DNA of 59,094 nt, from assembly GCF_003946885.1 (NCBI RefSeq), contig NZ_RWKQ01000006.1:653-59746 (forward strand). The letters run 5' to 3'. The notes under the pieces were generated by a model. It was not told the DNA's origin, did no database searches, and saw only the letters and a list, made by a program, of their open reading frames with translations. The translations under genes were made by a program, and so were the position numbers. This stretch comes from Specibacter cremeus (lineage in GTDB: Bacteria > Actinomycetota > Actinomycetes > Actinomycetales > Micrococcaceae). Numbering within the stretch: position 1 is the stretch's first letter; each line of letters begins with the position of its first letter. Below are positions 1-59,094 of this stretch, piece by piece.

Positions 1-306
1 GGCCGCCGGCAGCACCGGGACCGGGACGTTCTGGGCCGGGCCGCTGGCCGAGGCCGGCCTGTACACCGGTGCCGGCGTGGGCGTCGGGGAAGGTGGTGGG
101 GACGCGGCTGTCCTGCTCGCGCCGGCCCCGGCCGTGCCGCCGGGATCCGCACCCGGATCGCCGCCGGCGGCGCACCCGGCCAGCGCCACCATGCCGGCCA
201 CCGTCGCGGCGAGCACGGCGGCGAGGCCGAGTGGACATCGTCGACGCCACAAGACGCCTCGGCCACCAGGCCCGTGCGCGCGGAAACGTGTCCCCGTGTT
301 CGTCAT
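1..306 (-). CDS. DUF6318-like lipoprotein, N-terminal part (runs off window)
   Basis: Translation of the minus strand from the ATG at 306 gives a basic N-terminus, a hydrophobic stretch and a lipobox LAGC with the lipidated cysteine near residue 45. A Gly/Ala/Pro-rich linker follows, then the segment GPAQNVPVPV just before the window edge. The signal and linker show an exported membrane-anchored lipoprotein. The GPAQNVPVP segment resembles what I recall of DUF6318 proteins of Arthrobacter, which is weaker evidence. An in-frame ATG at 318 is an alternative start; GGGGG lies just upstream of the ATG at 306. The function of the family is unknown to me. The 3' end is outside the window. Confidence 0.65.
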   Translation of the reverse strand, partial: MTNTGTRFRAHGPGGRGVLWRRRCPLGLAAVLAATVAGMVALAGCAAGGDPGADPGGTAGAGASRTAASPPPSPTPTPAPVYRPASASGPAQNVPVPVLPAA

Positions 307-367
307 GGAAGCCCCCATCAGGATTCCGGTGCGGGCCGCCTCGTCGCGGGCCGGCTGAGTTGGTCCC

Positions 368-396
368 AACCTAGCCCAGAATCTGCACACGTGCCA
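368..396 (-). promoter_or_regulatory. Candidate promoter of the lipoprotein gene
   Basis: On the minus strand a -35-like TGGCAC (391-396) is followed after 17 nt by a -10-like TAGGTT (368-373), about 60 nt upstream of the lipoprotein ATG. This is pattern evidence only. The same -10 hexamer is used by two promoters near 5272 and 6819. Confidence 0.35.
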
Positions 397-400
397 GAAG

Positions 401-409
401 TTATCCACA
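401..409 (+). other. Isolated DnaA-box-like nonamer
   Basis: TTATCCACA at 401-409 matches the consensus DnaA box exactly. It stands alone just upstream of the lipoprotein promoter, so it is not an origin. It could be a regulatory DnaA site or chance. Confidence 0.3.
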
Positions 410-452
410 CCTCGACCGGATCCTGCGGCGGAACGACAGGCCGTAGCGCGGG

Positions 453-848
453 TCAGTGTCCGCCGCGGAGCCGTTCCATCTCGCGCCGGTCCTTCTTCGT
501 GGGGCGGCCGGCACCGCGGTCGCGCCGGGGCAGACCGAGCTCGGTGGCTGTGGGCCTGGCCGGGGTGTGGTCGGTGAAGCAGTGCGAGGCTGCCTCGGCG
601 CCCACGCGCTTGGCGATCAGCCAGCGCACCTCGAGGATTCGGTCGTAGCCTGGTTGCCGGACGCGCACGGTGTCGCCCGGGACCACGGTCTGGGCGGCCT
701 TGGCCGGCTTGTCGTTGAGTTTCACGTGACCTGCCCGGCAGGCGGCCGTCGCGGCCGACCGGGTCTTGTAGGCGCGGATCGCCCACAGCCAGGCGTCGAT
801 GCGGACGGTGGCCGGGGCGTTCTTCGGGCTGAAACCAGGCGTGCTCAT
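453..848 (-). CDS. S4-domain RNA-binding protein (Hsp15-like)
   Basis: 131 residues. Residues about 15-75 form an S4 RNA-binding fold (RIDAWLWAIRAYKTRS, then AGHVKLNDKPAK). The tail is basic (GAGRPTKKDRREMERLRGGH), as in the Hsp15/S4 family that binds stalled or free 50S subunits. The ATG at 848 is chosen because the domain begins soon after it; an in-frame start at 881 would add a non-conserved leader. The gene reads toward the lipoprotein, 147 bp downstream. The role in ribosome rescue is inferred from the family. Confidence 0.85.
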   Translation of the reverse strand: MSTPGFSPKNAPATVRIDAWLWAIRAYKTRSAATAACRAGHVKLNDKPAKAAQTVVPGDTVRVRQPGYDRILEVRWLIAKRVGAEAASHCFTDHTPARPTATELGLPRRDRGAGRPTKKDRREMERLRGGH

Positions 849-881
849 GGTGTCCCCGAGTCTATCCCCGGACGCCCCCAC

Positions 882-1053
882 GGTGGTCGAGCTTGTCGAG
901 CCCCGGGGGTTTCGACGGGCTCAACCACCGGGGGTTTCGACGGGCTCAACCACCGGGGTTTCGACGGGCTCAACCACCGGGGGTTTCGACGGGCTCAACC
1001 ACCGGGGGGGTCTACGGGCTCAACCACCGGGGGTTTCGACGGGCTCAACCACC
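882..1053. repeat. Intergenic array of the TCGA-rich 20-nt repeat
   Basis: The array starts with one unit in the orientation GGTGGTCGAGCTTGTCGAG. It continues with about six units of the opposite orientation, core TTTCGACGGGCTCAACCACC, separated by runs of 4-7 G. Unit spacing varies (24, 25 nt and more). One unit is decayed (TCTACGGGCTCAACCACC). It lies directly after the stop of the sugar isomerase at 1061 and before the S4 gene. Opposed units can pair into a hairpin. Confidence 0.9.
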
Positions 1054-1060
1054 ACCGCCG

Positions 1061-2062
1061 TCAGCCCTGGTTGCTGAACGCGGCGTCGAAGGACGCCGTG
1101 GACGGGGCGAAATCGAACGTCTTCAACGCGGCCAGGGCCTCGGGGGCACCCTGCAGCCGGTCCATGCCGGCGTCTTCCCACTCAACCGAGATGGGCCCGT
1201 CATAGCCGATCGCGGTCAGCGCCCGGAACGAGGATTCCCAGGGCACATCGCCGCGCCCGGCGGAGACGAAGTCCCAGCCGCGGCGCGGGTCGCCCCAGGG
1301 CAAATGGGAGCCCATGACCGTGTTGCGGCCGGTGGGGCGCAGCTTCGTGTCCTTGCAGTCTACGTGGTAGATCCGGTCCTTGAAGTCCCAGATGAAGGAG
1401 ACAGGGTCGATGCCCTGCCACATGAAGTGCGACGGGTCCCAGTTCAGCCCGAACGCCTCCCGGTGCCCGATCGCCTCCAACGTGCGCACGGTGGTCCAGT
1501 AGTCGTAGGCGATCTCGGACGGGTGCACCTCGTGGGCGAACCGGACGCCGCACTCGTCGAAGACGTCCAGGATGGGGTTCCAGCGATCGGCGAAGTCCTG
1601 GTAGCCGGCGTCGATCACGGCTTGCGGCACGGGCGGGAACATGGCCACATACTGCCAGATGGAGGAGCCGGTGAACCCGACCACGGTCTTCACGCCGAGC
1701 GCGCGCGCCAGCCGGGCGGTGAGCCTGAGCTCCTCGGCGGCCCGCTGCCGCACGCCCTCGGGGTCGCCGTCGCCCCACACCCGCGAGCCCACGATCGCCT
1801 GGTGGCGGAAGTCGATCGGGTCGTCGCACACGGCCTGGCCCTTGAGGTGGTTGGAGATGGCCCACACCTTCAGCCCGTGTTTCTCCAGCACGGCCAGCCT
1901 GGACTCCACATAGCCGGGCTCGTCCCAGCGCCACGGGTCCAGGTGGTCGCCCGAGCAGGCGATCTCCAGCCCGTCGTAGCCCCAGCCGGCGGCCAGCGCG
2001 GCGACGTCCTCGAACGGCAGGTCGGCCCACTGGCCGGTGAACAGGGTGTATGGGCGCGTCAT
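1061..2062 (-). CDS. Sugar phosphate isomerase/epimerase (TIM barrel), last gene of operon
   Basis: 333 residues. It is a xylose-isomerase-like (AP endonuclease 2) TIM barrel. Metal-site type segments are visible: EVHPSEIAYDYW, NWDPSHF, HVDCKD and ISVEWED. Its ATG overlaps the upstream dehydrogenase stop as ATGA, so translation is coupled. With two Gfo/Idh/MocA dehydrogenases and a second TIM barrel it forms a catabolic operon, probably oxidising a sugar or glycoside to a keto-sugar followed by isomerisation, epimerisation or elimination. The substrate cannot be read from sequence. A C-glycoside deglycosidase alpha-subunit-like role is an alternative, but no beta subunit gene is nearby. Confidence 0.85.
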   Translation of the reverse strand: MTRPYTLFTGQWADLPFEDVAALAAGWGYDGLEIACSGDHLDPWRWDEPGYVESRLAVLEKHGLKVWAISNHLKGQAVCDDPIDFRHQAIVGSRVWGDGDPEGVRQRAAEELRLTARLARALGVKTVVGFTGSSIWQYVAMFPPVPQAVIDAGYQDFADRWNPILDVFDECGVRFAHEVHPSEIAYDYWTTVRTLEAIGHREAFGLNWDPSHFMWQGIDPVSFIWDFKDRIYHVDCKDTKLRPTGRNTVMGSHLPWGDPRRGWDFVSAGRGDVPWESSFRALTAIGYDGPISVEWEDAGMDRLQGAPEALAALKTFDFAPSTASFDAAFSNQG

Positions 2063-3360
2063 GACAGGCTCCTCTTCGGTGTCGGGGTTTCGACCAGCTC
2101 AACCACCGGGGTTTCGACCAGCTCAACCACCGGGGTTTCGACCAGCTCAACCACCGGGGCTTCGATCAGCCCAACCACCGGGGCTTCGAACAGCTCAACC
2201 ACCGGGACCGTGGACCCGCCGGCGGCGGCGGATTCCTCCCAGGCGGCCAGGACGCGCTGGACCTGAAGCCCCTCGGCGAACGACGGCGACGGGTCGGTTT
2301 GGTCGCGGATGTTCAGCAGGAAGTCGCGCAGCTGGTGCGTGAACGAGTGCTCCCAGCCAATCACATGCCCCTGCGGCCACCACCCGTCCAGGTAGGGGTG
2401 GCCGGGCTCCGTGACGAGGATCCGGCGGAATCCCTGGATCTCGGCGGGGTCGGTGCCGTCCAGGAAATACAGCTCGTTGGGGTCCTCCAGGTTGAACTTC
2501 AGCGCCCCGGCGCTGCCGTACACCTCGACGGCCAGCGCGTTCTTCTGGCCCAGCGCCACCCGGGACACCTCGACGCTGGCCACGGCGCCACCGGCCATCG
2601 TCAGCGTGGCCCAGGCGGCGTCGTCGACCGTCACCGGCTCCGGACCGTCGGGGCCGGGGCGTTCGGTGACGAACGTGTGCAGCCGGCCGCTGACCTCGGT
2701 CACGGCGTCGTCGAGCAGGTACTGGACCTGGTCGACGGCGTGCGAGGCGATGTCGCCCAGGGCGCCGGAGCCGGCGGTTTCCTTGCGCAGCCGCCACGTC
2801 ATGGGGGAGTCGGCGTCGACCAGCCAGTCCTGCAGGTAAGAGGCACGGACCTGGCGGATGGTGCCGAGCCTGCCGCCGGCGATCAGCTCGCGGGCCAGGG
2901 CCAGGGCCGGCACGCGCCGGTAGTTGAAGCCGACCATGGAGCGCACACCCCGGGCGCGGGCGTCCGTCGCGGCGGCCACCATGGCCGTGGATTCGTCCAT
3001 CGTGTTGGCCAGCGGCTTCTCCACGAGCACATGCTTGCCGGCGGCCAGCGCCGCGGTGGCGATTTCGGCGTGCAGCCAACCGGGCGCGCAGATGTCGACG
3101 ATGTCGATGTCGTCCCGGGCGATGACCTCCCGCCAGTCGGTGGCGGATTCGCTCCAGCCGTAGCGGCTGGCGGCGGCCGCCACGGCCACCGCGTCCCGGC
3201 CCACGAGCACCTTCTGTTCGAAGGCCGGGACGTCAAAGTGGTTGCCGACGCTCCGCCACGCGTTGGAGTGCGCCTTGCCCATGAAGGCGTACCCGATCGC
3301 CGCCACGCCCAGGGTGTGGGCGGCGGTGGGCGGTGGTGCGGTCTTTGGAGGGGAGGTCAT
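2059..3360 (-). CDS. Gfo/Idh/MocA oxidoreductase with repeat-encoded C-terminal tail
   Basis: 433 residues. An N-terminal Rossmann fold (VAAIGYAFMGKAHSNAW) is followed by the dinucleotide-fold segment EKPLANT and a C-terminal alpha/beta domain, so it is an NAD(P)-dependent sugar dehydrogenase. The last 47 or so residues are not family sequence. They are five 8-residue units (VVELVETP and variants) encoded by the 24-nt repeat array at 2084-2203, followed by TPKRSLS. The stop overlaps the next gene's start (ATGA), and its own ATG at 3360 overlaps the upstream gene's stop. The array therefore entered or expanded without breaking the frame or the coupling. Confidence 0.88.
   Translation of the reverse strand: MTSPPKTAPPPTAAHTLGVAAIGYAFMGKAHSNAWRSVGNHFDVPAFEQKVLVGRDAVAVAAAASRYGWSESATDWREVIARDDIDIVDICAPGWLHAEIATAALAAGKHVLVEKPLANTMDESTAMVAAATDARARGVRSMVGFNYRRVPALALARELIAGGRLGTIRQVRASYLQDWLVDADSPMTWRLRKETAGSGALGDIASHAVDQVQYLLDDAVTEVSGRLHTFVTERPGPDGPEPVTVDDAAWATLTMAGGAVASVEVSRVALGQKNALAVEVYGSAGALKFNLEDPNELYFLDGTDPAEIQGFRRILVTEPGHPYLDGWWPQGHVIGWEHSFTHQLRDFLLNIRDQTDPSPSFAEGLQVQRVLAAWEESAAAGGSTVPVVELFEAPVVGLIEAPVVELVETPVVELVETPVVELVETPTPKRSLS
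2084..2203. repeat. Five 24-nt repeat units inside a coding sequence
   Basis: Five contiguous 24-nt units (2084-2107, 2108-2131, 2132-2155, 2156-2179, 2180-2203), core TTTCGACCAGCTCAACCACC. The first three are identical and the last two carry substitutions. All units are exactly eight codons on the minus strand, unlike the variable 24-26 nt spacing of the intergenic array at 882-1053. Confidence 0.95.
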
Positions 3361-4493
3361 CTCGGGGCTTCCTGGAGGGTGGCGTCGGTGGGGTCCCAGC
3401 CCAGCGGCAGCGGCTCGGCCGCGCTCGCCGTGCTGTCCACGGTCACGAAATCGCCGGTGTCGATGGACTCGGCGATGGAGACCATGGCGTCGAGCACATG
3501 GTAGGCCACGGCCCCCTGGGCGCGGTGCGGCACGCCAGCCCGGAGGGATCGGGCCATGTCCAGCACGCCCATGCCGCGCCCGTTCGTCGGGCCCTCGGCC
3601 GGGATCACGGTCCAGTCGTCGTCCCCGCGGCGGGCAATGCGGATGTCGCCGTCGAAGTTGTTTGGATCGGGCAGCGACATGGTGGCCTCGGTACCCGTGA
3701 TCTCCACGAAGCCCATGCGCAGCTTCGGGGATTCGAAACTGTACACGCTGTGCGACGACGCGCCGGATTCAAACTTGGCGATGGCGCTCACATGGGTGGG
3801 AACCTCGACGGCGAATTCCTCGCCTTCCTTGGGCCCGGAACCAATGGTGCGGGTGGGGAACGCGGAAGACCCGACGGCCGCCACCGAGGCAATCGGGCCA
3901 AATGCCTGCACCAGCGTGGTCAGGTAGTACGGCGCCATGTCGAAGAGGGGACCGGCGCCGGCCTGGAACAGGAAGGCCGGGTTGGGGTGCCAGGATTCCG
4001 GACCCGGGGACTGGAACATGGTCAGCGCCGTCAGCGGGGTCCCGATCGCGCCCGAGCGGATCAGCCGCAGCGCCGTCTGCAGCCCGCCGCCGAGGAAGGT
4101 GTCCGGGGCGCAGCCGAGCCGCACGCCGGCGGCGTCTGCCTCCTTCAGCAGGGTCAGGCCGCTCTCACGGTCAAGCGAGAACGGCTTCTCGCTCCAGACG
4201 TGCTTGCCGGCCGCCACGGCGGCGCGGGCCACCTCGACGTGCGCGGCCGGGATGGTCAGGTTGACGATGATTTCGACGTCGGGGTGGTTCAGTGCGGCGT
4301 CGACGCCACCGGACGATTCAATACCGTACTCGGACGCGCGCGCCGCGGCGGCGTCCTCAAACAGGTCGGCCACGACGTGGACCTTGAGGTCCGGGAAGCT
4401 GGTCAGGTTGTCCAGGTACTGCTTGCTGATGTTGCCGGCGCCGATGACGGCGACGCCCACGGGTCCGGTCTTGGGCAGGCTTGCACTGCTCAT
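3357..4493 (-). CDS. Gfo/Idh/MocA family oxidoreductase
   Basis: 378 residues from the ATG at 4493 (MSSASLPKTGPVGVAVIGAGN). The nucleotide-binding GAGNISK motif lies near residue 17, and WSEKPFS is the second conserved segment with the usual EKP. It is the second dehydrogenase of the sugar operon. The pair may act on different oxidation states or anomers, or work in succession. It starts 5 bp after the stop of the upstream isomerase and overlaps the next dehydrogenase by ATGA. A longer in-frame start at 4622 would lie within the upstream gene and is rejected. Confidence 0.88.
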   Translation of the reverse strand: MSSASLPKTGPVGVAVIGAGNISKQYLDNLTSFPDLKVHVVADLFEDAAAARASEYGIESSGGVDAALNHPDVEIIVNLTIPAAHVEVARAAVAAGKHVWSEKPFSLDRESGLTLLKEADAAGVRLGCAPDTFLGGGLQTALRLIRSGAIGTPLTALTMFQSPGPESWHPNPAFLFQAGAGPLFDMAPYYLTTLVQAFGPIASVAAVGSSAFPTRTIGSGPKEGEEFAVEVPTHVSAIAKFESGASSHSVYSFESPKLRMGFVEITGTEATMSLPDPNNFDGDIRIARRGDDDWTVIPAEGPTNGRGMGVLDMARSLRAGVPHRAQGAVAYHVLDAMVSIAESIDTGDFVTVDSTASAAEPLPLGWDPTDATLQEAPR

Positions 4494-4498
4494 GCCGT

Positions 4499-5233
4499 TC
4501 AGGCCTTTCCGCGGTTGAGGTAGGAGAGGCTCTCGCCGATGCCTTCGAAGATGTCGCCGGAGTAGTCGTCGAATTCCACAACGCCCACCTCCAGGGACTT
4601 CGCGGCCTCGATGACGTCCCACACGGCGACCTTGCCCTGGCCCGCGGGCAGCTGGGCCGCCGTGTCGGTGTCGAGGGGCCCATCCTTGATGTGGATGAAC
4701 TTCACCTGGGCGCCGAGACGGGTGAGCAGCGCCGCAGGGTCCTGCCCGCCGACGGCCGCCCAGTACGTGTCGACCTCCAGCACCAGCTCCGGGTCGAGCA
4801 GCGACGCGAGGTACTCGAGCGACGTCGTGCCGTTGATGCTGGACTCAAGCTCCCACTGGTGGTTGTGGTAGCCGACCCGGACACCGTACTCGGCGCCCTT
4901 CCTGGCCGCGGCGTTCAGCGCCGCCGCCGTCGCCTCGATGGCGGCGGCGTCCTGCCAGTGCTCGGCCGGGATGAACGGGTCGATGACCGTCGCGATGCCG
5001 AGCTTGTTGGCGGCGGCGAAGATCTCGTCCTGGTCGGCGGACAGCAGCGGGGCGTGCCCGGAGGGGGCCGTGATCCCGTGGGCGGTGAACGCCGCGGCGA
5101 GGGCGTCGGCGGTGGCGGCGAAGTTGTACGGTTCCACCTGGCGGAAGCCGATCTCGGCGATGCGGGCGATCGTGCCGGGCAGGTCCCGCTCGAGGGCTTC
5201 ACGCACGGTGTACAGCTGGAGGGAATAGGTCAC
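4499..5233 (-). CDS. Sugar phosphate isomerase/epimerase (TIM barrel), first gene of operon
   Basis: 244 residues from the GTG at 5233, chosen because AGGAG stands 5-6 nt upstream and the protein then begins (M)TYSLQLYTVREAL, the normal family start. It is a compact TIM barrel of the IolE/Hyi/AP-endonuclease-2 type. Segments GYHNHQWE, LEVDTYW and FIHIKDG carry likely metal ligands. It is the promoter-proximal gene of the four-gene operon divergent from the ROK regulator. The substrate is unknown. Confidence 0.85.
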   Translation of the reverse strand: MTYSLQLYTVREALERDLPGTIARIAEIGFRQVEPYNFAATADALAAAFTAHGITAPSGHAPLLSADQDEIFAAANKLGIATVIDPFIPAEHWQDAAAIEATAAALNAAARKGAEYGVRVGYHNHQWELESSINGTTSLEYLASLLDPELVLEVDTYWAAVGGQDPAALLTRLGAQVKFIHIKDGPLDTDTAAQLPAGQGKVAVWDVIEAAKSLEVGVVEFDDYSGDIFEGIGESLSYLNRGKA

Positions 5234-5271
5234 TGGAACTCCTGGTAGGGGGCGGGATGGGGTTCTCAATC

Positions 5272-5311
5272 AACCTAAGGGAACTTATGACGAGCGTCAA
5301 GCAAAAGTTGG
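5272..5311 (-). promoter_or_regulatory. Promoter of the sugar operon with shared upstream box
   Basis: On the minus strand: TTGACG (-35, 5295-5300), 17 nt, TAGGTT (-10, 5272-5277). AACTTTTGC lies directly against the -35. The same AACTTTTG-N-TTGAC arrangement and the same -10 recur at 6787-6824 before the transporter remnant, so both are probably controlled by the ROK protein encoded between them. Confidence 0.65.
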
Positions 5312-5334
5312 AGGCAATTTGCGACCTCGGGGAA

Positions 5335-5363
5335 TTGTGACGGGTAGAAGCCTGTGTTACTTA
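5335..5363 (+). promoter_or_regulatory. Promoter of the ROK gene, probably leaderless
   Basis: TTGTGA (5335-5340), 17 nt, TACTTA (5358-5363), then only 6 nt to the ATG at 5370. There is no ribosome-binding site in that space, so the transcript probably starts at or next to the start codon. Confidence 0.5.
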
Positions 5364-5369
5364 TAGGGA

Positions 5370-6596
5370 ATGCCCAAAACAGCAGCAGCCGCGCCCAGCG
5401 TCACCCCCACGGCGGGGGCCGCCACCGCGCCGGCGGGACACGCCCGGTCCGGCGACCTGTTCCAGCTGTTGCGCGACGGGCGCGCCCGCACCCGGGCCGA
5501 GCTGGTGGACATCTCCGGCTTGGCCCGCTCCACGGTCGCCGCACGCATTGACGCGTTGGCCGCGTCCGGACTGATCGGCCCCGCCGGTGAGGCGGTCTCC
5601 TCCGGCGGGCGGCCGCCGTCGCGCTTTGCCTTCCTGCCGGCGGCGCGCGTGATCCTGGCCGTCGACGTCGGTGCCACGCACCTGCTGATCGCGCTCACGG
5701 ACCTGGCCGGCAGTGTCCTGTGCGAGGCGCGCGAATTCATCGATGTCTCCGCCGGCCCGGTTCCGGTGTTGGACGGCATCCTGGAATTGAGCGTGCAGCT
5801 GCTGGCCCAGGCCGGGCGCAAGGAGCGCGAGCTGGCAGGCATCGGCATCGGGCTGCCGGGTCCCGTGGAGCACTCGACCGGCAAACCGGCCAGCCCGCCG
5901 ATCATGCCCGGCTGGGATGGGTTCGATGTGCCCGCCTACGTCCAGCAACGCTTCGCCGCACCCGTTCTCGTGGACAATGACGTGAACATCATGGCCCTCG
6001 GCGAGCGCGCCGAGTACTGGCCGGACGCCGAGGACCTGCTGTTCATCAAGGTGGCCACCGGGATCGGCGCCGGCATCATCAGCGGCGGGCTGCTGCAGCG
6101 CGGCGCGGACGGCACGGCCGGGGACATCGGCCATGTCCGGGTGTCGCGGGGCGCCGACGTGCTGTGCCGCTGCGGGAACCGCGGCTGCCTGGAGGCGCTC
6201 GCGTCCGGTCCCGCCGTGGCCGCCGCACTTGCGGCCGACGGCGTGCCGGCGGCGACCGGTGAGGACGTGCTGGCGTTGGCCCGGCGCGGGAACCTGGCCG
6301 CCATCCAGGCCATGCGCCAGGCCGGCCGGGACCTCGGGGACGTGCTCGCCACCTGCGTGAACCTGCTCAACCCGTCCGTCATCGTGATCGGTGGGGGCCT
6401 GTCCAGCGCCGGCGAATACCTGCTGGCCGGCGTGCGCGAGATCGTGTACCAGCGCTCGCTGCCGCTGGCCACGGCGCGGCTGCGGATCGTGCAGTCGATG
6501 GCGTCGGACCAGGCCGGTGTCCTCGGCGCCAGCCGCATGGTCATCGACCACGTGCTGGCCCCCGCCAGCGTCGACCTGCTCGCCGCCGGCGCGTAG
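5370..6596 (+). CDS. ROK family transcriptional regulator
   Basis: 408 residues. An N-terminal winged helix (about 30-85, TRAELVDISGLARSTVAARIDAL) precedes a ROK sugar-kinase-like domain with the family zinc motif CRCGNRGCLE, the DNDVN segment and a glycine-rich phosphate-binding site. Such proteins are usually sugar-responsive repressors. It is divergent from the sugar operon and upstream of an ABC permease remnant; both share a promoter box, so it is the likely local regulator. Whether it keeps kinase activity is not visible. Confidence 0.92.
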   Translation: MPKTAAAAPSVTPTAGAATAPAGHARSGDLFQLLRDGRARTRAELVDISGLARSTVAARIDALAASGLIGPAGEAVSSGGRPPSRFAFLPAARVILAVDVGATHLLIALTDLAGSVLCEAREFIDVSAGPVPVLDGILELSVQLLAQAGRKERELAGIGIGLPGPVEHSTGKPASPPIMPGWDGFDVPAYVQQRFAAPVLVDNDVNIMALGERAEYWPDAEDLLFIKVATGIGAGIISGGLLQRGADGTAGDIGHVRVSRGADVLCRCGNRGCLEALASGPAVAAALAADGVPAATGEDVLALARRGNLAAIQAMRQAGRDLGDVLATCVNLLNPSVIVIGGGLSSAGEYLLAGVREIVYQRSLPLATARLRIVQSMASDQAGVLGASRMVIDHVLAPASVDLLAAGA

Positions 6597-6716
6597 GGCC
6601 GGACGGGGTGGGCAAGGTGACCATCGCGGCGTAGGGCCGGCAGCTGGACGATCCGGCCGGATGTGAAACCGTCAGGCGTCGGCCGAAAGCCGCCTGGTAG
6701 GGGACTTCCCGTCCTG

Positions 6717-6750
6717 TGGCCCGACGTTGCCCGTCGGGCCATTGTTGTTT
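6717..6750 (+). terminator. Intrinsic terminator of the ROK gene
   Basis: Perfect 10-bp stem TGGCCCGACG / CGTCGGGCCA (6717-6726 and 6732-6741) with a 5-nt loop, followed by a T-rich run TTGTTGTTTGT. Confidence 0.65.
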
Positions 6751-6767
6751 GTCAGATGCACGATCAT

Positions 6768-6783
6768 AAGTCTGATAAGACTT
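6768..6783. promoter_or_regulatory. Inverted repeat upstream of the transporter promoter
   Basis: AAGTCT-GATA-AGACTT, a perfect 6-4-6 inverted repeat 12 nt upstream of the -35 at 6796. It is placed for an operator or activator site. The regulator is unknown; the neighbouring ROK protein is the obvious candidate. Confidence 0.45.
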
Positions 6784-6786
6784 CGG

Positions 6787-6824
6787 AACTTTTGATTGAC
6801 ATCCGGCAAAAGGTCGTCTAGGTT
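6787..6824 (+). promoter_or_regulatory. Promoter of the former sugar ABC transporter operon
   Basis: AACTTTTGATTGACA at 6787-6801 includes a consensus -35 TTGACA (6796-6801). A 17-nt spacer and TAGGTT (6819-6824) follow. It matches the sugar-operon promoter at 5272-5311 in box, spacing and -10. It now reads directly into the middle of a permease gene. Confidence 0.65.
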
Positions 6825-6830
6825 GGGTGT

Positions 6831-7380
6831 CACGTTCCGCGGCCGCTCGCTGTTTTCCACCACCGTGTTGTCCACACAGATGTTCCCGGGCGTGCTGTTT
6901 CTGCTGCCACTGTTCCTGATCTTCGTCAACATCAACACGAACTTCGGCATCCAGCTGGTGGGCACGCGGCTGGGCCTGATCATCACGTACCTGACGTTCT
7001 CGCTGCCGTTCTCCATCTGGATGCTGGCCGGCTACTTCGACGGCATCCCTCACGAGCTGGACGAGGCCGCCAAGGTCGACGGCTGCGGCCCCATGCGCGC
7101 GCTGATCCGCGTGATCCAGCCGGTCGCCCGCCCGGGTCTGATCGCCGTGGCCATCTACAGCTTCATGACGAGTTGGGGCGAGGTCCTGTTCGCCTCGGTC
7201 ATGACGACGGACGCGAACCGCACCCTGGCCGTGGGCCTGCAACTCTATTCGACGCAGACCAACGTGTACTGGAACCAGATCATGGCGGCCTCCGTGGTGG
7301 TCAGCATCCCGGTGGTGGTCGGGTTCCTGCTGCTGCAGCGCAACTTCGTGGCCGGGCTGACCGCCGGGATGGTGAAGTAG
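6831..7380 (+). pseudogene. Carbohydrate ABC transporter permease (MalG type), N-terminally truncated
   Basis: Homologous sequence starts abruptly at FRGRSLFSTTVLSTQ near 6831. It continues through the cytoplasmic EAA loop (HELDEAAKVDGCGPMRALIRVIQP) to a normal C-terminus GLTAGMVK. About 180 residues remain of the usual 270-300, so the first membrane segments are missing. The only upstream in-frame ATG (6796) lies inside the -35 hexamer and is not a credible start. A deletion seems to have joined the operon promoter to the 3' half of the last permease gene, removing the binding protein and first permease. It is unlikely to make a working transporter. Confidence 0.8.
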
Positions 7381-7387
7381 CGCCCCG

Positions 7388-7453
7388 CCCAACTGGTGGG
7401 CAGTAGGTGCTGAGAATTCCCGGATTCCCAGCGTCTACTGCCCACTGGTTTGG
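7388..7453. repeat. 66-nt palindromic element, copy 1 (diverged)
   Basis: It lies between the convergent permease remnant and the dsbA-like gene. The arms pair with several mismatches, partly wobble-compatible. Length and core words (CCCAACT at the start, GCAGTAGGTGCTGA, CGGATTC, TACTGC) are shared with the near-perfect element at 52838-52903. It probably folds as a bidirectional transcription terminator. Confidence 0.75.
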
Positions 7454-7460
7454 CGTCGAT

Positions 7461-8162
7461 TCAGACTGCGCAGCCGTCCGGGCCGCATGCGTCCGCTTCG
7501 GCTCCGGCGGCGACCATGGTCAGCGGGTTCGCCTCCTGCCACGCCTCCTCGAGCGCTTGGCTGAACAGGGCCGAAGGCTGCGCGCCGGAGATGCCGTACT
7601 TGCGGTCGATCACGAAGAACGGCACGCCGGAGATGCCCAGTGACCGGGCCTCGGCGAAGTCCTGGCGCACCTCGTCGGCGTACTCGTCCGTGTCCAGCGC
7701 CGAATTGATTTCGTCGGCGGAGAGGCCGGCGGCGACGCCCGTGCGCACCAGGTACTCCCGGGCCCCGATGTCCTCGCCGTGCTCGAAGTGCCCGGACAGC
7801 AGCGCCTCCTTGACGGCGTCGGCCACCCCGTTCGCACCGGCCAGATGCAGCAGCTGGTGGGCGTTGAAGCTGTTGGCGACTACGACGCTGTCGAAGTCGT
7901 AGGCCAGACCCTCGCCGGCCGCCTGCTCTGCCACGTGCCCAAACATGCCGGCAACCTGGCCTGGGTCCATGCCCTTGCGCTCGGCCAGGTAGCCCAGCTC
8001 GGTGCCGTCATAGTGGTCCGGGAGCGTGGGGTCGAGCTGGTAGCTGCGCCACTGCACCTCCACCGAATCCTTGTGCGGGAAGGCTGCCAGGGCGGACTCA
8101 AAACGCCGTTTGCCGATGTAGCACCATGGGCACGCGACGTCGGACCAGATCTCGATCTTCAT
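7461..8162 (-). CDS. DsbA family oxidoreductase (FrnE-like)
   Basis: 233 residues from the ATG at 8162 (MKIEIWSDVACPWCYIGKRR). Thioredoxin fold with an inserted helical domain; the CPWC redox motif is at residues 11-14. There is no signal peptide, so it is cytoplasmic, like the FrnE/2-hydroxychromene-2-carboxylate isomerase-like branch. The C-terminus ends in the cysteine pair ACGPDGC. It is a single gene, convergent with the permease remnant. The substrate is unknown; the class is linked to disulfide handling and oxidative stress. Confidence 0.9.
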   Translation of the reverse strand: MKIEIWSDVACPWCYIGKRRFESALAAFPHKDSVEVQWRSYQLDPTLPDHYDGTELGYLAERKGMDPGQVAGMFGHVAEQAAGEGLAYDFDSVVVANSFNAHQLLHLAGANGVADAVKEALLSGHFEHGEDIGAREYLVRTGVAAGLSADEINSALDTDEYADEVRQDFAEARSLGISGVPFFVIDRKYGISGAQPSALFSQALEEAWQEANPLTMVAAGAEADACGPDGCAV

Positions 8163-8217
8163 ACTCGCGCCAACAGGGAGGCGGCGGTGGTTATTCCCCG
8201 GCTGTAGAAATAGCACT

Positions 8218-8260
8218 ACGGCGGCCGGTGCGTTTCGAAGCGAAACGCACCGGCCGCCGT
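8218..8260. terminator. Long perfect hairpin between dsbA-like gene and aceB
   Basis: A 20-bp perfect stem (8218-8237 with 8241-8260) around a 3-nt loop, 87 bp beyond the aceB stop on the minus strand. It is a strong candidate terminator of the aceA-aceB transcript, although no U-tract follows. Confidence 0.6.
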
Positions 8261-8347
8261 CGTACGGTGTAGTGGCTGGTTCACCGGTGCCCGGCTTTCG
8301 GGCGATCGTGTGGCGACTGGTCCGGTGAAACCAACCAAACCTTGGGG

Positions 8348-10027
8348 CTACGCCGCGGCCGCGATCAGCTCGTTTTCGCGGGCGTCGGCGCAGGTGTCGC
8401 GGTCACGGGCGTCAAACAAGTACCTGTCGTACGCCGGAAGCGTCAGGAACGGCGGGAATTCGGCCCCGAGCGCCACCTCCTCGAAGATGGTCCGGGCGTC
8501 CTCGAAGCGGTCGTCCTCGAAGCGCGGCAGCCGGGCGAACTCCTCCTCGACGAGCTCCGCCACCCACGCCGGGGTCACCACGTCGCCCTCATCCGTGATG
8601 GCCTTCACGGCCAGCCACTGCCAGATCTGCGAGCGGGAGATCTCGGCGGTCGCGGCGTCCTCCATGAGGTTGTTCAACGCCACCGCGCCATGGCCGCGCA
8701 GCCACGACTCGATGTACTGGATGGCCACCCAGATGTTGTTGCGGATGCCGGCCTCGGTGATCCTGCCGGGCGTGCCGGCAATGTCCAGCAGGGCGCGATC
8801 GTCCGGGACCACGTCCTCGCGGGTGCGCACGATCTGGTTGGCGTTCCAGCCGAGCACGCCGTCGAACACCTCCATGGCCACCGGCACCAGGTCGGGGTGG
8901 GCCACCCAGGAGCCGTCGAAGCCGTCGTCGGCCTCGCGGGTCTTGTCCGCGCGGACCTTCGCCAGGGCGACCGCATTGGCCTGCGGGTCGCGGCGGTTCG
9001 GGACGAACGCCGACATGCCGCCGATCGCCATGGCCCCGCGGCGGTGGCAGGCCCGGACCAGCTGCTCGGTGTAGGCGCGCATGAACGGGGCCGTCATGGT
9101 GATCTGGTCCCGGTCCGGCAGCACGTAGCGGGGGCCGCGGCTGCGGAAGTTCTTGATCACGGAGAACAGGTAGTCCCAGCGCCCGGCGTTCAGCCCGGCG
9201 GCGTGGTCGCGCAGTTCGTAGAGGATCTCCTCCATCTCGAACGCGGCCGTGATCGTCTCGATCAGCACCGTGGCCCGGATGGTGCCCTGCGGGATGCCCA
9301 GCAGGTCCTGGGCGACGATGAAGATGTCATTCCAGAGGCGGGCCTCCAGGTGGTTCTCGATCTTCGGCAGGTAGAAGTACGGGCCCAAGCCCCGCGCGAT
9401 GAGCCGGCGGGCGTTGTGGAAGAAGAACAGCCCGAAGTCGACGATGCCCCCGCCGATCGGCTCGCCCTTGACCAGCATGTGTTTCTCGGGCAGGTGCCAG
9501 CCGCGCGGGCGGACCACGATCGTCGGCATCGACTCGGCCGGGCCGAGCTTGTACTCCTTGCCGGCCGCGGAGGTGAAGTCGATGCGGCGTTCCAGCGCGT
9601 CGATGAGGTTGAGCTGGCCCCGGATCACATTGCCCCAGCTGGGCGTGGAGGCGTCCTCCATGTCGGCGAGCCACACCTTCGCCCCCGAGTTCAGCGCATT
9701 GATGGTCATCTTGCGGTCCACGGGGCCGGTGATCTCGACGCGGCGGTCCTCCAGGCCCGGCGCCGGCGGGGCGACCCGCCACCGGCCGTCCTCGCGGATG
9801 TGGGCTGTCTCGGCCAGGAACCGGGGGTCGGCGCCGTTGGCGATGCGCCGACGCTGCGTTTCGCGCGCCTCGAGCAACTCCTGGCGGCGTGCCGCCGTCG
9901 TCCGGTGAAGGGCGGCGACGAAGTCGAGCGCCTCGGGGGTGAGGATCTCGTCCTGCCGGTGGATGGGGGTGGCAGTGAGGGTGATGCCGTTGAACGTGAT
10001 GCCGTTGAGGCTGTTGGTCGAATTCAT
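8348..10027 (-). CDS. aceB: Malate synthase A
   Basis: 559 residues from the ATG at 10027 (MNSTNSLNG), with GGAGA 8 nt upstream. It condenses glyoxylate with acetyl-CoA to malate in the glyoxylate shunt. Conserved segments include [30 protein letters not shown] and TVLIETI in the TIM barrel. Length fits the A-type enzyme. It lies 121 bp downstream of aceA on the same strand, with a repeat array in the spacer. A longer in-frame start at 10279 lies inside aceA and is rejected. Confidence 0.95.
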
Positions 10028-10056
10028 GGGAACGTCTCCAAAATCTGTGCGGAACC

Positions 10057-10139
10057 GGTGATCGAGCCTGTTGGGATCCGGTGTGGATCTCGACAGGCTC
10101 GGATCTCGACGGGCTCGGATCTCGACAGGCTCGATCACC
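10057..10139. repeat. Repeat array in the aceA-aceB spacer
   Basis: Outer arms GGTGATCGAGCCTGT (10057-10071) and ACAGGCTCGATCACC (10125-10139) are a perfect 15-bp inverted repeat. Between them are three tandem 16-nt units GGATCTCGACAGGCTC (10085-10132, the second with one change). It would form a hairpin in the intercistronic RNA and could attenuate or stabilise the two messages differently. Confidence 0.85.
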
Positions 10140-10148
10140 GGGAACGGG

Positions 10149-11474
10149 TTAGTGGAACTGTCCTGCCTCGGTGGATCCCACCAGGGCGAGGGTGGAGGCG
10201 TTCGGGTTGAGCGCCGTGGCGATTTGATCGAAGTAGCCGGTGCCGACTTCGCGCTGGTGCTTTGTGGCGGTGTAGCCACTGGTCTCGGAGGCGAATTCGC
10301 GCTCCTGCAGCTCGACGTAGGCGCTCATGCCGTCACGGGCGTAGCCGTGGGCCAGGTCGAACATCGAGTGGTTCAGAGAGTGGAAGCCGGCGAGCGTGAT
10401 GAACTGGAACGTGAAGCCCATGGCGCCGAGTTCGCGCTGGAACTTCGCGATCGTGGCGTCGTCCAGGTGCTTCTTCCAGTTGAACGACGGCGAGCAGTTG
10501 TAGGCGAGCATCTGGTCCGGGAACTCGGCCTTGACGCCCTCGGCGAAGCGGCGGGCGTGCTCCAGGTCCGGGGTACCCGTCTCCATCCAGATGAGGTCGG
10601 CGTACGGGGCGTAGGCCCTGGCCCGGGCGATGCACGGCTCGATGCCGTTGCGGACCTTGAAGAAGCCCTCCGTGGTGCGTTCGCCGGTGAGGAATTCCCG
10701 GTCCCGCTCGTCGACGTCGGAGGTGATCAGCGTGGCAGCCTCGGCGTCGGTGCGGGCGATGATGACGCTCGGCGTGTTCGCGACGTCGGCGGCCAGGCGG
10801 GCGGCGTTCAGCGTCCGGATGTGCTGCTGGGTCGGGATGAGGACCTTGCCGCCCAGGTGGCCGCACTTCTTCTCGGAGGCCAGCTGGTCTTCCCAGTGCA
10901 CGCCCGAGGCGCCCGAGGCGATCATCGACTTCATGAGTTCGTAGGCGTTCAGCGGGCCGCCGAAGCCGGCCTCGGCGTCGGCAACGATCGGGACCAGCCA
11001 GTCCTCGACCGTCTGGATGCCCTCGGCGAATTCGATTTGGTCGGCGCGCAGCAGGGCGTTGTTGATGCGCCGGACCACCTGCGGGACCGAGTTGGCCGGG
11101 TACAGCGACTGGTCCGGGTAGGTGTGGCCGGAGAGGTTGGCGTCGGCGGCGACCTGCCAGCCGGAGAGGTACACGGCGCGCAGGCCGGCCTTGACCTGCT
11201 GGACGGCCTGGTTGCCCGTGAGCGCGCCGAGGGCGTTCGTGTAGCCGCCGGTCGCGGCCTCCCCGGTCAATTGCTGCCACAGCTTCTCGGATCCGCGCCG
11301 GGCCAGCGTGTGCTCCTCCTGGACCCGACCCTGCAGCTTGACGACGTCGGCGGCGGAGTAGTCACGGCGCAGGCCCTGCCAGCGGGGGTTGGCGGACCAC
11401 TCGAGCTCCAGGGCAGCGACGGCCTCAGCGGTGGTCTGGTCCGTCGACTTGGCGGGTTCGAATGCTGCAGTCAT
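10149..11474 (-). CDS. aceA: Isocitrate lyase
   Basis: 441 residues. The catalytic loop [10 protein letters not shown] is present, as are the family segments NWEDQLAS-like HWEDQLAS and YNCSPSFNW. It cleaves isocitrate to glyoxylate and succinate. It starts at the ATG at 11474 behind AAGGAG. It is first in an aceA-aceB unit and divergent from a RamB-like regulator, an arrangement that suits growth on acetate and fatty acids. Confidence 0.97.
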
Positions 11475-11561
11475 GGGGTGCTCCTTGTAGTCGGTGGTTG
11501 AGTCACGGTGATCGAGCTCCGAGGCCGGAACCGCGTTCCTTCTTCGTGAAATCCACTATTC

Positions 11562-11588
11562 AGGGGTTTCGTTACTCCTTCTAGGGGT
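11562..11588. promoter_or_regulatory. Tandem AGGGGT boxes (RamA-like) between aceA and ramB-like gene
   Basis: Two direct copies of AGGGGT at 11562-11567 and 11583-11588, start-to-start 21 nt (two helical turns). In Corynebacterium glutamicum, RamA binds tandem A/C/T-G4-6-T/C stretches upstream of aceA and aceB. The match is a motif-level inference; no ramA gene is in this window. Confidence 0.45.
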
Positions 11589-11597
11589 AAATGGTGG

Positions 11598-11608
11598 AAA
11601 GATTTGCA
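11598..11608 (+). promoter_or_regulatory. RamB-like ATTTGCA motif upstream of the ramB-like gene
   Basis: AAAGATTTGCA at 11598-11608 resembles the RamB core TTTGCA(AA). A related ATTTGCA occurs on the minus strand at 36481-36487 upstream of the monocarboxylate transporter pair. It would place an autoregulatory site just before the coding region. Confidence 0.35.
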
Positions 11609-11630
11609 GTTCTTCGCATATGATCAAGAA

Positions 11631-13127
11631 ATGGTTGATCAGGGGTGGAGCCGGGTGGAGTCGCGCGGGCGCATCGCCGTCGAGAGCGGCGAAAACGGCG
11701 AGCTGGACGTCATCGCACTGGGCCGGCGGGTGCGCCACCTGCGCAAGAAACTGGGCATGACGCTGGACGATCTCGGCGCTGCCGTGGGTGCCGCCCCGTC
11801 GCAGCTCTCCCTCATTGAAAACGGCAAGCGCGAGCCGAAGCTCTCGATGCTCCAGCACCTGGCCGGGACCCTCGGCGTGGGGATCGACCAGCTGCTCGGG
11901 GCGGAGCCGCCGAGCCGCCGAGCCGCCCTGGAAATCGAGCTGGAGCGCGCCCAGCGCGGACCCCTGTACCAGTCGCTCGGGTTGCCGAAAGTCCGCGTCA
12001 GTTCGCGGTTGTCGGTGGAGGTGCTGGAGTCCCTGGTGGGGTTGCAGCATGAGCTGGAGCGCCGGCTCGACGAGCAGTCCGCCACCCCGGAAGAAGCCCG
12101 GCGCGCCAACTCCCAGCTGCGTGAGGAGATGAGGGCCCGCAACAACTACTACCCGGACATCGAGCGGCAGGCGCAGGACCTGCTCAAGGCGGTCGGCCAC
12201 GACCAGGGGCCGTTGTCCCACCATGTCGCCGCGGACATCGCCGAGCACCTCGGCTTCGACCTGCACTACGTGGGCGATCTGCCGCATTCGACCCGGTCCG
12301 TGACGGATTTGAAGAATCACCGAATTTATCTCACGCATGGCCAGAAGTCGGACCACGACCCCCGGTCCGTGCTGTTGCAGGCGCTGGGCCACTACGTGAT
12401 GGGCCACCAGACGCCGACCGACTATGCCGACTTCCTGCGTCAACGCGTCTACACGAACTACTTCGCCGCGGCCCTGCTGATGCCCGAACGCGCCACCGTG
12501 GACTTCCTGAAAAAGGCGAAGGCGGCCAAGGAGCTGGCCATCGAGGACATCCGTGACGCGTTCGCCGTGTCCTATGAGACGGCCGCGCACCGGTTCACGA
12601 ACCTGGCCACGGAACACCTGGACATCACGACGCACTTCCAGAAGGTGCACGAGTCCGGCATCATCCACAAGGCCTATGAGAACGACGGCGTGAACTTCCC
12701 GGCCGACCACACGGGCGCCATCGAGGGCCAGGCCGTGTGCCGGTTCTGGACGTCCCGGGCCGTGTTCGACGTCCCGGACAAGTTCCGCGCGTTCAACCAG
12801 TACACGGACACGGCGGTGGGCACGTACTGGTGCACGGCCCGCACGGAACGGCACTCCTCGGGCGAGTATTCACTGAGCATCGGGGTGCCGTATGCGCACG
12901 TGAAATGGTTCCGCGGCCGCGACACGACGGAGCGCTCGCAGTCCCGCTGCCCGGACCCGTCCTGCTGCCGCCGCCCGCCGGCCGACCTGGCCGCGCTGTG
13001 GTCCGGCAACGCCTGGCCGAGCACGCGTGCCAACTCGCACCTGCTCGCGGCCATGCCGCAGGGCGCGTTCCCCGGCGTCGACGAGACCGAGGTGTACCGG
13101 TTCCTGCAGGTCCACGCGGACAAATAG
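11631..13127 (+). CDS. RamB-like XRE/short-chain fatty acyl regulator
   Basis: About 498 residues from the ATG at 11631. A Cro/C1 helix-turn-helix (LGRRVRHLRKKLGMTLDDLG to LSMLQHLAG) is followed by an IrrE/ImmA-like domain, in which the metal motif is degraded to LLQALGHYVMGH, and a C-terminal DUF2083-type domain with a cysteine cluster (CPDPSCC). This is the RamB/ScfR architecture that controls aceA, aceB and acetate genes in corynebacteria and mycobacteria. It is divergent from aceA. The start is uncertain: a TTG at 11604 and a GTG at 11655 are possible. Confidence 0.88.
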   Translation: MVDQGWSRVESRGRIAVESGENGELDVIALGRRVRHLRKKLGMTLDDLGAAVGAAPSQLSLIENGKREPKLSMLQHLAGTLGVGIDQLLGAEPPSRRAALEIELERAQRGPLYQSLGLPKVRVSSRLSVEVLESLVGLQHELERRLDEQSATPEEARRANSQLREEMRARNNYYPDIERQAQDLLKAVGHDQGPLSHHVAADIAEHLGFDLHYVGDLPHSTRSVTDLKNHRIYLTHGQKSDHDPRSVLLQALGHYVMGHQTPTDYADFLRQRVYTNYFAAALLMPERATVDFLKKAKAAKELAIEDIRDAFAVSYETAAHRFTNLATEHLDITTHFQKVHESGIIHKAYENDGVNFPADHTGAIEGQAVCRFWTSRAVFDVPDKFRAFNQYTDTAVGTYWCTARTERHSSGEYSLSIGVPYAHVKWFRGRDTTERSQSRCPDPSCCRRPPADLAALWSGNAWPSTRANSHLLAAMPQGAFPGVDETEVYRFLQVHADK

Positions 13128-13190
13128 CGCACAGAACGGACGACGGCGGCTGCCGGGCGCGCGTGCGCCGGTCCGGTCAGACCCATAACG

Positions 13191-13265
13191 CGCCGAGGTA
13201 GCGTCAAACCGTCGACGGGGTCGGCATTTGTTCCGCTACTTCAACGCGATGACGCTACCTCGGCG
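13191..13265. promoter_or_regulatory. 16-bp perfect inverted repeat across the vapB start
   Basis: CGCCGAGGTAGCGTCA (13191-13206) and its exact complement (13250-13265) flank a 43-nt loop. The right arm overlaps the vapB ATG at 13249. It is suited either to be the operator of the VapBC complex (two half-sites) or to sequester the start codon in RNA. Confidence 0.6.
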
Positions 13266-13512
13266 TAATGGCCGGCTGGAAGTGTGCCTCGATCCTGGCC
13301 CGGATGACGTCCACGATGCACTGGTCAACGCTGCAGCGCGCAACGGGCTGTCCCTGACCGGCTACCTGAAGTTGGAACTGGAACGCGTCGCGCGAAGGTC
13401 ACGAATGGCCGAGTCGAATACGGCGACCATTCGGGAAACCCGGGATGCCGTTGCCGGCCATGTCGGCGTGAGTTCCATTCTTGACGCGCTGGACGAGGGA
13501 CGCGCGCAATGA
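13249..13512 (+). CDS. VapB/FitA-like antitoxin (ribbon-helix-helix)
   Basis: 87 residues from the ATG at 13249 (a TTG at 13228 would give 94). The segment PDDVHDALVNAAARNGLSLTGYL is the ribbon-helix-helix pattern of FitA/VapB antitoxins, and the acidic C-terminus would wrap the toxin. The N-terminal strand (RLEVCLDPG) is unlike the usual IRNVP-type strand. In the next frame the bases read ASILAR, so a small indel at the front is possible. It overlaps the toxin gene by ATGA. Confidence 0.7.
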   Translation: MTLPRRNGRLEVCLDPGPDDVHDALVNAAARNGLSLTGYLKLELERVARRSRMAESNTATIRETRDAVAGHVGVSSILDALDEGRAQ

Positions 13513-13889
13513 AGGTCGTCGACGCGGGGGTCGTCGTCGGGCTCCTCGTTGGTGACGTGGACCCGGCTGCCCTCCGCGCGGACGACCTTGCCGCGCCACA
13601 CCTGTTGGACAGTGACGTGGTCAACGTCCTACGCCGTCTTGCCCGCACGGGCATTCTCACGGACAAGCAGGCAACCCTTGCGCTTGACGGGTTTTCCAGG
13701 CTTGAGATCGAACGGTATCCGGCCGTGAACTTGCTGGCACGCATGTGGGAACTTCGCCAGAACGTGAACGCCTACGATGCAACGTATGTGGCGCTGGCGG
13801 AAGAACTGGAGACGACGGGTCTGGTGACCGTCGACGCCCGTCTGCCGCGGGCGCCAGGGCTCAGGTGCCACGTCGAGGTACTCGAGTAG
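13509..13889 (+). CDS. VapC-type PIN-domain toxin ribonuclease
   Basis: 126 residues. PIN domain with acidic residues in the expected places: D5 or so in MKVVDAG, LLDSDVVNVLRR (Asp where many family members have Glu), NAYDATYVALAE and VTVDARL. Such toxins cleave tRNA or rRNA with Mg2+ and are held inactive by the RHH antitoxin. It is translationally coupled to the antitoxin. Target unknown. Confidence 0.85.
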   Translation: MKVVDAGVVVGLLVGDVDPAALRADDLAAPHLLDSDVVNVLRRLARTGILTDKQATLALDGFSRLEIERYPAVNLLARMWELRQNVNAYDATYVALAEELETTGLVTVDARLPRAPGLRCHVEVLE

Positions 13890-13936
13890 GCCGCGGCCAA
13901 CGGGGTGGCGCTTGCCCACGGCCAACACGCCCGGCC

Positions 13937-14539
13937 CTACAGCCGTGAACGCAGCCCCGCAAGGATGATGTCCAGCCCAAAGGTGAAGGCGTCCTCGCCG
14001 CGCTGCCGCGGCGGGCCGGCGTGGCCGAGGGCGCGTTTGAGCGTGGGGAACCCGTCGTCCGGCGGCGCCCACACCACCTCCGGCGCGGCCAGGTCCAGGG
14101 CGGCGCCGAGGGCAAAGCTGTCAATGGTCGAGATGGCCGACACCACATCCCTGCCCATGAATCCGGCGCGTTCCAGGACCAGCGCAAGGTCTTCGTACAA
14201 GGCGATCACGTCGACGTCCCGGACCGTTTGCAGGACCAGCAACGGGGCAAGGCGCGGATGCCGGGCGAAGGCATCCCGGTAGCTGCGCACCACGGTCCGC
14301 AGGGCGGCCTCCCACCCGAGGTCATCCAGCGCCGGGTAGGGGTTCTCGGCGACGATCCGGCCGCGCATCAGCTCGAGGATTTCCTCGCGCCCGCTGACAT
14401 GGCTGTAGATCGAGGACTGGCTGACGCCAATCCTGCGCGCCAGTTTGGGCAGGCTGAAGTCCCCCGATTCATCCACCAGGGCCAGGGCGGCCGTGACCAG
14501 CCCGTCGATGGATATCAGTGGAACGGGCGGGCGGGGCAT
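13937..14539 (-). CDS. TetR family transcriptional regulator
   Basis: 200 residues. N-terminal HTH (about 20-50: FSLPKLARRIGVSQSSIYSHVSGREEIL) and a C-terminal TetR_C-type ligand domain. It is divergent from the amino-acid permease/amidohydrolase operon. An inverted repeat at 14622-14643 sits just downstream of that operon's -10, as expected for repression by this protein. The ligand is unknown, perhaps a substrate of the amidohydrolase. Confidence 0.88.
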   Translation of the reverse strand: MPRPPVPLISIDGLVTAALALVDESGDFSLPKLARRIGVSQSSIYSHVSGREEILELMRGRIVAENPYPALDDLGWEAALRTVVRSYRDAFARHPRLAPLLVLQTVRDVDVIALYEDLALVLERAGFMGRDVVSAISTIDSFALGAALDLAAPEVVWAPPDDGFPTLKRALGHAGPPRQRGEDAFTFGLDIILAGLRSRL

Positions 14540-14593
14540 GGCTCTCCAATCAGCGGTTACGTACGACCCTAGCCATTTTTTCTGCCGGGGGTC

Positions 14594-14622
14594 TTGTGCG
14601 ACGGGTCACATGGCCCCATACT
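14594..14622 (+). promoter_or_regulatory. Promoter of the permease-amidohydrolase operon
   Basis: TTGTGC (14594-14599), 17 nt, CATACT (14617-14622), upstream of the ATG at 14681. Confidence 0.5.
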
Positions 14623-14643
14623 AAACGAAAGCCTTTCGGTTTA
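14622..14643. promoter_or_regulatory. Candidate TetR operator
   Basis: TAAACGAAAG (14622-14631) is matched by CTTTCGGTTTA (14633-14643), an inverted repeat with a one-base bulge. It directly follows the -10 and so covers the transcription start, the usual place for a repressor. Confidence 0.5.
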
Positions 14644-14680
14644 CTCGTTCCCGTTCCGCCCATCTCCAAAGGACCCACCC

Positions 14681-16135
14681 ATGTCAGAGCTCAAAACCAA
14701 GCCGCCTGCCGAGGCCGTGGACAATGGCCTCAAGCGCAACGCCATCGGCACCGGCGGCATTGCGTTCCTGGTCATCTCAGCCGCCGCCCCGCTCACGGTG
14801 ATGGCCGGCGTCGCCCCCGTCGCCATCGGCATCGGCGGCATCGGAGCCCCCATGGGATACCTGATCGCCGGCGTCGTGCTGACAATCTTCGCCATCGGCT
14901 TCATGGCCATGACCCGCCACGTCAAGGCCGCCGGCGGCTTCTACACCTACATCACCCTGGCCATGGGCAAGACCGCGGGCCTGGCCGCCGCCATCCTGGC
15001 GATCGTGTCCTACAACTGCCTGCAGATCGGCGTGTACGGCCTGTTCGCCATCCAAACCCAGGCCATGCTTCAGGTCCTCTTCGGGGTGGACGTGTCCTGG
15101 CCGGTGCTGGCGCTGGCCGCCGTGGCCGCCGTCTGGTTCCTGGGCTACCGGGGCATCGACGTCGGGGCCAAGGTGTTGGGCGTCCTGCTGGTCGCCGAAA
15201 CCGCCATCCTGGCCATCATGGGCGCCGGCATCCTGGCCCGCGGCGGTGCGCACGGCATCAGCATGGCCTCCTTCGCCCCCGACCACGCCTTCAGTCCCGG
15301 CGTGCTCGCCATCCTGGGCATCTGCTTCGCGGCCTTCATGGGCTTCGAGTCGACGGTCCTGTACCGCAACGAGGCCAAAAACCCCGACAAGTCCGTACCC
15401 CGGGCCACGTTCATCGCCGTCGGCTTCATGTCCATCTTTTACGCGTTCATCGTGTGGACCGTGGTCCAGGCCTATGGCGACGGCGAAGTGGTCAAGGCGG
15501 CCGAACAGCTCTCGGACGGCATGTTCTTCGCCACCATCAGCCACTACGTGGGGCCGTGGGCCGAGGTGGTCATGTACATCCTCATCGTGACCAGTGTCTA
15601 CGCGTCCCAGCTCGCCTTCCACAACGCGATCAACCGCTACACGTACATGCTGGCGCGCGACGGCGTGCTGCCGGCCTTCCTCGGTAAGACGCACCGCAAG
15701 TACAAGTCCCCGCATGTGGCCGGGCAGCTCCAAACGGCACTGGCCGCCGTCGTCATCATCATCTGCGCGGTCCTCGGCGCGGACCCGTACAAGCAGCTGC
15801 TGATCTGGGTGAACACGCCGGGGATCTTCGGCATCGTGGGGCTGCAGGGCCTGGTGTCCGTCGCCGCGTTCATCTACCTGCGGCGCAATCCCGACGCCGT
15901 GACCCATCGGCTGCTCCTCCCGCTGAGCGTGGCGTCCGCGGTGCTGCTGTTCGGCGTCGTCTGGCTGATTGCCGCCAACATCAACCTGCTCACCGGCGCC
16001 GACGCCCTGACCAACAACATTTTGATGGCGGTCGCCCCCGCCGTCTTCATCGCCGGACTGCTCATCGCCCTCCGGCTGCGCAAGGCCCGCCCGGCCGTCT
16101 TCGCCCAGATAGGAAGCTTTGAAACCCATGACTGA
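14681..16135 (+). CDS. APC family amino acid/amine permease
   Basis: 484 residues from the ATG at 14681 (MSELKTKPPAEAV). About 12 membrane segments; the first contains the APC pattern GFLVISAAAPL-like AFLVISAAAPLTVMAG with unwound glycines. It imports an amino acid or related amine by proton symport (family knowledge). The stop overlaps the amidohydrolase start by 8 bp, so the imported compound may be the amidohydrolase substrate or product. Confidence 0.88.
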   Translation: MSELKTKPPAEAVDNGLKRNAIGTGGIAFLVISAAAPLTVMAGVAPVAIGIGGIGAPMGYLIAGVVLTIFAIGFMAMTRHVKAAGGFYTYITLAMGKTAGLAAAILAIVSYNCLQIGVYGLFAIQTQAMLQVLFGVDVSWPVLALAAVAAVWFLGYRGIDVGAKVLGVLLVAETAILAIMGAGILARGGAHGISMASFAPDHAFSPGVLAILGICFAAFMGFESTVLYRNEAKNPDKSVPRATFIAVGFMSIFYAFIVWTVVQAYGDGEVVKAAEQLSDGMFFATISHYVGPWAEVVMYILIVTSVYASQLAFHNAINRYTYMLARDGVLPAFLGKTHRKYKSPHVAGQLQTALAAVVIIICAVLGADPYKQLLIWVNTPGIFGIVGLQGLVSVAAFIYLRRNPDAVTHRLLLPLSVASAVLLFGVVWLIAANINLLTGADALTNNILMAVAPAVFIAGLLIALRLRKARPAVFAQIGSFETHD

Positions 16136-17747
16136 CGACCTGATTCTGCTGGCCGACACCATCCACACCCTGGACGGCGCCACCACACCGGTCCAGGCCG
16201 TTGCCGTCCAGGACGGGCTGATTGCCGCCGTGGGCAGCCGCGACGACGCCGCGGCCTGGCGCACCGCCGCCACCGAAGTGATCGACCTCGGCTCAGCGAC
16301 GCTCACCCCGGGGCTGGTGGACTGCCACATCCATCCGGTCTTCGGCTTGGACCTGACGTCCGGCTGCGAGCTGTCCGGCGCCCAAAACCTCGACGACGTC
16401 AGGGCACTGCTGCGCGCCGAAGCCGATGCCGCCGGGCCGGAGGGCTGGGTTCTCGGCTGGGGCCTGGACCCCAATGTCTTCGGCACCGCTGCCGTGCACC
16501 GGGACGCGATTGACGGTGTCTTGGGCGGCCGCCCTGCCCTGATCCGGCTCTTCGACGGGCATTCGGCGCTGGCAAACGCGTCGGCTCTGGAGCGCGCCGG
16601 CGTGACGGGGCCGCACCGCTTCAACCAGGCGGCCGACGTCGTCTGTGATGCCCAGGGCGTGCCGACGGGCCTGCTCCTGGAGGCGGCCGCCATCGAACTG
16701 GTAGACCGCGTGTTGCCCAAGGAGTCCGCGGACGATCGCAAAGCCCGGCTGGCGGCACTGCTGGGGAGCTTCTCCCGATCCGGCCTGACCGGAGGCCATG
16801 TGATGGACCTCGGCGAGGGTTCGCTGGAGCTGTACCGGGCACTGGAGGACGACGGCGAGCTGCCGCTGCGGTTGCGCTGCGCCCCCTGGTGCATGCCGGG
16901 AGGCGGCGTGCACGACTGGGCCGAAGTGGCCGCGCTGACGCACCAGGGCGGGCGGCGCTGGTCCGTGGACGCCGTGAAATTGTTCGTGGACGGGACGGTG
17001 GACAACGGCACCGCCTGGCTGCACCGGCCGGACGCCTACGGCCAGTCGACGGCGTCGTTCTGGCCCAGCCCGGCCGAATACACCGCCGCGGTGCACTACT
17101 TCGCCGCCCGCGGGATCCCCACGGCGACGCACGCCATCGGCGACGCCGGGGTGGCCCACGTGCTGGACGCGCTGGAATCGCTTCCGGGCGGCCCGGGCGC
17201 CACGGTGCATCGGGTCGAACACATCGAAACCGTGCCGGACGAGCTGGTGGAACGGTTCCGCCGGCTGGGTGTCGCGGCGAGCATGCAACCAACCCACTGC
17301 ACCCACTATTCACGCGCCGACCACACCGACAACTGGTCCGCGCGGCTTGGCACCGAGCGGGCAAACCATGCCTGGCGGTGCCGTGATTTGCGCGACGCCG
17401 GCGTGGTCCTGGGGCTGGGATCGGACTGGCCGATCGCGCCCTTCGAACCGCTGCCGATCATGGCGGATGCCCAATTGCGGCGGCAGGCGGGCCGGCCCGG
17501 CCAAGCGCCCGTTGGTCCGGACCAGGCGCTGACGGCGCTCCAGGCCCTGGAAGGCTACACGTCGCACGCGGCGCGGGCGGCCGGGCTGTGGGGCGTGGCG
17601 GGGTCCATCAGCGTCGGAAAGCGGGCCGACTTCACGGCGTTCGAGCTGGATCCGCTGCTTGCGGCACCCGACGAGCTGGCCGGCAGTGGCGTGGTGGGCA
17701 CGTTCGTGGGCGGGGAGGTGCAGTTCCTGCGCGACAGGGTGGGGTAG
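16128..17747 (+). CDS. Amidohydrolase family protein (YtcJ type)
   Basis: 539 residues from the ATG at 16128. Metal-dependent amidohydrolase 3: TPGLVDCHIHPVFG carries the HxH pair, THAIGDAG and VEHIETV carry further histidines, and LGSDWPIAPFEP the catalytic Asp. It hydrolyses C-N or C-O bonds; N-substituted formamide or amide substrates are known for relatives. It is translationally coupled to the upstream permease by an 8-bp overlap, with a TetR regulator opposite. The real substrate is not readable. Confidence 0.88.
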   Translation: MTDDLILLADTIHTLDGATTPVQAVAVQDGLIAAVGSRDDAAAWRTAATEVIDLGSATLTPGLVDCHIHPVFGLDLTSGCELSGAQNLDDVRALLRAEADAAGPEGWVLGWGLDPNVFGTAAVHRDAIDGVLGGRPALIRLFDGHSALANASALERAGVTGPHRFNQAADVVCDAQGVPTGLLLEAAAIELVDRVLPKESADDRKARLAALLGSFSRSGLTGGHVMDLGEGSLELYRALEDDGELPLRLRCAPWCMPGGGVHDWAEVAALTHQGGRRWSVDAVKLFVDGTVDNGTAWLHRPDAYGQSTASFWPSPAEYTAAVHYFAARGIPTATHAIGDAGVAHVLDALESLPGGPGATVHRVEHIETVPDELVERFRRLGVAASMQPTHCTHYSRADHTDNWSARLGTERANHAWRCRDLRDAGVVLGLGSDWPIAPFEPLPIMADAQLRRQAGRPGQAPVGPDQALTALQALEGYTSHAARAAGLWGVAGSISVGKRADFTAFELDPLLAAPDELAGSGVVGTFVGGEVQFLRDRVG

Positions 17748-17759
17748 GGGCCGCCATCC

Positions 17760-17788
17760 TTGACCGCCGCCGGGAGCTCCACAACACT
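17760..17788 (+). promoter_or_regulatory. Candidate promoter of the SDR-ACAD-kinase operon
   Basis: TTGACC (17760-17765), 17 nt, AACACT (17783-17788), in the 77-bp gap before the SDR gene, which has a near-perfect ribosome-binding site AAGGAGG. Confidence 0.45.
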
Positions 17789-17824
17789 GGCCCTACCAAG
17801 CGAGCACTCGATAAGGAGGGTGGC

Positions 17825-18628
17825 ATGGACGGTGATACCGACAACCAGGACACCACACCACACAGGCTGCGGGGCAAGACCGCCATCGTCACGGGAGCCA
17901 GCCGCGGCATCGGCCTGGCCATCGCGCACCGGCTCGCCGCCGAGGGCGCCCGCGTGTGCCTGACGGCCCGCGGCGTCGACGGGCTGGCCGCGGCGGCCGC
18001 CGGGTTCCCGGACGGGACGGTCGTCACGGTGGCCGGCCACGCGGATGACGCGGCGCATCGCGCACAGGTGCTCGACGCCGTCGTCCGCGAGTTCGGCGGG
18101 CTGGACATCCTGGTCAACAACGCCGGCATCAACCCCGTCTACGGCCCGCTGGCAACGCTCGACCTTGACGCGGCCCGCAAGGTGTTCGAGGTCAATGTCC
18201 TGGCGACGCTGGCCTGGACGCAGGCGGTCCTGGCGCATCCCGGGCTCGGGTTCGCCGAACGCCGCGGGGCCGTCATCAACCTCTCCTCGGTCAGCGGCGA
18301 GGTGCCGGCGCCGGGCCTGGGGCTGTACGGGATCAGCAAGGCCGCCGTCTCCCACCTCACGCGCACGCTCGCCGTGGAGCTGGGCCCGGAGGTGCGCGTG
18401 AACGCCGTGGCGCCGGCCGTCGTGAAGACCCGGTTCGCGCGCGCCCTGTATGAGGGCCGCGAGGAGCGGGTGGCCGCCGGCTATCCGCTGCGCCGGTTGG
18501 GAACGCCCGACGACGTCGCCGCGGCGGTTGCCTTCCTCGCCTCCGCCGACGCCGGCTGGATCACCGGCCAGGTCCTCAACCTCGACGGCGGCCTGCTGAA
18601 CGCCGGCGGCCTGGGGGAGCGGCCGTGA
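17825..18628 (+). CDS. SDR family oxidoreductase
   Basis: 267 residues from the ATG at 17825, behind AAGGAGG. Cofactor motif TGASRGIG near residue 26, NNAG, an active-site Ser in NLSSVSGE, and YGISK with the catalytic Tyr and Lys. The stop overlaps the acyl-CoA dehydrogenase start (GTGA). In this operon a 3-hydroxyacyl-CoA (or 3-hydroxy acid) dehydrogenase role is likely, following the acyl-CoA dehydrogenase/kinase pair. Substrate preference is inferred only from context. Confidence 0.88.
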   Translation: MDGDTDNQDTTPHRLRGKTAIVTGASRGIGLAIAHRLAAEGARVCLTARGVDGLAAAAAGFPDGTVVTVAGHADDAAHRAQVLDAVVREFGGLDILVNNAGINPVYGPLATLDLDAARKVFEVNVLATLAWTQAVLAHPGLGFAERRGAVINLSSVSGEVPAPGLGLYGISKAAVSHLTRTLAVELGPEVRVNAVAPAVVKTRFARALYEGREERVAAGYPLRRLGTPDDVAAAVAFLASADAGWITGQVLNLDGGLLNAGGLGERP

Positions 18629-19869
18629 ACGCCACCATGTACCCGCCCGCCGTCGAGGACCTGTGCCGCCGCACGCGCGACTTCATCCGGTCCGTCGTGA
18701 TCCCGGCCGAACCGCGGCCGGGGGAGTCCTTGGACCCTGCGGTTCGCCGCGCGTTGGGCGAGGCCGCGAAGGCCGCCGGCGTGTACGCCCCGCACATGCC
18801 GGTCGAACTCGGCGGGCAGGGGCTGGCCGTGGCGCACTGGTCGCCGGTGTTCCAGGCGGCCGGGTACTCGCCGATCGGCCCGGCCGCGCTCAACTGCATG
18901 GCCCCGGACGAGGGCAATATGCACCTGCTGCACCTGATCGGCACACCCGATCAGCAACGGGCGTTCTTGGTCCCGTTGGCGTCCGGGGCGGTCGGCTCCT
19001 GCTTCGCCATGACCGAACCGCACCCCGGCGCCGGCTCCGACCCGGCGGCGCTGGCCACGACGGCGCGGTTCGAGCACGGGGACTGGGTCATCAGCGGGCA
19101 CAAGCGCTTCACCAGCGGTGCCGCCAATGCGGCATTCGCCATCGTCATGGCCCGCACGCCGGCGCCGGCCGGCACCCAGGCGGCGCCTGCCGGCGCCACC
19201 ATGTTCCTGGTGCCGATGGACACCCCGGGCGTGCGCCTCGGCGCGGCCATCCACACGGTCGACAGGTACCTGCCCGGCGGCCACCCGCACGTGCATTTCG
19301 ACGACGTGCGCGTGCCGGCGTCCGCCGTGCTGGGCGAGGTGGGGCGCGGCTTCACGTACGCGCAGGTCCGGCTCGGCCCGGCCCGGTTGACGCACTGCAT
19401 GCGCTGGCTGGGGCTGGCCCGGCGCGCCCTGGACATCGCCCTGGACCGGACCGGCGCCCGCGAGATCTTCGGCGAACCGATCGCCCGGCTCGGCATCGCG
19501 CAGGAGATGATCGCCCAGTCCGTGATCGACATCGAGACCTCGGACGCCATCATCGCCAAGGCTGCCGTGCTGCTGGACGTCGACGCGAAGGCCGGCTCGG
19601 CGCTGTCCTCCGTGGCGAAGGTGCACGTGTCCGAGGCCGTGTACCGGGTCATCGACCGGGCCGTGCAACTGTGCGGCGGGGACGGCGTGTCCGACGGCCT
19701 GCCGCTGGCCCAGTACGTGAACGAGGTGCGCCCGTTCCGTATCTATGACGGCTCCACCGAAACGCACAAGTGGGCGATCGCCCGCCGCGCCGCCGCGCAA
19801 CGGCGCCGGGACGTCCAATCCGGCGAGCCGTTCCAGGGCGACGCGCACATCGACGAGGAAGGGCGCTGA
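18625..19869 (+). CDS. Acyl-CoA dehydrogenase, ACAD10/11-like
   Basis: 414 residues from the GTG at 18625. FAD-dependent fold with FAMTEPHPGAGSDP in the middle domain. The usual catalytic Glu segment near the C-terminus reads IYDGSTETHKW, with Asp as in the DGPxEVH pattern of FadE/ACAD10/11-type enzymes. It is coupled to the SDR upstream and to an APH-like kinase downstream (TGATG). In mammals ACAD10/11 and in Pseudomonas LvaA/LvaC, a kinase and such a dehydrogenase together convert 4-hydroxyacyl-CoA to 3-hydroxyacyl-CoA. The same chemistry is proposed here. Confidence 0.85.
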   Translation: MNATMYPPAVEDLCRRTRDFIRSVVIPAEPRPGESLDPAVRRALGEAAKAAGVYAPHMPVELGGQGLAVAHWSPVFQAAGYSPIGPAALNCMAPDEGNMHLLHLIGTPDQQRAFLVPLASGAVGSCFAMTEPHPGAGSDPAALATTARFEHGDWVISGHKRFTSGAANAAFAIVMARTPAPAGTQAAPAGATMFLVPMDTPGVRLGAAIHTVDRYLPGGHPHVHFDDVRVPASAVLGEVGRGFTYAQVRLGPARLTHCMRWLGLARRALDIALDRTGAREIFGEPIARLGIAQEMIAQSVIDIETSDAIIAKAAVLLDVDAKAGSALSSVAKVHVSEAVYRVIDRAVQLCGGDGVSDGLPLAQYVNEVRPFRIYDGSTETHKWAIARRAAAQRRRDVQSGEPFQGDAHIDEEGR

Positions 19870-20948
19870 TGGGCGCGGCATCCCCGGATGTGGTCAACAC
19901 CACCGCCGAAGCGGCAGCGCTGGCCAGGGCGCCGCTGCTGATCCTGGACCGGGTGGAGGCATTCCTTGACGCCGAAGGGCTGGGCCGCGGACCGCTGAAC
20001 TGGCGGCGCATCGGCGACGGCCAGTCCAACGTGACCTTCCGCATCCAACGCGACGGGGCCGACGTCGTGCTTCGTCGCGGGCCGCGCCCGCCGCTGCCCC
20101 CGTCCACGCACGACATGGTGCGCGAGGCACGGATCCAGCAGGTGCTGGCGCCGCTGGGGGTGCCCGTGCCGCGGATCCTGGCCGTGTGCGCCGACCGGGA
20201 CGTGCTGGGTGTGCCGTTCTACGTCATGGAGTACCTGGACGGCGTGGTCGTGACGGATGCGGTCCCCGCGCACCTGGACGGGCGGCAACGCCGCCGGGAG
20301 ACCAGCGAGGCCGTGGCGGACACGCTCGTGCGGCTGCATTCGGTGGACGTGCGCGGCGGCGAGACTGCCACGATCGGCCGGCCCGAGGGCTATTTGGGGC
20401 GGCAGGTGCAGCGGTTCGCCGGGCTGTGGGAGGCCGGGGCGAGCCGCGACCTGCCGGCGGTGGCGCGGCTGGCGCGATGGCTGGAGGCGAACCGGCCGGA
20501 CACGCAGCGGGTGTCGCTCATCCACGGCGACTACCGGACCGGGAACCTCATGTTCGCCGCGGCCGGACCGGTGCACGTGCAGGCCGTGCTGGATTGGGAG
20601 ATGGCCACGCTGGGCGACCCCCTGGCGGACCTGGGCTACCTGACCGCCACGTACGCGCAGGCCGGCTCGGAGGGGACCATCATGGAGCTGACGCCCGTCA
20701 CGGCGCGGCCCGGCTACCTCACCCGCGACGAACTCGCCGCCCGGTACAACGAGGCGTTCGGGCTCGACCTGTCCGGGCTGCCCTGGTACCAGGCGCTCGC
20801 GCTGTGGAAGGCGGCGATCTTCAGCGAGGCGATTTACACGCGCGTCCGGCAGGGCGAGCGCGACGACGCGGCCGGCCTGGGTGCCGTCCTCGAGTCGGGC
20901 GTGCCGCGCCTGCTGGAGGCGGCGGCCGGATTCGCGGCGCGGCTGTAG
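19869..20948 (+). CDS. APH-type phosphotransferase (acyl-CoA catabolism associated)
   Basis: 359 residues from the ATG at 19869. Kinase fold with the catalytic loop HGDYRTGNLMF and the metal motif DWEMATLGDP. Aminoglycoside-phosphotransferase-like kinases next to acyl-CoA dehydrogenases are the bacterial counterparts of the ACAD10/11 kinase domain, which phosphorylates the 4-hydroxyl of 4-hydroxyacyl-CoA. Its start overlaps the dehydrogenase stop (TGATG). Drug resistance is unlikely given this context. Confidence 0.87.
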   Translation: MGAASPDVVNTTAEAAALARAPLLILDRVEAFLDAEGLGRGPLNWRRIGDGQSNVTFRIQRDGADVVLRRGPRPPLPPSTHDMVREARIQQVLAPLGVPVPRILAVCADRDVLGVPFYVMEYLDGVVVTDAVPAHLDGRQRRRETSEAVADTLVRLHSVDVRGGETATIGRPEGYLGRQVQRFAGLWEAGASRDLPAVARLARWLEANRPDTQRVSLIHGDYRTGNLMFAAAGPVHVQAVLDWEMATLGDPLADLGYLTATYAQAGSEGTIMELTPVTARPGYLTRDELAARYNEAFGLDLSGLPWYQALALWKAAIFSEAIYTRVRQGERDDAAGLGAVLESGVPRLLEAAAGFAARL

Positions 20949-20951
20949 GCG

Positions 20952-20983
20952 GGCGGGCCGGCGGTCCGCGCCGCCGGCCCGCC
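20952..20983 (+). terminator. Terminator-like hairpin after the kinase gene
   Basis: Perfect 13-bp GC-rich stem (20952-20964 with 20971-20983), 6-nt loop, 3 bp after the stop of the phosphotransferase. Confidence 0.55.
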
Positions 20984-20989
20984 GTGTTC

Positions 20990-21017
20990 GTCAGTGGAAC
21001 TTTGTCAGTGGAACTTG
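20990..21017. repeat. 14-bp tandem duplication
   Basis: GTCAGTGGAACTT(T/G) occurs twice in direct tandem (20990-21003 and 21004-21017). On the minus strand it covers the last codons and stop of the gene remnant at 21005. Confidence 0.8.
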
Positions 21018-21130
21018 TTGGGGAAGGCCTTGATGAGCCCGGCGCTGAGGTCGTCCGCCATCATCAGCATGTGGGCCTCGGCCTGGTCGTAGACGGCGAT
21101 GCCGGCCGCGTAGTGCCCGGCCAGTTCCGG
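21005..21130 (-). pseudogene. C-terminal remnant of an unidentified gene
   Basis: About 40 codons on the minus strand ending MMADDLSAGLIKAFPNKFH and a stop look like a real protein C-terminus. The frame loses protein-like character around 21130, where the permease reading frame on the other strand begins. I do not recognise the family. It seems to be the 3' end of a gene that was divergent from the ABC locus and lost its front in the same deletion. Confidence 0.45.
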
Positions 21131-21952
21131 GGGCTGGCCGCGGCCCGGAAGGCCGAGCGCAACACCACCGCCCGGATCTGGGGCCTGCGGGTCCTGATCA
21201 TCGCACTGTGGCTCGGCAGCTGGGAGCTGGCCGCCACGTACTTCATCGACCCGTTCTTTTACTCGCGGCCGTCGGAGATCGGCAACCGGCTGATCCAGTG
21301 GTTCACCACCGGGACCCAGTTCGGCTCGGTCTGGGAAAACCTCGGCTACACCGTGCTGGAGGCCGTCGTCGGATTCGTCATCGGCACCCTGGCCGGCATC
21401 GTGCTCGGGGTCCTGCTCGGCCGCAGCCGCTTCATGGCCGAGGTCTTCTCCCCGTTCATCAAGGCCGCGAATGCCGTTCCCCGCATCGTGCTGGCCGCCC
21501 TGTTCATCCTCTGGTTCGGGTTCGACATGAGCTCCAAGGTCGCCACCGTCGTCGTCCTCGTCTTCTTCGCCGTGTTCTTCAACGCCTTCACCGGTGCCCG
21601 CGAGGTGGACGGGAACGTCGTCAACAACGCCCGGATCCTGGGTGCCAGCAAGACCAAGATCCTGACCTCCATCGTGCTGCCCAGCGCCACCACGTGGATC
21701 CTGTCCTCGCTGCACACCGCCTTCGGCTTCGCCCTGATCGGCGCGATCGTCGGCGAGTACGCCGGGGCGAAGAAGGGCATGGGCATGCTGATCGCCAACG
21801 CCCAGGGCACCTTCGACTCCGCCGGCATCTACGCCGGCATGATCATCGTCACCGTGGTGGCGCTGCTGGCCGAAATGCTCATCACCACCGCTGAGAACAA
21901 ACTCCTCAAATGGCGTCCGTCGGCCGCCAAGACCCAAGCAAAAGGAATCTGA
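21113..21952 (+). CDS. NitT/TauT-type ABC transporter permease, rearranged N-terminus
   Basis: 279 residues if the GTG at 21113 is used. From ARKAERNTTARIWGLRV onward it is a normal SsuC/TauC-like permease with about six membrane segments and the EAA-type loop (NNARILGASKTKILTSIVLPS). The first dozen residues are read from the remnant of the minus-strand gene. No ribosome-binding site is clear and the expected ATPase gene is missing. The stop overlaps the binding-protein start (TGATG). Function depends on whether an upstream promoter and another ATPase serve it. Confidence 0.7.
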   Translation: MPGQFRGLAAARKAERNTTARIWGLRVLIIALWLGSWELAATYFIDPFFYSRPSEIGNRLIQWFTTGTQFGSVWENLGYTVLEAVVGFVIGTLAGIVLGVLLGRSRFMAEVFSPFIKAANAVPRIVLAALFILWFGFDMSSKVATVVVLVFFAVFFNAFTGAREVDGNVVNNARILGASKTKILTSIVLPSATTWILSSLHTAFGFALIGAIVGEYAGAKKGMGMLIANAQGTFDSAGIYAGMIIVTVVALLAEMLITTAENKLLKWRPSAAKTQAKGI

Positions 21953-23004
21953 TGAAAACCACGCAACGACGCACCCTGCAGGCCGCCACCATCGTGGTCA
22001 CCGCCGCCCTCGCCCTGGGCATGAGCGGCTGCCGCACCACCAAGGGCCCCGCGGCCGACGCCGCCGCCACACCGGAGGCAACCATCATCGTCGGCGGCCT
22101 GGAGAAGGTCATCTACATGCCGGCCAAGCTCGCCGAGGGCCTCGGGCTGTTCGAGAAGGAAGGCGTCAAGGTCAACCTGCTTGGCGAACAGTCCGGCGCC
22201 AGCGCGGAGAACTCGCTGCTGACCGGCGCATCCCAGGGTGTGGTCGGCTTCTACGACCACACGGTCGACCTGCAGGCCAAGGGCCAGTGCATCCAGTCGG
22301 TGGTCCAGCTGGCCAACATCCCCGGCGAGGCGGAGGTGGTCGCCAAGGACAAGGCCGGCACGATCACCGGCGCCAAGGACTTCGAGGGCAAGAACCTGGG
22401 CATCACCTCGCTCGGCTCGTCCACGGACTTCCTCACCCAGGCCCTGGCCGGGCAGGCCGGCGTGAAGAGCTACACCCCGGCCAAGGTCGGCGCCGGCCAG
22501 ACGTTCATCGCGGCCATGAAGAACGGCGGCATCGACGCCGGCATGACCACTGACCCGACCATCGCCCAGCTGGTGCAGAGCGGCCAGGGCAAGGTCCTGA
22601 TCGACATGCGCACCGAGGAGGGCACGCGCAAGGCGCTCGGCGGCCTGTACCCGGCGGCGTCCGTGTACATGTCCTGCGACTATGTGCAGAAGAACCCCAA
22701 GACGGTGCAGAAGATCGCCAACGCGTTCGTCGGCGCGCTGAAGTTCATCGACACGCACTCGGCGGCGGAGATCGCGGCCAAGATGCCCAAGGAATACGCC
22801 AACGCCGGCGCCGACCTGTACGAGAAGTCGGTCAACGACACCAAGACCATGTTCACCAGTGACGGCAAGATGGACGCGGACGGCGCCAAGAACGTCCTGA
22901 CGATCCTGGACAAGTACTCGACGAATGTCAAGGGCAAGGGGTCGACGATCGACCTGTCCAAGACCTACACGACGGAATTCGTCGACAAGGTCCCGGCCAG
23001 CTAG
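21952..23004 (+). CDS. ABC transporter substrate-binding lipoprotein (NitT/TauT family)
   Basis: 350 residues from the ATG at 21952, behind AAAGGAAT. Signal peptide with lipobox MSGC, cysteine at residue 27. Residues about 45-330 are an NMT1/SsuA-like periplasmic-binding fold (IIVGGLEKVIYMPAKLAEGL, GLFEKEGVKVNLL). It would bind a sulfonate, nitrate-like, thiamine-precursor or aromatic ligand; which one is not clear. It is translationally coupled to the permease. The locus lacks an ATPase in this window. Confidence 0.87.
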   Translation: MKTTQRRTLQAATIVVTAALALGMSGCRTTKGPAADAAATPEATIIVGGLEKVIYMPAKLAEGLGLFEKEGVKVNLLGEQSGASAENSLLTGASQGVVGFYDHTVDLQAKGQCIQSVVQLANIPGEAEVVAKDKAGTITGAKDFEGKNLGITSLGSSTDFLTQALAGQAGVKSYTPAKVGAGQTFIAAMKNGGIDAGMTTDPTIAQLVQSGQGKVLIDMRTEEGTRKALGGLYPAASVYMSCDYVQKNPKTVQKIANAFVGALKFIDTHSAAEIAAKMPKEYANAGADLYEKSVNDTKTMFTSDGKMDADGAKNVLTILDKYSTNVKGKGSTIDLSKTYTTEFVDKVPAS

Positions 23005-23029
23005 CCGGTCCCGGCCACGCTGAATGGGC

Positions 23030-23059
23030 GACGGCGGCACTCACGCGGGTGCCGCCGTC
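23030..23059. terminator. Hairpin between convergent genes
   Basis: Stem GACGGCGGCAC / GTGCCGCCGTC (23030-23040 and 23049-23059), between the binding-protein gene and the oxidoreductase. It probably ends transcription from both sides. Confidence 0.55.
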
Positions 23060-23078
23060 GTCCGCCGTGGGGGCAGGT

Positions 23079-24035
23079 TCATTCGCTGAACGGCGTCAGC
23101 ACGATCTTCCCGCCGCCGTGGCCGGCCATGCTGGCCCTGAAGGCCGCCGCCAGTTTCTCCAGCGGATAGGTCGCGGCCACATCCACCGTGAGCCGGCCGG
23201 CATCCGCCAGGGACGCCAGCCGACCCAGCTCCCGGCCGTCCGGCCGGACCCAGATGTGGCGGCCGCCGCGCGCCACCACCGACGGGTCGGCGATCGAGGC
23301 GTGCCGCCCGCCGGGGCGCAGCACGGCCAAGGTGGTCTCCAGCACGCCGCCGGCGAAATCGACGACGGCGCCCACGCCGCCGGGTGCCAGCGCGCGGACC
23401 CGCTCGTCGAGACCCTCGCCATACTCGACCGGCTCGGCGCCCAGCTCGCGCAATCGGTCGTGATTGCGGGCCGAGGCCGTGGCGATGACACGGACGTTCC
23501 CGGCCAGGCCGGCCAGTTGGATCGCCGCCCGCCCCACCCCACCGGAACCATTGTGAATGAGCAGCGTGCCGCCGCCGTCCCTGTCATCCGGGGCGATGCC
23601 CACCGCCGCCAGCGTCCGCAGGGCCGTCAAACCGGTCAACGGCAAACCGGCGGCCTGCTCCCAGGACAACGACGTGGGCTTACGCGCCACCATGGCGGCC
23701 GGCAGTGCCACGAGCTCGGCGAACGTGCCGCCCTGGACGGTGTCGCGCCGACCGTACGCGAAGACCTCGTCGCCGGGGGTGAACTCCGGGGTGTCCAAGC
23801 CGACCGTCTCCACGACGCCGGCCACGTCCCAGCCGGGGACGACGGGGAAGTGGACGTCCATGATGGCGTCCAGGCCGCCGGCCATCAGCTTCCAGTCCAC
23901 CGGGTTCACGGCCGCCGCCTTCACCCGGATCAGCACGGAGCCCGGCGAAACCTTCGGCGTGGGAAGCTGGGATAATTCCAGCACGTCGGGGCCGCCGTAG
24001 CGGGCGTAGGTCATGGCCTTCATGGTGGTGCCCAT
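23079..24035 (-). CDS. NADP-dependent alcohol dehydrogenase-like/quinone oxidoreductase
   Basis: 318 residues. Medium-chain dehydrogenase without zinc ligands. GroES-like N-domain (MTYARYGGPDVLELSQLP, PVDWKLMAGG), then the cofactor motif GSGGVGRAAIQLAG. It reduces quinones or alpha,beta-unsaturated carbonyls with NADPH. AAAGGCGG precedes the ATG at 24035; an ATG at 24023 is also possible. It follows the SRPBCC gene on the same strand, 45 bp away. Confidence 0.85.
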   Translation of the reverse strand: MGTTMKAMTYARYGGPDVLELSQLPTPKVSPGSVLIRVKAAAVNPVDWKLMAGGLDAIMDVHFPVVPGWDVAGVVETVGLDTPEFTPGDEVFAYGRRDTVQGGTFAELVALPAAMVARKPTSLSWEQAAGLPLTGLTALRTLAAVGIAPDDRDGGGTLLIHNGSGGVGRAAIQLAGLAGNVRVIATASARNHDRLRELGAEPVEYGEGLDERVRALAPGGVGAVVDFAGGVLETTLAVLRPGGRHASIADPSVVARGGRHIWVRPDGRELGRLASLADAGRLTVDVAATYPLEKLAAAFRASMAGHGGGKIVLTPFSE

Positions 24036-24080
24036 GGGAGCCGCCTTTCATTGGGTTGGTTCCACCGGCCAGGCACGGGG

Positions 24081-24512
24081 TCAGCCGCGTTCCGCGATTT
24101 CCTTCACGGCCTTCACGAGGCTGTCCCACATGCCTTTCGAGTGTTCGGCCTCTTCGGCGCTGGCGTTGTTGTCCTGTGCAAGCGTCAGCACCGTGCTACC
24201 CGCCCGGTCCTCGAGCGTCCAGGTGAGCGTGTGGTAATTCTCCGGGACGTCGTCCTGGCCGGACAGCGGGCTGAAATGGGTGGTGACGAGCCGCTTCCCC
24301 GGGTCGGCCTCGAGGACCGTGCCCCTGTCCTCGTACGGTTTGCCGTCCCAGACGCCGCGCCACAGGATGGGGCCGCCGACGGTCCAGTCCGTCACGAGCT
24401 CCGTGCCGAACATGAACTCCCGGGCCGCGGCCGGATCCGTGATGACCGACCACACGCGCTCCGGGGGCGCCTCGATGGTGATGGTTGAGGTGGCGACAAA
24501 ATTCCCGGTCAT
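24081..24512 (-). CDS. SRPBCC (AHSA1-like) domain protein
   Basis: 143 residues from the ATG at 24512 (MTGNFVATSTITIEAPPERVW). The START/AHSA1-like hydrophobic-pocket fold spans the whole protein. It is a small stand-alone protein of this superfamily, ligand unknown. It precedes the oxidoreductase on the same strand and may be co-transcribed with it. Confidence 0.82.
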   Translation of the reverse strand: MTGNFVATSTITIEAPPERVWSVITDPAAAREFMFGTELVTDWTVGGPILWRGVWDGKPYEDRGTVLEADPGKRLVTTHFSPLSGQDDVPENYHTLTWTLEDRAGSTVLTLAQDNNASAEEAEHSKGMWDSLVKAVKEIAERG

Positions 24513-24721
24513 GGTCTGCTCCTTCGACGGACTGTGCCATTGGACGGGCATCGGCTCCGCCCAAGCCCCACACTACGCCGGGCGGGCTCCCGGGGAAGTT
24601 CCCTTCGGTGTGGCCGCCTGCCGGCCGCCGCAGCCTGACGCGAGTCCGGCAGGGAGCGCCCGCCTTCAGCCCGTTTCGCCGTATTGCCTCGCCCTGTTCC
24701 TGGGTGTGCCGGTCAAGGTGT

Positions 24722-26416
24722 CTACGATGTCGAGCCCGGGCGCAGCGGCTTCAGCGCGCGCTCCACGTCGGCAAGGTTGAACTCCGTCGGATCCAGTGTC
24801 TCCCCGTCGTGCAGCCCGAGCCAAACACGTAGTTCCTCGGACTCCGGGGTGACCGGACCGTTGGCGGCCTCAACCTTGTCCATCCAGCCCCACGGGCCGC
24901 CGGTGTCCTCCTGTGGCGCCAGCCCCCGCCCAGCCGTGCAGCGTGGCAGCGTGCCCGGGGCGGCCGCGGGCAGCACCTTCTCCAGCGTGAGCGTGTGTTC
25001 CCAGGAATCGCCAAAGTCGTACTCGTAGACCAGCTTGTCCTTCTCCCGTTTGAGCACGTCGGCCAGGGTCACGGCCGTTTCGTCCTTGGCCGGCTCGCCC
25101 CACGCGAACGCGTCCGGGTCGGGCAGCTGATACGTCGTGCCGTGCCGCCCACCTACCCGAAAGGCATGCATGTGGTAACCCTCCCAGTCGAACAACGACT
25201 GGATCACGTAGTGGACCGCATTAAGCGACAGCTCGGCCGGCACCTCGACGCGGCGCCACACGGGCGGGCGGATCCCGTCGACCTGCACCTTCAATTGATA
25301 GGTTGCCGCCGACGGAGTCGCCGGCAACCTATCAGCGCCGGCGGTGTCGAAGTCCGCGTCGCCCTCCGCCACCAGGCCGATCGCGCGCGCCAGCGGATCC
25401 CGCAGCACCCCCGGCACCTGGACGAATTCGCCCAAGGTGACCAGCCCGTCGTCCGCCCACTCGATGATCTCCGCATGCAGCCTGGTCGCGAGCCCGATCA
25501 CGTCGGTTCGGGCGGCCGCGGAGACCGCGTCAAGACGCGGCGGGTCGGCGGATCCGGCGGCGGCCAGGACGGAGTGGCGCAGTTCGGGCATGAGGCCCGC
25601 GGCGAACCAGTCCCCGTCGGCCAGGATGCCGACGAACAGGGCGAACGCCATGGACCGGGCCAGGGCGCCGGGACCCACGTCGCCGGCCAGCACGCTCTCG
25701 CCCAGCGGCGTGAGCCGGGCCCGAGTGGAGCCCACCGTGATGAATCGGGCAAGTTTCAAGGCCTGCCAATGGTTGGCCAGTCGCGGCAGCTGGTTCATGG
25801 ACTGCACCACCACGCAGTCTTCCGGTGTGCCGTCCTCGAGGATGGGTGCCCGTTTGGCGGCCCCGACGGCGTTGATGCCTAGACAGCCGGCCGCGGCCCG
25901 GATGTCGTTGCGCCGCAGCAGCCCGGTGCCGGTCACGTTCCTGCCCGCCCCGACCCAGCGCAGCAGTGCCAGCGTGTGGTCCCATAGCGGCAGGCCCTCG
26001 GCCTGGGCGTCGGCGTCGGCCGCGCTCAAGCTGGGGATGACAATGCCGGCCGCGTCGTCGTCCGTCCCCTGCGCCCCGTGGTACGCGACGTCGTGCGCGA
26101 GGGCCAGCGCCTCCTCGGTGCCGGTCCAGCGGCCCGTCTCGCGCAGGAAATCCAGGTACATGAGCAGGAATTCGGCGCATCCGGCGGCCATCTCGGGGTC
26201 AAAATCCGCGGCGTCGTCAAGCAGCACGGCGACCCGCGCCGGGTCCAGGTTCGTCAGGTCGGGGTCGGGTGCCAGGTCCGCGTACCGGCTGAGGAAATTC
26301 TGCACCACCGTGCCGATGTCGGCGGCGTCGCCGGCCAGGGCCGGCTGGGCCGCCAGCCAGTCGGTGAAGCCGGGAAGGGCGACGGCGGGCGCGCCGCTCT
26401 TGCTGTTCTTGGCCAT
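24722..26416 (-). CDS. Plasmid pRiA4b ORF-3 family protein, paralogue A
   Basis: 564 residues from the ATG at 26416. The C-terminal part (about 372-540) is the pRiA4b ORF-3 domain: TYQLKVQVDGIRPPVWRRVE, DFGDSWEHTLTLEKV, and GPWGW at the end. The first 370 residues are helical and unassigned. The domain is found on plasmids and beside transposons, and its function is unknown. A second paralogue lies upstream on the same strand with the same GAGGACCCC-ATGGCC leader. Confidence 0.82.
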   Translation of the reverse strand: MAKNSKSGAPAVALPGFTDWLAAQPALAGDAADIGTVVQNFLSRYADLAPDPDLTNLDPARVAVLLDDAADFDPEMAAGCAEFLLMYLDFLRETGRWTGTEEALALAHDVAYHGAQGTDDDAAGIVIPSLSAADADAQAEGLPLWDHTLALLRWVGAGRNVTGTGLLRRNDIRAAAGCLGINAVGAAKRAPILEDGTPEDCVVVQSMNQLPRLANHWQALKLARFITVGSTRARLTPLGESVLAGDVGPGALARSMAFALFVGILADGDWFAAGLMPELRHSVLAAAGSADPPRLDAVSAAARTDVIGLATRLHAEIIEWADDGLVTLGEFVQVPGVLRDPLARAIGLVAEGDADFDTAGADRLPATPSAATYQLKVQVDGIRPPVWRRVEVPAELSLNAVHYVIQSLFDWEGYHMHAFRVGGRHGTTYQLPDPDAFAWGEPAKDETAVTLADVLKREKDKLVYEYDFGDSWEHTLTLEKVLPAAAPGTLPRCTAGRGLAPQEDTGGPWGWMDKVEAANGPVTPESEELRVWLGLHDGETLDPTEFNLADVERALKPLRPGSTS

Positions 26417-26496
26417 GGGGTCCTCACATCGGCGGGGGAAGGATGGGCACGATTCTACGTGGCGGAACAGCGAAAGAGACGCTGTTGGCCATGTCA

Positions 26497-26549
26497 ATTC
26501 CCCAGATGATGCAGGTGAACGCCGCTCATTCCTGCATTATCTGGGGAAT
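26497..26549. repeat. 19-bp inverted repeat between the two pRiA4b paralogues
   Basis: Arms ATTCCCCAGATGATGCAGG (26497-26515) and CCTGCATTATCTGGGGAAT (26531-26549) pair with one G/T-type mismatch around a 15-nt loop. It lies 63 bp beyond the stop of paralogue B. It may be a terminator or a small palindromic repeat; it is not the same sequence as the 66-nt elements. Confidence 0.8.
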
Positions 26550-26611
26550 CGCCGCAGGCCTGGCCATGACGGTCGCACTCACGGGGCGAACCGCCGTCGT
26601 CCACCTGGCGG

Positions 26612-28414
26612 CTACGGCCGCAGGTCCTCCAGCTCCTCGTTGGCCTCATCGACGTCGAACTCCTCCGGATCCACCGTCTCGCCGTCGGCCAGGCCCAGCC
26701 AGTCGCGGTAGTTCACGTGCTCCGGATGGGAGGGATCCTCGGCGGCCGCCAGGATGTCCATCCAACCCCACGGCCCGCCGGAATCCTCCTGCGGTGCCAG
26801 CCCGCGCCCGCCGCCGCAGTTCGGCAGCCCGGCGGCCGGCAACGGGGGCAGCACCTTCTCCAACGTGATGGTGTGCTCCCAGCTGTCGCCGAAGTCGTAT
26901 TCGTACTTCATCCTGTCCTTTTCCCGGGACAGCAGGTCCACGAGCCGGACGGTCGTCTCGTCGACGGGCGGGTCGCCCCAGTGATCGGCGTCGGGATCGA
27001 AAGGCCCGTACGTGGTGCCGCGCGGGTCCCCGTCGTGGAACATGTGCAGGTGGTAGTCCTCCCACCGGAAGATCCGCTGGATCACCTCATGCAGTTCATC
27101 CAGCGTCGTCTCCGCCGGCACCTCCACCCGGCGCCACACGGGCGGGCGGATGCCGTCGATCTGGATTTTCAGCTGGTAGGTGGCCTCGGACGGCCCGCGC
27201 TCGGCCGCGGCGCGCGACGGTGCAGCCGCCAACCCGCCGCCGAGCGTCCCCACCAAATCCAGCACCATCTGGCGCAGGACAGGCGGCACCACGGCCCGGT
27301 CGCCGAGAATGAGGAGCCCCTCATCCGCCCACGCCCGGATACTCTGCCTGAGGGACTTCGGTGTCAGCTGTTCGAGCTGGAGCTTGTCCATCGCGGCACC
27401 CAGCAGGGCTTTCGTGTTCGGCGGGGTGGCCGAGGAGGCCGCGACGAACAAGCCCGTCGCCAACGTCTGGAGCTCTGCTTGGAAGAGCCACTCGGGTTCC
27501 TCGAACAGGATTTCGTGGTAGAACGACAGCGCCACCGCCCGGGTGGCGCGCACAGCCGCAACGGCCTCCGGCGTCGCCGCGGCCTGGCCGGGCTCGTTCG
27601 CGGCTGCCAGCACTGTGGCGGCGTCGGGCCCCGGCCTCACCGTCGTGGCGCCGATCTGGATCAGCCCGCAATTCGCCAACGCCTTCCAGTAGGACATGAG
27701 GCGTGGCGCATCCAGCATGGTCGTCACGACGCGCGGGGCGTCCGGATCACCGCGTGGTTCATAACGCCGCCGCCCCACGAGGTTGTCGCCCACGCACGCG
27801 GCCGCTTCCTCGATGTCCTTCAGCCGCAGCACGCCGGTGCCCGTGACCTCCCTGCCGGCGCCGATCCATCCCAGCAATGCGACGGCACGCTGCCACAGCG
27901 GCAACGAACGCGCCTCCGCCCAGGCCTCGTCGTCGGTCAACGCCGGGACGACAATGTCTGGAAGAGCGACGTCCAACTCGTCGTCATGGTCCAGCCCGCT
28001 GATCTCCAGCACTTCCGACAGGTCGGCTTCCGTGCCCGTCCAGGCCCCGGTCTCGAAGAGGTAGTGCACATACAGGTGCACGGTCATGCCCAGGATCTCG
28101 CCCATCATCGGGTCGAGGTCGTCGATGCCGCCCAGCGCCTTTTCGACGGCGTCCGGCTCAAGCGCCGTGACGTCAAGGTGCCGGGCGGCGTCGCCGTACA
28201 TCCCGAAAAAGTCCCGCATGACCTCCACGATCTCCACTTCCTGGTCCTTCGTGTCCGGGCGCCGCCGCAGCCACTCCGTGAAGGCCGGAACGACGACGGC
28301 GAACGCGCGGTCCGCGCGTGCCTCGGCAAGGGAGGTGATGTGGGAGGTCCCGGCGCGCACCGCCGGGTTGCCAGAGCGGTTCTTGCTCTTGCCGTGCTTG
28401 GTGTTCCGGGCCAT
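26612..28414 (-). CDS. Plasmid pRiA4b ORF-3 family protein, paralogue B
   Basis: 600 residues from the ATG at 28414 (MARNTKHGKSKNRSG) with GAGGAC upstream. It has the same layout as paralogue A: a long helical region with shared motifs (LLGWIGAGREVTGTGVLR here, LLRWVGAGRNVTGTGLLR in A), then the ORF-3 domain (TYQLKIQIDGIRPPVWRRVE, YDFGDSWEHTITLEKV). The tandem pair arose by an old duplication, since the proteins differ widely. Role unknown. Confidence 0.82.
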   Translation of the reverse strand: MARNTKHGKSKNRSGNPAVRAGTSHITSLAEARADRAFAVVVPAFTEWLRRRPDTKDQEVEIVEVMRDFFGMYGDAARHLDVTALEPDAVEKALGGIDDLDPMMGEILGMTVHLYVHYLFETGAWTGTEADLSEVLEISGLDHDDELDVALPDIVVPALTDDEAWAEARSLPLWQRAVALLGWIGAGREVTGTGVLRLKDIEEAAACVGDNLVGRRRYEPRGDPDAPRVVTTMLDAPRLMSYWKALANCGLIQIGATTVRPGPDAATVLAAANEPGQAAATPEAVAAVRATRAVALSFYHEILFEEPEWLFQAELQTLATGLFVAASSATPPNTKALLGAAMDKLQLEQLTPKSLRQSIRAWADEGLLILGDRAVVPPVLRQMVLDLVGTLGGGLAAAPSRAAAERGPSEATYQLKIQIDGIRPPVWRRVEVPAETTLDELHEVIQRIFRWEDYHLHMFHDGDPRGTTYGPFDPDADHWGDPPVDETTVRLVDLLSREKDRMKYEYDFGDSWEHTITLEKVLPPLPAAGLPNCGGGRGLAPQEDSGGPWGWMDILAAAEDPSHPEHVNYRDWLGLADGETVDPEEFDVDEANEELEDLRP

Positions 28415-28466
28415 GGGGTCCTCACGCTGGGGTCGGGGTTGGAGAAAACCCTATCCCAAAGCGCGC

Positions 28467-28823
28467 CTACTCGCCCCTGGCCCGCTCCACCAGCAGCGTC
28501 ACGATCCGGGCCACGAGCTCCAGCGGGACCGCCTTGTCCAGCGGGAACTTCACCGTGCCCTTCGCGGCCAGGTACGGTGCCACGTCGCGGGAGAACTCGG
28601 CGTCGCCTGCCGGCAACGGATACAGCGACACATGGTGTTTCCAGCCGGCGAAGAACACCACGGGCTTTCCGTCCAGACTCATGGTGGGCATGCCGTAACT
28701 GATGGATTCCGCCAGGTGGGGCGCCGTGTCCAGGATGGTGCGCCGCAGCTCCTGCAGGACCTCCTGCACGGGCGCGGGAAACGACGCGATGTAGTCGTCA
28801 ACGGTCGCGAAAGGTTGTGCCAT
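28467..28823 (-). CDS. DUF1801/YdhG-like protein
   Basis: 118 residues from the ATG at 28823 (MAQPFATVDDYIASFPAPVQ). The whole protein matches the YdhG/DUF1801 fold: TILDTAPHLAESISYGMPTM, FFAGWKHHVSLYP and GTVKFPLDKAVP. Relatives in Bacillus are frataxin-like iron chaperones; that role here is inferred by family only. Single gene. Confidence 0.87.
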   Translation of the reverse strand: MAQPFATVDDYIASFPAPVQEVLQELRRTILDTAPHLAESISYGMPTMSLDGKPVVFFAGWKHHVSLYPLPAGDAEFSRDVAPYLAAKGTVKFPLDKAVPLELVARIVTLLVERARGE

Positions 28824-29135
28824 GGACCCATTATCCCTGCGCAGGAACCGAGGGCGCGGCGGTGGGTGCCCGCCGCCGGTTGGGGAATACAACCGGCAGG
28901 CGGCGGGACCAGCACCGTGCTGCATGGCTCCGGCAGGCCGGCCCGTCGCCGATCAGATCGTGACAACTGCGGGCGTGGGCGGGCATGCGGGACATCCCTG
29001 CAACACGCTTTCATTCTTCCGCCCGACGCTGGAAGCGGGCCCGAAGAACGCTGGGCAGCCGCCGACAATGCGGCCCACCCGTGACCCGGTCAGGTCCTGG
29101 TGCTACGCTCCGAACAGCATCGCCTGGAAGGAATC
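28824..29135. other. 312-bp intergenic region
   Basis: No credible gene. It lies between the divergent DUF1801 and DUF2127 genes. A GC-rich imperfect hairpin (CCCGCCGCCGGTTG with CAACCGG-CAGG-CGGCGGG) lies near 28868-28905. A candidate promoter GTGACC, 17 nt, TACGCT (-10 at 29104-29109) stands before the DUF2127 gene. Confidence 0.5.
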
Positions 29136-30362
29136 ATGGCCCGGCTCAAACTCACGGACTGGTGGGACAAGCTCTTCGCCATCGGCATCGCGCTCAAGGG
29201 GCTCGACGGCGTCATCGAGCTCCTTGGCGGCTTCGCCCTGCTGTTCGTCGGACCGGCCCAGATCAACCACTGGGCGTTCCTGTTCACCCGGTCGGAACTC
29301 AGCGAGGACCCCAACGACTTCATCGCGAACCACATCCTGGCGGCCGCAGCCAAGCTGACCGGCAACATCGTGCTCTTCACGGCCGTGTACCTCATCGTCC
29401 ACGGCCTGGTGAAGGTCATCCTGGTCGGGGCACTGCTGCTGAACCAGACGTGGGCGTACCCGTGGATGATCGGCGTGCTCGTCCTGTTCATCGTGTACCA
29501 GCTGTACCAATTGGCGGTGAAATGGTCGTGGGGCCTGCTGGCCCTGACGGTGTTCGACGCGTTCATCGTGGTGTTGACCTGGCACGAGTACAAGAGGCAC
29601 AGGAAACGACACACCGCCGCACCCGGCCCGCGCCGCGAGACCGCACCCGCGCCCCGGGTTCGCGGCCGCGTGCCTATGCTGGAGGGGCCGGCCCGGGAAT
29701 TGGACCGACGCGTCTGGACCGACGCACAGCGACCGATCGAATCGGAGGGCCTCAACATGGCGGCATGGCAGGAAACACTTCATCTCTGGGGGCCCGCATG
29801 GGCGGCGGTCCGCGGCCTGGACGGCGCCTGGGACGGTGCGGCGGTCGCCGTGGACGGCGGCGAGACCGTCCTGGCCTGGCCCGGCGACATCCCGGCCACC
29901 GGTGCCGTGACGGTGGTGACCGACCAGCCCGGGGACGCCGGCGCGGCGGCCGCCGGGCAGGGCCTGGCCGCCGCCGGTGAGCTAGTGCTGCTCACCGCCC
30001 GGACGCAGGACCTGGACATGGTCCCGGGCTTGCCGCCGAACGCGAACCTGGCCGAGGCGCCGCTGGAGATGTACGACGCCGTGGAGGTGTCCCTGTTCGA
30101 CCGGCCCGTCGCCGGCGGCCGCATCAAGGTCGGTGACGGCCTGGCCGTCCTCGGCGGGCTGCATGTCGACCCCGGCCATGACGACATCGCGGCCCAAATC
30201 GAGGCCGCCATGATCGCCTCGCTCGGTGAAGAGGCCTTCCTGCACGGCGCCGACACACTGTACCTCGTCGCGGACGCCGACCAGGCCGCCCGGTTCGCCG
30301 GCACCGGCTGGACGGAGGCGGCCCGGCTGCTCAACTTCATTCGTCCCCACTTGCCGGCCTGA
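29136..30362 (+). CDS. DUF2127 membrane protein fused in frame to an acetyltransferase-like domain
   Basis: 408 residues from the ATG at 29136, behind GGAAGGAATC. Residues 1-160 are a DUF2127 membrane protein with four or so membrane segments (WWDKLFAIGIALKGLDGVIE, TGNIVLFTAVYLIVHG). A Pro/Arg-rich link follows, then about 200 residues beginning MAAWQETLHLWGPAWAAVRG that look like an atypical GNAT-type protein ending NFIRPHLPA. No stop separates the two, yet an ATG at 29757 has GGAGGG before it. Either a true fusion, or two genes of which the first lost its stop. Confidence 0.65.
   Translation: MARLKLTDWWDKLFAIGIALKGLDGVIELLGGFALLFVGPAQINHWAFLFTRSELSEDPNDFIANHILAAAAKLTGNIVLFTAVYLIVHGLVKVILVGALLLNQTWAYPWMIGVLVLFIVYQLYQLAVKWSWGLLALTVFDAFIVVLTWHEYKRHRKRHTAAPGPRRETAPAPRVRGRVPMLEGPARELDRRVWTDAQRPIESEGLNMAAWQETLHLWGPAWAAVRGLDGAWDGAAVAVDGGETVLAWPGDIPATGAVTVVTDQPGDAGAAAAGQGLAAAGELVLLTARTQDLDMVPGLPPNANLAEAPLEMYDAVEVSLFDRPVAGGRIKVGDGLAVLGGLHVDPGHDDIAAQIEAAMIASLGEEAFLHGADTLYLVADADQAARFAGTGWTEAARLLNFIRPHLPA
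29745..29759 (+). promoter_or_regulatory. Internal ribosome-binding site and ATG within the fused ORF
   Basis: GGAGGG followed by an ATG at 29757-29759 in the same frame would allow the acetyltransferase-like part (about 201 residues) to be made separately. Confidence 0.5.
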
Positions 30363-30411
30363 AAATCGCTGGCGCGATTCTCAGGAACCTGGCAAGCGTG
30401 GGCCCGCACGG

Positions 30412-30451
30412 AAGGACGACGGCGGAACTCGTGAGTGCCGCCGTCGTCCTT
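30412..30451. terminator. Bidirectional terminator
   Basis: 14-bp perfect stem AAGGACGACGGCGG / CCGCCGTCGTCCTT (30412-30425 and 30438-30451), 12-nt loop, between the convergent DUF2127 fusion and subtilase genes. Confidence 0.7.
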
Positions 30452-30465
30452 TCGCCTTGGCAGGG

Positions 30466-33400
30466 TCAGTGCGTGGACTTCCGGCGCCGCGTGGCGATCA
30501 GCAGGACCGTGGCGGCCAGGATCAGCGCCAGCGCGCCGGCGACCAGCGGCAGCAGGCCCACGGCACCGGTGTGGCCCAGCTCCTGCGGGTCGGCCTGGTT
30601 GGACGGTCCGGGCGGCGGCAGGGTCGACGTGCCCGGCACTTGCGACGAGGGGGCGGTGGAGTGGCCGGGCGTGCCTGCCGGTGCGGTGGAACCCGTCGGC
30701 TTGGCCGTCGCCGGCGGGGCGGGCGCGACCACGACCGTGGACAGCTGCGCACGTTGCCCCGAACCGTTGTGCAGATGCAGGAACAGCACCTGGCCGGCGG
30801 GGGCCGCGGCTGCCACGCCGGCGGGCGCAGCGGCCCGCGTGCTCGCCGGTGTACGGTGCACGGTCAGCGCCGTGTTCGGCGCGTCAACGAACAGGGCGGA
30901 CTGCCCGGTCCTGTCCGCGCCCTGGAACCACAGGGACGGCGTGACGGGGTTGAACGTGATCCAGTTCGTCTCGTCGACCGGCAGCTCGCTGCCGTCCTGG
31001 TCCAGCGGCTGGTATGTCGTGTAGGTCGCCACACGGTACCTGATGGTGGCCGGCTTCGACGGGTCGATGCCCAGCACCGACGCCTTGACGGGCAGCACCA
31101 GCGTATTGGTGTCGAACGTGTTCGTGTCGACGTTGCCGCCCACGCCGTTGGCGAACTCGGGGGCGGCCAGCTGCCCGCCGAGCGTCGTGTCGTAGGGGGT
31201 CACCAGGATGGCGTCCAGTCCGGCCTGCGCGCCGGTCTGCAACACGTAGTCGGCCTGGTAGTCGCCGTTCGCGTCGGCGCCGCTCACATTGACCTCGACG
31301 CTGATGGCGCTCGCGTTCATCAGCGCCGGCCAGTTGCCCCAGGTGCTGACGCCGAAGTAGAGCATGCCATCGGCGGCCGGGTCGCCGCCGGCCGCCTTGA
31401 TGGCCGGGATGGTCGAGGAGGCGCCCACGTACTGCAGGTCCATGGAGCGGCTGGTCACGGGCGCGATCTCGGCGTCCGGGAGCTTGGGACTCGTGGCCCC
31501 GAGCACGAACGGCGCAACCACCGACCGGTACGCCTGGGTGCCGGCGCCCTGGGTGACACCGCGGCCGGACATGGAGACCCGGGCGGTGGCGCCGTCATGG
31601 GTGAAATTGACGGTTTTCGCCGCGGACATGGCGGAGACGGGCTTCGGCGCCGCATACACCGGCACGCGCAGCTTGGGCGTCGTCGGCGAGGTCAGCTCGA
31701 CCCAGCCGGACGCGTCTGCCAGGAACTGCCGGGCCGCGCCCATCTGGGTCGGCGACATCGTCGGGTCCATCGACTTGGCCAGCGCGGCCGGATTGGCAAT
31801 GGAAAGCGTCACCGTCACCTGGGCGCTCCCGCCCGCCGGCACGGCCACGACGGGCGGTGACACCGTATATGCCACACCCGGCATGGACGTGGCCGCCTGG
31901 TAGCCGACCGCGAATTCCTGCGGCCCGGCGCCGCCATTGGTCACGGTGACGGTCTTCGCCACCGTGACCGGCTGGTCCGTGACCTCCATGACGCCGTAGT
32001 CGACGCTGGTCAGGACCGGGTCGTCGGTGGCGTACGCGCCGATTTGGTCCGTCGCCGCCGTCACGGCCGCCAGCGCGTCCACCCGGCCGGAACCGACCCG
32101 GTTGGGCCCGAACACGGCACCGCCTTGATGCACGTCGTGGACGGCGGTGTTCATGATGGCGGTCTTGACCTGGTACGGATTCAGGGGGCCCATGCCCATC
32201 AGCAGCGCCGCGATGCCGGCAACATGCGGGGTGGCCATCGACGTGCCGCTCATGACGGCCACGCCGGTGCCCGAGCCCACGCCGGCGGACGGGATGGATG
32301 TTCCCGGGGCGGCGACGTCGGGCTTGACGATCCCGGTGGAGCCGTGGACGCCGCGCGAGGAGCCGTCATTGAGCGTGTCGAACGCGCCCGAGGGTACGCT
32401 GACGGTGCCCCGCAACGCCGGATCAAGTGTCAGCTGCAGCGTGCCGGCCTTGGCGGCCGGCGTGAGCGCCGTGGTGGCCGGGCCATTGAGCTGCAGACCG
32501 GGGATGGTCGCGTTCCCGCCGATGCCGTTCGCGAACGACGCCGCCGTGGAGGTCAGCACCACGCCCGTCGCTTCGGCCTTGCCCGCATTGTCGAACCGGG
32601 CCGTGGAGCCGCACGCGCGCGCCGCCGCGTTGTCGCCCCATTCGAGCATGACCCACTTGCCCTTGATCGTGGCGGCGTCGGCCGCACTGAACGGCGCGCA
32701 GCCGTCCAGGTTGTCGGCCGGGGCGTACACGACCGTGCCGCTGAGCTGCGCGCCACTTGGCGGGGCGTCATAGTTGAAGTTGCCCGAGAACTGGCCGGCG
32801 TACGTGCCCTTCACCGCCGCAGGGGCGGTGGCCAGGATGCCGTCGGCGGCCGCGGTGGACCCCACGCTGTTGGCCACGGCGAGACTGGACCGGGCATTGC
32901 CCGGTGAGCCACCGACGTCGTACACGTCATCGGCGTTGCCGGAGGCGACCACGGTGAGCACGCCCTCCGTCGTCATCTTGTCGATGATGGCGTTCTCGGG
33001 GTCGTCGGCGGGCGACCAGTCGCCGCCGAGCGACAGGTTCACGATGTTGGCGTGATCGCTGAAGTCGCCGTCGCCGTTCGGGTCCATCGCCCGGTCCAGG
33101 GCCTCCCCGATGACGTCGGAGGAGCCGCTGCAGCCGAAGACGCGCAGCGCCAGTAATTTGGCCTGCGGCGCGGAGCCCGGGCCGATCCGCATGGCGTTCA
33201 CGGTGGCGTCGGTCAGGGTGCCGTAGTCGCCCGTGAACGTGGTGCCGTCGGCGTTGACGCCGAAGCCGGCGGCCGTGCCGGCCACGTGCGTGCCATGGCC
33301 GTCGCAGTCGAGCGGGTTGTTGTCGGGGTGCGGGACCGGCTGGTAGTTCGGGGACCCGGGGTCGGCCTGGTAGTCGTCGCCGACCAGGTCGTAGCCGCCG

Positions 33401-34101
33401 ACGAACTTGCTCGGGTCGTAGGTGCCCGGGACGAGCGTCGGGGACGCCTTGGCCTGAGCGAAGGCGGCCTTCGTGCCCGGGCCGCCGAAGTCGGTGTGCG
33501 TGTAGTCGATGCCGGAGTCGATCACGGCGATGGTGACGCCCGCGCCGGTCTGGTGCGTCTGCGTCCACGCGTTCAGGGCCTGCGTGTCGACGGCCGTGCC
33601 GGAATTGCTCAGGTGCTTGGTGACAAGGGGGGTGATCTTGACGACGTCGCTGCGGCCGGCCAGGGCGCGGATGGCGGCCGCGTCGGCGGTGATGGCGGTG
33701 CCGGGCAACGTATTCGTGGTCGTGTACAGGGTCGTGGCGCCGGCCTGGCCGGCCACCGACCGGGCCGTGGCGTCGATGCCGGCGCGAACCCGTTTCACGG
33801 CATCCGGGTTGCGGACCGGCGCCGAACGGGCCGGCCGGTTCGCGGCCGGCGGCTGCGTCGCCTCGAACGCGCCCTTGCCCGTGAACTGCACGTAGACGGA
33901 CAGCCTGCCCTTGGCCGTGGCCAGCGAGCCGCCGAACTTGTGCGCCGGGGCCAGGGATTGCGGGGCCGCGGCGTGGCCGATGCCCGCCGCCGGCGCCGGG
34001 GCGTCATCGGCCACGGCCACACTGACGGTGGTTGCCGCGACGGCCAGGCCGGCCAACGCGGCCAACAGGCGGGCTCCGGTGCGCGAGGGCATTCTGCTCA
34101 T
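30466..34101 (-). CDS. Subtilisin-like S8 protease with PA domain and LPXTG-like anchor
   Basis: 1211 residues from the ATG at 34101, chosen for AGGAG 5 nt upstream. Signal peptide (1-31), propeptide-like region, then the catalytic triad: D195 (AVIDSGID), H269 (DGHGTHVAG) and Ser near 620 (SGTSMATPHVAG). A PA-type insert lies between His and Ser. A long C-terminal region has immunoglobulin-like repeats. A Pro/Thr-rich stretch follows, then LGHTG, a hydrophobic helix and a basic tail RRRKSTH. LGHTG is a variant sortase signal. The protein is exported and probably wall-anchored, degrading extracellular protein. A GTG/ATG at 34113 is an alternative start. Confidence 0.92.
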   Translation of the reverse strand: MSRMPSRTGARLLAALAGLAVAATTVSVAVADDAPAPAAGIGHAAAPQSLAPAHKFGGSLATAKGRLSVYVQFTGKGAFEATQPPAANRPARSAPVRNPDAVKRVRAGIDATARSVAGQAGATTLYTTTNTLPGTAITADAAAIRALAGRSDVVKITPLVTKHLSNSGTAVDTQALNAWTQTHQTGAGVTIAVIDSGIDYTHTDFGGPGTKAAFAQAKASPTLVPGTYDPSKFVGGYDLVGDDYQADPGSPNYQPVPHPDNNPLDCDGHGTHVAGTAAGFGVNADGTTFTGDYGTLTDATVNAMRIGPGSAPQAKLLALRVFGCSGSSDVIGEALDRAMDPNGDGDFSDHANIVNLSLGGDWSPADDPENAIIDKMTTEGVLTVVASGNADDVYDVGGSPGNARSSLAVANSVGSTAAADGILATAPAAVKGTYAGQFSGNFNYDAPPSGAQLSGTVVYAPADNLDGCAPFSAADAATIKGKWVMLEWGDNAAARACGSTARFDNAGKAEATGVVLTSTAASFANGIGGNATIPGLQLNGPATTALTPAAKAGTLQLTLDPALRGTVSVPSGAFDTLNDGSSRGVHGSTGIVKPDVAAPGTSIPSAGVGSGTGVAVMSGTSMATPHVAGIAALLMGMGPLNPYQVKTAIMNTAVHDVHQGGAVFGPNRVGSGRVDALAAVTAATDQIGAYATDDPVLTSVDYGVMEVTDQPVTVAKTVTVTNGGAGPQEFAVGYQAATSMPGVAYTVSPPVVAVPAGGSAQVTVTLSIANPAALAKSMDPTMSPTQMGAARQFLADASGWVELTSPTTPKLRVPVYAAPKPVSAMSAAKTVNFTHDGATARVSMSGRGVTQGAGTQAYRSVVAPFVLGATSPKLPDAEIAPVTSRSMDLQYVGASSTIPAIKAAGGDPAADGMLYFGVSTWGNWPALMNASAISVEVNVSGADANGDYQADYVLQTGAQAGLDAILVTPYDTTLGGQLAAPEFANGVGGNVDTNTFDTNTLVLPVKASVLGIDPSKPATIRYRVATYTTYQPLDQDGSELPVDETNWITFNPVTPSLWFQGADRTGQSALFVDAPNTALTVHRTPASTRAAAPAGVAAAAPAGQVLFLHLHNGSGQRAQLSTVVVAPAPPATAKPTGSTAPAGTPGHSTAPSSQVPGTSTLPPPGPSNQADPQELGHTGAVGLLPLVAGALALILAATVLLIATRRRKSTH

Positions 34102-34194
34102 GGATCTCCTCATGGGGGGACCACCCGCTCGGGCGTGCACGACGGGGGGCATGGTGCGGTGATGCGGGTTCCGTCTCGGAGCGAACCTTGCACC

Positions 34195-34223
34195 AGTTTT
34201 CTGGACATCGACTCGGCTGTCAA
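34195..34223 (-). promoter_or_regulatory. Promoter of the subtilase gene
   Basis: On the minus strand a consensus -35 TTGACA (34218-34223), 17 nt, AAAACT (34195-34200), about 95 nt before the ATG. Confidence 0.5.
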
Positions 34224-34360
34224 AGCGCCACGCCATGGCAGAATGGGGGATGGTCCGGGTGCAGACGGGCCCAGTGCTAATACAGCCCACCACGCCCGGA
34301 ACACCCATCGGGGCGGGCACGGTGAGTGCGAACCACTACCCCAAGATTTGAGTTGGATCC

Positions 34361-35086
34361 ATGTCCTCGCTGCAAGGCAACGTCTCGCCCACGCAACCGT
34401 CCGCCCGACCGCAGGCCAAGAGCGCACCCCGCTTCGCCGCCGTCGGAAGTCCCTTCTTCGGCATCCTGCTGGCCTGCATGGCCGTGATCGTCATCCTGTC
34501 CAACATCGGCGCCGCCAAGGGCGTGCAATTCGGCCCGATCGTCACCGACGGCGGCTTCTTCCTGTTCCCGTTCGCCTACATCCTCGGTGACGTGATCAGC
34601 GAGATCTACGGCTTCAAGGTGGCGCGCCGGGCCATCCTGGCCACGTTCGCGCTGTCCGTTTTCGCCTCGCTGACCTACTGGGTGATCATCGCGCTGCCCG
34701 GGTTCACCGATGACTACGGGCGCGCGAAGCAGGCGGCGCTGGAGGGCGCGCTCGGGCCGGTGCCGCAGATCGTGCTGGCCAGCATGCTGGCGTTTCTGGC
34801 CGGGCAGACCATCAACTCGTTCATCATCGTCCGGCTCAAGGCGCGCCAGGGCGAGCGGAAGCTGTGGATGCGGCTGATGGGTTCCAGCGGCGTCGGCGAA
34901 TTCGTCGACACGCTCATTTTCTGCACCATCGCCGCACCCGTCATCGGCATCACCGGCTTCGGCATGTTCGCCAACTACGTGCTGGTCGGCTTCGCCTACA
35001 AGACGGCCGTCCAGTACGTGCTGGTACCCGTGACCACGCTCGTCATCGGCTGGTTCAAGCGGCACGAACCGAGCTACGCCGCGTAG
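34361..35086 (+). CDS. Queuosine precursor transporter (YhhQ family)
   Basis: 241 residues. About six membrane segments. The conserved core is present: NIGAAKGVQFG, PFAYILGDVISEIYGFKVAR and NSFIIVRLKAR. YhhQ proteins import preQ0/preQ1 or queuine. It faces tgt, which inserts the base into tRNA, so the two form a salvage unit. No queuosine synthesis genes are in the window. A TAATAC -10-like element at 34282-34287 may start the transcript; I see no convincing preQ1 riboswitch in the leader. Confidence 0.9.
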   Translation: MSSLQGNVSPTQPSARPQAKSAPRFAAVGSPFFGILLACMAVIVILSNIGAAKGVQFGPIVTDGGFFLFPFAYILGDVISEIYGFKVARRAILATFALSVFASLTYWVIIALPGFTDDYGRAKQAALEGALGPVPQIVLASMLAFLAGQTINSFIIVRLKARQGERKLWMRLMGSSGVGEFVDTLIFCTIAAPVIGITGFGMFANYVLVGFAYKTAVQYVLVPVTTLVIGWFKRHEPSYAA

Positions 35087-35089
35087 CCC

Positions 35090-36409
35090 TCACAGGTTCG
35101 GGTAGTACCGGCGCAGCGTCTCCGCCTTGAACTCGAAGAACCTGCCATCCTCGATGGCCCGGCGCGCGTCGTCGACCATCGTCACCACGAAATGTTCGTT
35201 GTGGATGGAGAGCAGCGTCGCGGACACCATCTCCTTGGCCTTGAACAGGTGCTGGATGTAGGCGCGCGAATAGTTGGCGCAGGCGTAGCAGCCGCAGCCG
35301 TCCACGAGCGGGCCGAAGTCCCGCTTGAAGCGCCTGTTGGACAGGTTCAGCCGGCCGTCCGGGGTGTAGAACGCCGAGTTGCGGGCCACCCGGGTGGGGG
35401 AGACGCAGTCGAACGTGTCCGCGCCGTTCTCGATGGCCGTGAAGATGTCGTCCGGTTCGGAGATGCCCAGCAGGTGCCGCGGCTTGTCCTCCGGCAGTTC
35501 CTCGGCGCACCAGCGCACGATCGTGCCCAGGTTCTCCTTCTCCAGGGCCCCGCCGATGCCGAAGCCGTCAAAGTTCATGGCGCCCAGGTCGCGGCACGCC
35601 TTCCGGCGCAGGTCCTCGTACTGGGCGCCCTGGATGACGCCGAACAGGGCCTGGTACGGTTTTCCGACGCGCTCGGCCGTCAGCCGGAAATGCTCGGCGA
35701 TGCAGCGCTGCGCCCACAGCCGGGTGCGCTCCAGCGACGTCTCCTGGTAGCCGCGGGAATTCAGCAGCGTGGTCAGCTCGTCGAACGCGAACATGATGTC
35801 CGCGCCGATCCGGTGCTGGACGGCCATGGAGATCTCCGGCGTGAACCGGTGCCTGTCGCCGTTGAGGTGGGACTTGAACCAGACCCCGTCGTCGTCGATG
35901 TGCGCCAGCCGCTCCTTGCCCGCGGCCACCGAGTCGTCGACGCCGGCGTGCGGCGCCGCCGCGGCAGCGTCCATGTTGATGACCTTCTTGAACCCCGAGC
36001 CCAGGCTCATGACCTGGAACCCGCCCGAATCGGTGAACGTGGGGCCGGGCCAGTTCATGAACTTCCCCAGCCCGCCGGCCTCGTCGAGGATGTCCGCGCC
36101 CGGCTGCAGGTACAGGTGGTAGGCGTTGGACAGCAGCGCCTGCGCGCCGAGCGCGCTCATGGACTCCGGCAGCACCGACTTCACGCTGGCCTTGGTTCCC
36201 ACGGCGATGAACGCCGGTGTGCGGATCTGCCCATGCGGGGTGCTGATCACGCCGGTGCGGCCCAGGAACGTCCCGCCGTCGGGCGCCGCTGGTGCGCAGG
36301 AATCGGCCATCCGGGTGGTCACGTCGAAGGAGAATTCCCGTTGCGTGGCCGGGCGTGCCGCCGGCGGGGCGCTTGCGGGCGCGGCGGGGCCGGTGTCGAT
36401 GGTGGGCAT
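35090..36409 (-). CDS. tgt: tRNA-guanine transglycosylase
   Basis: 439 residues from the ATG at 36409 (MPTIDTGPAAP). It exchanges guanine-34 of GUN-anticodon tRNAs for a deazaguanine. Visible: FTDSGGFQVMSLG with the active-site Asp, a second Asp region CVSPTRVAR, and the zinc site CGCYACANYSRAYIQHLF. The N-terminal 60 residues are an extra Ala/Pro-rich leader. It is convergent with the YhhQ transporter, stops 4 bp apart. A longer frame to 36664 is rejected because it runs into the next gene. Confidence 0.95.
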   Translation of the reverse strand: MPTIDTGPAAPASAPPAARPATQREFSFDVTTRMADSCAPAAPDGGTFLGRTGVISTPHGQIRTPAFIAVGTKASVKSVLPESMSALGAQALLSNAYHLYLQPGADILDEAGGLGKFMNWPGPTFTDSGGFQVMSLGSGFKKVINMDAAAAAPHAGVDDSVAAGKERLAHIDDDGVWFKSHLNGDRHRFTPEISMAVQHRIGADIMFAFDELTTLLNSRGYQETSLERTRLWAQRCIAEHFRLTAERVGKPYQALFGVIQGAQYEDLRRKACRDLGAMNFDGFGIGGALEKENLGTIVRWCAEELPEDKPRHLLGISEPDDIFTAIENGADTFDCVSPTRVARNSAFYTPDGRLNLSNRRFKRDFGPLVDGCGCYACANYSRAYIQHLFKAKEMVSATLLSIHNEHFVVTMVDDARRAIEDGRFFEFKAETLRRYYPNL

Positions 36410-36440
36410 CCCCCCATTTTGCCAGCAGTTGGCGCCGCGC

Positions 36441-36497
36441 CCGATTTGACCTTGTGCAACAAAGCCGTCAAGGAACACAATGCAAATGTCAAATCGG
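36441..36497. promoter_or_regulatory. Inverted repeat flanking the mct promoter region
   Basis: CCGATTTGAC (36441-36450) and GTCAAATCGG (36488-36497) are exact inverted copies 37 nt apart. Between them are TTGTGC (36453-36458) and CACAAT (36477-36482) in promoter-like spacing (18 nt), and TGCAAAT (36481-36487), a RamB-like word. The region precedes the monocarboxylate transport pair. Confidence 0.5.
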
Positions 36498-36523
36498 TGC
36501 CGTGCATGCCCGAAGGAGTCGCG

Positions 36524-36847
36524 ATGTCCACCCTGAGCAATACCCATGACACGCCCACGCGGGGCCCCGCCAAACCGCTGCCGTACATCATCAGCGGCGT
36601 GCTGCTGGCGATCGCGGTCGTCGTGCCGCTGGTCGTCCCGATCTACTCGCACGCCGAACCGCACCTGGGCGGCATCCCGTTCTTCTACTGGTACCAGATG
36701 CTGTGGGTGCCCATCGACGCGGCGCTGATCGGCATCTGCTACGTGCTGATGACCCGGGAGGATCGGCGCCGCCGCGATGTGCTCAAGCGGCCGGCGGGGC
36801 GCGGCTCCCGCGCCGACAACGCGGACGACGGCGGTGAGGGCAGGTGA
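36524..36847 (+). CDS. DUF3311 small membrane protein, MctP/MctC partner
   Basis: 107 residues from the ATG at 36524, behind GAAGGAG. Two membrane helices (PYIISGVLLAIAVVVPLVVP and the WYQMLWVPIDAALIGICYVL region), then a charged tail. DUF3311 proteins are encoded directly before monocarboxylate symporters, as mctB before mctC in Corynebacterium, and are thought to be an accessory subunit. The stop overlaps the symporter start (GTGA). Confidence 0.87.
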   Translation: MSTLSNTHDTPTRGPAKPLPYIISGVLLAIAVVVPLVVPIYSHAEPHLGGIPFFYWYQMLWVPIDAALIGICYVLMTREDRRRRDVLKRPAGRGSRADNADDGGEGR

Positions 36848-38529
36848 GTGCCGCGGTGCTGGCCGCGGCGGATCCGGCCACGCGCGGTGTCAGTGTCACG
36901 CCGCTGATCGTCGTCATCGTCCTGTTCGTCCTCGTCGGCCTCATGGGCTTCTACGCGGCCCGGTGGCGCGGCGGCGGCAAGGAGGGCCTGCATTCGCTCG
37001 ATGAGTGGGGCCTGGGCGGGCGCAATTTCGGCTCCTGGATCACCTGGTTCCTGCTCGGCGGCGACCTGTACACGGCGTACACGTTCGTGGCCGTGCCGGC
37101 CGCCATGTGGGCCACCGGCGCCGTCAGCGGCTTCTTTGCCGTGCCGTACACGATCGTGCTGTACCCGATCGTGTTCCTGCTCATGAGCCGGCTGTGGTCG
37201 GTCTCGCACCGGCACGGCTTCGTCACGACGGCCGACTTCGTGGGCGGGCGCTACGGCAGCCGGCCGCTGTCGCTGGCCATCGCGCTGACCGGCATCGTGG
37301 CCACCATGCCGTACATCGCCCTGCAACTCGTCGGCATCAAGGCGGTGCTGACCGTGCTGGGCGTGGGCAGTTCCGGCAACTGGTTCCTGAACGACCTGCC
37401 GCTGATCATCGCGTTCGTCGTGCTGGCCGCCTACACGTACACGTCGGGCCTGCGCGCGCCGGCGATGATCGCCGTCGTCAAGGACGTGCTCATCTACCTG
37501 GCCGTCATCGTGGCGATCATCTACCTGCCGGCGAAATTGGGTGGCTGGGATCACATCTTCGGCGCCGCCGAGGCGAAGATGGGCGCCGTGAACGCGGCCA
37601 CCGGCAAGCCGGCCGGCGTGTTCATCCCCGGGGCGAACAGCTACTCGGCGTACTGGACGTTGGCGTTGGGATCGGCCATGGCCCTGTTCATGTACCCACA
37701 CTCGATCACCGGGGTGCTGGCCACGAAGAGCCGCAACACCATCCGCAAGAACGCGGCCGTGTTGCCGCTCTACTCGCTCATGCTCGGCTTCCTGGCCCTG
37801 CTCGGGTATGTGGCCATCGCGGCCGGGACCAAGCCCACCGAGCTGGACGGGAAGACCATCAACCCGCAGCTCGTGGTGCCGCAACTGTTCCTGGACCATT
37901 TCCCGGGCTGGTTCGCCGGCGTCGCGCTGGCCGCCATCGCCGTCGGCGCCCTGGTGCCGGCCGCCATCATGTCGATCGCCGCGGCGAACCTGTTCACCCG
38001 GAACATCTACCGGGACTTCTTCGTCCCGAACGCCACGCCCCAGCAGGAGGCGAAGGTGTCCAAGCTCATCTCCCTCGTCGTGAAGCTGGGCGCGCTGATC
38101 TTCGTCATCGCCATGGACCAGTCGGCGGCCATCAACATGCAGCTGCTGGGCGGCATCTGGATCCTGCAGACGTTCCCGGCCATCGTGGCCGGGCTGTACA
38201 CGCGCTGGTTCCACCGGTGGGCGCTGTTCGTCGGCTGGGCGGCCGGCATCATCTACGGCACGGTGGCCGCCTACAACGTGGTCAATCCGGTCACGCACGC
38301 CCACTTCGGCGGCGCCGTCGCCGCCATTCCGGGGACCACGATCACCATGTACATCGCGATTGTGGCGTTCGCCGTGAACGCCGTCGTGGCGGTGCTGCTG
38401 ACGTTGCTGTTCCGGGCGCTGAAGGTCCCCGGAGGCAGGGACATCACGAAGGACTCCGACTACGGCGCGGACGAGGCCGATCCCACGGTCCGCCAGCTCA
38501 CGGAAAAGGGGGAGGGCGTCACGGCCTGA
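36844..38529 (+). CDS. mctP: Monocarboxylate uptake permease (SSS family, MctP/MctC)
   Basis: 561 residues from the GTG at 36844. About 13 membrane segments of the sodium:solute symporter fold. Characteristic segments are GLGGRNFGSWITWFLLGGDLYTAYTF and ALFMYPHSITGVLATKS. It imports acetate, pyruvate, propionate or lactate. Together with aceA/aceB and the RamB-like regulator it fits an acetate-utilising network; in C. glutamicum the equivalent operon is RamA/RamB controlled. It is coupled to the DUF3311 gene. Confidence 0.92.
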   Translation: MSAAVLAAADPATRGVSVTPLIVVIVLFVLVGLMGFYAARWRGGGKEGLHSLDEWGLGGRNFGSWITWFLLGGDLYTAYTFVAVPAAMWATGAVSGFFAVPYTIVLYPIVFLLMSRLWSVSHRHGFVTTADFVGGRYGSRPLSLAIALTGIVATMPYIALQLVGIKAVLTVLGVGSSGNWFLNDLPLIIAFVVLAAYTYTSGLRAPAMIAVVKDVLIYLAVIVAIIYLPAKLGGWDHIFGAAEAKMGAVNAATGKPAGVFIPGANSYSAYWTLALGSAMALFMYPHSITGVLATKSRNTIRKNAAVLPLYSLMLGFLALLGYVAIAAGTKPTELDGKTINPQLVVPQLFLDHFPGWFAGVALAAIAVGALVPAAIMSIAAANLFTRNIYRDFFVPNATPQQEAKVSKLISLVVKLGALIFVIAMDQSAAINMQLLGGIWILQTFPAIVAGLYTRWFHRWALFVGWAAGIIYGTVAAYNVVNPVTHAHFGGAVAAIPGTTITMYIAIVAFAVNAVVAVLLTLLFRALKVPGGRDITKDSDYGADEADPTVRQLTEKGEGVTA

Positions 38530-38557
38530 GTGGCGGTGGTCGGGTCAGTCGGGACCC

Positions 38558-38685
38558 GGTGGTCGAGCTTGTCGAGACCTGATTTCGACAGGCTCAATCA
38601 CCGGTGGTCGAGCTTGTCGAGACCTGATTTCGACAGGCTCAATCACCGACGACGGGCTCAATCACCGATGACAAGCTCGACCACC
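38558..38685. repeat. Intergenic repeat array with exact 45-bp duplication
   Basis: Two identical 45-nt units (38558-38602, 38603-38647), each made of a forward repeat, GGTGGTCGAGCTTGTCGAG, and an inverted one, TTTCGACAGGCTCAATCACC. Two partial units follow, to 38685. It lies between the convergent mctP and SRPBCC genes and can form hairpins. Confidence 0.92.
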
Positions 38686-38692
38686 GACGCGG

Positions 38693-39409
38693 TCAGTCCT
38701 CCGGGAAGTGCGTCTCCATGAACCCGTCCCAGTGCGAGCCGATCGCCTCGAAATCGGCGGCGCCCAGGCCATAGGTGGACGCGATGACCAGGGCGCCGGG
38801 CCGGTCGCGCACGCCGTCCAGGGGTGCCTGCTCGGCCAACACCAGAAGGCCGTCGCCGTGCTCGGCGTAGTCCGCGACCGTGAGCCCCAGCTGCGTGCCG
38901 GTCCGGTACCAGACCTTCCCGGCCAGCGTGGCACCGGTGGTCAGCGTCACCTCGTACGCCTCGCCGGGGTCGGGCAGCCAGCCGGTGTCGATGCCCAGTG
39001 CGTCCCACAGCGAGGTGTGGTTCGTGCTGGTGCCGTCGCTGTAGATGGTGCGTCGCGGGGTGTGCGGGTGGCGTTCGAGCGCGAATCGCAGTTGCTGCAT
39101 GAACATGCTCCAGCCCTCGGTGATGTCGGCGTCGTACTTCGCCCATTCACCGGTCGCCACGCCCCGGGTCAGCGACAGCAGCGTCCCGTCCGGGTGCGGG
39201 GTCAGCGTGAACACGTCGCCCATGTCCAGCTCCAGCCGGAGGTGGTCGGCGCTTTCGCTGACGTTGTCGTAGTAGATCTGCTGGATCTCGGCGTCCAGCC
39301 CGTCCATCTGCCAGCCGTGCCACTGGGCGATCCGTGCCGGCTCCCGCAGCATCAGCCACACCTGCTCCGCGTCGGCGTTGACAAGGACGGAAAGCTGATT
39401 GGTGTCCAT
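38693..39409 (-). CDS. SRPBCC domain protein
   Basis: 238 residues from the ATG at 39409 (MDTNQLSVLVNADAEQVW). The first 140 residues are an AHSA1-like domain. A second, related region (about 145-235) begins YSDGTSTNHTSLWDALGI and ends with GSHWDGFMETHF. Function unknown. It is monocistronic. Its stop lies 7 bp after the repeat array at 38558-38685. Confidence 0.75.
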   Translation of the reverse strand: MDTNQLSVLVNADAEQVWLMLREPARIAQWHGWQMDGLDAEIQQIYYDNVSESADHLRLELDMGDVFTLTPHPDGTLLSLTRGVATGEWAKYDADITEGWSMFMQQLRFALERHPHTPRRTIYSDGTSTNHTSLWDALGIDTGWLPDPGEAYEVTLTTGATLAGKVWYRTGTQLGLTVADYAEHGDGLLVLAEQAPLDGVRDRPGALVIASTYGLGAADFEAIGSHWDGFMETHFPED

Positions 39410-39470
39410 ATGCGTAATGTACGCCGCTTGCCCGGGACCGGCCAGAGCACGACGACGGCACGGGCCGCCG

Positions 39471-39501
39471 CTCTCCGGGCGCCGGTCAGGCGCCCGGAGA
39501 G
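39471..39501 (-). terminator. Terminator hairpin overlapping the marR stop
   Basis: 13-bp perfect stem (39471-39483 with 39489-39501), 5-nt loop that contains the MarR stop codon. It ends the MFS-MarR operon. Confidence 0.6.
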
Positions 39502-39971
39502 GCCCCGGACGACGGGCCGGAGGCGTTGAGCCGGGCCAGCAGGTCCGCGAAGCGGGCCACGTCGTCCGCGCCCCAGCCGGCGAGCCGCTCGTACAGCAGG
39601 GCCCGGGCCGCACTGACCGACTCCCGGTAGCGGGTCGCGGCGGAATCCGTCAGCGTCATGAGCATGGCGCGGCCGTCGGCCGGGTCGGGGGTGCGCACGA
39701 GGAGGCCGTACTCCTCCAACTGTTTGACGGTTCGGCTCATCATGGCCTTGTCCACCTGCAGTGCCTCGGCCACGGCGGCCTGCTGCTGCCCGCCCGAGTT
39801 CGCCAGCACCGAGACCACCTTGTAGCCGAGCGGGTGCAACCGCGTGTCGATGGCGGCGGCCCGTTCGCGCAGCGAATCACGGGCCTTGAGCATCATGGTC
39901 CCGAACTCCCGCTCGACCGCCTCGATCAGCGGCCGCATCGCCGGGTCCGTGGCATCGTCGGTGGCAGCCAT
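39486..39971 (-). CDS. MarR family transcriptional regulator
   Basis: 161 residues from the ATG at 39971. Winged-helix MarR core: KVVSVLANSGGQQQAAVAEAL, VDKAMMSRTVKQLEEYGLLVR and DPADGRAMLMTLT. It lies 10 bp downstream of the MFS exporter on the same strand and probably represses the operon, with an operator in the MFS promoter (GGTTG/CAACC words at 41752-41800). Confidence 0.9.
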   Translation of the reverse strand: MAATDDATDPAMRPLIEAVEREFGTMMLKARDSLRERAAAIDTRLHPLGYKVVSVLANSGGQQQAAVAEALQVDKAMMSRTVKQLEEYGLLVRTPDPADGRAMLMTLTDSAATRYRESVSAARALLYERLAGWGADDVARFADLLARLNASGPSSGASPGA

Positions 39972-39981
39972 GCCTCCCAGC

Positions 39982-41724
39982 CTAGCCGTTGTCAGGCGAG
40001 CCGGAGCCGGCACCCGTCCCATCGGCTCCGACGCCGGCCAGCTCGCCGTCGTCGACCACAGTACCTTCGAGAACCGCAGTGCCTTCAAGAACCACAGCGG
40101 AACCGGCGGCCGCGGCACCCGGGCGCGCGCCGCCGTCGTCCGCGTCCTCCGTGCTGCGCTCGTGCCGCGTCATGGTGCTCAGTGGCAGGTTCGGCAGCAG
40201 GGCGACGGCGAGCAGCGTCAGCAGCGTCAGTGGCGCGGCCACGAGGAAGTTGTGTGCCACCGCGTCGCCGTAGACCGATTCAAGGACCGCGCGCACCGGT
40301 TCGGGCAGTGAATGGACGGCCGGGATGGTGCCCGAGGCCAGGGCGGCGGCGATCTGCTTGCCCTGGTCGCCGACGGACGCGATGGCGGACATCAGGTCGC
40401 CCTGGCGATCGTGCATCAGGTCGCCGATCTTGGTGGTCATGATCGCCCCGAGCACGGACACGCCGATGGTGCCGCCCAGGCTGCGGAAGAACGCCACGCC
40501 GGAGCTGGCCACGCCGATCTCCTGCGGGGTGACGGCGTTCTGGACCACGAGGACCAGGTTCTGCATGACCATGCCCATGCCGGCGCCGAGCAGGAACATG
40601 TAGACGGAGACGAGCACGAAGTTCGTGTCGTAGTGGATGGTGCCGAGCATGGCCAGGCCGATTGACTGCAGCACGGCGCCGACGACCATGAACGCCTTCC
40701 ACTTGCCGTGCTTGGTGATCTTTGCGCCGACGATCGTGGAGATGATGAGCAGGCCGCCCATCATGGGCAGCGTCATCAGGCCGGACTGGGTGGCGTTCGC
40801 GCCGCGGGCCAGCTGCATGTACTGGGCCAGGAACACGGACGTGCCGAACATGGACACGCCCACCGAGATCGAGCCGATGACGGACAGTGTGAACGTGCGG
40901 TTGCGGAAAAGGCTCAGCGGGATGATCGGTTCCTTCGCCTTCAGCTCGACGATGACGAACGCGGCCAGGGCCACGACGGCACCGCCGACCATCCAGGCGG
41001 TGGTGGCGCTGGCCCAGGCGAACTGGTTGCCGGCCAGCGACACCCAGATCAGCAGCAGCGAGACGCCGGCGGAGAGCAGCAGGATGCCCGTGTAGTCGAT
41101 CGAGACGCGGCGCTTCTCCTGTCGGGGCAGGTGCAGTGTCTTCTGGATGAGCACCAGGGCCAGGGCCGCGAACGGGAGGGCCACGAAGAAGTTCCAGCGC
41201 CAGTTGATGGCGTCGGTGATGAAGCCGCCGATCAGCGGACCGCCCACGGTGCCCAGGGCCATGACGGCGCCGAACAGGCCCATGTACTTGCCGCGTTCGC
41301 GCGGGGAGAGGATGTCGGCCATGACGATTTGGCTCAGGGCGGCCAGGCCGCCCGCGCCCAGGCCCTGGAAGACGCGCATCGTGATGAGCATTGACGCGTC
41401 CTGGGAGAACCCGGCGATGGCGGAGGAGACCACGAAGACCAGCAGCGCCAGCTGGAGCAGGAGCTTGCGGTTGAACAGGTCGGCCAGCTTGCCCCAGATC
41501 GGGGTCGAGATGGTGGTGGCCAGCAGTGTTGCCGTGACCACCCAGGTGTAGGAGGTCTGGTTGCCGTGCAGGTCGGAGACGATGACCGGCAGTGACGTGC
41601 TGACCACGGTGCCGGCCAGGATGGAGACGAACATGCCCATGAGAATGCCGGTCAGCGCCTGCAGGATCTCACGGTGGGTCATCTTCGCCCCCGTCTCGGG
41701 CGGATGGAGTGCTGTGGATGCCAA
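39982..41724 (-). CDS. MFS drug exporter, DHA2 (EmrB/QacA) family
   Basis: 580 residues from the TTG at 41724, which has GAGGGGG 4-5 nt upstream; an ATG at 41682 is the alternative. Fourteen membrane segments. Motif-A type loop GKLADLFNRK and the motif-C-like GPLIGGFI. Proton-driven export of drugs or metabolites; DHA2 proteins of this kind often confer multidrug tolerance. The C-terminal 55 residues are a Gly/Ala/Asp-rich cytoplasmic tail. MarR follows in the same operon. Confidence 0.88.
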   Translation of the reverse strand: MASTALHPPETGAKMTHREILQALTGILMGMFVSILAGTVVSTSLPVIVSDLHGNQTSYTWVVTATLLATTISTPIWGKLADLFNRKLLLQLALLVFVVSSAIAGFSQDASMLITMRVFQGLGAGGLAALSQIVMADILSPRERGKYMGLFGAVMALGTVGGPLIGGFITDAINWRWNFFVALPFAALALVLIQKTLHLPRQEKRRVSIDYTGILLLSAGVSLLLIWVSLAGNQFAWASATTAWMVGGAVVALAAFVIVELKAKEPIIPLSLFRNRTFTLSVIGSISVGVSMFGTSVFLAQYMQLARGANATQSGLMTLPMMGGLLIISTIVGAKITKHGKWKAFMVVGAVLQSIGLAMLGTIHYDTNFVLVSVYMFLLGAGMGMVMQNLVLVVQNAVTPQEIGVASSGVAFFRSLGGTIGVSVLGAIMTTKIGDLMHDRQGDLMSAIASVGDQGKQIAAALASGTIPAVHSLPEPVRAVLESVYGDAVAHNFLVAAPLTLLTLLAVALLPNLPLSTMTRHERSTEDADDGGARPGAAAAGSAVVLEGTAVLEGTVVDDGELAGVGADGTGAGSGSPDNG

Positions 41725-41751
41725 GAGGGCCCCCTCGAGGAAGAGAAGTGA

Positions 41752-41800
41752 TTGGTTGTTACAAGCAACTATATATAGATGGTTGTGATTCGTCAACCAA
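41752..41800 (-). promoter_or_regulatory. MFS promoter with candidate MarR operator
   Basis: On the minus strand TTGACG (41791-41796), 17 nt, TATAGT (41768-41773). TGGTTG-N8-CAACCA (41780-41799) overlaps the -35. TTGGTTG at 41752-41758 mirrors CAACCAA at 41794-41800. This is typical MarR operator placement. Confidence 0.55.
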
Positions 41801-41851
41801 TTCGCCTTCCGGGCCTGGGCCTGCGTGTGGCCCCAGCCAACTCCCGGCGGG

Positions 41852-42391
41852 CTACCGCCCGACGCCGGCGTAGGCCAGGGCCTGGCGGACCAGGGAGCCG
41901 CGCCCGCCGGCGAACTCCGCCTGCACGCCGGGGCTGAGGACCTCCTCGGGGGACATCCAGGTCAGCTCGAGCGCGTCCTGGCGCGGCGTGCACTCACCCG
42001 CGACCGGCACCACGTACACCATGGCCACGGCGTGCTGGCGCTCGTCCGTCAGCCCGGTCTGCGACGGCGACGGGAAGTATTCGGCCACCGTGAACGGCAC
42101 CGGGCTGACGGGCAGCTGGGGGAGGGCCAGGGGGCCCAGGTCCTTTTCCATGTGCCGCAACAGCGCCCCGCGGATGGTCTCCCGGTACAGCACCCGGCCG
42201 GACACGAGCGTGCGGACCATGTTGCCCTCGTCGTCGGCCTGCAACAGCAACCCGACCTCGTTGACGTAGCCCAGCGGGTCCAGCCGGACGGGCACGGCCT
42301 CGACGTAGACCATGGGCAGGCGGTTGCGGGCTTCGCGGAGGTCGTCGTCGGACAGCCAGCCGGGATACGGGTCGGGGGTGCGCACGCTCAT
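41852..42391 (-). CDS. NUDIX hydrolase (DUF4916 type)
   Basis: 179 residues from the ATG at 42391 (MSVRTPDPYPGWLSDDDLRE). RLPMVYVEAVPVRLD and VGLLLQADDEGNMVRTLVSGRVL are the DUF4916 pattern seen in actinobacteria. The canonical Nudix box GX5EX7REUXEEXGU is not intact (YRETIRGALLRHMEKDLGP in its place). It may hydrolyse a nucleotide derivative or have another role. Convergent orientation to nothing; it follows the VOC gene on the same strand. Confidence 0.78.
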   Translation of the reverse strand: MSVRTPDPYPGWLSDDDLREARNRLPMVYVEAVPVRLDPLGYVNEVGLLLQADDEGNMVRTLVSGRVLYRETIRGALLRHMEKDLGPLALPQLPVSPVPFTVAEYFPSPSQTGLTDERQHAVAMVYVVPVAGECTPRQDALELTWMSPEEVLSPGVQAEFAGGRGSLVRQALAYAGVGR

Positions 42392-42442
42392 ACAACAGTT
42401 GTACCGGATGAAGGCCGCGTCCGCCGCCACCGCGACGCCCGG

Positions 42443-43174
42443 TCAGTGCCGCGTGTAGCCGTAGAGGTCGCGCTGGGCCTCGTTGATCCACAACGTGGCG
42501 CCGGGGCGATCCGGGCAGGGCGCGTGCAGGGTGCGCCCGTACGCTTCGTCGACGATGTGCCCGGTCAGCCCGGCCGCGGCGAGCGCCGGCAGCAGCTCCT
42601 CGAGGTCGCCGGCATATTCAAAGCTGGGTTCGACGGCGTTGTGCTCGCCGTGGTGGGTGGCCGCCAGCCCGCCGTTCTTCGCCCGGAACGTGGCCCAGCC
42701 GCCCGTGTCGGAGGAGATGGCCGGGCGCGCGCCGATGGCGGTCAGCACCTCTTGTGCCGCCGCCGGATTCGGGGTCTTCCACAGCTGCAGGACGGCCAGG
42801 GCGGGGCGGGCGGCGGCGTCCTCCGTCGCCTCCTGGACGGGGCCCTCCTGGACGGGGTCGGCCAGGAAGGCGAATCCGTCCGGCGCGGTGACCCGCACGC
42901 TGGGGCCGCGGTCGGCGTCCGCGAATTCGGCGCGGGTGCCGGCCGCCACCGTGCGGCGGGAGAACTCGTCCCTGTCCCGGATCTCGAAGCCGAGGACCGT
43001 CAGGCCGTCCTGCGGGCCGCCGGGCTCCGCCCGGTGCAGCGCGATCCGGCCGTCGCCGGAATCGAAGACCCGCCAGTCCGGGGAGTCCTCGACGGCGCGC
43101 AGGCCGAGGGCCGTGAGCAGGGTGGCGTAGTCCTCGAGGCGGGAGGTGAAGTGGATGGGGCGGACGCGGAGCAT
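42443..43174 (-). CDS. VOC family (glyoxalase-like) protein
   Basis: 243 residues, two beta-alpha-beta-beta-beta modules. The first starts LRVRPIHFTSRLEDYATLLTA and the second LQLWKTPNPAAAQEVLTAIG. Members are metal-dependent lyases, dioxygenases or drug-binding proteins. The ATG overlaps the stop of a 46-residue ribbon-helix-helix gene (TGATG), so the two are co-translated and the small protein probably regulates this gene. Confidence 0.8.
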   Translation of the reverse strand: MLRVRPIHFTSRLEDYATLLTALGLRAVEDSPDWRVFDSGDGRIALHRAEPGGPQDGLTVLGFEIRDRDEFSRRTVAAGTRAEFADADRGPSVRVTAPDGFAFLADPVQEGPVQEATEDAAARPALAVLQLWKTPNPAAAQEVLTAIGARPAISSDTGGWATFRAKNGGLAATHHGEHNAVEPSFEYAGDLEELLPALAAAGLTGHIVDEAYGRTLHAPCPDRPGATLWINEAQRDLYGYTRH

Positions 43175-43314
43175 CAGTTTTCCTTCCGCAGGTAGGCGCG
43201 CAGGACGTGTTCGACGAGGGCGGACAGGCTGGTGCCCTCGTCGATGGCCCGGTGCTTGATGTCCCGGACCAGCTCGGCGGGCAGGTACACGTTGAACTGC
43301 GACTTCACGGTCAT
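43174..43314 (-). CDS. Small CopG-like ribbon-helix-helix protein
   Basis: 46 residues, starting [19 protein letters not shown] and ending AYLRKEN. The strand QFNVYLP and helices [15 protein letters not shown] and [13 protein letters not shown] are a complete RHH DNA-binding unit. It is shorter than usual gene-finding cutoffs. Its stop overlaps the VOC gene start. The palindrome ATGCTAGCAT just upstream is a likely binding site. It acts as a repressor or antitoxin-like partner; no toxin is adjacent. Confidence 0.8.
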
Positions 43315-43321
43315 GGCTAGA

Positions 43322-43331
43322 ATGCTAGCAT
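43322..43331. promoter_or_regulatory. Palindrome upstream of the RHH-VOC pair
   Basis: ATGCTAGCAT, a perfect 10-bp palindrome 8 bp before the RHH start codon, between divergent genes. Size and place suit RHH dimers. Confidence 0.45.
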
Positions 43332-43363
43332 AGTAGCCACGGAATCGGCGCTACCATGGGCCC

Positions 43364-43960
43364 ATGGTTGCGCAACTTCCCGAACTGCTGCTCCCGGATG
43401 CGCCCGCGTGGCGGGCATGGCTGGCGGCGAACCATGCCACGAGCGCCGGCGTGCGTCTGGTCCTGCACAAGAAGGGCGGCAACGTCACGCACCTCGACTA
43501 CGCCGCCGCGCTGGATGAGGCCCTGTGCTTCGGCTGGATCGACGGGGTCATTGGCCGGCGCGACGACGGCAGCTACGTGACGCGGTTCACGCCCCGCACG
43601 CGCACCAGCAAGTGGTCGCGGAACAACGTGACCAACATCGAGCGGCTGTCCGGGGCCGGGCGCCTGGAACCGGCCGGGCAGGCGGCCGTCGACGCGGCCA
43701 GGGCCGATGGGCGCTGGGAGGCGGCCTATGCGGCCCAGTCCGACGCCGAGCTGCCCGCGGACCTCGCCGCGGCCATCGCCGCCAACCCGGCGGCGCAGGC
43801 CATGTTCGACGTCCTGACGGCGGTGAACCGCTACGCGCTGATCTACCGCAGCGGATCGGTCAAATCGGCGAGCGTCCGCGCCGCGAAGATCGCCGGCTTC
43901 GTCGACATGCTGGCCCGCGGCGAGACCATCTACCCGCAGAAGCGCCGCCCCGCGCCGTGA
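43364..43960 (+). CDS. YdeI/OmpD-associated family protein, full length
   Basis: 198 residues. LHKKGGNVTHLDYAAALDEA and LCFGWIDGVIGRRDDGSYVTRF, then TPRTRTSKWSRNNVTNIERL, are the family signature. The C-terminal helical part ends RGETIYPQKRRPAP. Members are linked to bacteriocin protection or are uncharacterised. A -10-like TACCAT ends 6 nt before the ATG, so it may be leaderless. A truncated paralogue lies at 53912. Confidence 0.85.
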   Translation: MVAQLPELLLPDAPAWRAWLAANHATSAGVRLVLHKKGGNVTHLDYAAALDEALCFGWIDGVIGRRDDGSYVTRFTPRTRTSKWSRNNVTNIERLSGAGRLEPAGQAAVDAARADGRWEAAYAAQSDAELPADLAAAIAANPAAQAMFDVLTAVNRYALIYRSGSVKSASVRAAKIAGFVDMLARGETIYPQKRRPAP

Positions 43961-44026
43961 CCCGCCTCCAGTCAACATGCAGGTTGCATGCAGGGAACCG
44001 GGAGTCGCCGGGTGCATGATGGACCG

Positions 44027-44875
44027 GTGAATCTTCGTCTCTCGCTTTCCGACCCGGCCCTGCCGCCCCGGGCGCGCCGCCGGCTGTACCTGTGGTCCCT
44101 GATCCTCGTGGTCGTCGGCGCCGCCCTGTTCCTCACCGACGTGGTCGCCGTGCGGTCCGGCACGGGCCTGGCCGCCTGGGACCAGCCCGTGCATGACTGG
44201 TTCGTGGGCGTCCGCTCGGGCCCGGCCACGCCCCTGTGGATCGCCATCACCACGATCTCCTCACCCACCTACCTGACCGTCATCGGCATCGCCTTCGCCG
44301 TCGTCTGGGCGTGGCGGAGCCGGGAGCTGTGGCGCCCGGGCCTGCTGATGGCGGCCATGGTCGTCACGGTCGGTGTCTCCTACGTCATCAAGCACGCCAT
44401 CGCCCGTCCCCGCCCGGACGCCGCCTTCTTCATGATGGGCCCCGACGACTCGCTGTCCTTCCCGTCCGGGCACACTCTCGGCGCCGCCGTGTTCCTGCTC
44501 GTGCTGGCGTACCTCATGCTCTCGCGCCACAGTACGGCGGTGCGCCGGGCAACCCTGGTGATCGCCGTCGTCGTGCTTGTCCCCGCGGTGGCGGCGAGCC
44601 GGCTCTACCTGGGCTACCACTGGCTGACGGATGTCACCGGGTCCGTGGTCCTGGCCATCGCCCTGTTGGGCGTCATGATGGCGGTGGACACGTGGCGGCC
44701 GCTTCAAAAATGGTCCAGCGGGCCAGATGCCATGACAGGACGGCACGTCCAGCAGGTGGCGGCGGAAGCGCCGACGCACTCCGGTGAACCAGTCGCGCCG
44801 CCGTGGCACGAGTCGCCGCGGGCAGCAGGTCGCTCCGTGACGCCAGGGCCAGATAACGGCACAGGATCCCCGTGA
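44027..44875 (+). CDS. PAP2 family phosphatase
   Basis: 282 residues from the GTG at 44027, which lies 6 nt after a -10-like CATGAT; an ATG at 43988 is an alternative. Integral membrane PAP2 fold. Motif KHAIARPRPD (C1), PSGHT (C2), and SRLYLGYHWLTDVTGS (C3) with catalytic histidines. It dephosphorylates lipid phosphates such as undecaprenyl or phosphatidyl-glycerol phosphate. The last 60 or so residues after VDTWRPLQKW are not family-like and are antisense to the GH76 gene. Confidence 0.9.
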   Translation: MNLRLSLSDPALPPRARRRLYLWSLILVVVGAALFLTDVVAVRSGTGLAAWDQPVHDWFVGVRSGPATPLWIAITTISSPTYLTVIGIAFAVVWAWRSRELWRPGLLMAAMVVTVGVSYVIKHAIARPRPDAAFFMMGPDDSLSFPSGHTLGAAVFLLVLAYLMLSRHSTAVRRATLVIAVVVLVPAVAASRLYLGYHWLTDVTGSVVLAIALLGVMMAVDTWRPLQKWSSGPDAMTGRHVQQVAAEAPTHSGEPVAPPWHESPRAAGRSVTPGPDNGTGSP

Positions 44876-45716
44876 ACAGGTTGCCGTCGCCGCCCTCGTG
44901 GAGCACCAGCGGCCGCGTGCCGTCGGCGCGCGTCAGGTGATGGTCGACGGCGGCGATCACCGCCGACGCGTCGGTCACCATCTGCGGGTGGCCCAGGGCC
45001 AGTAGTGCGGCGACCGCGGGGCCCTGGTTGTACGTGTAGAGCGGGCGTTCGACGGCGTGGTCGGCCGGGTGGATGCCGTCCAGGTACAGGCCGGTCACGG
45101 GGTCGCGCAGCGTGGTCCCCAGCCAGTTCAGGAGCGCCGCGGCCCGGGCCGGCTCCCCGGTGCGGGCGAAGAACAGCGCGGCCGGGCCGTTCACGGGCGT
45201 GTTCTTGTAGTCCCGTTTCCGCGACCAGTACAGGCCCCCGCCCAGGACGTCGTCGTGGGCGGCCAGCAATTGGCGGCGCAGCGTCGCCACGGCCCGTACC
45301 GCCGGGCGGTGCGGGTGGCCCGTGGCGGCCAGGCTGAACAGGTTCAGCCGGTCCGCGGCCAGCGCCAGCCAGGCCATGTCGTCGAAATACGCGTTGCGGA
45401 GGGTGCCGAGGTTGCGCAGCCGGATGCCGCGCAGCAACGCGCCCGCCCGGGCCAGTTCCGGTTCCCAGTGACCGCCGTCCCGGAGTTTGCGACCTCCGGC
45501 GTCGAGGACCGCATCCAGGTAGTGCGCCTGCCACCAGTAGTGCCAGGGCGTCCGCGGGCTGGGGGCCGGGCGTTCCGCGGCGCCCAGCCACGTGGCCGGA
45601 AGCCCCAGGATGCGGTGGCCGAACCGGGCGTGGACGTCGGCGCCGGCCCGGTCGGCTGCATCCGCCCACGCCGCCGCCCCGGCCGCCGCCGAAGAGCCAT
45701 CCGGGTCGCGTGCCAT
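44673..45716 (-). CDS. Glycoside hydrolase family 76 protein
   Basis: 347 residues from the ATG at 45716. Alpha/alpha-barrel with the GH76 landmarks: AYFDDMAWLALAADRL (the catalytic Asp pair), YWSRKRDYKNTPVNGPAALF and LYTYNQGPAVAALLALG. The family contains alpha-1,6-mannanases and transglycosidases. No signal peptide, so it is probably intracellular. Its 3' end overlaps the convergent PAP2 gene by 203 bp. Confidence 0.87.
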   Translation of the reverse strand: MARDPDGSSAAAGAAAWADAADRAGADVHARFGHRILGLPATWLGAAERPAPSPRTPWHYWWQAHYLDAVLDAGGRKLRDGGHWEPELARAGALLRGIRLRNLGTLRNAYFDDMAWLALAADRLNLFSLAATGHPHRPAVRAVATLRRQLLAAHDDVLGGGLYWSRKRDYKNTPVNGPAALFFARTGEPARAAALLNWLGTTLRDPVTGLYLDGIHPADHAVERPLYTYNQGPAVAALLALGHPQMVTDASAVIAAVDHHLTRADGTRPLVLHEGGDGNLFTGILCRYLALASRSDLLPAATRATAARLVHRSASALPPPPAGRAVLSWHLARWTIFEAAATCPPPS

Positions 45717-45752
45717 GCGCCCAGCGTAGTGCCCGGCCACCCGCGGAACCAC

Positions 45753-45765
45753 GGAACGTGACGTT
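45753..45765. promoter_or_regulatory. Palindrome upstream of the second SDR-ACAD pair
   Basis: GAACGTGACGTTC, a perfect 6-1-6 palindrome 118 bp before the SDR start. It suits a TetR-like operator. No regulator gene is adjacent. Confidence 0.4.
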
Positions 45766-45883
45766 CAGTTAGCCAGCATTAACACGCCCCGGACGTGATC
45801 CATGGCATAGTGGTGCCCGGAAATCGTCGTGCTGCCCGAACGGCACACACCGGGTGCCGCGGCGCCCTCAATGAGGAGGACAC

Positions 45884-46675
45884 ATGGAGCTTGCCAACAC
45901 CGCCACCGTCGCGCTCATCACCGGCGGGGCCTCCGGCCTGGGCGCCGCGACGGCGCGCCGCCTGCATGCGGCCGGTGCCGCCGTCGTTCTCGTCGACCTG
46001 CCGCAATCCCCTGCGGGAGAACTTGCCGGGGAGCTGGCCGGGGAACTGGGGGAGCGCGCCGTGTTCGCGCCCGCCGACGTCACGAACGAGGACCAGGTCC
46101 GCGCCGCCGTCGCGGCCGCCGCAGACCTGGGAACCCTGCGCATCGTCGTCAACTGCGCCGGCGTCGCCACGCCCGGCAAGGTGATCGGCCGCGACGGCGT
46201 GCTGCCCCTGGACGCGTTCAACAAGGTCATCCAGATCAACCTGGTCGGCACGTTCAACGTGGTCCGGCTGGCCGCCGAGGCCATGGCCGCCGCCGAGCCG
46301 CTCGCCGGCGAATTCGGCCCGGAGCGCGGTGTCATCGTGAACACGGCGTCGGTGGCGGCGTTCGACGGGCAGATCGGCCAGCCCGCCTACGCCGCCTCCA
46401 AGGGCGCCGTCGCGGCCATGACGCTGCCGCTGGCGCGCGAGTTCGCCCGCTCGCTGATCCGTGTCGTCACCATCGCCCCCGGCATCTTCGAGACGCCCAT
46501 GATGGCCGGCCTGCCGCAGGCCGCGCAGGATTCGCTCGGCGCCCAGGTGCCGCACCCGTCGCGGCTGGGCAAGCCGGCCGAATACGCGGCGCTGGTGGAG
46601 CACATCGTGGCCAATGCCATGCTCAACGGCGAGACCATCCGCCTCGACGGCGCCATCCGCATGCAGCCCAAGTAG
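45884..46675 (+). CDS. SDR, 3-hydroxyacyl-CoA dehydrogenase (HSD10-like)
   Basis: 263 residues, GAGGAGG upstream. Cofactor motif [13 protein letters not shown], and the active site [20 protein letters not shown] plus Lys. That active-site segment is the hallmark of 3-hydroxy-2-methylbutyryl-CoA dehydrogenase/HSD17B10. It oxidises 3-hydroxyacyl-CoA in fatty acid or isoleucine breakdown. The acyl-CoA dehydrogenase gene begins 6 bp after its stop, giving two consecutive oxidation steps. Confidence 0.9.
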
Positions 46676-46681
46676 GCCCTC

Positions 46682-47872
46682 GTGGCGAATCTTGAATCAC
46701 TGCCGCCGGCGGACTTCTACGACTACGAATCCCTGCTCAGCGGGCCGGAACGGGCCAAGCTGGCGCAGCTGCGCGAGTTCCTTGCCGCGGAGGTGCTCCC
46801 GCACGCCGTCCACTGGTGGAACGACGCCGAGTTCCCCGCCCACATCCTGCCGAAGCTGGCCGCCCTGGAGCTCTCCGCCCCGGACCGCGGCCGGTTCAGC
46901 CACCTGTTCTCCGGGCTGGTCGTGGCGGAGATGACCCGGGCCGACACGTCGCTGGCCACGTTCTTCCTGGTCCACCATGACCTGTTCGTCCAGGCGCTGC
47001 ACGACTTCGGCACGGCCGAGCAGAAGGCGCGGGTGCTGCCCGACGCGCTGGCGTTGCGCAGCACGGGCGCGTTCGCGTTGACCGAGCCGGAGCACGGCAG
47101 CGATGTTGCCGGCGGCATGGTCACCACGGCGCGGCGGGTGGAGGACGACGGCGGCGTCCACTGGGTGGTCAACGGTGCCAAGCGCTGGATCGGCAACGGC
47201 ACGTTCTGTGACCACATGCTGCTGTGGGCCCGGGACGCGGACACGAGGCAGGTCCGTGGTTTCATCCTGGACGCCACCCTGCCCGGGGTGACGCGGACGA
47301 AGATCGAGCACAAGATCGCGCTGCGCACCGTGCAGAACGCGCACATCGAACTGGACAACGTGCGCATCGCGGAGCGGGACAGGTTCGCCGGCATCGGCTC
47401 GTTCGGCGACACGAACAAGCTGCTGCTCGGCTCCCGCATCTCCGTGGCCTGGCAGGCCGTCGGCCAGCAGCTGGCCGCCTTCGACGTGGCCCGCGCCTAT
47501 GCGCTCGAGCGCCTGCAGTTCGGCCGGCCGCTGGCCCGCTTCCAGCTCATCCAGGGCCAGCTGGTGAAGATGCTGGGCAACGCCACGGCGTCGCTGGGCA
47601 TGATGGTGCGCATCGCCGGATTGCAGGATCGGGGCGGGGAGGCCGACGCCACCATGGGGCAGGTGGCGTTGGCCAAGGCGCACACCACCGCGGCCATGCG
47701 CGAGACCGTGGCCCTGGGCCGGTCCATCCTGGGCGGCAACGGCATCGTCACGGACTTTGCGATGGCGAAGATCTTCGCCGACGCCGAGGCCATCCTCACG
47801 TACGAGGGCTCACACGAGATCAACACGCTCATCGCCGGCCGCGCCATCACCGGCGTCTCGGCGATCGTCTGA
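46682..47872 (+). CDS. Acyl-CoA dehydrogenase (glutaryl-CoA dehydrogenase-like)
   Basis: 396 residues from the GTG at 46682. FAD motif FALTEPEHGSDVAGG, GAKRWIGNGTF, and the catalytic Glu in TYEGSHEINTLIAGRAITG, which is the arrangement of the glutaryl-CoA dehydrogenase group. It oxidises short acyl-CoAs; a decarboxylating activity cannot be judged. It forms an operon with the HSD10-like SDR. A repeat array starts 5 bp after its stop. Confidence 0.88.
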   Translation: MANLESLPPADFYDYESLLSGPERAKLAQLREFLAAEVLPHAVHWWNDAEFPAHILPKLAALELSAPDRGRFSHLFSGLVVAEMTRADTSLATFFLVHHDLFVQALHDFGTAEQKARVLPDALALRSTGAFALTEPEHGSDVAGGMVTTARRVEDDGGVHWVVNGAKRWIGNGTFCDHMLLWARDADTRQVRGFILDATLPGVTRTKIEHKIALRTVQNAHIELDNVRIAERDRFAGIGSFGDTNKLLLGSRISVAWQAVGQQLAAFDVARAYALERLQFGRPLARFQLIQGQLVKMLGNATASLGMMVRIAGLQDRGGEADATMGQVALAKAHTTAAMRETVALGRSILGGNGIVTDFAMAKIFADAEAILTYEGSHEINTLIAGRAITGVSAIV

Positions 47873-47876
47873 TGTC

Positions 47877-48006
47877 GGTGATTGAGCCTGTCGAAACTTG
47901 CGGTGGTCGAGCCTGTCGAGACCCGCGGTGGTCGAGCCTGTCGAGACCGTTGATTTCGACAGGCTCAATCACCGACGGGCTCAATCACCGACGGGCTCAG
48001 TCACCG
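47877..48006. repeat. Intergenic repeat array with perfect 20-bp hairpin arms
   Basis: GGTGATTGAGCCTGTCGAAA (47877-47896) and its exact complement (47954-47973) enclose two more forward units; partial inverted units follow. It lies between convergent genes, and its far end supplies the stop codon of the DUF1684 gene. Confidence 0.9.
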
Positions 48007-48818
48007 ACCCGCGGGTCGCGCTCGCCGGCCTCGACGGGCACGGTGACCGCATTGCCCGGCACCGGGGCCGGGCACGTGCCGAAGTCGGTGAACGCGCTCG
48101 GGTAGTTGATGGTCCGGTTGAAGTCGACGACGACGCTGCCGTCCGGGCGCGGCCGGGCCAGTTCCAGCTTGCGCCAGTGCGACGTGGTCACGTTGTTGGT
48201 CGGGTCGGAGAACGTCAGGATCAGGGAGCCCAGTGCACCCTCTTCGGCGGCGAGCCGGTGCGTCCCACCGCCCAGATCGAACACCACATCACCCACCAGC
48301 GTGGTCCGGCCGGGCACGCCTTGGTGGGCCGTGTCGATGGCCACCGTGCGCGGTTCCGGATAGCGCTCGAACCGGCCGGTGAGCACCAGCGCCGGGTCGT
48401 AGACGAACGTGGGCACCCCGGTGAAGCCCGTGAGCACGGGTGAGGCGCTGTCACGGGTGCGGATCAGGTACCGGTCCGCGCGCATGGCCAGCTCGACGAC
48501 GATCGAGCCATGCCGGACCCACATCAGCGATTCCTCGTCGGCCAGCGTCGCCGTCAGCGTTCCGGTTACCGCGGAACCATCGGCCACCAGCGTGAGTCCG
48601 TCGTGCGCGCCCGCGGTGAGCGTCGCCGTCGTGCCATCCGTACTCCACAGCCCGGGCACCAGGTCCAGGGGTGCGGGCGTTTCGGGCAGCCACTGGAACG
48701 ACGTCAGCGTCAGCCAGCCGTGGTCGGTGGCCAGTGCCGCGTCGCGGTTGGTCCGGAAACGGTTCCAACGCTGGGTTTGCGCGTCGGCGGTCGTGGCGGT
48801 GTCGGTGCGCCCTGTCAT
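47997..48818 (-). CDS. DUF1684 domain protein
   Basis: 273 residues from the ATG at 48818, behind AAGGAG. Beta-rich DUF1684 fold: HGWLTLTSFQWLPE near the start, FDLGGGTHRLAAEEGALGS and the conserved FNRTINYPSAF-TDFGTCP near the end. Function unknown. Its last codons (GERDPRVGD) and stop lie in the edge of the repeat array, so the natural C-terminus may have been replaced. Confidence 0.85.
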   Translation of the reverse strand: MTGRTDTATTADAQTQRWNRFRTNRDAALATDHGWLTLTSFQWLPETPAPLDLVPGLWSTDGTTATLTAGAHDGLTLVADGSAVTGTLTATLADEESLMWVRHGSIVVELAMRADRYLIRTRDSASPVLTGFTGVPTFVYDPALVLTGRFERYPEPRTVAIDTAHQGVPGRTTLVGDVVFDLGGGTHRLAAEEGALGSLILTFSDPTNNVTTSHWRKLELARPRPDGSVVVDFNRTINYPSAFTDFGTCPAPVPGNAVTVPVEAGERDPRVGD

Positions 48819-48944
48819 GATGCTCCTTACGGGACCGGACACCGTGCGGTGCCCTCCCGGTCGGCACAACGGGGTGCCGGGAACGGTTATTCCCCCGATT
48901 CCCCGGACGGGTCGTGCCCGCCGCCGTGGTGACAGAATGTGAGG

Positions 48945-49508
48945 GTGCCAGGCAACGAGAATCTGAACAAGGACATGGCCCGGTTTGGGCTCGGCAAGGC
49001 GACCCGGCTGGACGCGGACGCCGTGGAGCTCACGCTCGAACGTGACTATGCCGCGCCCCCGGAGGCCGTTTGGGCCATGCTGACCGAGCCGGAGAAGACG
49101 GTCATGTGGTGGGCGATGGTGCGGGGGATGCCCCGGACGGGGTCGTCGTTCGACCTCCGGTGGCTCAACGTGAAGGACCTCGGCACCGACCTGGACTGGT
49201 GGTACGGGCGCGTCATCGAGGCCGACGCCCCGCACGTGTGGGAGATCTCCAACGCCATGCACGGACGCATCCGCGCGGAGCTCACCCCCGTGCGGTTGCC
49301 CGAGGGCCCCGGCACGCACCTCGTGTTCCGCAACGTCATCTCGGTGCCCGAGGAGGTGGTGCTGCGCTCGCTGGCCGGCTGGCACGTGCATCTGGACCAC
49401 CTGCAGGAGGCGTTGGAGGGCAGGAGCGTCGACTGGCCGCACTGGTGGGAGGACTTCTACCCGAGCTGGGAGACCATCCACGCCGCCTACCTGGCCGACC
49501 GTGCCTGA
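48945..49508 (+). CDS. SRPBCC family protein upstream of ppc
   Basis: 187 residues from the GTG at 48945, which lies 6 nt after a CAGAAT -10-like element; a GTG at 48939 is also in frame. Polyketide-cyclase/START-like fold ([20 protein letters not shown]). The stop overlaps the ppc start by 8 bp, so it is translationally coupled to PEP carboxylase. Any functional link is unclear. Confidence 0.78.
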
Positions 49509-52323
49509 GCGGGGCAGCCGGCCCGCGCCGCGCGCGGACGAGGAGACGTACCTGCGCCGCGACGTCCGGCGCGTCAGCACGCTACTGGGTGAGTCGCTGG
49601 TGCGCCAGTGCGGGCCCGGGCTGTTGGCCATGGTGGAACAGGTGCGCCTGCTGACGAAGGAATCCAAGGAGGCCGCCCGGGGGGAAAGCGGCACCGGCCC
49701 CTGGACCGCGTTCGACGTGGCCGAACAGGTACGCGAGGTGCTCGCCGAGCTGCCACTGGACCAGGCCACCGACCTGGTCCGGGCCTTCGCGTTCTACTTC
49801 CACCTGGCCAACGCCGCCGAACAGGTCCACCGGGTCCGCGGCCTGCGCAACCGCCGCGACGGGGGCGGCTGGCTGGCCCGGGCCGTGGCCGACATCGCCG
49901 AACACGCCGGCCCGGACGCGCTGCGTGACGTCGTGGAGCGGCTGGATGTGCGGCCCGTGTTCACGGCGCACCCGACCGAGGCGTCGCGCCGGTCCGTGCT
50001 GGACAAGCTGCGCACGCTCTGCGCGATCCTGGCCACGCCGACCCGGGAGGGGACCACCGCACGGACCCGGCAGGACCGGGCCATGGCGGAGATCATCGAC
50101 CAGATGTGGCAGACGGACGAGCTGCGCAAGGAACGGCCCCGCCCGCAGGACGAGGCCCGCAACGCCATCTACTACCTGCGCCACATCTTCACCGACGCGC
50201 TGCCCGACGTGCTGACCGAACTGGGCGAGCTGCTGGACCGGCACGGGGTGGCGCTGGCCGTGGACGCCGCGCCCGTGCATTTCGGCACGTGGATCGGCGG
50301 TGACCGCGAGGGCAATCCCAGTGTGACGCCCGAGGTGACCTGGGAGGTGATCAACCTGCAGCACCAGGCCGCCATCTCCCTGGCGTTGGCCCTGGTCGAC
50401 GAGCTGCTGTCCGTGCTGTCCAATTCGAGCACGCTGGCAGGCGCGGACCCGGCTCTGCGGGCGTCGATCGCCGCGGACCTGGCCCGGCTGCCCGGCATCG
50501 ATCCGCGCGTGCGCCGGCTCAACGCGACCGAGCCGTACCGGCTCAAGCTCACGTGCATCAAGGCCAAGTTGCTGAACACGCGCCGGCGGGCCGAGGCGGA
50601 CGGCTGGCACGAGCCCGGACGCGACTACGGCTCGGTCGGCGAATTCGTGGCCGACCTGGCCCTGCTCGAAGCCTCGCTGCGCCACAACAAGGCGGAACTG
50701 GCCGCGGACGGGGCCCTCGCCGCGGTGCGCCGTGCCATCGCCGCCTCCGGGCTGCACCTGGCGACCCTCGACATCCGCGACCATGCCGACCGGCACCATG
50801 CCGCCGTCGGACAACTTTACGACAGGCTCGGCGAGTTGGGGCGGCCCTACGCGGCGCTCGACCGGGACGAGCGGTTCGCCGTGCTGGCCGCCGAACTGGC
50901 CAGCCGCCGCCCGCTGTCCGGCCACCCGATCAGTCTCGACGGCGTCGCCGACGGCACCTATGACGTGTTCCGGGTGATCCGCCGGGCGCTGCGCACGTTC
51001 GGCCCCGGCGTCGTGGGCAGCTACATCATCTCCATGGCCCGGGGCGCCGACGACGTGCTGGCGGCGGCCGTGCTGGCCCGTGAGGCCGGCCTCGTCTCCC
51101 TGCACGGCGACAACCGTCACGCCAAGATCGGCTTCGTCCCGCAGCTGGAGACCGTGGCCGAGCTGCAATCGTCCGGGCGGATCATCGACGCGCTGCTCGC
51201 CGACCCGTCCTACCGCGAACTCGTCCGGCTGCGCGGGGACGTCCAGGAGGTGCTGCTCGGGTATTCCGGGTCGAACAAGGAATCCGGCGTCACGACGTCG
51301 CAGTGGGAGATCCACAAGGCGCAGCGCGCGCTGCGCGACGTGGCGCTCAAGCACGGCGTCCGGGTGCGGCTGTTCCACGGGCGCGGCGGGTCGGTGGGGC
51401 GCGGCGGGGGTCCCACGTACGATTCCATCCTGGCCCAGCCGAACGGCGTGCTCGAGGGCGCCATCAAGTTCACCGAGCAGGGCGAGGTCATCAGCGACAA
51501 ATACTCGCTGCCGGAATTGGCGCGCGAGAACCTGGAACTGTCGCTGGCGGCCGTCATGCAGGCGTCCGCGCTGCACCGGACGCCGCGCCACACCGAGGAC
51601 GACGTGGTCCGGTTCGGCGTGGTCATGGATGTCATCTCCGACGCCGCCCACACCGCCTACCGTGCCCTGGTGGACGACCCCGACCTGCCCGGCTACTTCC
51701 TGGCGTCCACGCCGGTGGAGCAGCTGGCCAGCCTGAACATCGGCTCGCACCCGGGCGGGCAGGTCGGTTTCGGCCCGGGGCTGCGGGACATGCGCACCAT
51801 CCCGTGGGTGTTCGGGTGGACGCAATCACGCCAGATCGTGCCCGGCTGGTTCGGTGTCGGGTCCGGGCTGCGCGCGGCCCGCGAGGACGGCCGGGAGCGG
51901 GAGATGCGCGAGATGATCGAGCACTGGCATTTCTTCAGTTCCCTGCTCTCCAACGTGGAGATGACACTGGCCAAGACGGACATGGACATCGCGGCCCACT
52001 ACGTCGGGACGCTGGTGCCGGCGCCGTTGCAGCACGTGTTCGCCACGATCCGGGCCGAGTTCGACGTCACCGTCGCCGAGGTGCGGCTGCTGACGGGGGA
52101 GACCCAGCTGCTGGACCGCCAGCCGCAGCTCAAGCGCTCCCTTGACGTGCGCGACCAGTACCTGGACCCGATCTCCTACCTGCAGGTGGAGTTGCTGCGC
52201 CGCATCCGCGCCGAAAGGTCGGCCGCCATCGCGGTGGGGGACGCGGAGGTGGATGAGCGGCTGCAGCGGGCCATGCTGATCACCATCAACGGCGTCGCGG
52301 CCGGCATGCGCAACACCGGGTAG
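49501..52323 (+). CDS. ppc: Phosphoenolpyruvate carboxylase
   Basis: 940 residues from the GTG at 49501. It carboxylates PEP to oxaloacetate, refilling the TCA cycle. Catalytic His in [12 protein letters not shown]; the second site [20 protein letters not shown], where many homologues have [33 protein letters not shown]; and the C-terminus [14 protein letters not shown]. Full length. It complements the glyoxylate shunt nearby by serving growth on sugars. Confidence 0.96.
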
Positions 52324-52343
52324 TCGCCGCCCCTGGCCGGTCC

Positions 52344-52501
52344 GGTGGTCGAGCCCGTCGAGGCCCGCGGGGCCCTCGCGCTCGTGGGCCCAGCGGTCGA
52401 GCTCGTCGGTCCGGTGGTCGAGCTCGTCGGTGGTCGAGCTTGTCGGTGGTCGAGCTTGTCGGTGGTCGAGCTTGTCGAGACCCGGGACATGCTCAATCAC
52501 C
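52344..52501. repeat. Intergenic repeat array with 16-nt slippage units
   Basis: Forward units GGTGGTCGAGC(C/T)(C/T)GTC. From 52413 to 52476 there are four tandem 16-nt truncated copies GGTGGTCGAGCTTGTC (the first with one change); the last continues to a full unit. A single inverted fragment GCTCAATCACC ends the array at 52501. Confidence 0.9.
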
Positions 52502-52521
52502 GGGCCACGTAAACTTGCCTG

Positions 52522-52827
52522 ATGCCGTCGTTCCGCGCCTCCCTCCAGATCACGGGCCTGCGCCCCGGGCACGCGCCGGAGGAGGTCATGGACACGGCCG
52601 TCGCCGTGGTCGGCTCCGCGCACGTCGTGGAGGCGAACCAGCTGGACATCGTGGCCGGGGTGCCGCGCATCACCGTGCGCTTCATGGTGGAGGCGAGCGA
52701 GTACGACGGCGAGAACGCCGCTGCGCGTGACGCCGCGGCCAACATGCGCCACGGTGTCGACCGCATCGCCACGACCGGTGCGCTGCGGGTGTTCCGCCGC
52801 TCGGCCGGCAAGTGGCTGCCGCTGTAG
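52522..52827 (+). CDS. Small conserved-looking protein of unknown function
   Basis: 101 residues. One compact alpha/beta domain (FRASLQITGLRPGHAPEEVM, VVEANQLDIVAGVPRITVRF, LRVFRRSAGKW). Not recognised. The codon pattern and composition suggest a real gene. A -10-like TAAACT (52510-52515) ends 6 nt before the ATG, so it is probably leaderless. It is convergent with the pseudouridine synthase across a 66-nt palindrome. Confidence 0.65.
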   Translation: MPSFRASLQITGLRPGHAPEEVMDTAVAVVGSAHVVEANQLDIVAGVPRITVRFMVEASEYDGENAAARDAAANMRHGVDRIATTGALRVFRRSAGKWLPL

Positions 52828-52837
52828 CCGCCCGCAG

Positions 52838-52903
52838 CCCAACTATGACGCAGTAAGTGCTGATAATCCGCGGATTCTCAGCACTTACTGCGTCATAGTT
52901 GGG
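52838..52903. repeat. 66-nt near-perfect palindromic element, copy 2
   Basis: Thirty-two of 33 base pairs match. Outer arms CCCAACTATGACGCAGTAAG and complement, inner AATCCGCGGATT; the only mismatch is 52864 against 52877. It separates convergent genes. The stop codon TAA of the pseudouridine synthase lies in the right arm, so its last residues (PTMTQ) are element-encoded. A diverged copy is at 7388-7453. Confidence 0.92.
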
Positions 52904-53808
52904 AATGCCGAGAGGCGTAAGCGGGAGTCGAAGCGTGCCGGGCGGCCGCTGAGCGGGTCGGTGAATTCGATGCTCTTGGCCAGCAGCTGCAGCGGTTTCG
53001 TGTAATCGTCCGGCGTCTCCGGCAACAGCACCGGGTAGAACGGGTCATTGACGATGCCGATGCCCTGGGCGGCCAGGTGCACGCGCAGCTGGTGCGTCTT
53101 GCCGGTGTGCGGGGACAGCCGGTACCGCCCAACCCGCCCCGCCGCGCCGTCGGCCGTGTCCACCAGCTCGATGCGGGTCTCCGCATTCGGCTCGCCCTCC
53201 ACCTCCTGCGCCAGCAGGTACGTGCGCGACTTGACCATGCGGCTGCGCACCGTCAGCGGAAATTGGAGCTCCGGACGAACGCCGGCGACGGCCTCATACG
53301 TCTTTTGAACCCGGCGCCTTTCGAACAGCAACTGGTAGGCGCCGCGGGTGTCCGGGTTGGCGGAGAACAACAGGACGCCGGCCGTCATGCGGTCCAGCCG
53401 GTGGATGGGGACCAGATCCGGCATATCCAGCATGACGCGCAGGCGCACAAGAGCCGACTCCTGGACGTACATGCCGCCGGGCGTCGTGGGCAGAAAGTGC
53501 GGCTTGTCCACGACGACCAGGTGCTCGTCGCGGTGCAGCACGCCCAGCTCGACCGGCAGCCGCGCCTCGACCGGCAGTTCCCGGTAGTACCAGATGAACG
53601 TGTGCTCGTTCAGCGGGGTGTCCGGGGTGACCACGTCGCCGCCGAGCGCCTTGACCTCGCCGCGCCGGAAACGGTCCACGATCCCGTCCCGGTCCACGTG
53701 GTTGAAGCGTTCCAGCACATACTCCATGGCCGTGGCCCACGGGCCCGCCGCCGGCATGCGCATGCGGGTCGCGTTGACGCCGTTGCGTACCGGCAGGGGG
53801 GACTTCAT
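52885..53808 (-). CDS. RluA-family RNA pseudouridine synthase
   Basis: 307 residues from the ATG at 53808, the second of two adjacent ATGs, with GAAGG better spaced. The catalytic motif HRLDRMTAGVLLFS has the active Asp. GKTHQLRVHLAAQGIGIVNDP is the second family motif. It isomerises uridine in rRNA or tRNA; the exact site is unknown. No S4 domain is obvious at the N-terminus. The C-terminal five residues come from the palindromic element. Confidence 0.92.
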   Translation of the reverse strand: MKSPLPVRNGVNATRMRMPAAGPWATAMEYVLERFNHVDRDGIVDRFRRGEVKALGGDVVTPDTPLNEHTFIWYYRELPVEARLPVELGVLHRDEHLVVVDKPHFLPTTPGGMYVQESALVRLRVMLDMPDLVPIHRLDRMTAGVLLFSANPDTRGAYQLLFERRRVQKTYEAVAGVRPELQFPLTVRSRMVKSRTYLLAQEVEGEPNAETRIELVDTADGAAGRVGRYRLSPHTGKTHQLRVHLAAQGIGIVNDPFYPVLLPETPDDYTKPLQLLAKSIEFTDPLSGRPARFDSRLRLSAFPTMTQ

Positions 53809-53911
53809 CACCCTTCAAGGGTACCGGCGGTTCCCGGGGCCGCTGCCGGCTCGCCGTCACATGGCCGCTGAACCGGGCGCCGTGTCGGTGCCCGTGGATA
53901 TGATCGGTCGC

Positions 53912-54346
53912 ATGACTGATTTGGGGGACAATCTGGCAGTGTGGCATGGCGCGAGCGAGAGCGTGGAGGGCGTCCCGGCGATCCGGGCCGAGCACGTGCA
54001 GGCCTGGCGGGACTGGTTGTCGGCGAACAGCTATACGGTCCCAGAGATCTGGTTGATCATCCACGACCGGGGTGCCGGCACGCCGAGCGTCGGCTTCCAT
54101 GACGCGATCGAGCATGCGCTGTGTTTCGGCTGGGTGGACAGCAGGGCCGTCCGGCGCGATCACGACAGCGTGTACGTGGCATTCGCGCCACGGCATCCGT
54201 CGACCGTGTGGGGCCCGGCCAGCCGGCGCCGCGCCGAACGCATGATCGAGGCCGGCCTGATGCGCCCGCCCGGCCAGCACCTCATCGACCAGGCCAGGGC
54301 GGCCGGCACGTGGGAAGCACCCAAGGACGCCCGGGCCCGATCCTGA
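53912..54346 (+). CDS. YdeI/OmpD-associated family protein, C-terminally truncated
   Basis: 144 residues from the ATG at 53912, which lies 7 nt after a TATGAT -10 (53899-53904). IEHALCFGWVDSRAVRRDHDS and RHPSTVWGPASRRRAERMIE match the family and the 198-residue paralogue at 43364. It ends GTWEAPKDARARS where the paralogue continues about 55 residues. Truncation by rearrangement near the nei2 3' end is likely; activity is doubtful. Confidence 0.75.
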   Translation: MTDLGDNLAVWHGASESVEGVPAIRAEHVQAWRDWLSANSYTVPEIWLIIHDRGAGTPSVGFHDAIEHALCFGWVDSRAVRRDHDSVYVAFAPRHPSTVWGPASRRRAERMIEAGLMRPPGQHLIDQARAAGTWEAPKDARARS

Positions 54347-54356
54347 CTCGCCGCCG

Positions 54357-55166
54357 TTACGACACCGGCTGGCAGCGCGGGCAGTAGTAGATGTCGCGGG
54401 CCGGGCGGGCCGGCACGGCCGGGTCGCCCAGGGTGGCGTGCCGGATGATGCTCCCGCACCGCTTGCACGGCCGGCCCGCCAGCCGGTACACCCACAGCGC
54501 CCCGTCGCCGCGGGATGGGCCGCCCGTGGTGCTGCGCACGGCCCGGTCCTTGTTGGCCTCGAGCAGGCGTTTGGCCAGTTCGACCATTCGCACCAGGTCC
54601 GGTACCGCACCGACGGGCGTGGCCGGGTGCACACCACCCAGGAAGCACAGCTCGCTGCGGTAGATGTTGCCGATCCCGGCCAGGTTCCGCTGGTCCAGCA
54701 GGGCCAGGCCGATGGGCCGGGCGGGATCTTGCCGCAGCCGGCGCAGCGCCTCGGCCGGATACCAGTCAGGTCCCAGCAGATCCGGACCCAGCCGGCCGAC
54801 GACGTCGTCCAGCCGCGTCGCCGGCACCACCTCGAGCGTCGCCAGCGAAAAACCGACGACGACGGCCCGTTCCGTCCGCAGCACGGCGCGCGCCGTGTGC
54901 GCCGGCCGCCGCCAGCGCGGTGCTGGGTCACCGGTCGGGTAAATGTGCCAGATGCCGTCCATGCCCAGGTGCGAATGGATGACCACGCCAGCGGAAACGT
55001 CCATGAGCAGGTGCTTGCCGTGCGCCCGGACGCCCTCCACAACCCGCCCGGCCAGGTCCACGGCGGCCAGCGATGGCACACGGAAATCCGACCGGGCCAG
55101 CCGTTCCCCGGCCAGCGCCCGGTGCAGGTCCCGGGCCTGGCGCCACACGGTGTCCCCCTCAGGCAC
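54357..55166 (-). CDS. nei2: Endonuclease VIII/Fpg-family DNA glycosylase (Nei2)
   Basis: 269 residues from the GTG at 55166, with GAGGGG upstream. Starts PEGDTVWRQA with the catalytic Pro and Glu. RNLAGIGNIYRSELCF is the H2TH motif. The zinc finger CKRCG...YYCPRCQ closes the protein. It removes oxidised bases and cleaves the AP site. It lies 32 bp after lhr on the same strand; lhr-nei adjacency is also known in Mycobacterium, which suggests a shared repair role. Confidence 0.93.
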   Translation of the reverse strand: MPEGDTVWRQARDLHRALAGERLARSDFRVPSLAAVDLAGRVVEGVRAHGKHLLMDVSAGVVIHSHLGMDGIWHIYPTGDPAPRWRRPAHTARAVLRTERAVVVGFSLATLEVVPATRLDDVVGRLGPDLLGPDWYPAEALRRLRQDPARPIGLALLDQRNLAGIGNIYRSELCFLGGVHPATPVGAVPDLVRMVELAKRLLEANKDRAVRSTTGGPSRGDGALWVYRLAGRPCKRCGSIIRHATLGDPAVPARPARDIYYCPRCQPVS

Positions 55167-55198
55167 CGGATCCCCTCGGGACTGGACTATGCACGGAA

Positions 55199-58100
55199 CT
55201 ATGCACGGATCCGCAACCCCCGCGGCGTGCTGTAGGCGCCGGCGGCCTGCAGCGCCGCCGCGACCGGCGTGCCCAGCAGGTCCACGCCGTTGACCTTCTC
55301 CATGGCCAGCTTGTCCACGCCGCCGCGCAGCACGACGCGGACCAGGGCCCCGGCCGCCAGGGCGAGCGGGCCGTCGTCGTCCGTGAAACACAGCAGCGTC
55401 TTGCCGCCGCGCTCCACATACAGCACCAGCGCCCCGTCCACCAGTGCCACGAGCGCGCCCGCCTTCCGGCCCGGCCGGTGCCCGACGTCCAGGACCGGCC
55501 ACGGCAGTGCCGCCCCGTACGGGTTCGCCGGGTCGGTCGCCGCCAGCACCACGGCCTGCGGCGGGCGCGGGTTGGCGGCGGCGTCCGCGGCGAACGAGCG
55601 CAGCCTGTCGACCGTGGCCGGAACGGCGAACTGTGCGGCGCCCAGGTGCTCGATGAAGTACCCGCGCCGGCACCGGCCGGCCTCCTCCAGCCGGGCCAAC
55701 ACCTTGTACATGAGCCCGAAACCGCCCGGCACGCCCTGGCTCATGACCGATCCGCGCGTGACCACCCCGTACCGGTCCAGCAGCAGTTCGGCCAGCGCGG
55801 CGGAGTGTTCCGCCACCTGCAATGAGGCCCCGTGCGCCGATGCCGGGGTCGACTCCGGCAGCGGCAGCGCGCTCCACCGCCCGGCGGCCAGCGGCGGCGT
55901 GGCGCGCCCGGGCGCGGCCCGCCCGGGCAGCCCGCCGTACCGTCCGGACCGGCCGGGGCGCAGCCGTGGCGGCGTGGGCCGCTGCCGGTGCGAGGTGTGC
56001 CCGCCGGCCAGCAGCGCCCGGACCGGGGCGAACGTGTCATTGCCGGCGCGCCCCGCCCAGAACAGGTCCCACAGCGCGGTGGTCAGCTCGTCGTCGGAGG
56101 GCAGGATGTCCGGGGCGTCGGCCACGAGTTCGCGCAATTGGTGGAAGAAGTACGCGCCGCCGCCGGCCAGCCGGTCCAGCAGCCTGCGCTGCAGTTCGGT
56201 GGGCGTGAAGTCCGCCGCCTGGGCCAGCGTCAGCGCGGCGGACTCCGCCGCGTGCAGCGCCACCCAGCCGTCATTGCCGGGAATCGGGCCCGCCCCGGAC
56301 GCGATGACCTCGCCGGAGGCCATCAGCTCGTCCAGTAGGCCGGGCGCATAGCCGGCCACGCGCGCGGCCAGCACCAGCGGTTCCCACGCCGAGGCCGGGA
56401 TCGGCACGCCCGCCAGCTGGTCCACGACCGCCAGCACGCCGTCCACCCCGCGCAGGGCCGGCGCCCCGGACACGGCCGCCACGTTCTGCCAGGCGGGCAG
56501 GAACCGGCCGAACGTGGCGGCATCCACCGGCTCCACCTCGGCCCGCAGGGCGGCCAGCGACCGGTTGCGCAGCCGCCGCAGCACGCCGACGTCGCACCAT
56601 TCGCCGCCCGCCTCCCGATCCCCCAGCAGTTCGGGGGGAAGGAAATCTCCCTCGACCACGCGCCGGTCCGCGGCCAGCCGGGCCAGCCCCGAGCGGACGA
56701 CGGCGATGCCCAGTCCCAGCCGCAGCGCGGCCGCCGCCGCGGTGAACGGCCCGTGGGTGCGGGCGTACCGGCCCAACAGGTCCCCGAGCGGGTCCGGAAC
56801 GGGTTCGATGAACGCCGACGGCACGCCCATGGGCAGCGGGATCCCGAGCGCGTCGCGCAGCCGGGACGCGTCCTCGATCGCGGCGAACCGCGCCTCACCG
56901 GCCATGTTCACGCGCAGGGCGCGGTGCGCGCGGACCAGCCGGTCCAGGTGCGCCGCGGCCACGTCCGGCCACGCGTGCGCCGCGGTACCAGCGACACCGG
57001 GCGGCCCGCCGTCGTCCGTGGCCGCGGCACCTGCGACACCACGCTCCGGTTCCGCGACCTCCGACTCCAGCCGGGCGGCGACCTCGTCCACGGTCAGCGG
57101 GCCGAGCAGCCGCAGCAGGTCGGCGACGCCCTCCAACCCGCGGGCGCGCCGGCCCGGGGCCAGCCACTGCAGCTGCGCCTCGGTCTCGACGATGACGCGC
57201 GGGTCCAGCAGTTCGCGCAACTCGGCCCGGCCCAGCAGTTCGTCCAGCAGCGCCGGGTCCAGCGACAGTGCGGCGGCGCGGCGTTCGGCCAGCGGCGAGT
57301 CGCCCTCGTACAGGAACGTGGCCACGTACCCGAACAGCAGGGCGCGGGCGAACGGGGACGGCTGGTTCGTGGTGGTCTCGACCAGGCGCAGCTCGCGCCG
57401 TTCGACGCCGGCCGCGAGGGCCTTCAGCGCGGGCAGGTCGTACACGTCCTGCAGGCATTCGCGCACGGTCTCGAGTACGATCGGGAACTGCGGGTACTTG
57501 CGCGCCACGTCCAGCAGCTGCGCCGAGCGTTGGCGCTGCTGCCACAGTGGCGACCGCTTGCCCGGGTTCTGCCGCGGCAGCAGTAGAGCCCGGGCCGCGC
57601 ATTCGCGGAAACGGCTGGCGAACAGCGCTGAACCGCCCACCTCCGCCGTGACGATCGCGTCGAGCTCGTCGGGGGCGAACAGGAACAGCTCGGCGCCGGG
57701 CGGGTCGTCGTCCATCAGCGGCACACGCAGCACGATCCCGTCGTCGGAGGCCATCGCCGAACCGTCCAGCCCGTACCGCTCCTGCAGCCGGGCGCCCACG
57801 GCCAGGGCCCACGGCGCGTGCACCGGCATGCCGAACGGGCTGTGCAGGACGACACGCCAGTCGCCGAGCTCGTCGTGGAAGCGCTCCACCAGCAGCGTCC
57901 TGTCATCGGGCACGACGCCGGTGGCCGCCTTTTGCTCGTCAAGGTAGCCGAGCAGATTGTTGGCTGCCCAGTCGTCCAGCCCGGTGGCACGGCAGCGGGC
58001 CAGTGCGTCCTCGCGCGGGGCGGCCGCCACCTCCCGGGTGAACGCGCCGAGCGCCCGGCCGAGTTCCACCGGCCGGCCCAGTGAATCGCCCTTCCAGAAC

Positions 58101-59094
58101 GGCAGTTTGCCCGGTTGCCCGAACGCGGGGGAGACGAGCACCCGGTCGAACGTGATGTCCTCGATCTTCCAGCTGGTGGCGCCCAGCGCGAAGACGTCGC
58201 CGACGCGGGACTCGTACACCATCTCCTCGTCGAGCTCGCCGACCCGGCGCCCTCCGGTGGTCGAGCTTGTCGAGACCGAGCCTCCGGTGGTCGAGCTTGT
58301 CGAGACCGAGACCCCGGGGTCCCCGACGATATACACGCCGAACAGGCCGCGGTCCGGGATGGTGCCGCCCGAGGTGACGGCCAGCCGTTGCGCGCCCGGA
58401 CGCCCGGTGATGGTGCCGCCCACCCGGTCCCACACGATGCGCGGGCGCAGCTCGGCGAACTCGTCCGACGGGTAGCGGCCGGCCAGCAGGTCCAGCGTGG
58501 CGTCGAACGCGCTGCGCGGCAGGGCCGCGAACGGGGCGCTGCGCCGGACGGTGTCGAACCAGTCGTCCACGCCGATGCCGCCCAGCGCCGTGGCGGCCAC
58601 GGTCTGCTGGGCCAGGATGTCCAGCGGGTTGGCGGGCACGGCGAGCGGTTCGATCTGCCCGGCCAGCATGCGCTCGACCGTCACGGTCGAATGCAGCAGG
58701 TCGGCCCGATGCTTGGGGAACAGCACACCCTGGGAAACCTCGTTGACCTGGTGCCCGGCCCGGCCCACCCGTTGCAGCCCGCTGGCCACCGACGGCGGCG
58801 ACTCGACCTGGATGACCAGGTCCACGGCACCCATGTCGATGCCCAGCTCCAGGCTGGAGGTGGCGACCACGCAGCGCAGCCGGCCGGACTTCAGGTCGTC
58901 CTCGATGAGTGCCCGCTGTTCCTTGGACACCGAGCCGTGGTGCGCCTTGGCGAGCACATTCGGCGCGCCCGCGACCGACCCGGCCTGCGCCATCATCTCG
59001 GCGGGAAGCCGGGCCGCTGGTCGAGCTTGTCGAGACCCGTCCGCTGGTCGAGCTTGTCGAGACCCGTCCGCTGGTCGAGCTTGTCGAGACCCGT
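55199..59094 (-). CDS. lhr: Lhr-type DNA helicase, 5' end outside window, with repeat inserts
   Basis: About 1298 codons are visible with no stop up to the edge. The helicase C-terminal RecA domain is present (AKAHHGSVSKEQR, SSLELGIDMGAVDLVIQVESP, GLQRVGRAGHQV), then the winged-helix/Lhr core (PRIVWDRVGGTITGRPGAQR, ELDEEMVYESRVGDVFALGA) and the long Lhr C-terminal region. Two repeat arrays lie in frame: 58251-58310 (units of SVSTSSTTGG) after GVYIVGDPG, and 59014-59094 (units of GSRQARPAD) before MMAQAGSVAGAP. Both look like surface loops. The N-terminal motor domain is beyond the window. Confidence 0.93.
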   Translation of the reverse strand, partial: GSRQARPADGSRQARPADGSRQARPAARLPAEMMAQAGSVAGAPNVLAKAHHGSVSKEQRALIEDDLKSGRLRCVVATSSLELGIDMGAVDLVIQVESPPSVASGLQRVGRAGHQVNEVSQGVLFPKHRADLLHSTVTVERMLAGQIEPLAVPANPLDILAQQTVAATALGGIGVDDWFDTVRRSAPFAALPRSAFDATLDLLAGRYPSDEFAELRPRIVWDRVGGTITGRPGAQRLAVTSGGTIPDRGLFGVYIVGDPGVSVSTSSTTGGSVSTSSTTGGRRVGELDEEMVYESRVGDVFALGATSWKIEDITFDRVLVSPAFGQPGKLPFWKGDSLGRPVELGRALGAFTREVAAAPREDALARCRATGLDDWAANNLLGYLDEQKAATGVVPDDRTLLVERFHDELGDWRVVLHSPFGMPVHAPWALAVGARLQERYGLDGSAMASDDGIVLRVPLMDDDPPGAELFLFAPDELDAIVTAEVGGSALFASRFRECAARALLLPRQNPGKRSPLWQQRQRSAQLLDVARKYPQFPIVLETVRECLQDVYDLPALKALAAGVERRELRLVETTTNQPSPFARALLFGYVATFLYEGDSPLAERRAAALSLDPALLDELLGRAELRELLDPRVIVETEAQLQWLAPGRRARGLEGVADLLRLLGPLTVDEVAARLESEVAEPERGVAGAAATDDGGPPGVAGTAAHAWPDVAAAHLDRLVRAHRALRVNMAGEARFAAIEDASRLRDALGIPLPMGVPSAFIEPVPDPLGDLLGRYARTHGPFTAAAAALRLGLGIAVVRSGLARLAADRRVVEGDFLPPELLGDREAGGEWCDVGVLRRLRNRSLAALRAEVEPVDAATFGRFLPAWQNVAAVSGAPALRGVDGVLAVVDQLAGVPIPASAWEPLVLAARVAGYAPGLLDELMASGEVIASGAGPIPGNDGWVALHAAESAALTLAQAADFTPTELQRRLLDRLAGGGAYFFHQLRELVADAPDILPSDDELTTALWDLFWAGRAGNDTFAPVRALLAGGHTSHRQRPTPPRLRPGRSGRYGGLPGRAAPGRATPPLAAGRWSALPLPESTPASAHGASLQVAEHSAALAELLLDRYGVVTRGSVMSQGVPGGFGLMYKVLARLEEAGRCRRGYFIEHLGAAQFAVPATVDRLRSFAADAAANPRPPQAVVLAATDPANPYGAALPWPVLDVGHRPGRKAGALVALVDGALVLYVERGGKTLLCFTDDDGPLALAAGALVRVVLRGGVDKLAMEKVNGVDLLGTPVAAALQAAGAYSTPRGLRIRA
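58251..58310. repeat. Two exact 30-nt repeat units inside lhr
   Basis: Units 58251-58280 and 58281-58310 are identical and contain GGTGGTCGAGCTTGTCGAGA. Thirty nt is ten codons, so the helicase frame is kept. Confidence 0.95.
59014..59094. repeat. Three exact 27-nt repeat units inside lhr, running off the window
   Basis: Units 59014-59040, 59041-59067 and 59068-59094 are identical and contain TGGTCGAGCTTGTCGAGACC. Twenty-seven nt is nine codons. The array continues past the edge, so its real length is unknown. Confidence 0.95.

Follow-up and report, generated by a model that had tools for sequence, protein, structure and literature searches.

The closest described systems are the tagged REP superfamilies. 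According to the available text of PMC3733652, GTAG- and CGTC-tagged REPs are mostly intergenic, with a minority lying inside ORFs, DNA repair genes included; dimers occur, heterodimers being preferred in most families, and clusters encode 43–82 aa in Thauera and R. conorii. CGTC-tagged REPs, together with RPE-4 and RPE-6, are characterized there by an unpaired CGTC (or TGTC, CCTC), a stem of 8–9 bp and a loop of 4–5. The phyla named for both superfamilies in that text exclude Actinomycetota, neither 'actinobact' nor 'arthrobacter' occurs in it, and untagged REP-like families are mentioned for M. tuberculosis and others. The accessible portion of PMC12306157 includes a table with counts for Arthrobacter livingstonensis and displays no motif for that species.

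The repeats described here lie in a window (the whole stretch of Specibacter cremeus DNA that was analysed, 59,094 nucleotides) that ends within an ORF on the minus strand at 55199..59094. This ORF has 1297 codons inside the window and a full length of 1650 aa once extended in contig C56, across one N. It scored 1339 bits against NCBIfam PRK09751, for a cut-off of 1496 and an ORF truncated by the window end. It contained the Pfam domains WH_Lhr, DEAD_assoc and WH2-4_Lhr, and matched PDB chains 7lhl and 5v9x, both titled ATP-dependent DNA helicase, which we take to be mycobacterial Lhr. By its domains and architecture, the product belongs among the Lhr helicases.

Two in-frame arrays were found in this ORF. 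Array A (58251..58310, minus strand) consists of two identical 30-nt units, CCTCCGGTGGTCGAGCTTGTCGAGACCGAG, in a loop inside WH_Lhr (protein 108–297), and, translated in the frame of Lhr, encodes SVSTSSTTGG twice between GVYIVGDPGV and GRRVGELDEEMVYESRVGDVF; the sequence-only reading had described these two identical in-frame copies, and did so correctly. Each unit holds, on the plus strand, one exact copy of a REP-like element, comprising the tag CGGT and the hairpin GGTCGAGCTTGTCGAGACC (58255..58277 and 58285..58307). Against 7lhl, 19 residues of the loop were without counterpart. An AlphaFold2 model of this part of Lhr (A1, 19 rows) had a mean pLDDT of 57.5, with block means of 24–36 in the loop region; given this low confidence, the model was used only to remark that strands 219–223 and 250–255 flank a coil. 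Array B (59014..59094, minus strand), which had been overlooked earlier despite being in the same ORF, lies closer to the N-terminus and has three identical 27-nt units, counted up to an assembly N at base 59747 of contig C56, just past the window end. It is read in another frame, as GSRQARPAD, and its tag is a variant, CGCT.

The element is a 19-nt hairpin with a 4-bp covarying stem, a conserved interior of 11 nt (TCGACnnGCTC) and the tag CGGT, summarized as G-R-T-Y / TCGAC-nn-GCTC / R-A-Y-C. As a short palindrome with a shared consensus and many copies, it fits the general definition of a REP. The exact 19-mer occurred 132 times in the genome and its reversed control not once, so that the array A unit is indeed the intergenic repeat of this genome, as had been proposed. 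TCGACNRGCTC was amplified, having 933 genome matches compared with 199 for the reversed control. Among 22 relatives from the genus there were 14–272 such matches each, many counts being no higher than their own control. Across 396 genomes of the phylum, TTCGACNRGCTCA was counted 283 times in the genome itself (control, 2), the next highest counts being 56 in G310 (control, 2) and 45 in G030 (control, 0). A scan of the window with Rfam returned no match at gathering score, and searches of the open-access literature by core string and by words, judged by title and the start of the abstract, gave no description of a TCGACnnGCTC repeat family among the papers listed.

Structure and position were evaluated in a sample of 571,782 bases (approximately 0.57 Mb), comprising the window, the rest of the retrieved C56 sequence, and 56 stretches around 19-mer matches; since the stretches were picked around 100 of the 132 exact matches, this is a GGTC-type sample and not the complete genome. 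It contained 367 exact TCGACnnGCTC cores, of which 277 had four and 36 had three paired bases in their 4-nt arms. The stem types among the 367 sites included GGTC/GACC (173), GATT/AATC (71), GGTT/AACC (19) and GATC/GATC (11), and mean arm pairing was 3.46 of 4, compared with 2.59 after shuffling (maximum 2.74 in 200 shuffles). Among 275 four-pair sites, ACCG followed the hairpin with 95–100% agreement per position, which is equivalent to CGGT before the hairpin on the opposite strand. As DNA, a single unit folded weakly (-3.5 kcal/mol, z = -1.2) and the GATT form at about 0, which counts against the explanation preferred below.

Coding segments were called with our own 3-periodic codon model, trained on 210 long ORFs, and 87% of the sample was called coding. 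The 338 elements were grouped into 122 arrays, of which five weak single matches were dropped and 117 kept. Arrays were mostly extragenic and near gene 3' ends: 53 lay between convergent segments, 49 between tandem and only two between divergent segments. For comparison, called segments met at 97 convergent, 297 tandem and 90 divergent junctions overall (gap lengths between -20 and 600 nt). Despite the 87% coding share, only nine arrays were in genes; three were at stretch ends, and one was within a called segment but past a stop codon. In 55 tandem contexts (weak matches kept), the array began a median of 29 nt past the 3' end of the upstream segment, and 11 of the 55 overlapped that segment. 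Of the neighbouring pairs outside genes (up to 60 nt apart), 54 were tandem and the rest inverted, with tags pointing outward in 89 and inward in 59; in 76 of the 89 outward ones, a GA-stem unit was joined to a GG-stem unit.

Several such arrays are present in the window itself. The intergenic array at 885..1050 begins with one inverted GGGC/GACC unit, followed by GGTT/AACC-stem units. The sequence-only reading had set a 24–26 nt spacing in this region (882–1053) against the multiple of three in Lhr; spacings of 24 and 25 were measured, but so were 23 (the inverted pair) and 50 (spanning a degenerate unit at 1007), in the order 23, 25, 24, 25, 50, and the contrast is weak because 24 nt is itself in phase. 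An array of 24-nt units at 2086..2200, its last two units degenerate, has flanks called coding in different frames. Between convergent coding segments lie inverted GGTC/GATT heterodimers at 38538..38644 and an array including an inverted dimer at 47880..47970. A degenerate array at 52347..52482 belongs to the same family; this array and another at 10060–10136 include 16-nt partial units.

Inverted dimers folded strongly as RNA. The hairpin at 38556–38604 (plus strand) had a free energy of -33.4 kcal/mol and that at 47925–47975 had -33.8 kcal/mol, and five folds from four dimer stretches outside genes ranged from -20 to -49.7 kcal/mol (z = -2.8 to -9.5). Array A of Lhr was ordinary as RNA (z = +0.56). 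In the heterodimers at 38561–38644 and 47905–47970, G-U pairing keeps the RNA paired on one strand, with mismatches on the other. The orientation of the RNA strand in tandem contexts was sense in 13 cases and antisense in five, which is no more than suggestive of a sense bias (p = 0.096). The usual site of the element is just past the 3' ends of genes, where inverted GGTC/GATT heterodimers are frequent; their strong RNA hairpins would probably serve as terminators or protectors of mRNA ends.

The sequence-only reading had further suggested that the repeat can expand into genes under a filter for reading frame. The nine in-frame arrays were distributed over Lhr (two), SucB (two), MenD, a lipoyl-domain E2 (best NCBIfam match PRK11854, below the cut-off), a TM0106-type nuclease (a RecB-like nuclease with a helicase part), GcvP and PurC; in-gene status was set by hand, through removal of three weak single matches from 11 script-flagged arrays and addition of Lhr array B. 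With the element inside an ORF, an open frame and a conserved host gene, these seven genes would qualify as carrying intragenic in-frame REPs of the RPE-like kind. Open frames and conserved flanks were observed for the host proteins, which may remain functional. The idea of a frame filter held when spacing was tabulated: neighbouring elements were a multiple of three apart in 11 of 12 in-gene pairs and 65 of 204 outside (Fisher p = 5e-5), and for same-orientation pairs in 8/8 and 27/54, respectively (Fisher p = 0.008), although neighbouring pairs are not independent and both tests are overstated accordingly. The commonest same-orientation spacing outside genes, 24 nt (16 of 54 pairs), is likewise a multiple of three. 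Tandem pairs made up 8/12 in genes and 54/202 outside (p = 0.006, overstated for the same reason).

The peptides encoded by the 21 in-gene elements were VVE[LP]VET (10), VSTSST-like (six), SRQARP (three) and DFDKLNH (two). Hence the proposed outcome, Ser/Thr loops, applied to six elements only, the other 15 reading other peptides. The frames giving RWSSLSR and GGRACRD were used by none of the 21, and array B kept one phase through to its last element. All six frames of the GGTC form are open, which would make survival within genes easier; stops occur in two frames of the GATT form and in one of the GGTT form.

Relatives did not show the clean gap at 58251–58310 that had been anticipated for an insertion; nor was the loop ordinary conserved sequence, being hypervariable. 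Of 103 Lhr loci (duplicates such as L014/L035 and L020/L034 included), 79 could be anchored, the remainder belonging mostly to more distant genera; loop length was 9–47 aa across these 79 and 28 aa in S. cremeus. Without the repeat, the latter would be 8 aa, shorter than the shortest anchored relative (9 aa), a point that counts against the preferred explanation. Some relatives carry the same or a second repeat here: the element was present in the array A loop in G013 and G022, while in G011 and G017 the loop contained a second repeat, also a hairpin (stem-TCGCAAGCTC-stem) and read as SQARSG or SQARPG. In the upstream Lhr loop, the element was present in G016. In the Lhr of G022 (L022), an 18-nt partial unit (GSTSGT-like) stands in tandem behind one full element, another in-phase expansion in the array A loop.

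Three other host genes were compared in the same way. The GcvP loop (12 of 23 loci anchored) was 36 aa in S. cremeus, with two elements, and 25–31 aa in the other 11 anchored loci, none of which had an element by the core-and-stem criterion. For PurC (19 of 23 loci anchored), the element was present in S. cremeus and in G011, and six other loci had sequence like the second repeat, partly kept in L174 and L175 as judged by eye; the PurC of G005 had the second repeat as five 54-nt units. The corresponding link is five residues in chain 3r9r and 49 in the S. cremeus PurC. Only two of 23 MenD loci fitted the search motif, and only the S. cremeus locus was anchored. The second repeat family was seen in frame in PurC or Lhr loops at L189 (the G005 PurC), L172–L175, L177, L005 and L014, and CTCGCAAGCTCG, which belongs to it, occurred 58 times in the S. 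cremeus genome (reversed control, 0). A phase rule for this repeat was dropped, as a 54-nt array in G003 had a closed frame; a further 54-nt array was seen in G005, and its arrays other than the 54-nt ones were spaced at 55–67 nt, and once at 111 nt. Around Lhr in 80 named relatives, its core had arms of at least 4 in 3/118 cases, barely more than the control (1/140).

These observations are best explained, with a probability of about 0.8, if a gene-end, REP-like bulged-hairpin element has multiplied in this lineage and the Lhr arrays are its in-frame copies within a gene; such copies would persist only where the frame is kept, the loop or linker is variable and the peptide is tolerable. Selection would act as the filter; direct tandem units are favoured within genes and inverted dimers are less common there, and arrays would grow by unit duplication, through slippage or unequal recombination. 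A near-neutral effect on Lhr appears the most economical view. On this explanation, the data put numbers on how a repeat of gene ends enters core proteins when reading frame acts as a filter, and they name the hosts and loops; tolerance of repeat-coded peptides becomes measurable, and relatives with other repeats in the same loop are a natural comparison.

Four alternatives were considered. The presence of two arrays in one protein, and occupation of the same loop in several species, could indicate that Lhr is tuned by the repeats, acting as an adaptive linker of variable length. The same elements are found in unrelated enzymes, however, and since different frames and different repeat families occur in the same loops, tolerance seems to fit better than function; an adaptive role is considered very improbable. 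Recent, active mobilization by a Y1/RAYT transposase, as for GTAG-type REPs, would account for the burst in copy number in this genome, and a tag with a bulged hairpin resembles Y1 substrates. However, Y1_Tnp (PF01797) was present in only 7 of 148 genomes of the family, and profile searches for it gave no match in the S. cremeus genome or in G030, the other genome of the family clearly enriched for the element; no paired-stem element was found within about 1.5 kb either side of eight scanned Y1 loci (of nine). Little credence is therefore given to such a mover, though a distant or since-lost enzyme is conceivable. Equally improbable is that array number or position is an artefact of the draft assembly (98 contigs), where contigs are joined through repeats: array B terminates at an N and there are Ns in the SucB region that contains its two arrays, but array A is approximately 0.8 kb from the N of array B, the frame is open and continuous through it, and elements occur in the same Lhr loop of some relatives. 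Least probable of all is an ordinary low-complexity Ser/Thr/Gly linker repeated by local codon slippage and unrelated to the intergenic repeat, for although the loop in relatives is hypervariable and low in complexity without any element, both units here hold the exact 19-mer with its tag, matched genome-wide but never in reverse, and the element recurs in six other genes, read there in this frame or in others.

The core is not restricted to S. cremeus. TCGACnnGCTC with other arms and another tail was seen in Proteobacteria and in other Actinomycetota (L240, L241, L242 and loci of G310 and G030). Plasmid stretches from Comamonas, Sphingobium and Methylobacter, chosen via BLAST with a typed sphingomonad-like repeat, had the core with arms CCCT/AGGG, TCCT/AGGA, TGGT/ACCA, CCTT/AAGG and GGCT/AGCC, and the tail CGAA in nearly every paired-arm case. 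Arms of at least 4 were found in 6/13 Comamonas, 4/5 Sphingobium (one without the tail context and possibly due to chance) and 1/2 Methylobacter cores, and in 1/4 cores of an Arthrobacter plasmid; the reversed-core control gave 0/8 across all four plasmids. Seven loci inspected in G310 had GGTT, GGCT, CCCT and TCCT arms, and G257 had 1/9, little above chance. In 1.64 Mb around Lhr from 80 named relatives, arms of at least 4 occurred in 11/234 cores, compared with 0/112 in the control. Tentatively, and with rather more doubt than confidence, the element might belong to a widespread, cross-phylum class of REP-like hairpins with a fixed TCGACnnGCTC, free covarying arms (GGTC, GATT, GGTT, CCCT, TCCT, TGGT, GGCT, CCTT), a taxon-specific tag (ACCG, NGCG or CGAA on the hairpin-first strand) and a non-Y1 mover. 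Such a class would have entered the same permissive loops repeatedly (Lhr, PurC), and its heterodimers would form RNA hairpins via G-U pairs, the DNA palindrome being imperfect. If it exists, the question becomes what multiplies such hairpins without RAYT.

Compared with the tagged superfamilies, as far as PMC3733652 presents them in its available text, the S. cremeus repeats are likewise short palindromes, mostly intergenic, sometimes within ORFs and often in dimers. They differ in having a CGGT tag, a 4-bp outer stem and an 11-nt interior, with no Y1 found, and consequently correspond neither to GTAG-tagged REPs, the unpaired tag being CGGT and no RAYT (Y1) having been detected in the genome, nor to CGTC-tagged REPs or RPE-4 and RPE-6. 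With the Rickettsia RPE, in the same text, they have in common the in-frame placement of a palindrome in ORFs whose products are probably functional; sequence and host differ, and the units here are in tandem and spaced in phase. With E. coli REP/BIME, on the accessible portion of PMC12306157, they share short, repeated, stem-forming sequences near gene ends, although tag and host are again different. In-frame intragenic REPs are thus already known from other bacteria, to judge by that part of PMC3733652; what the present data add is a CGGT-tagged bulged-hairpin family in an Arthrobacter-like genome in which no Y1 transposase was detected, its phase-biased tandem expansion within genes, and the finding that repeats of more than one family sit in the same loops.
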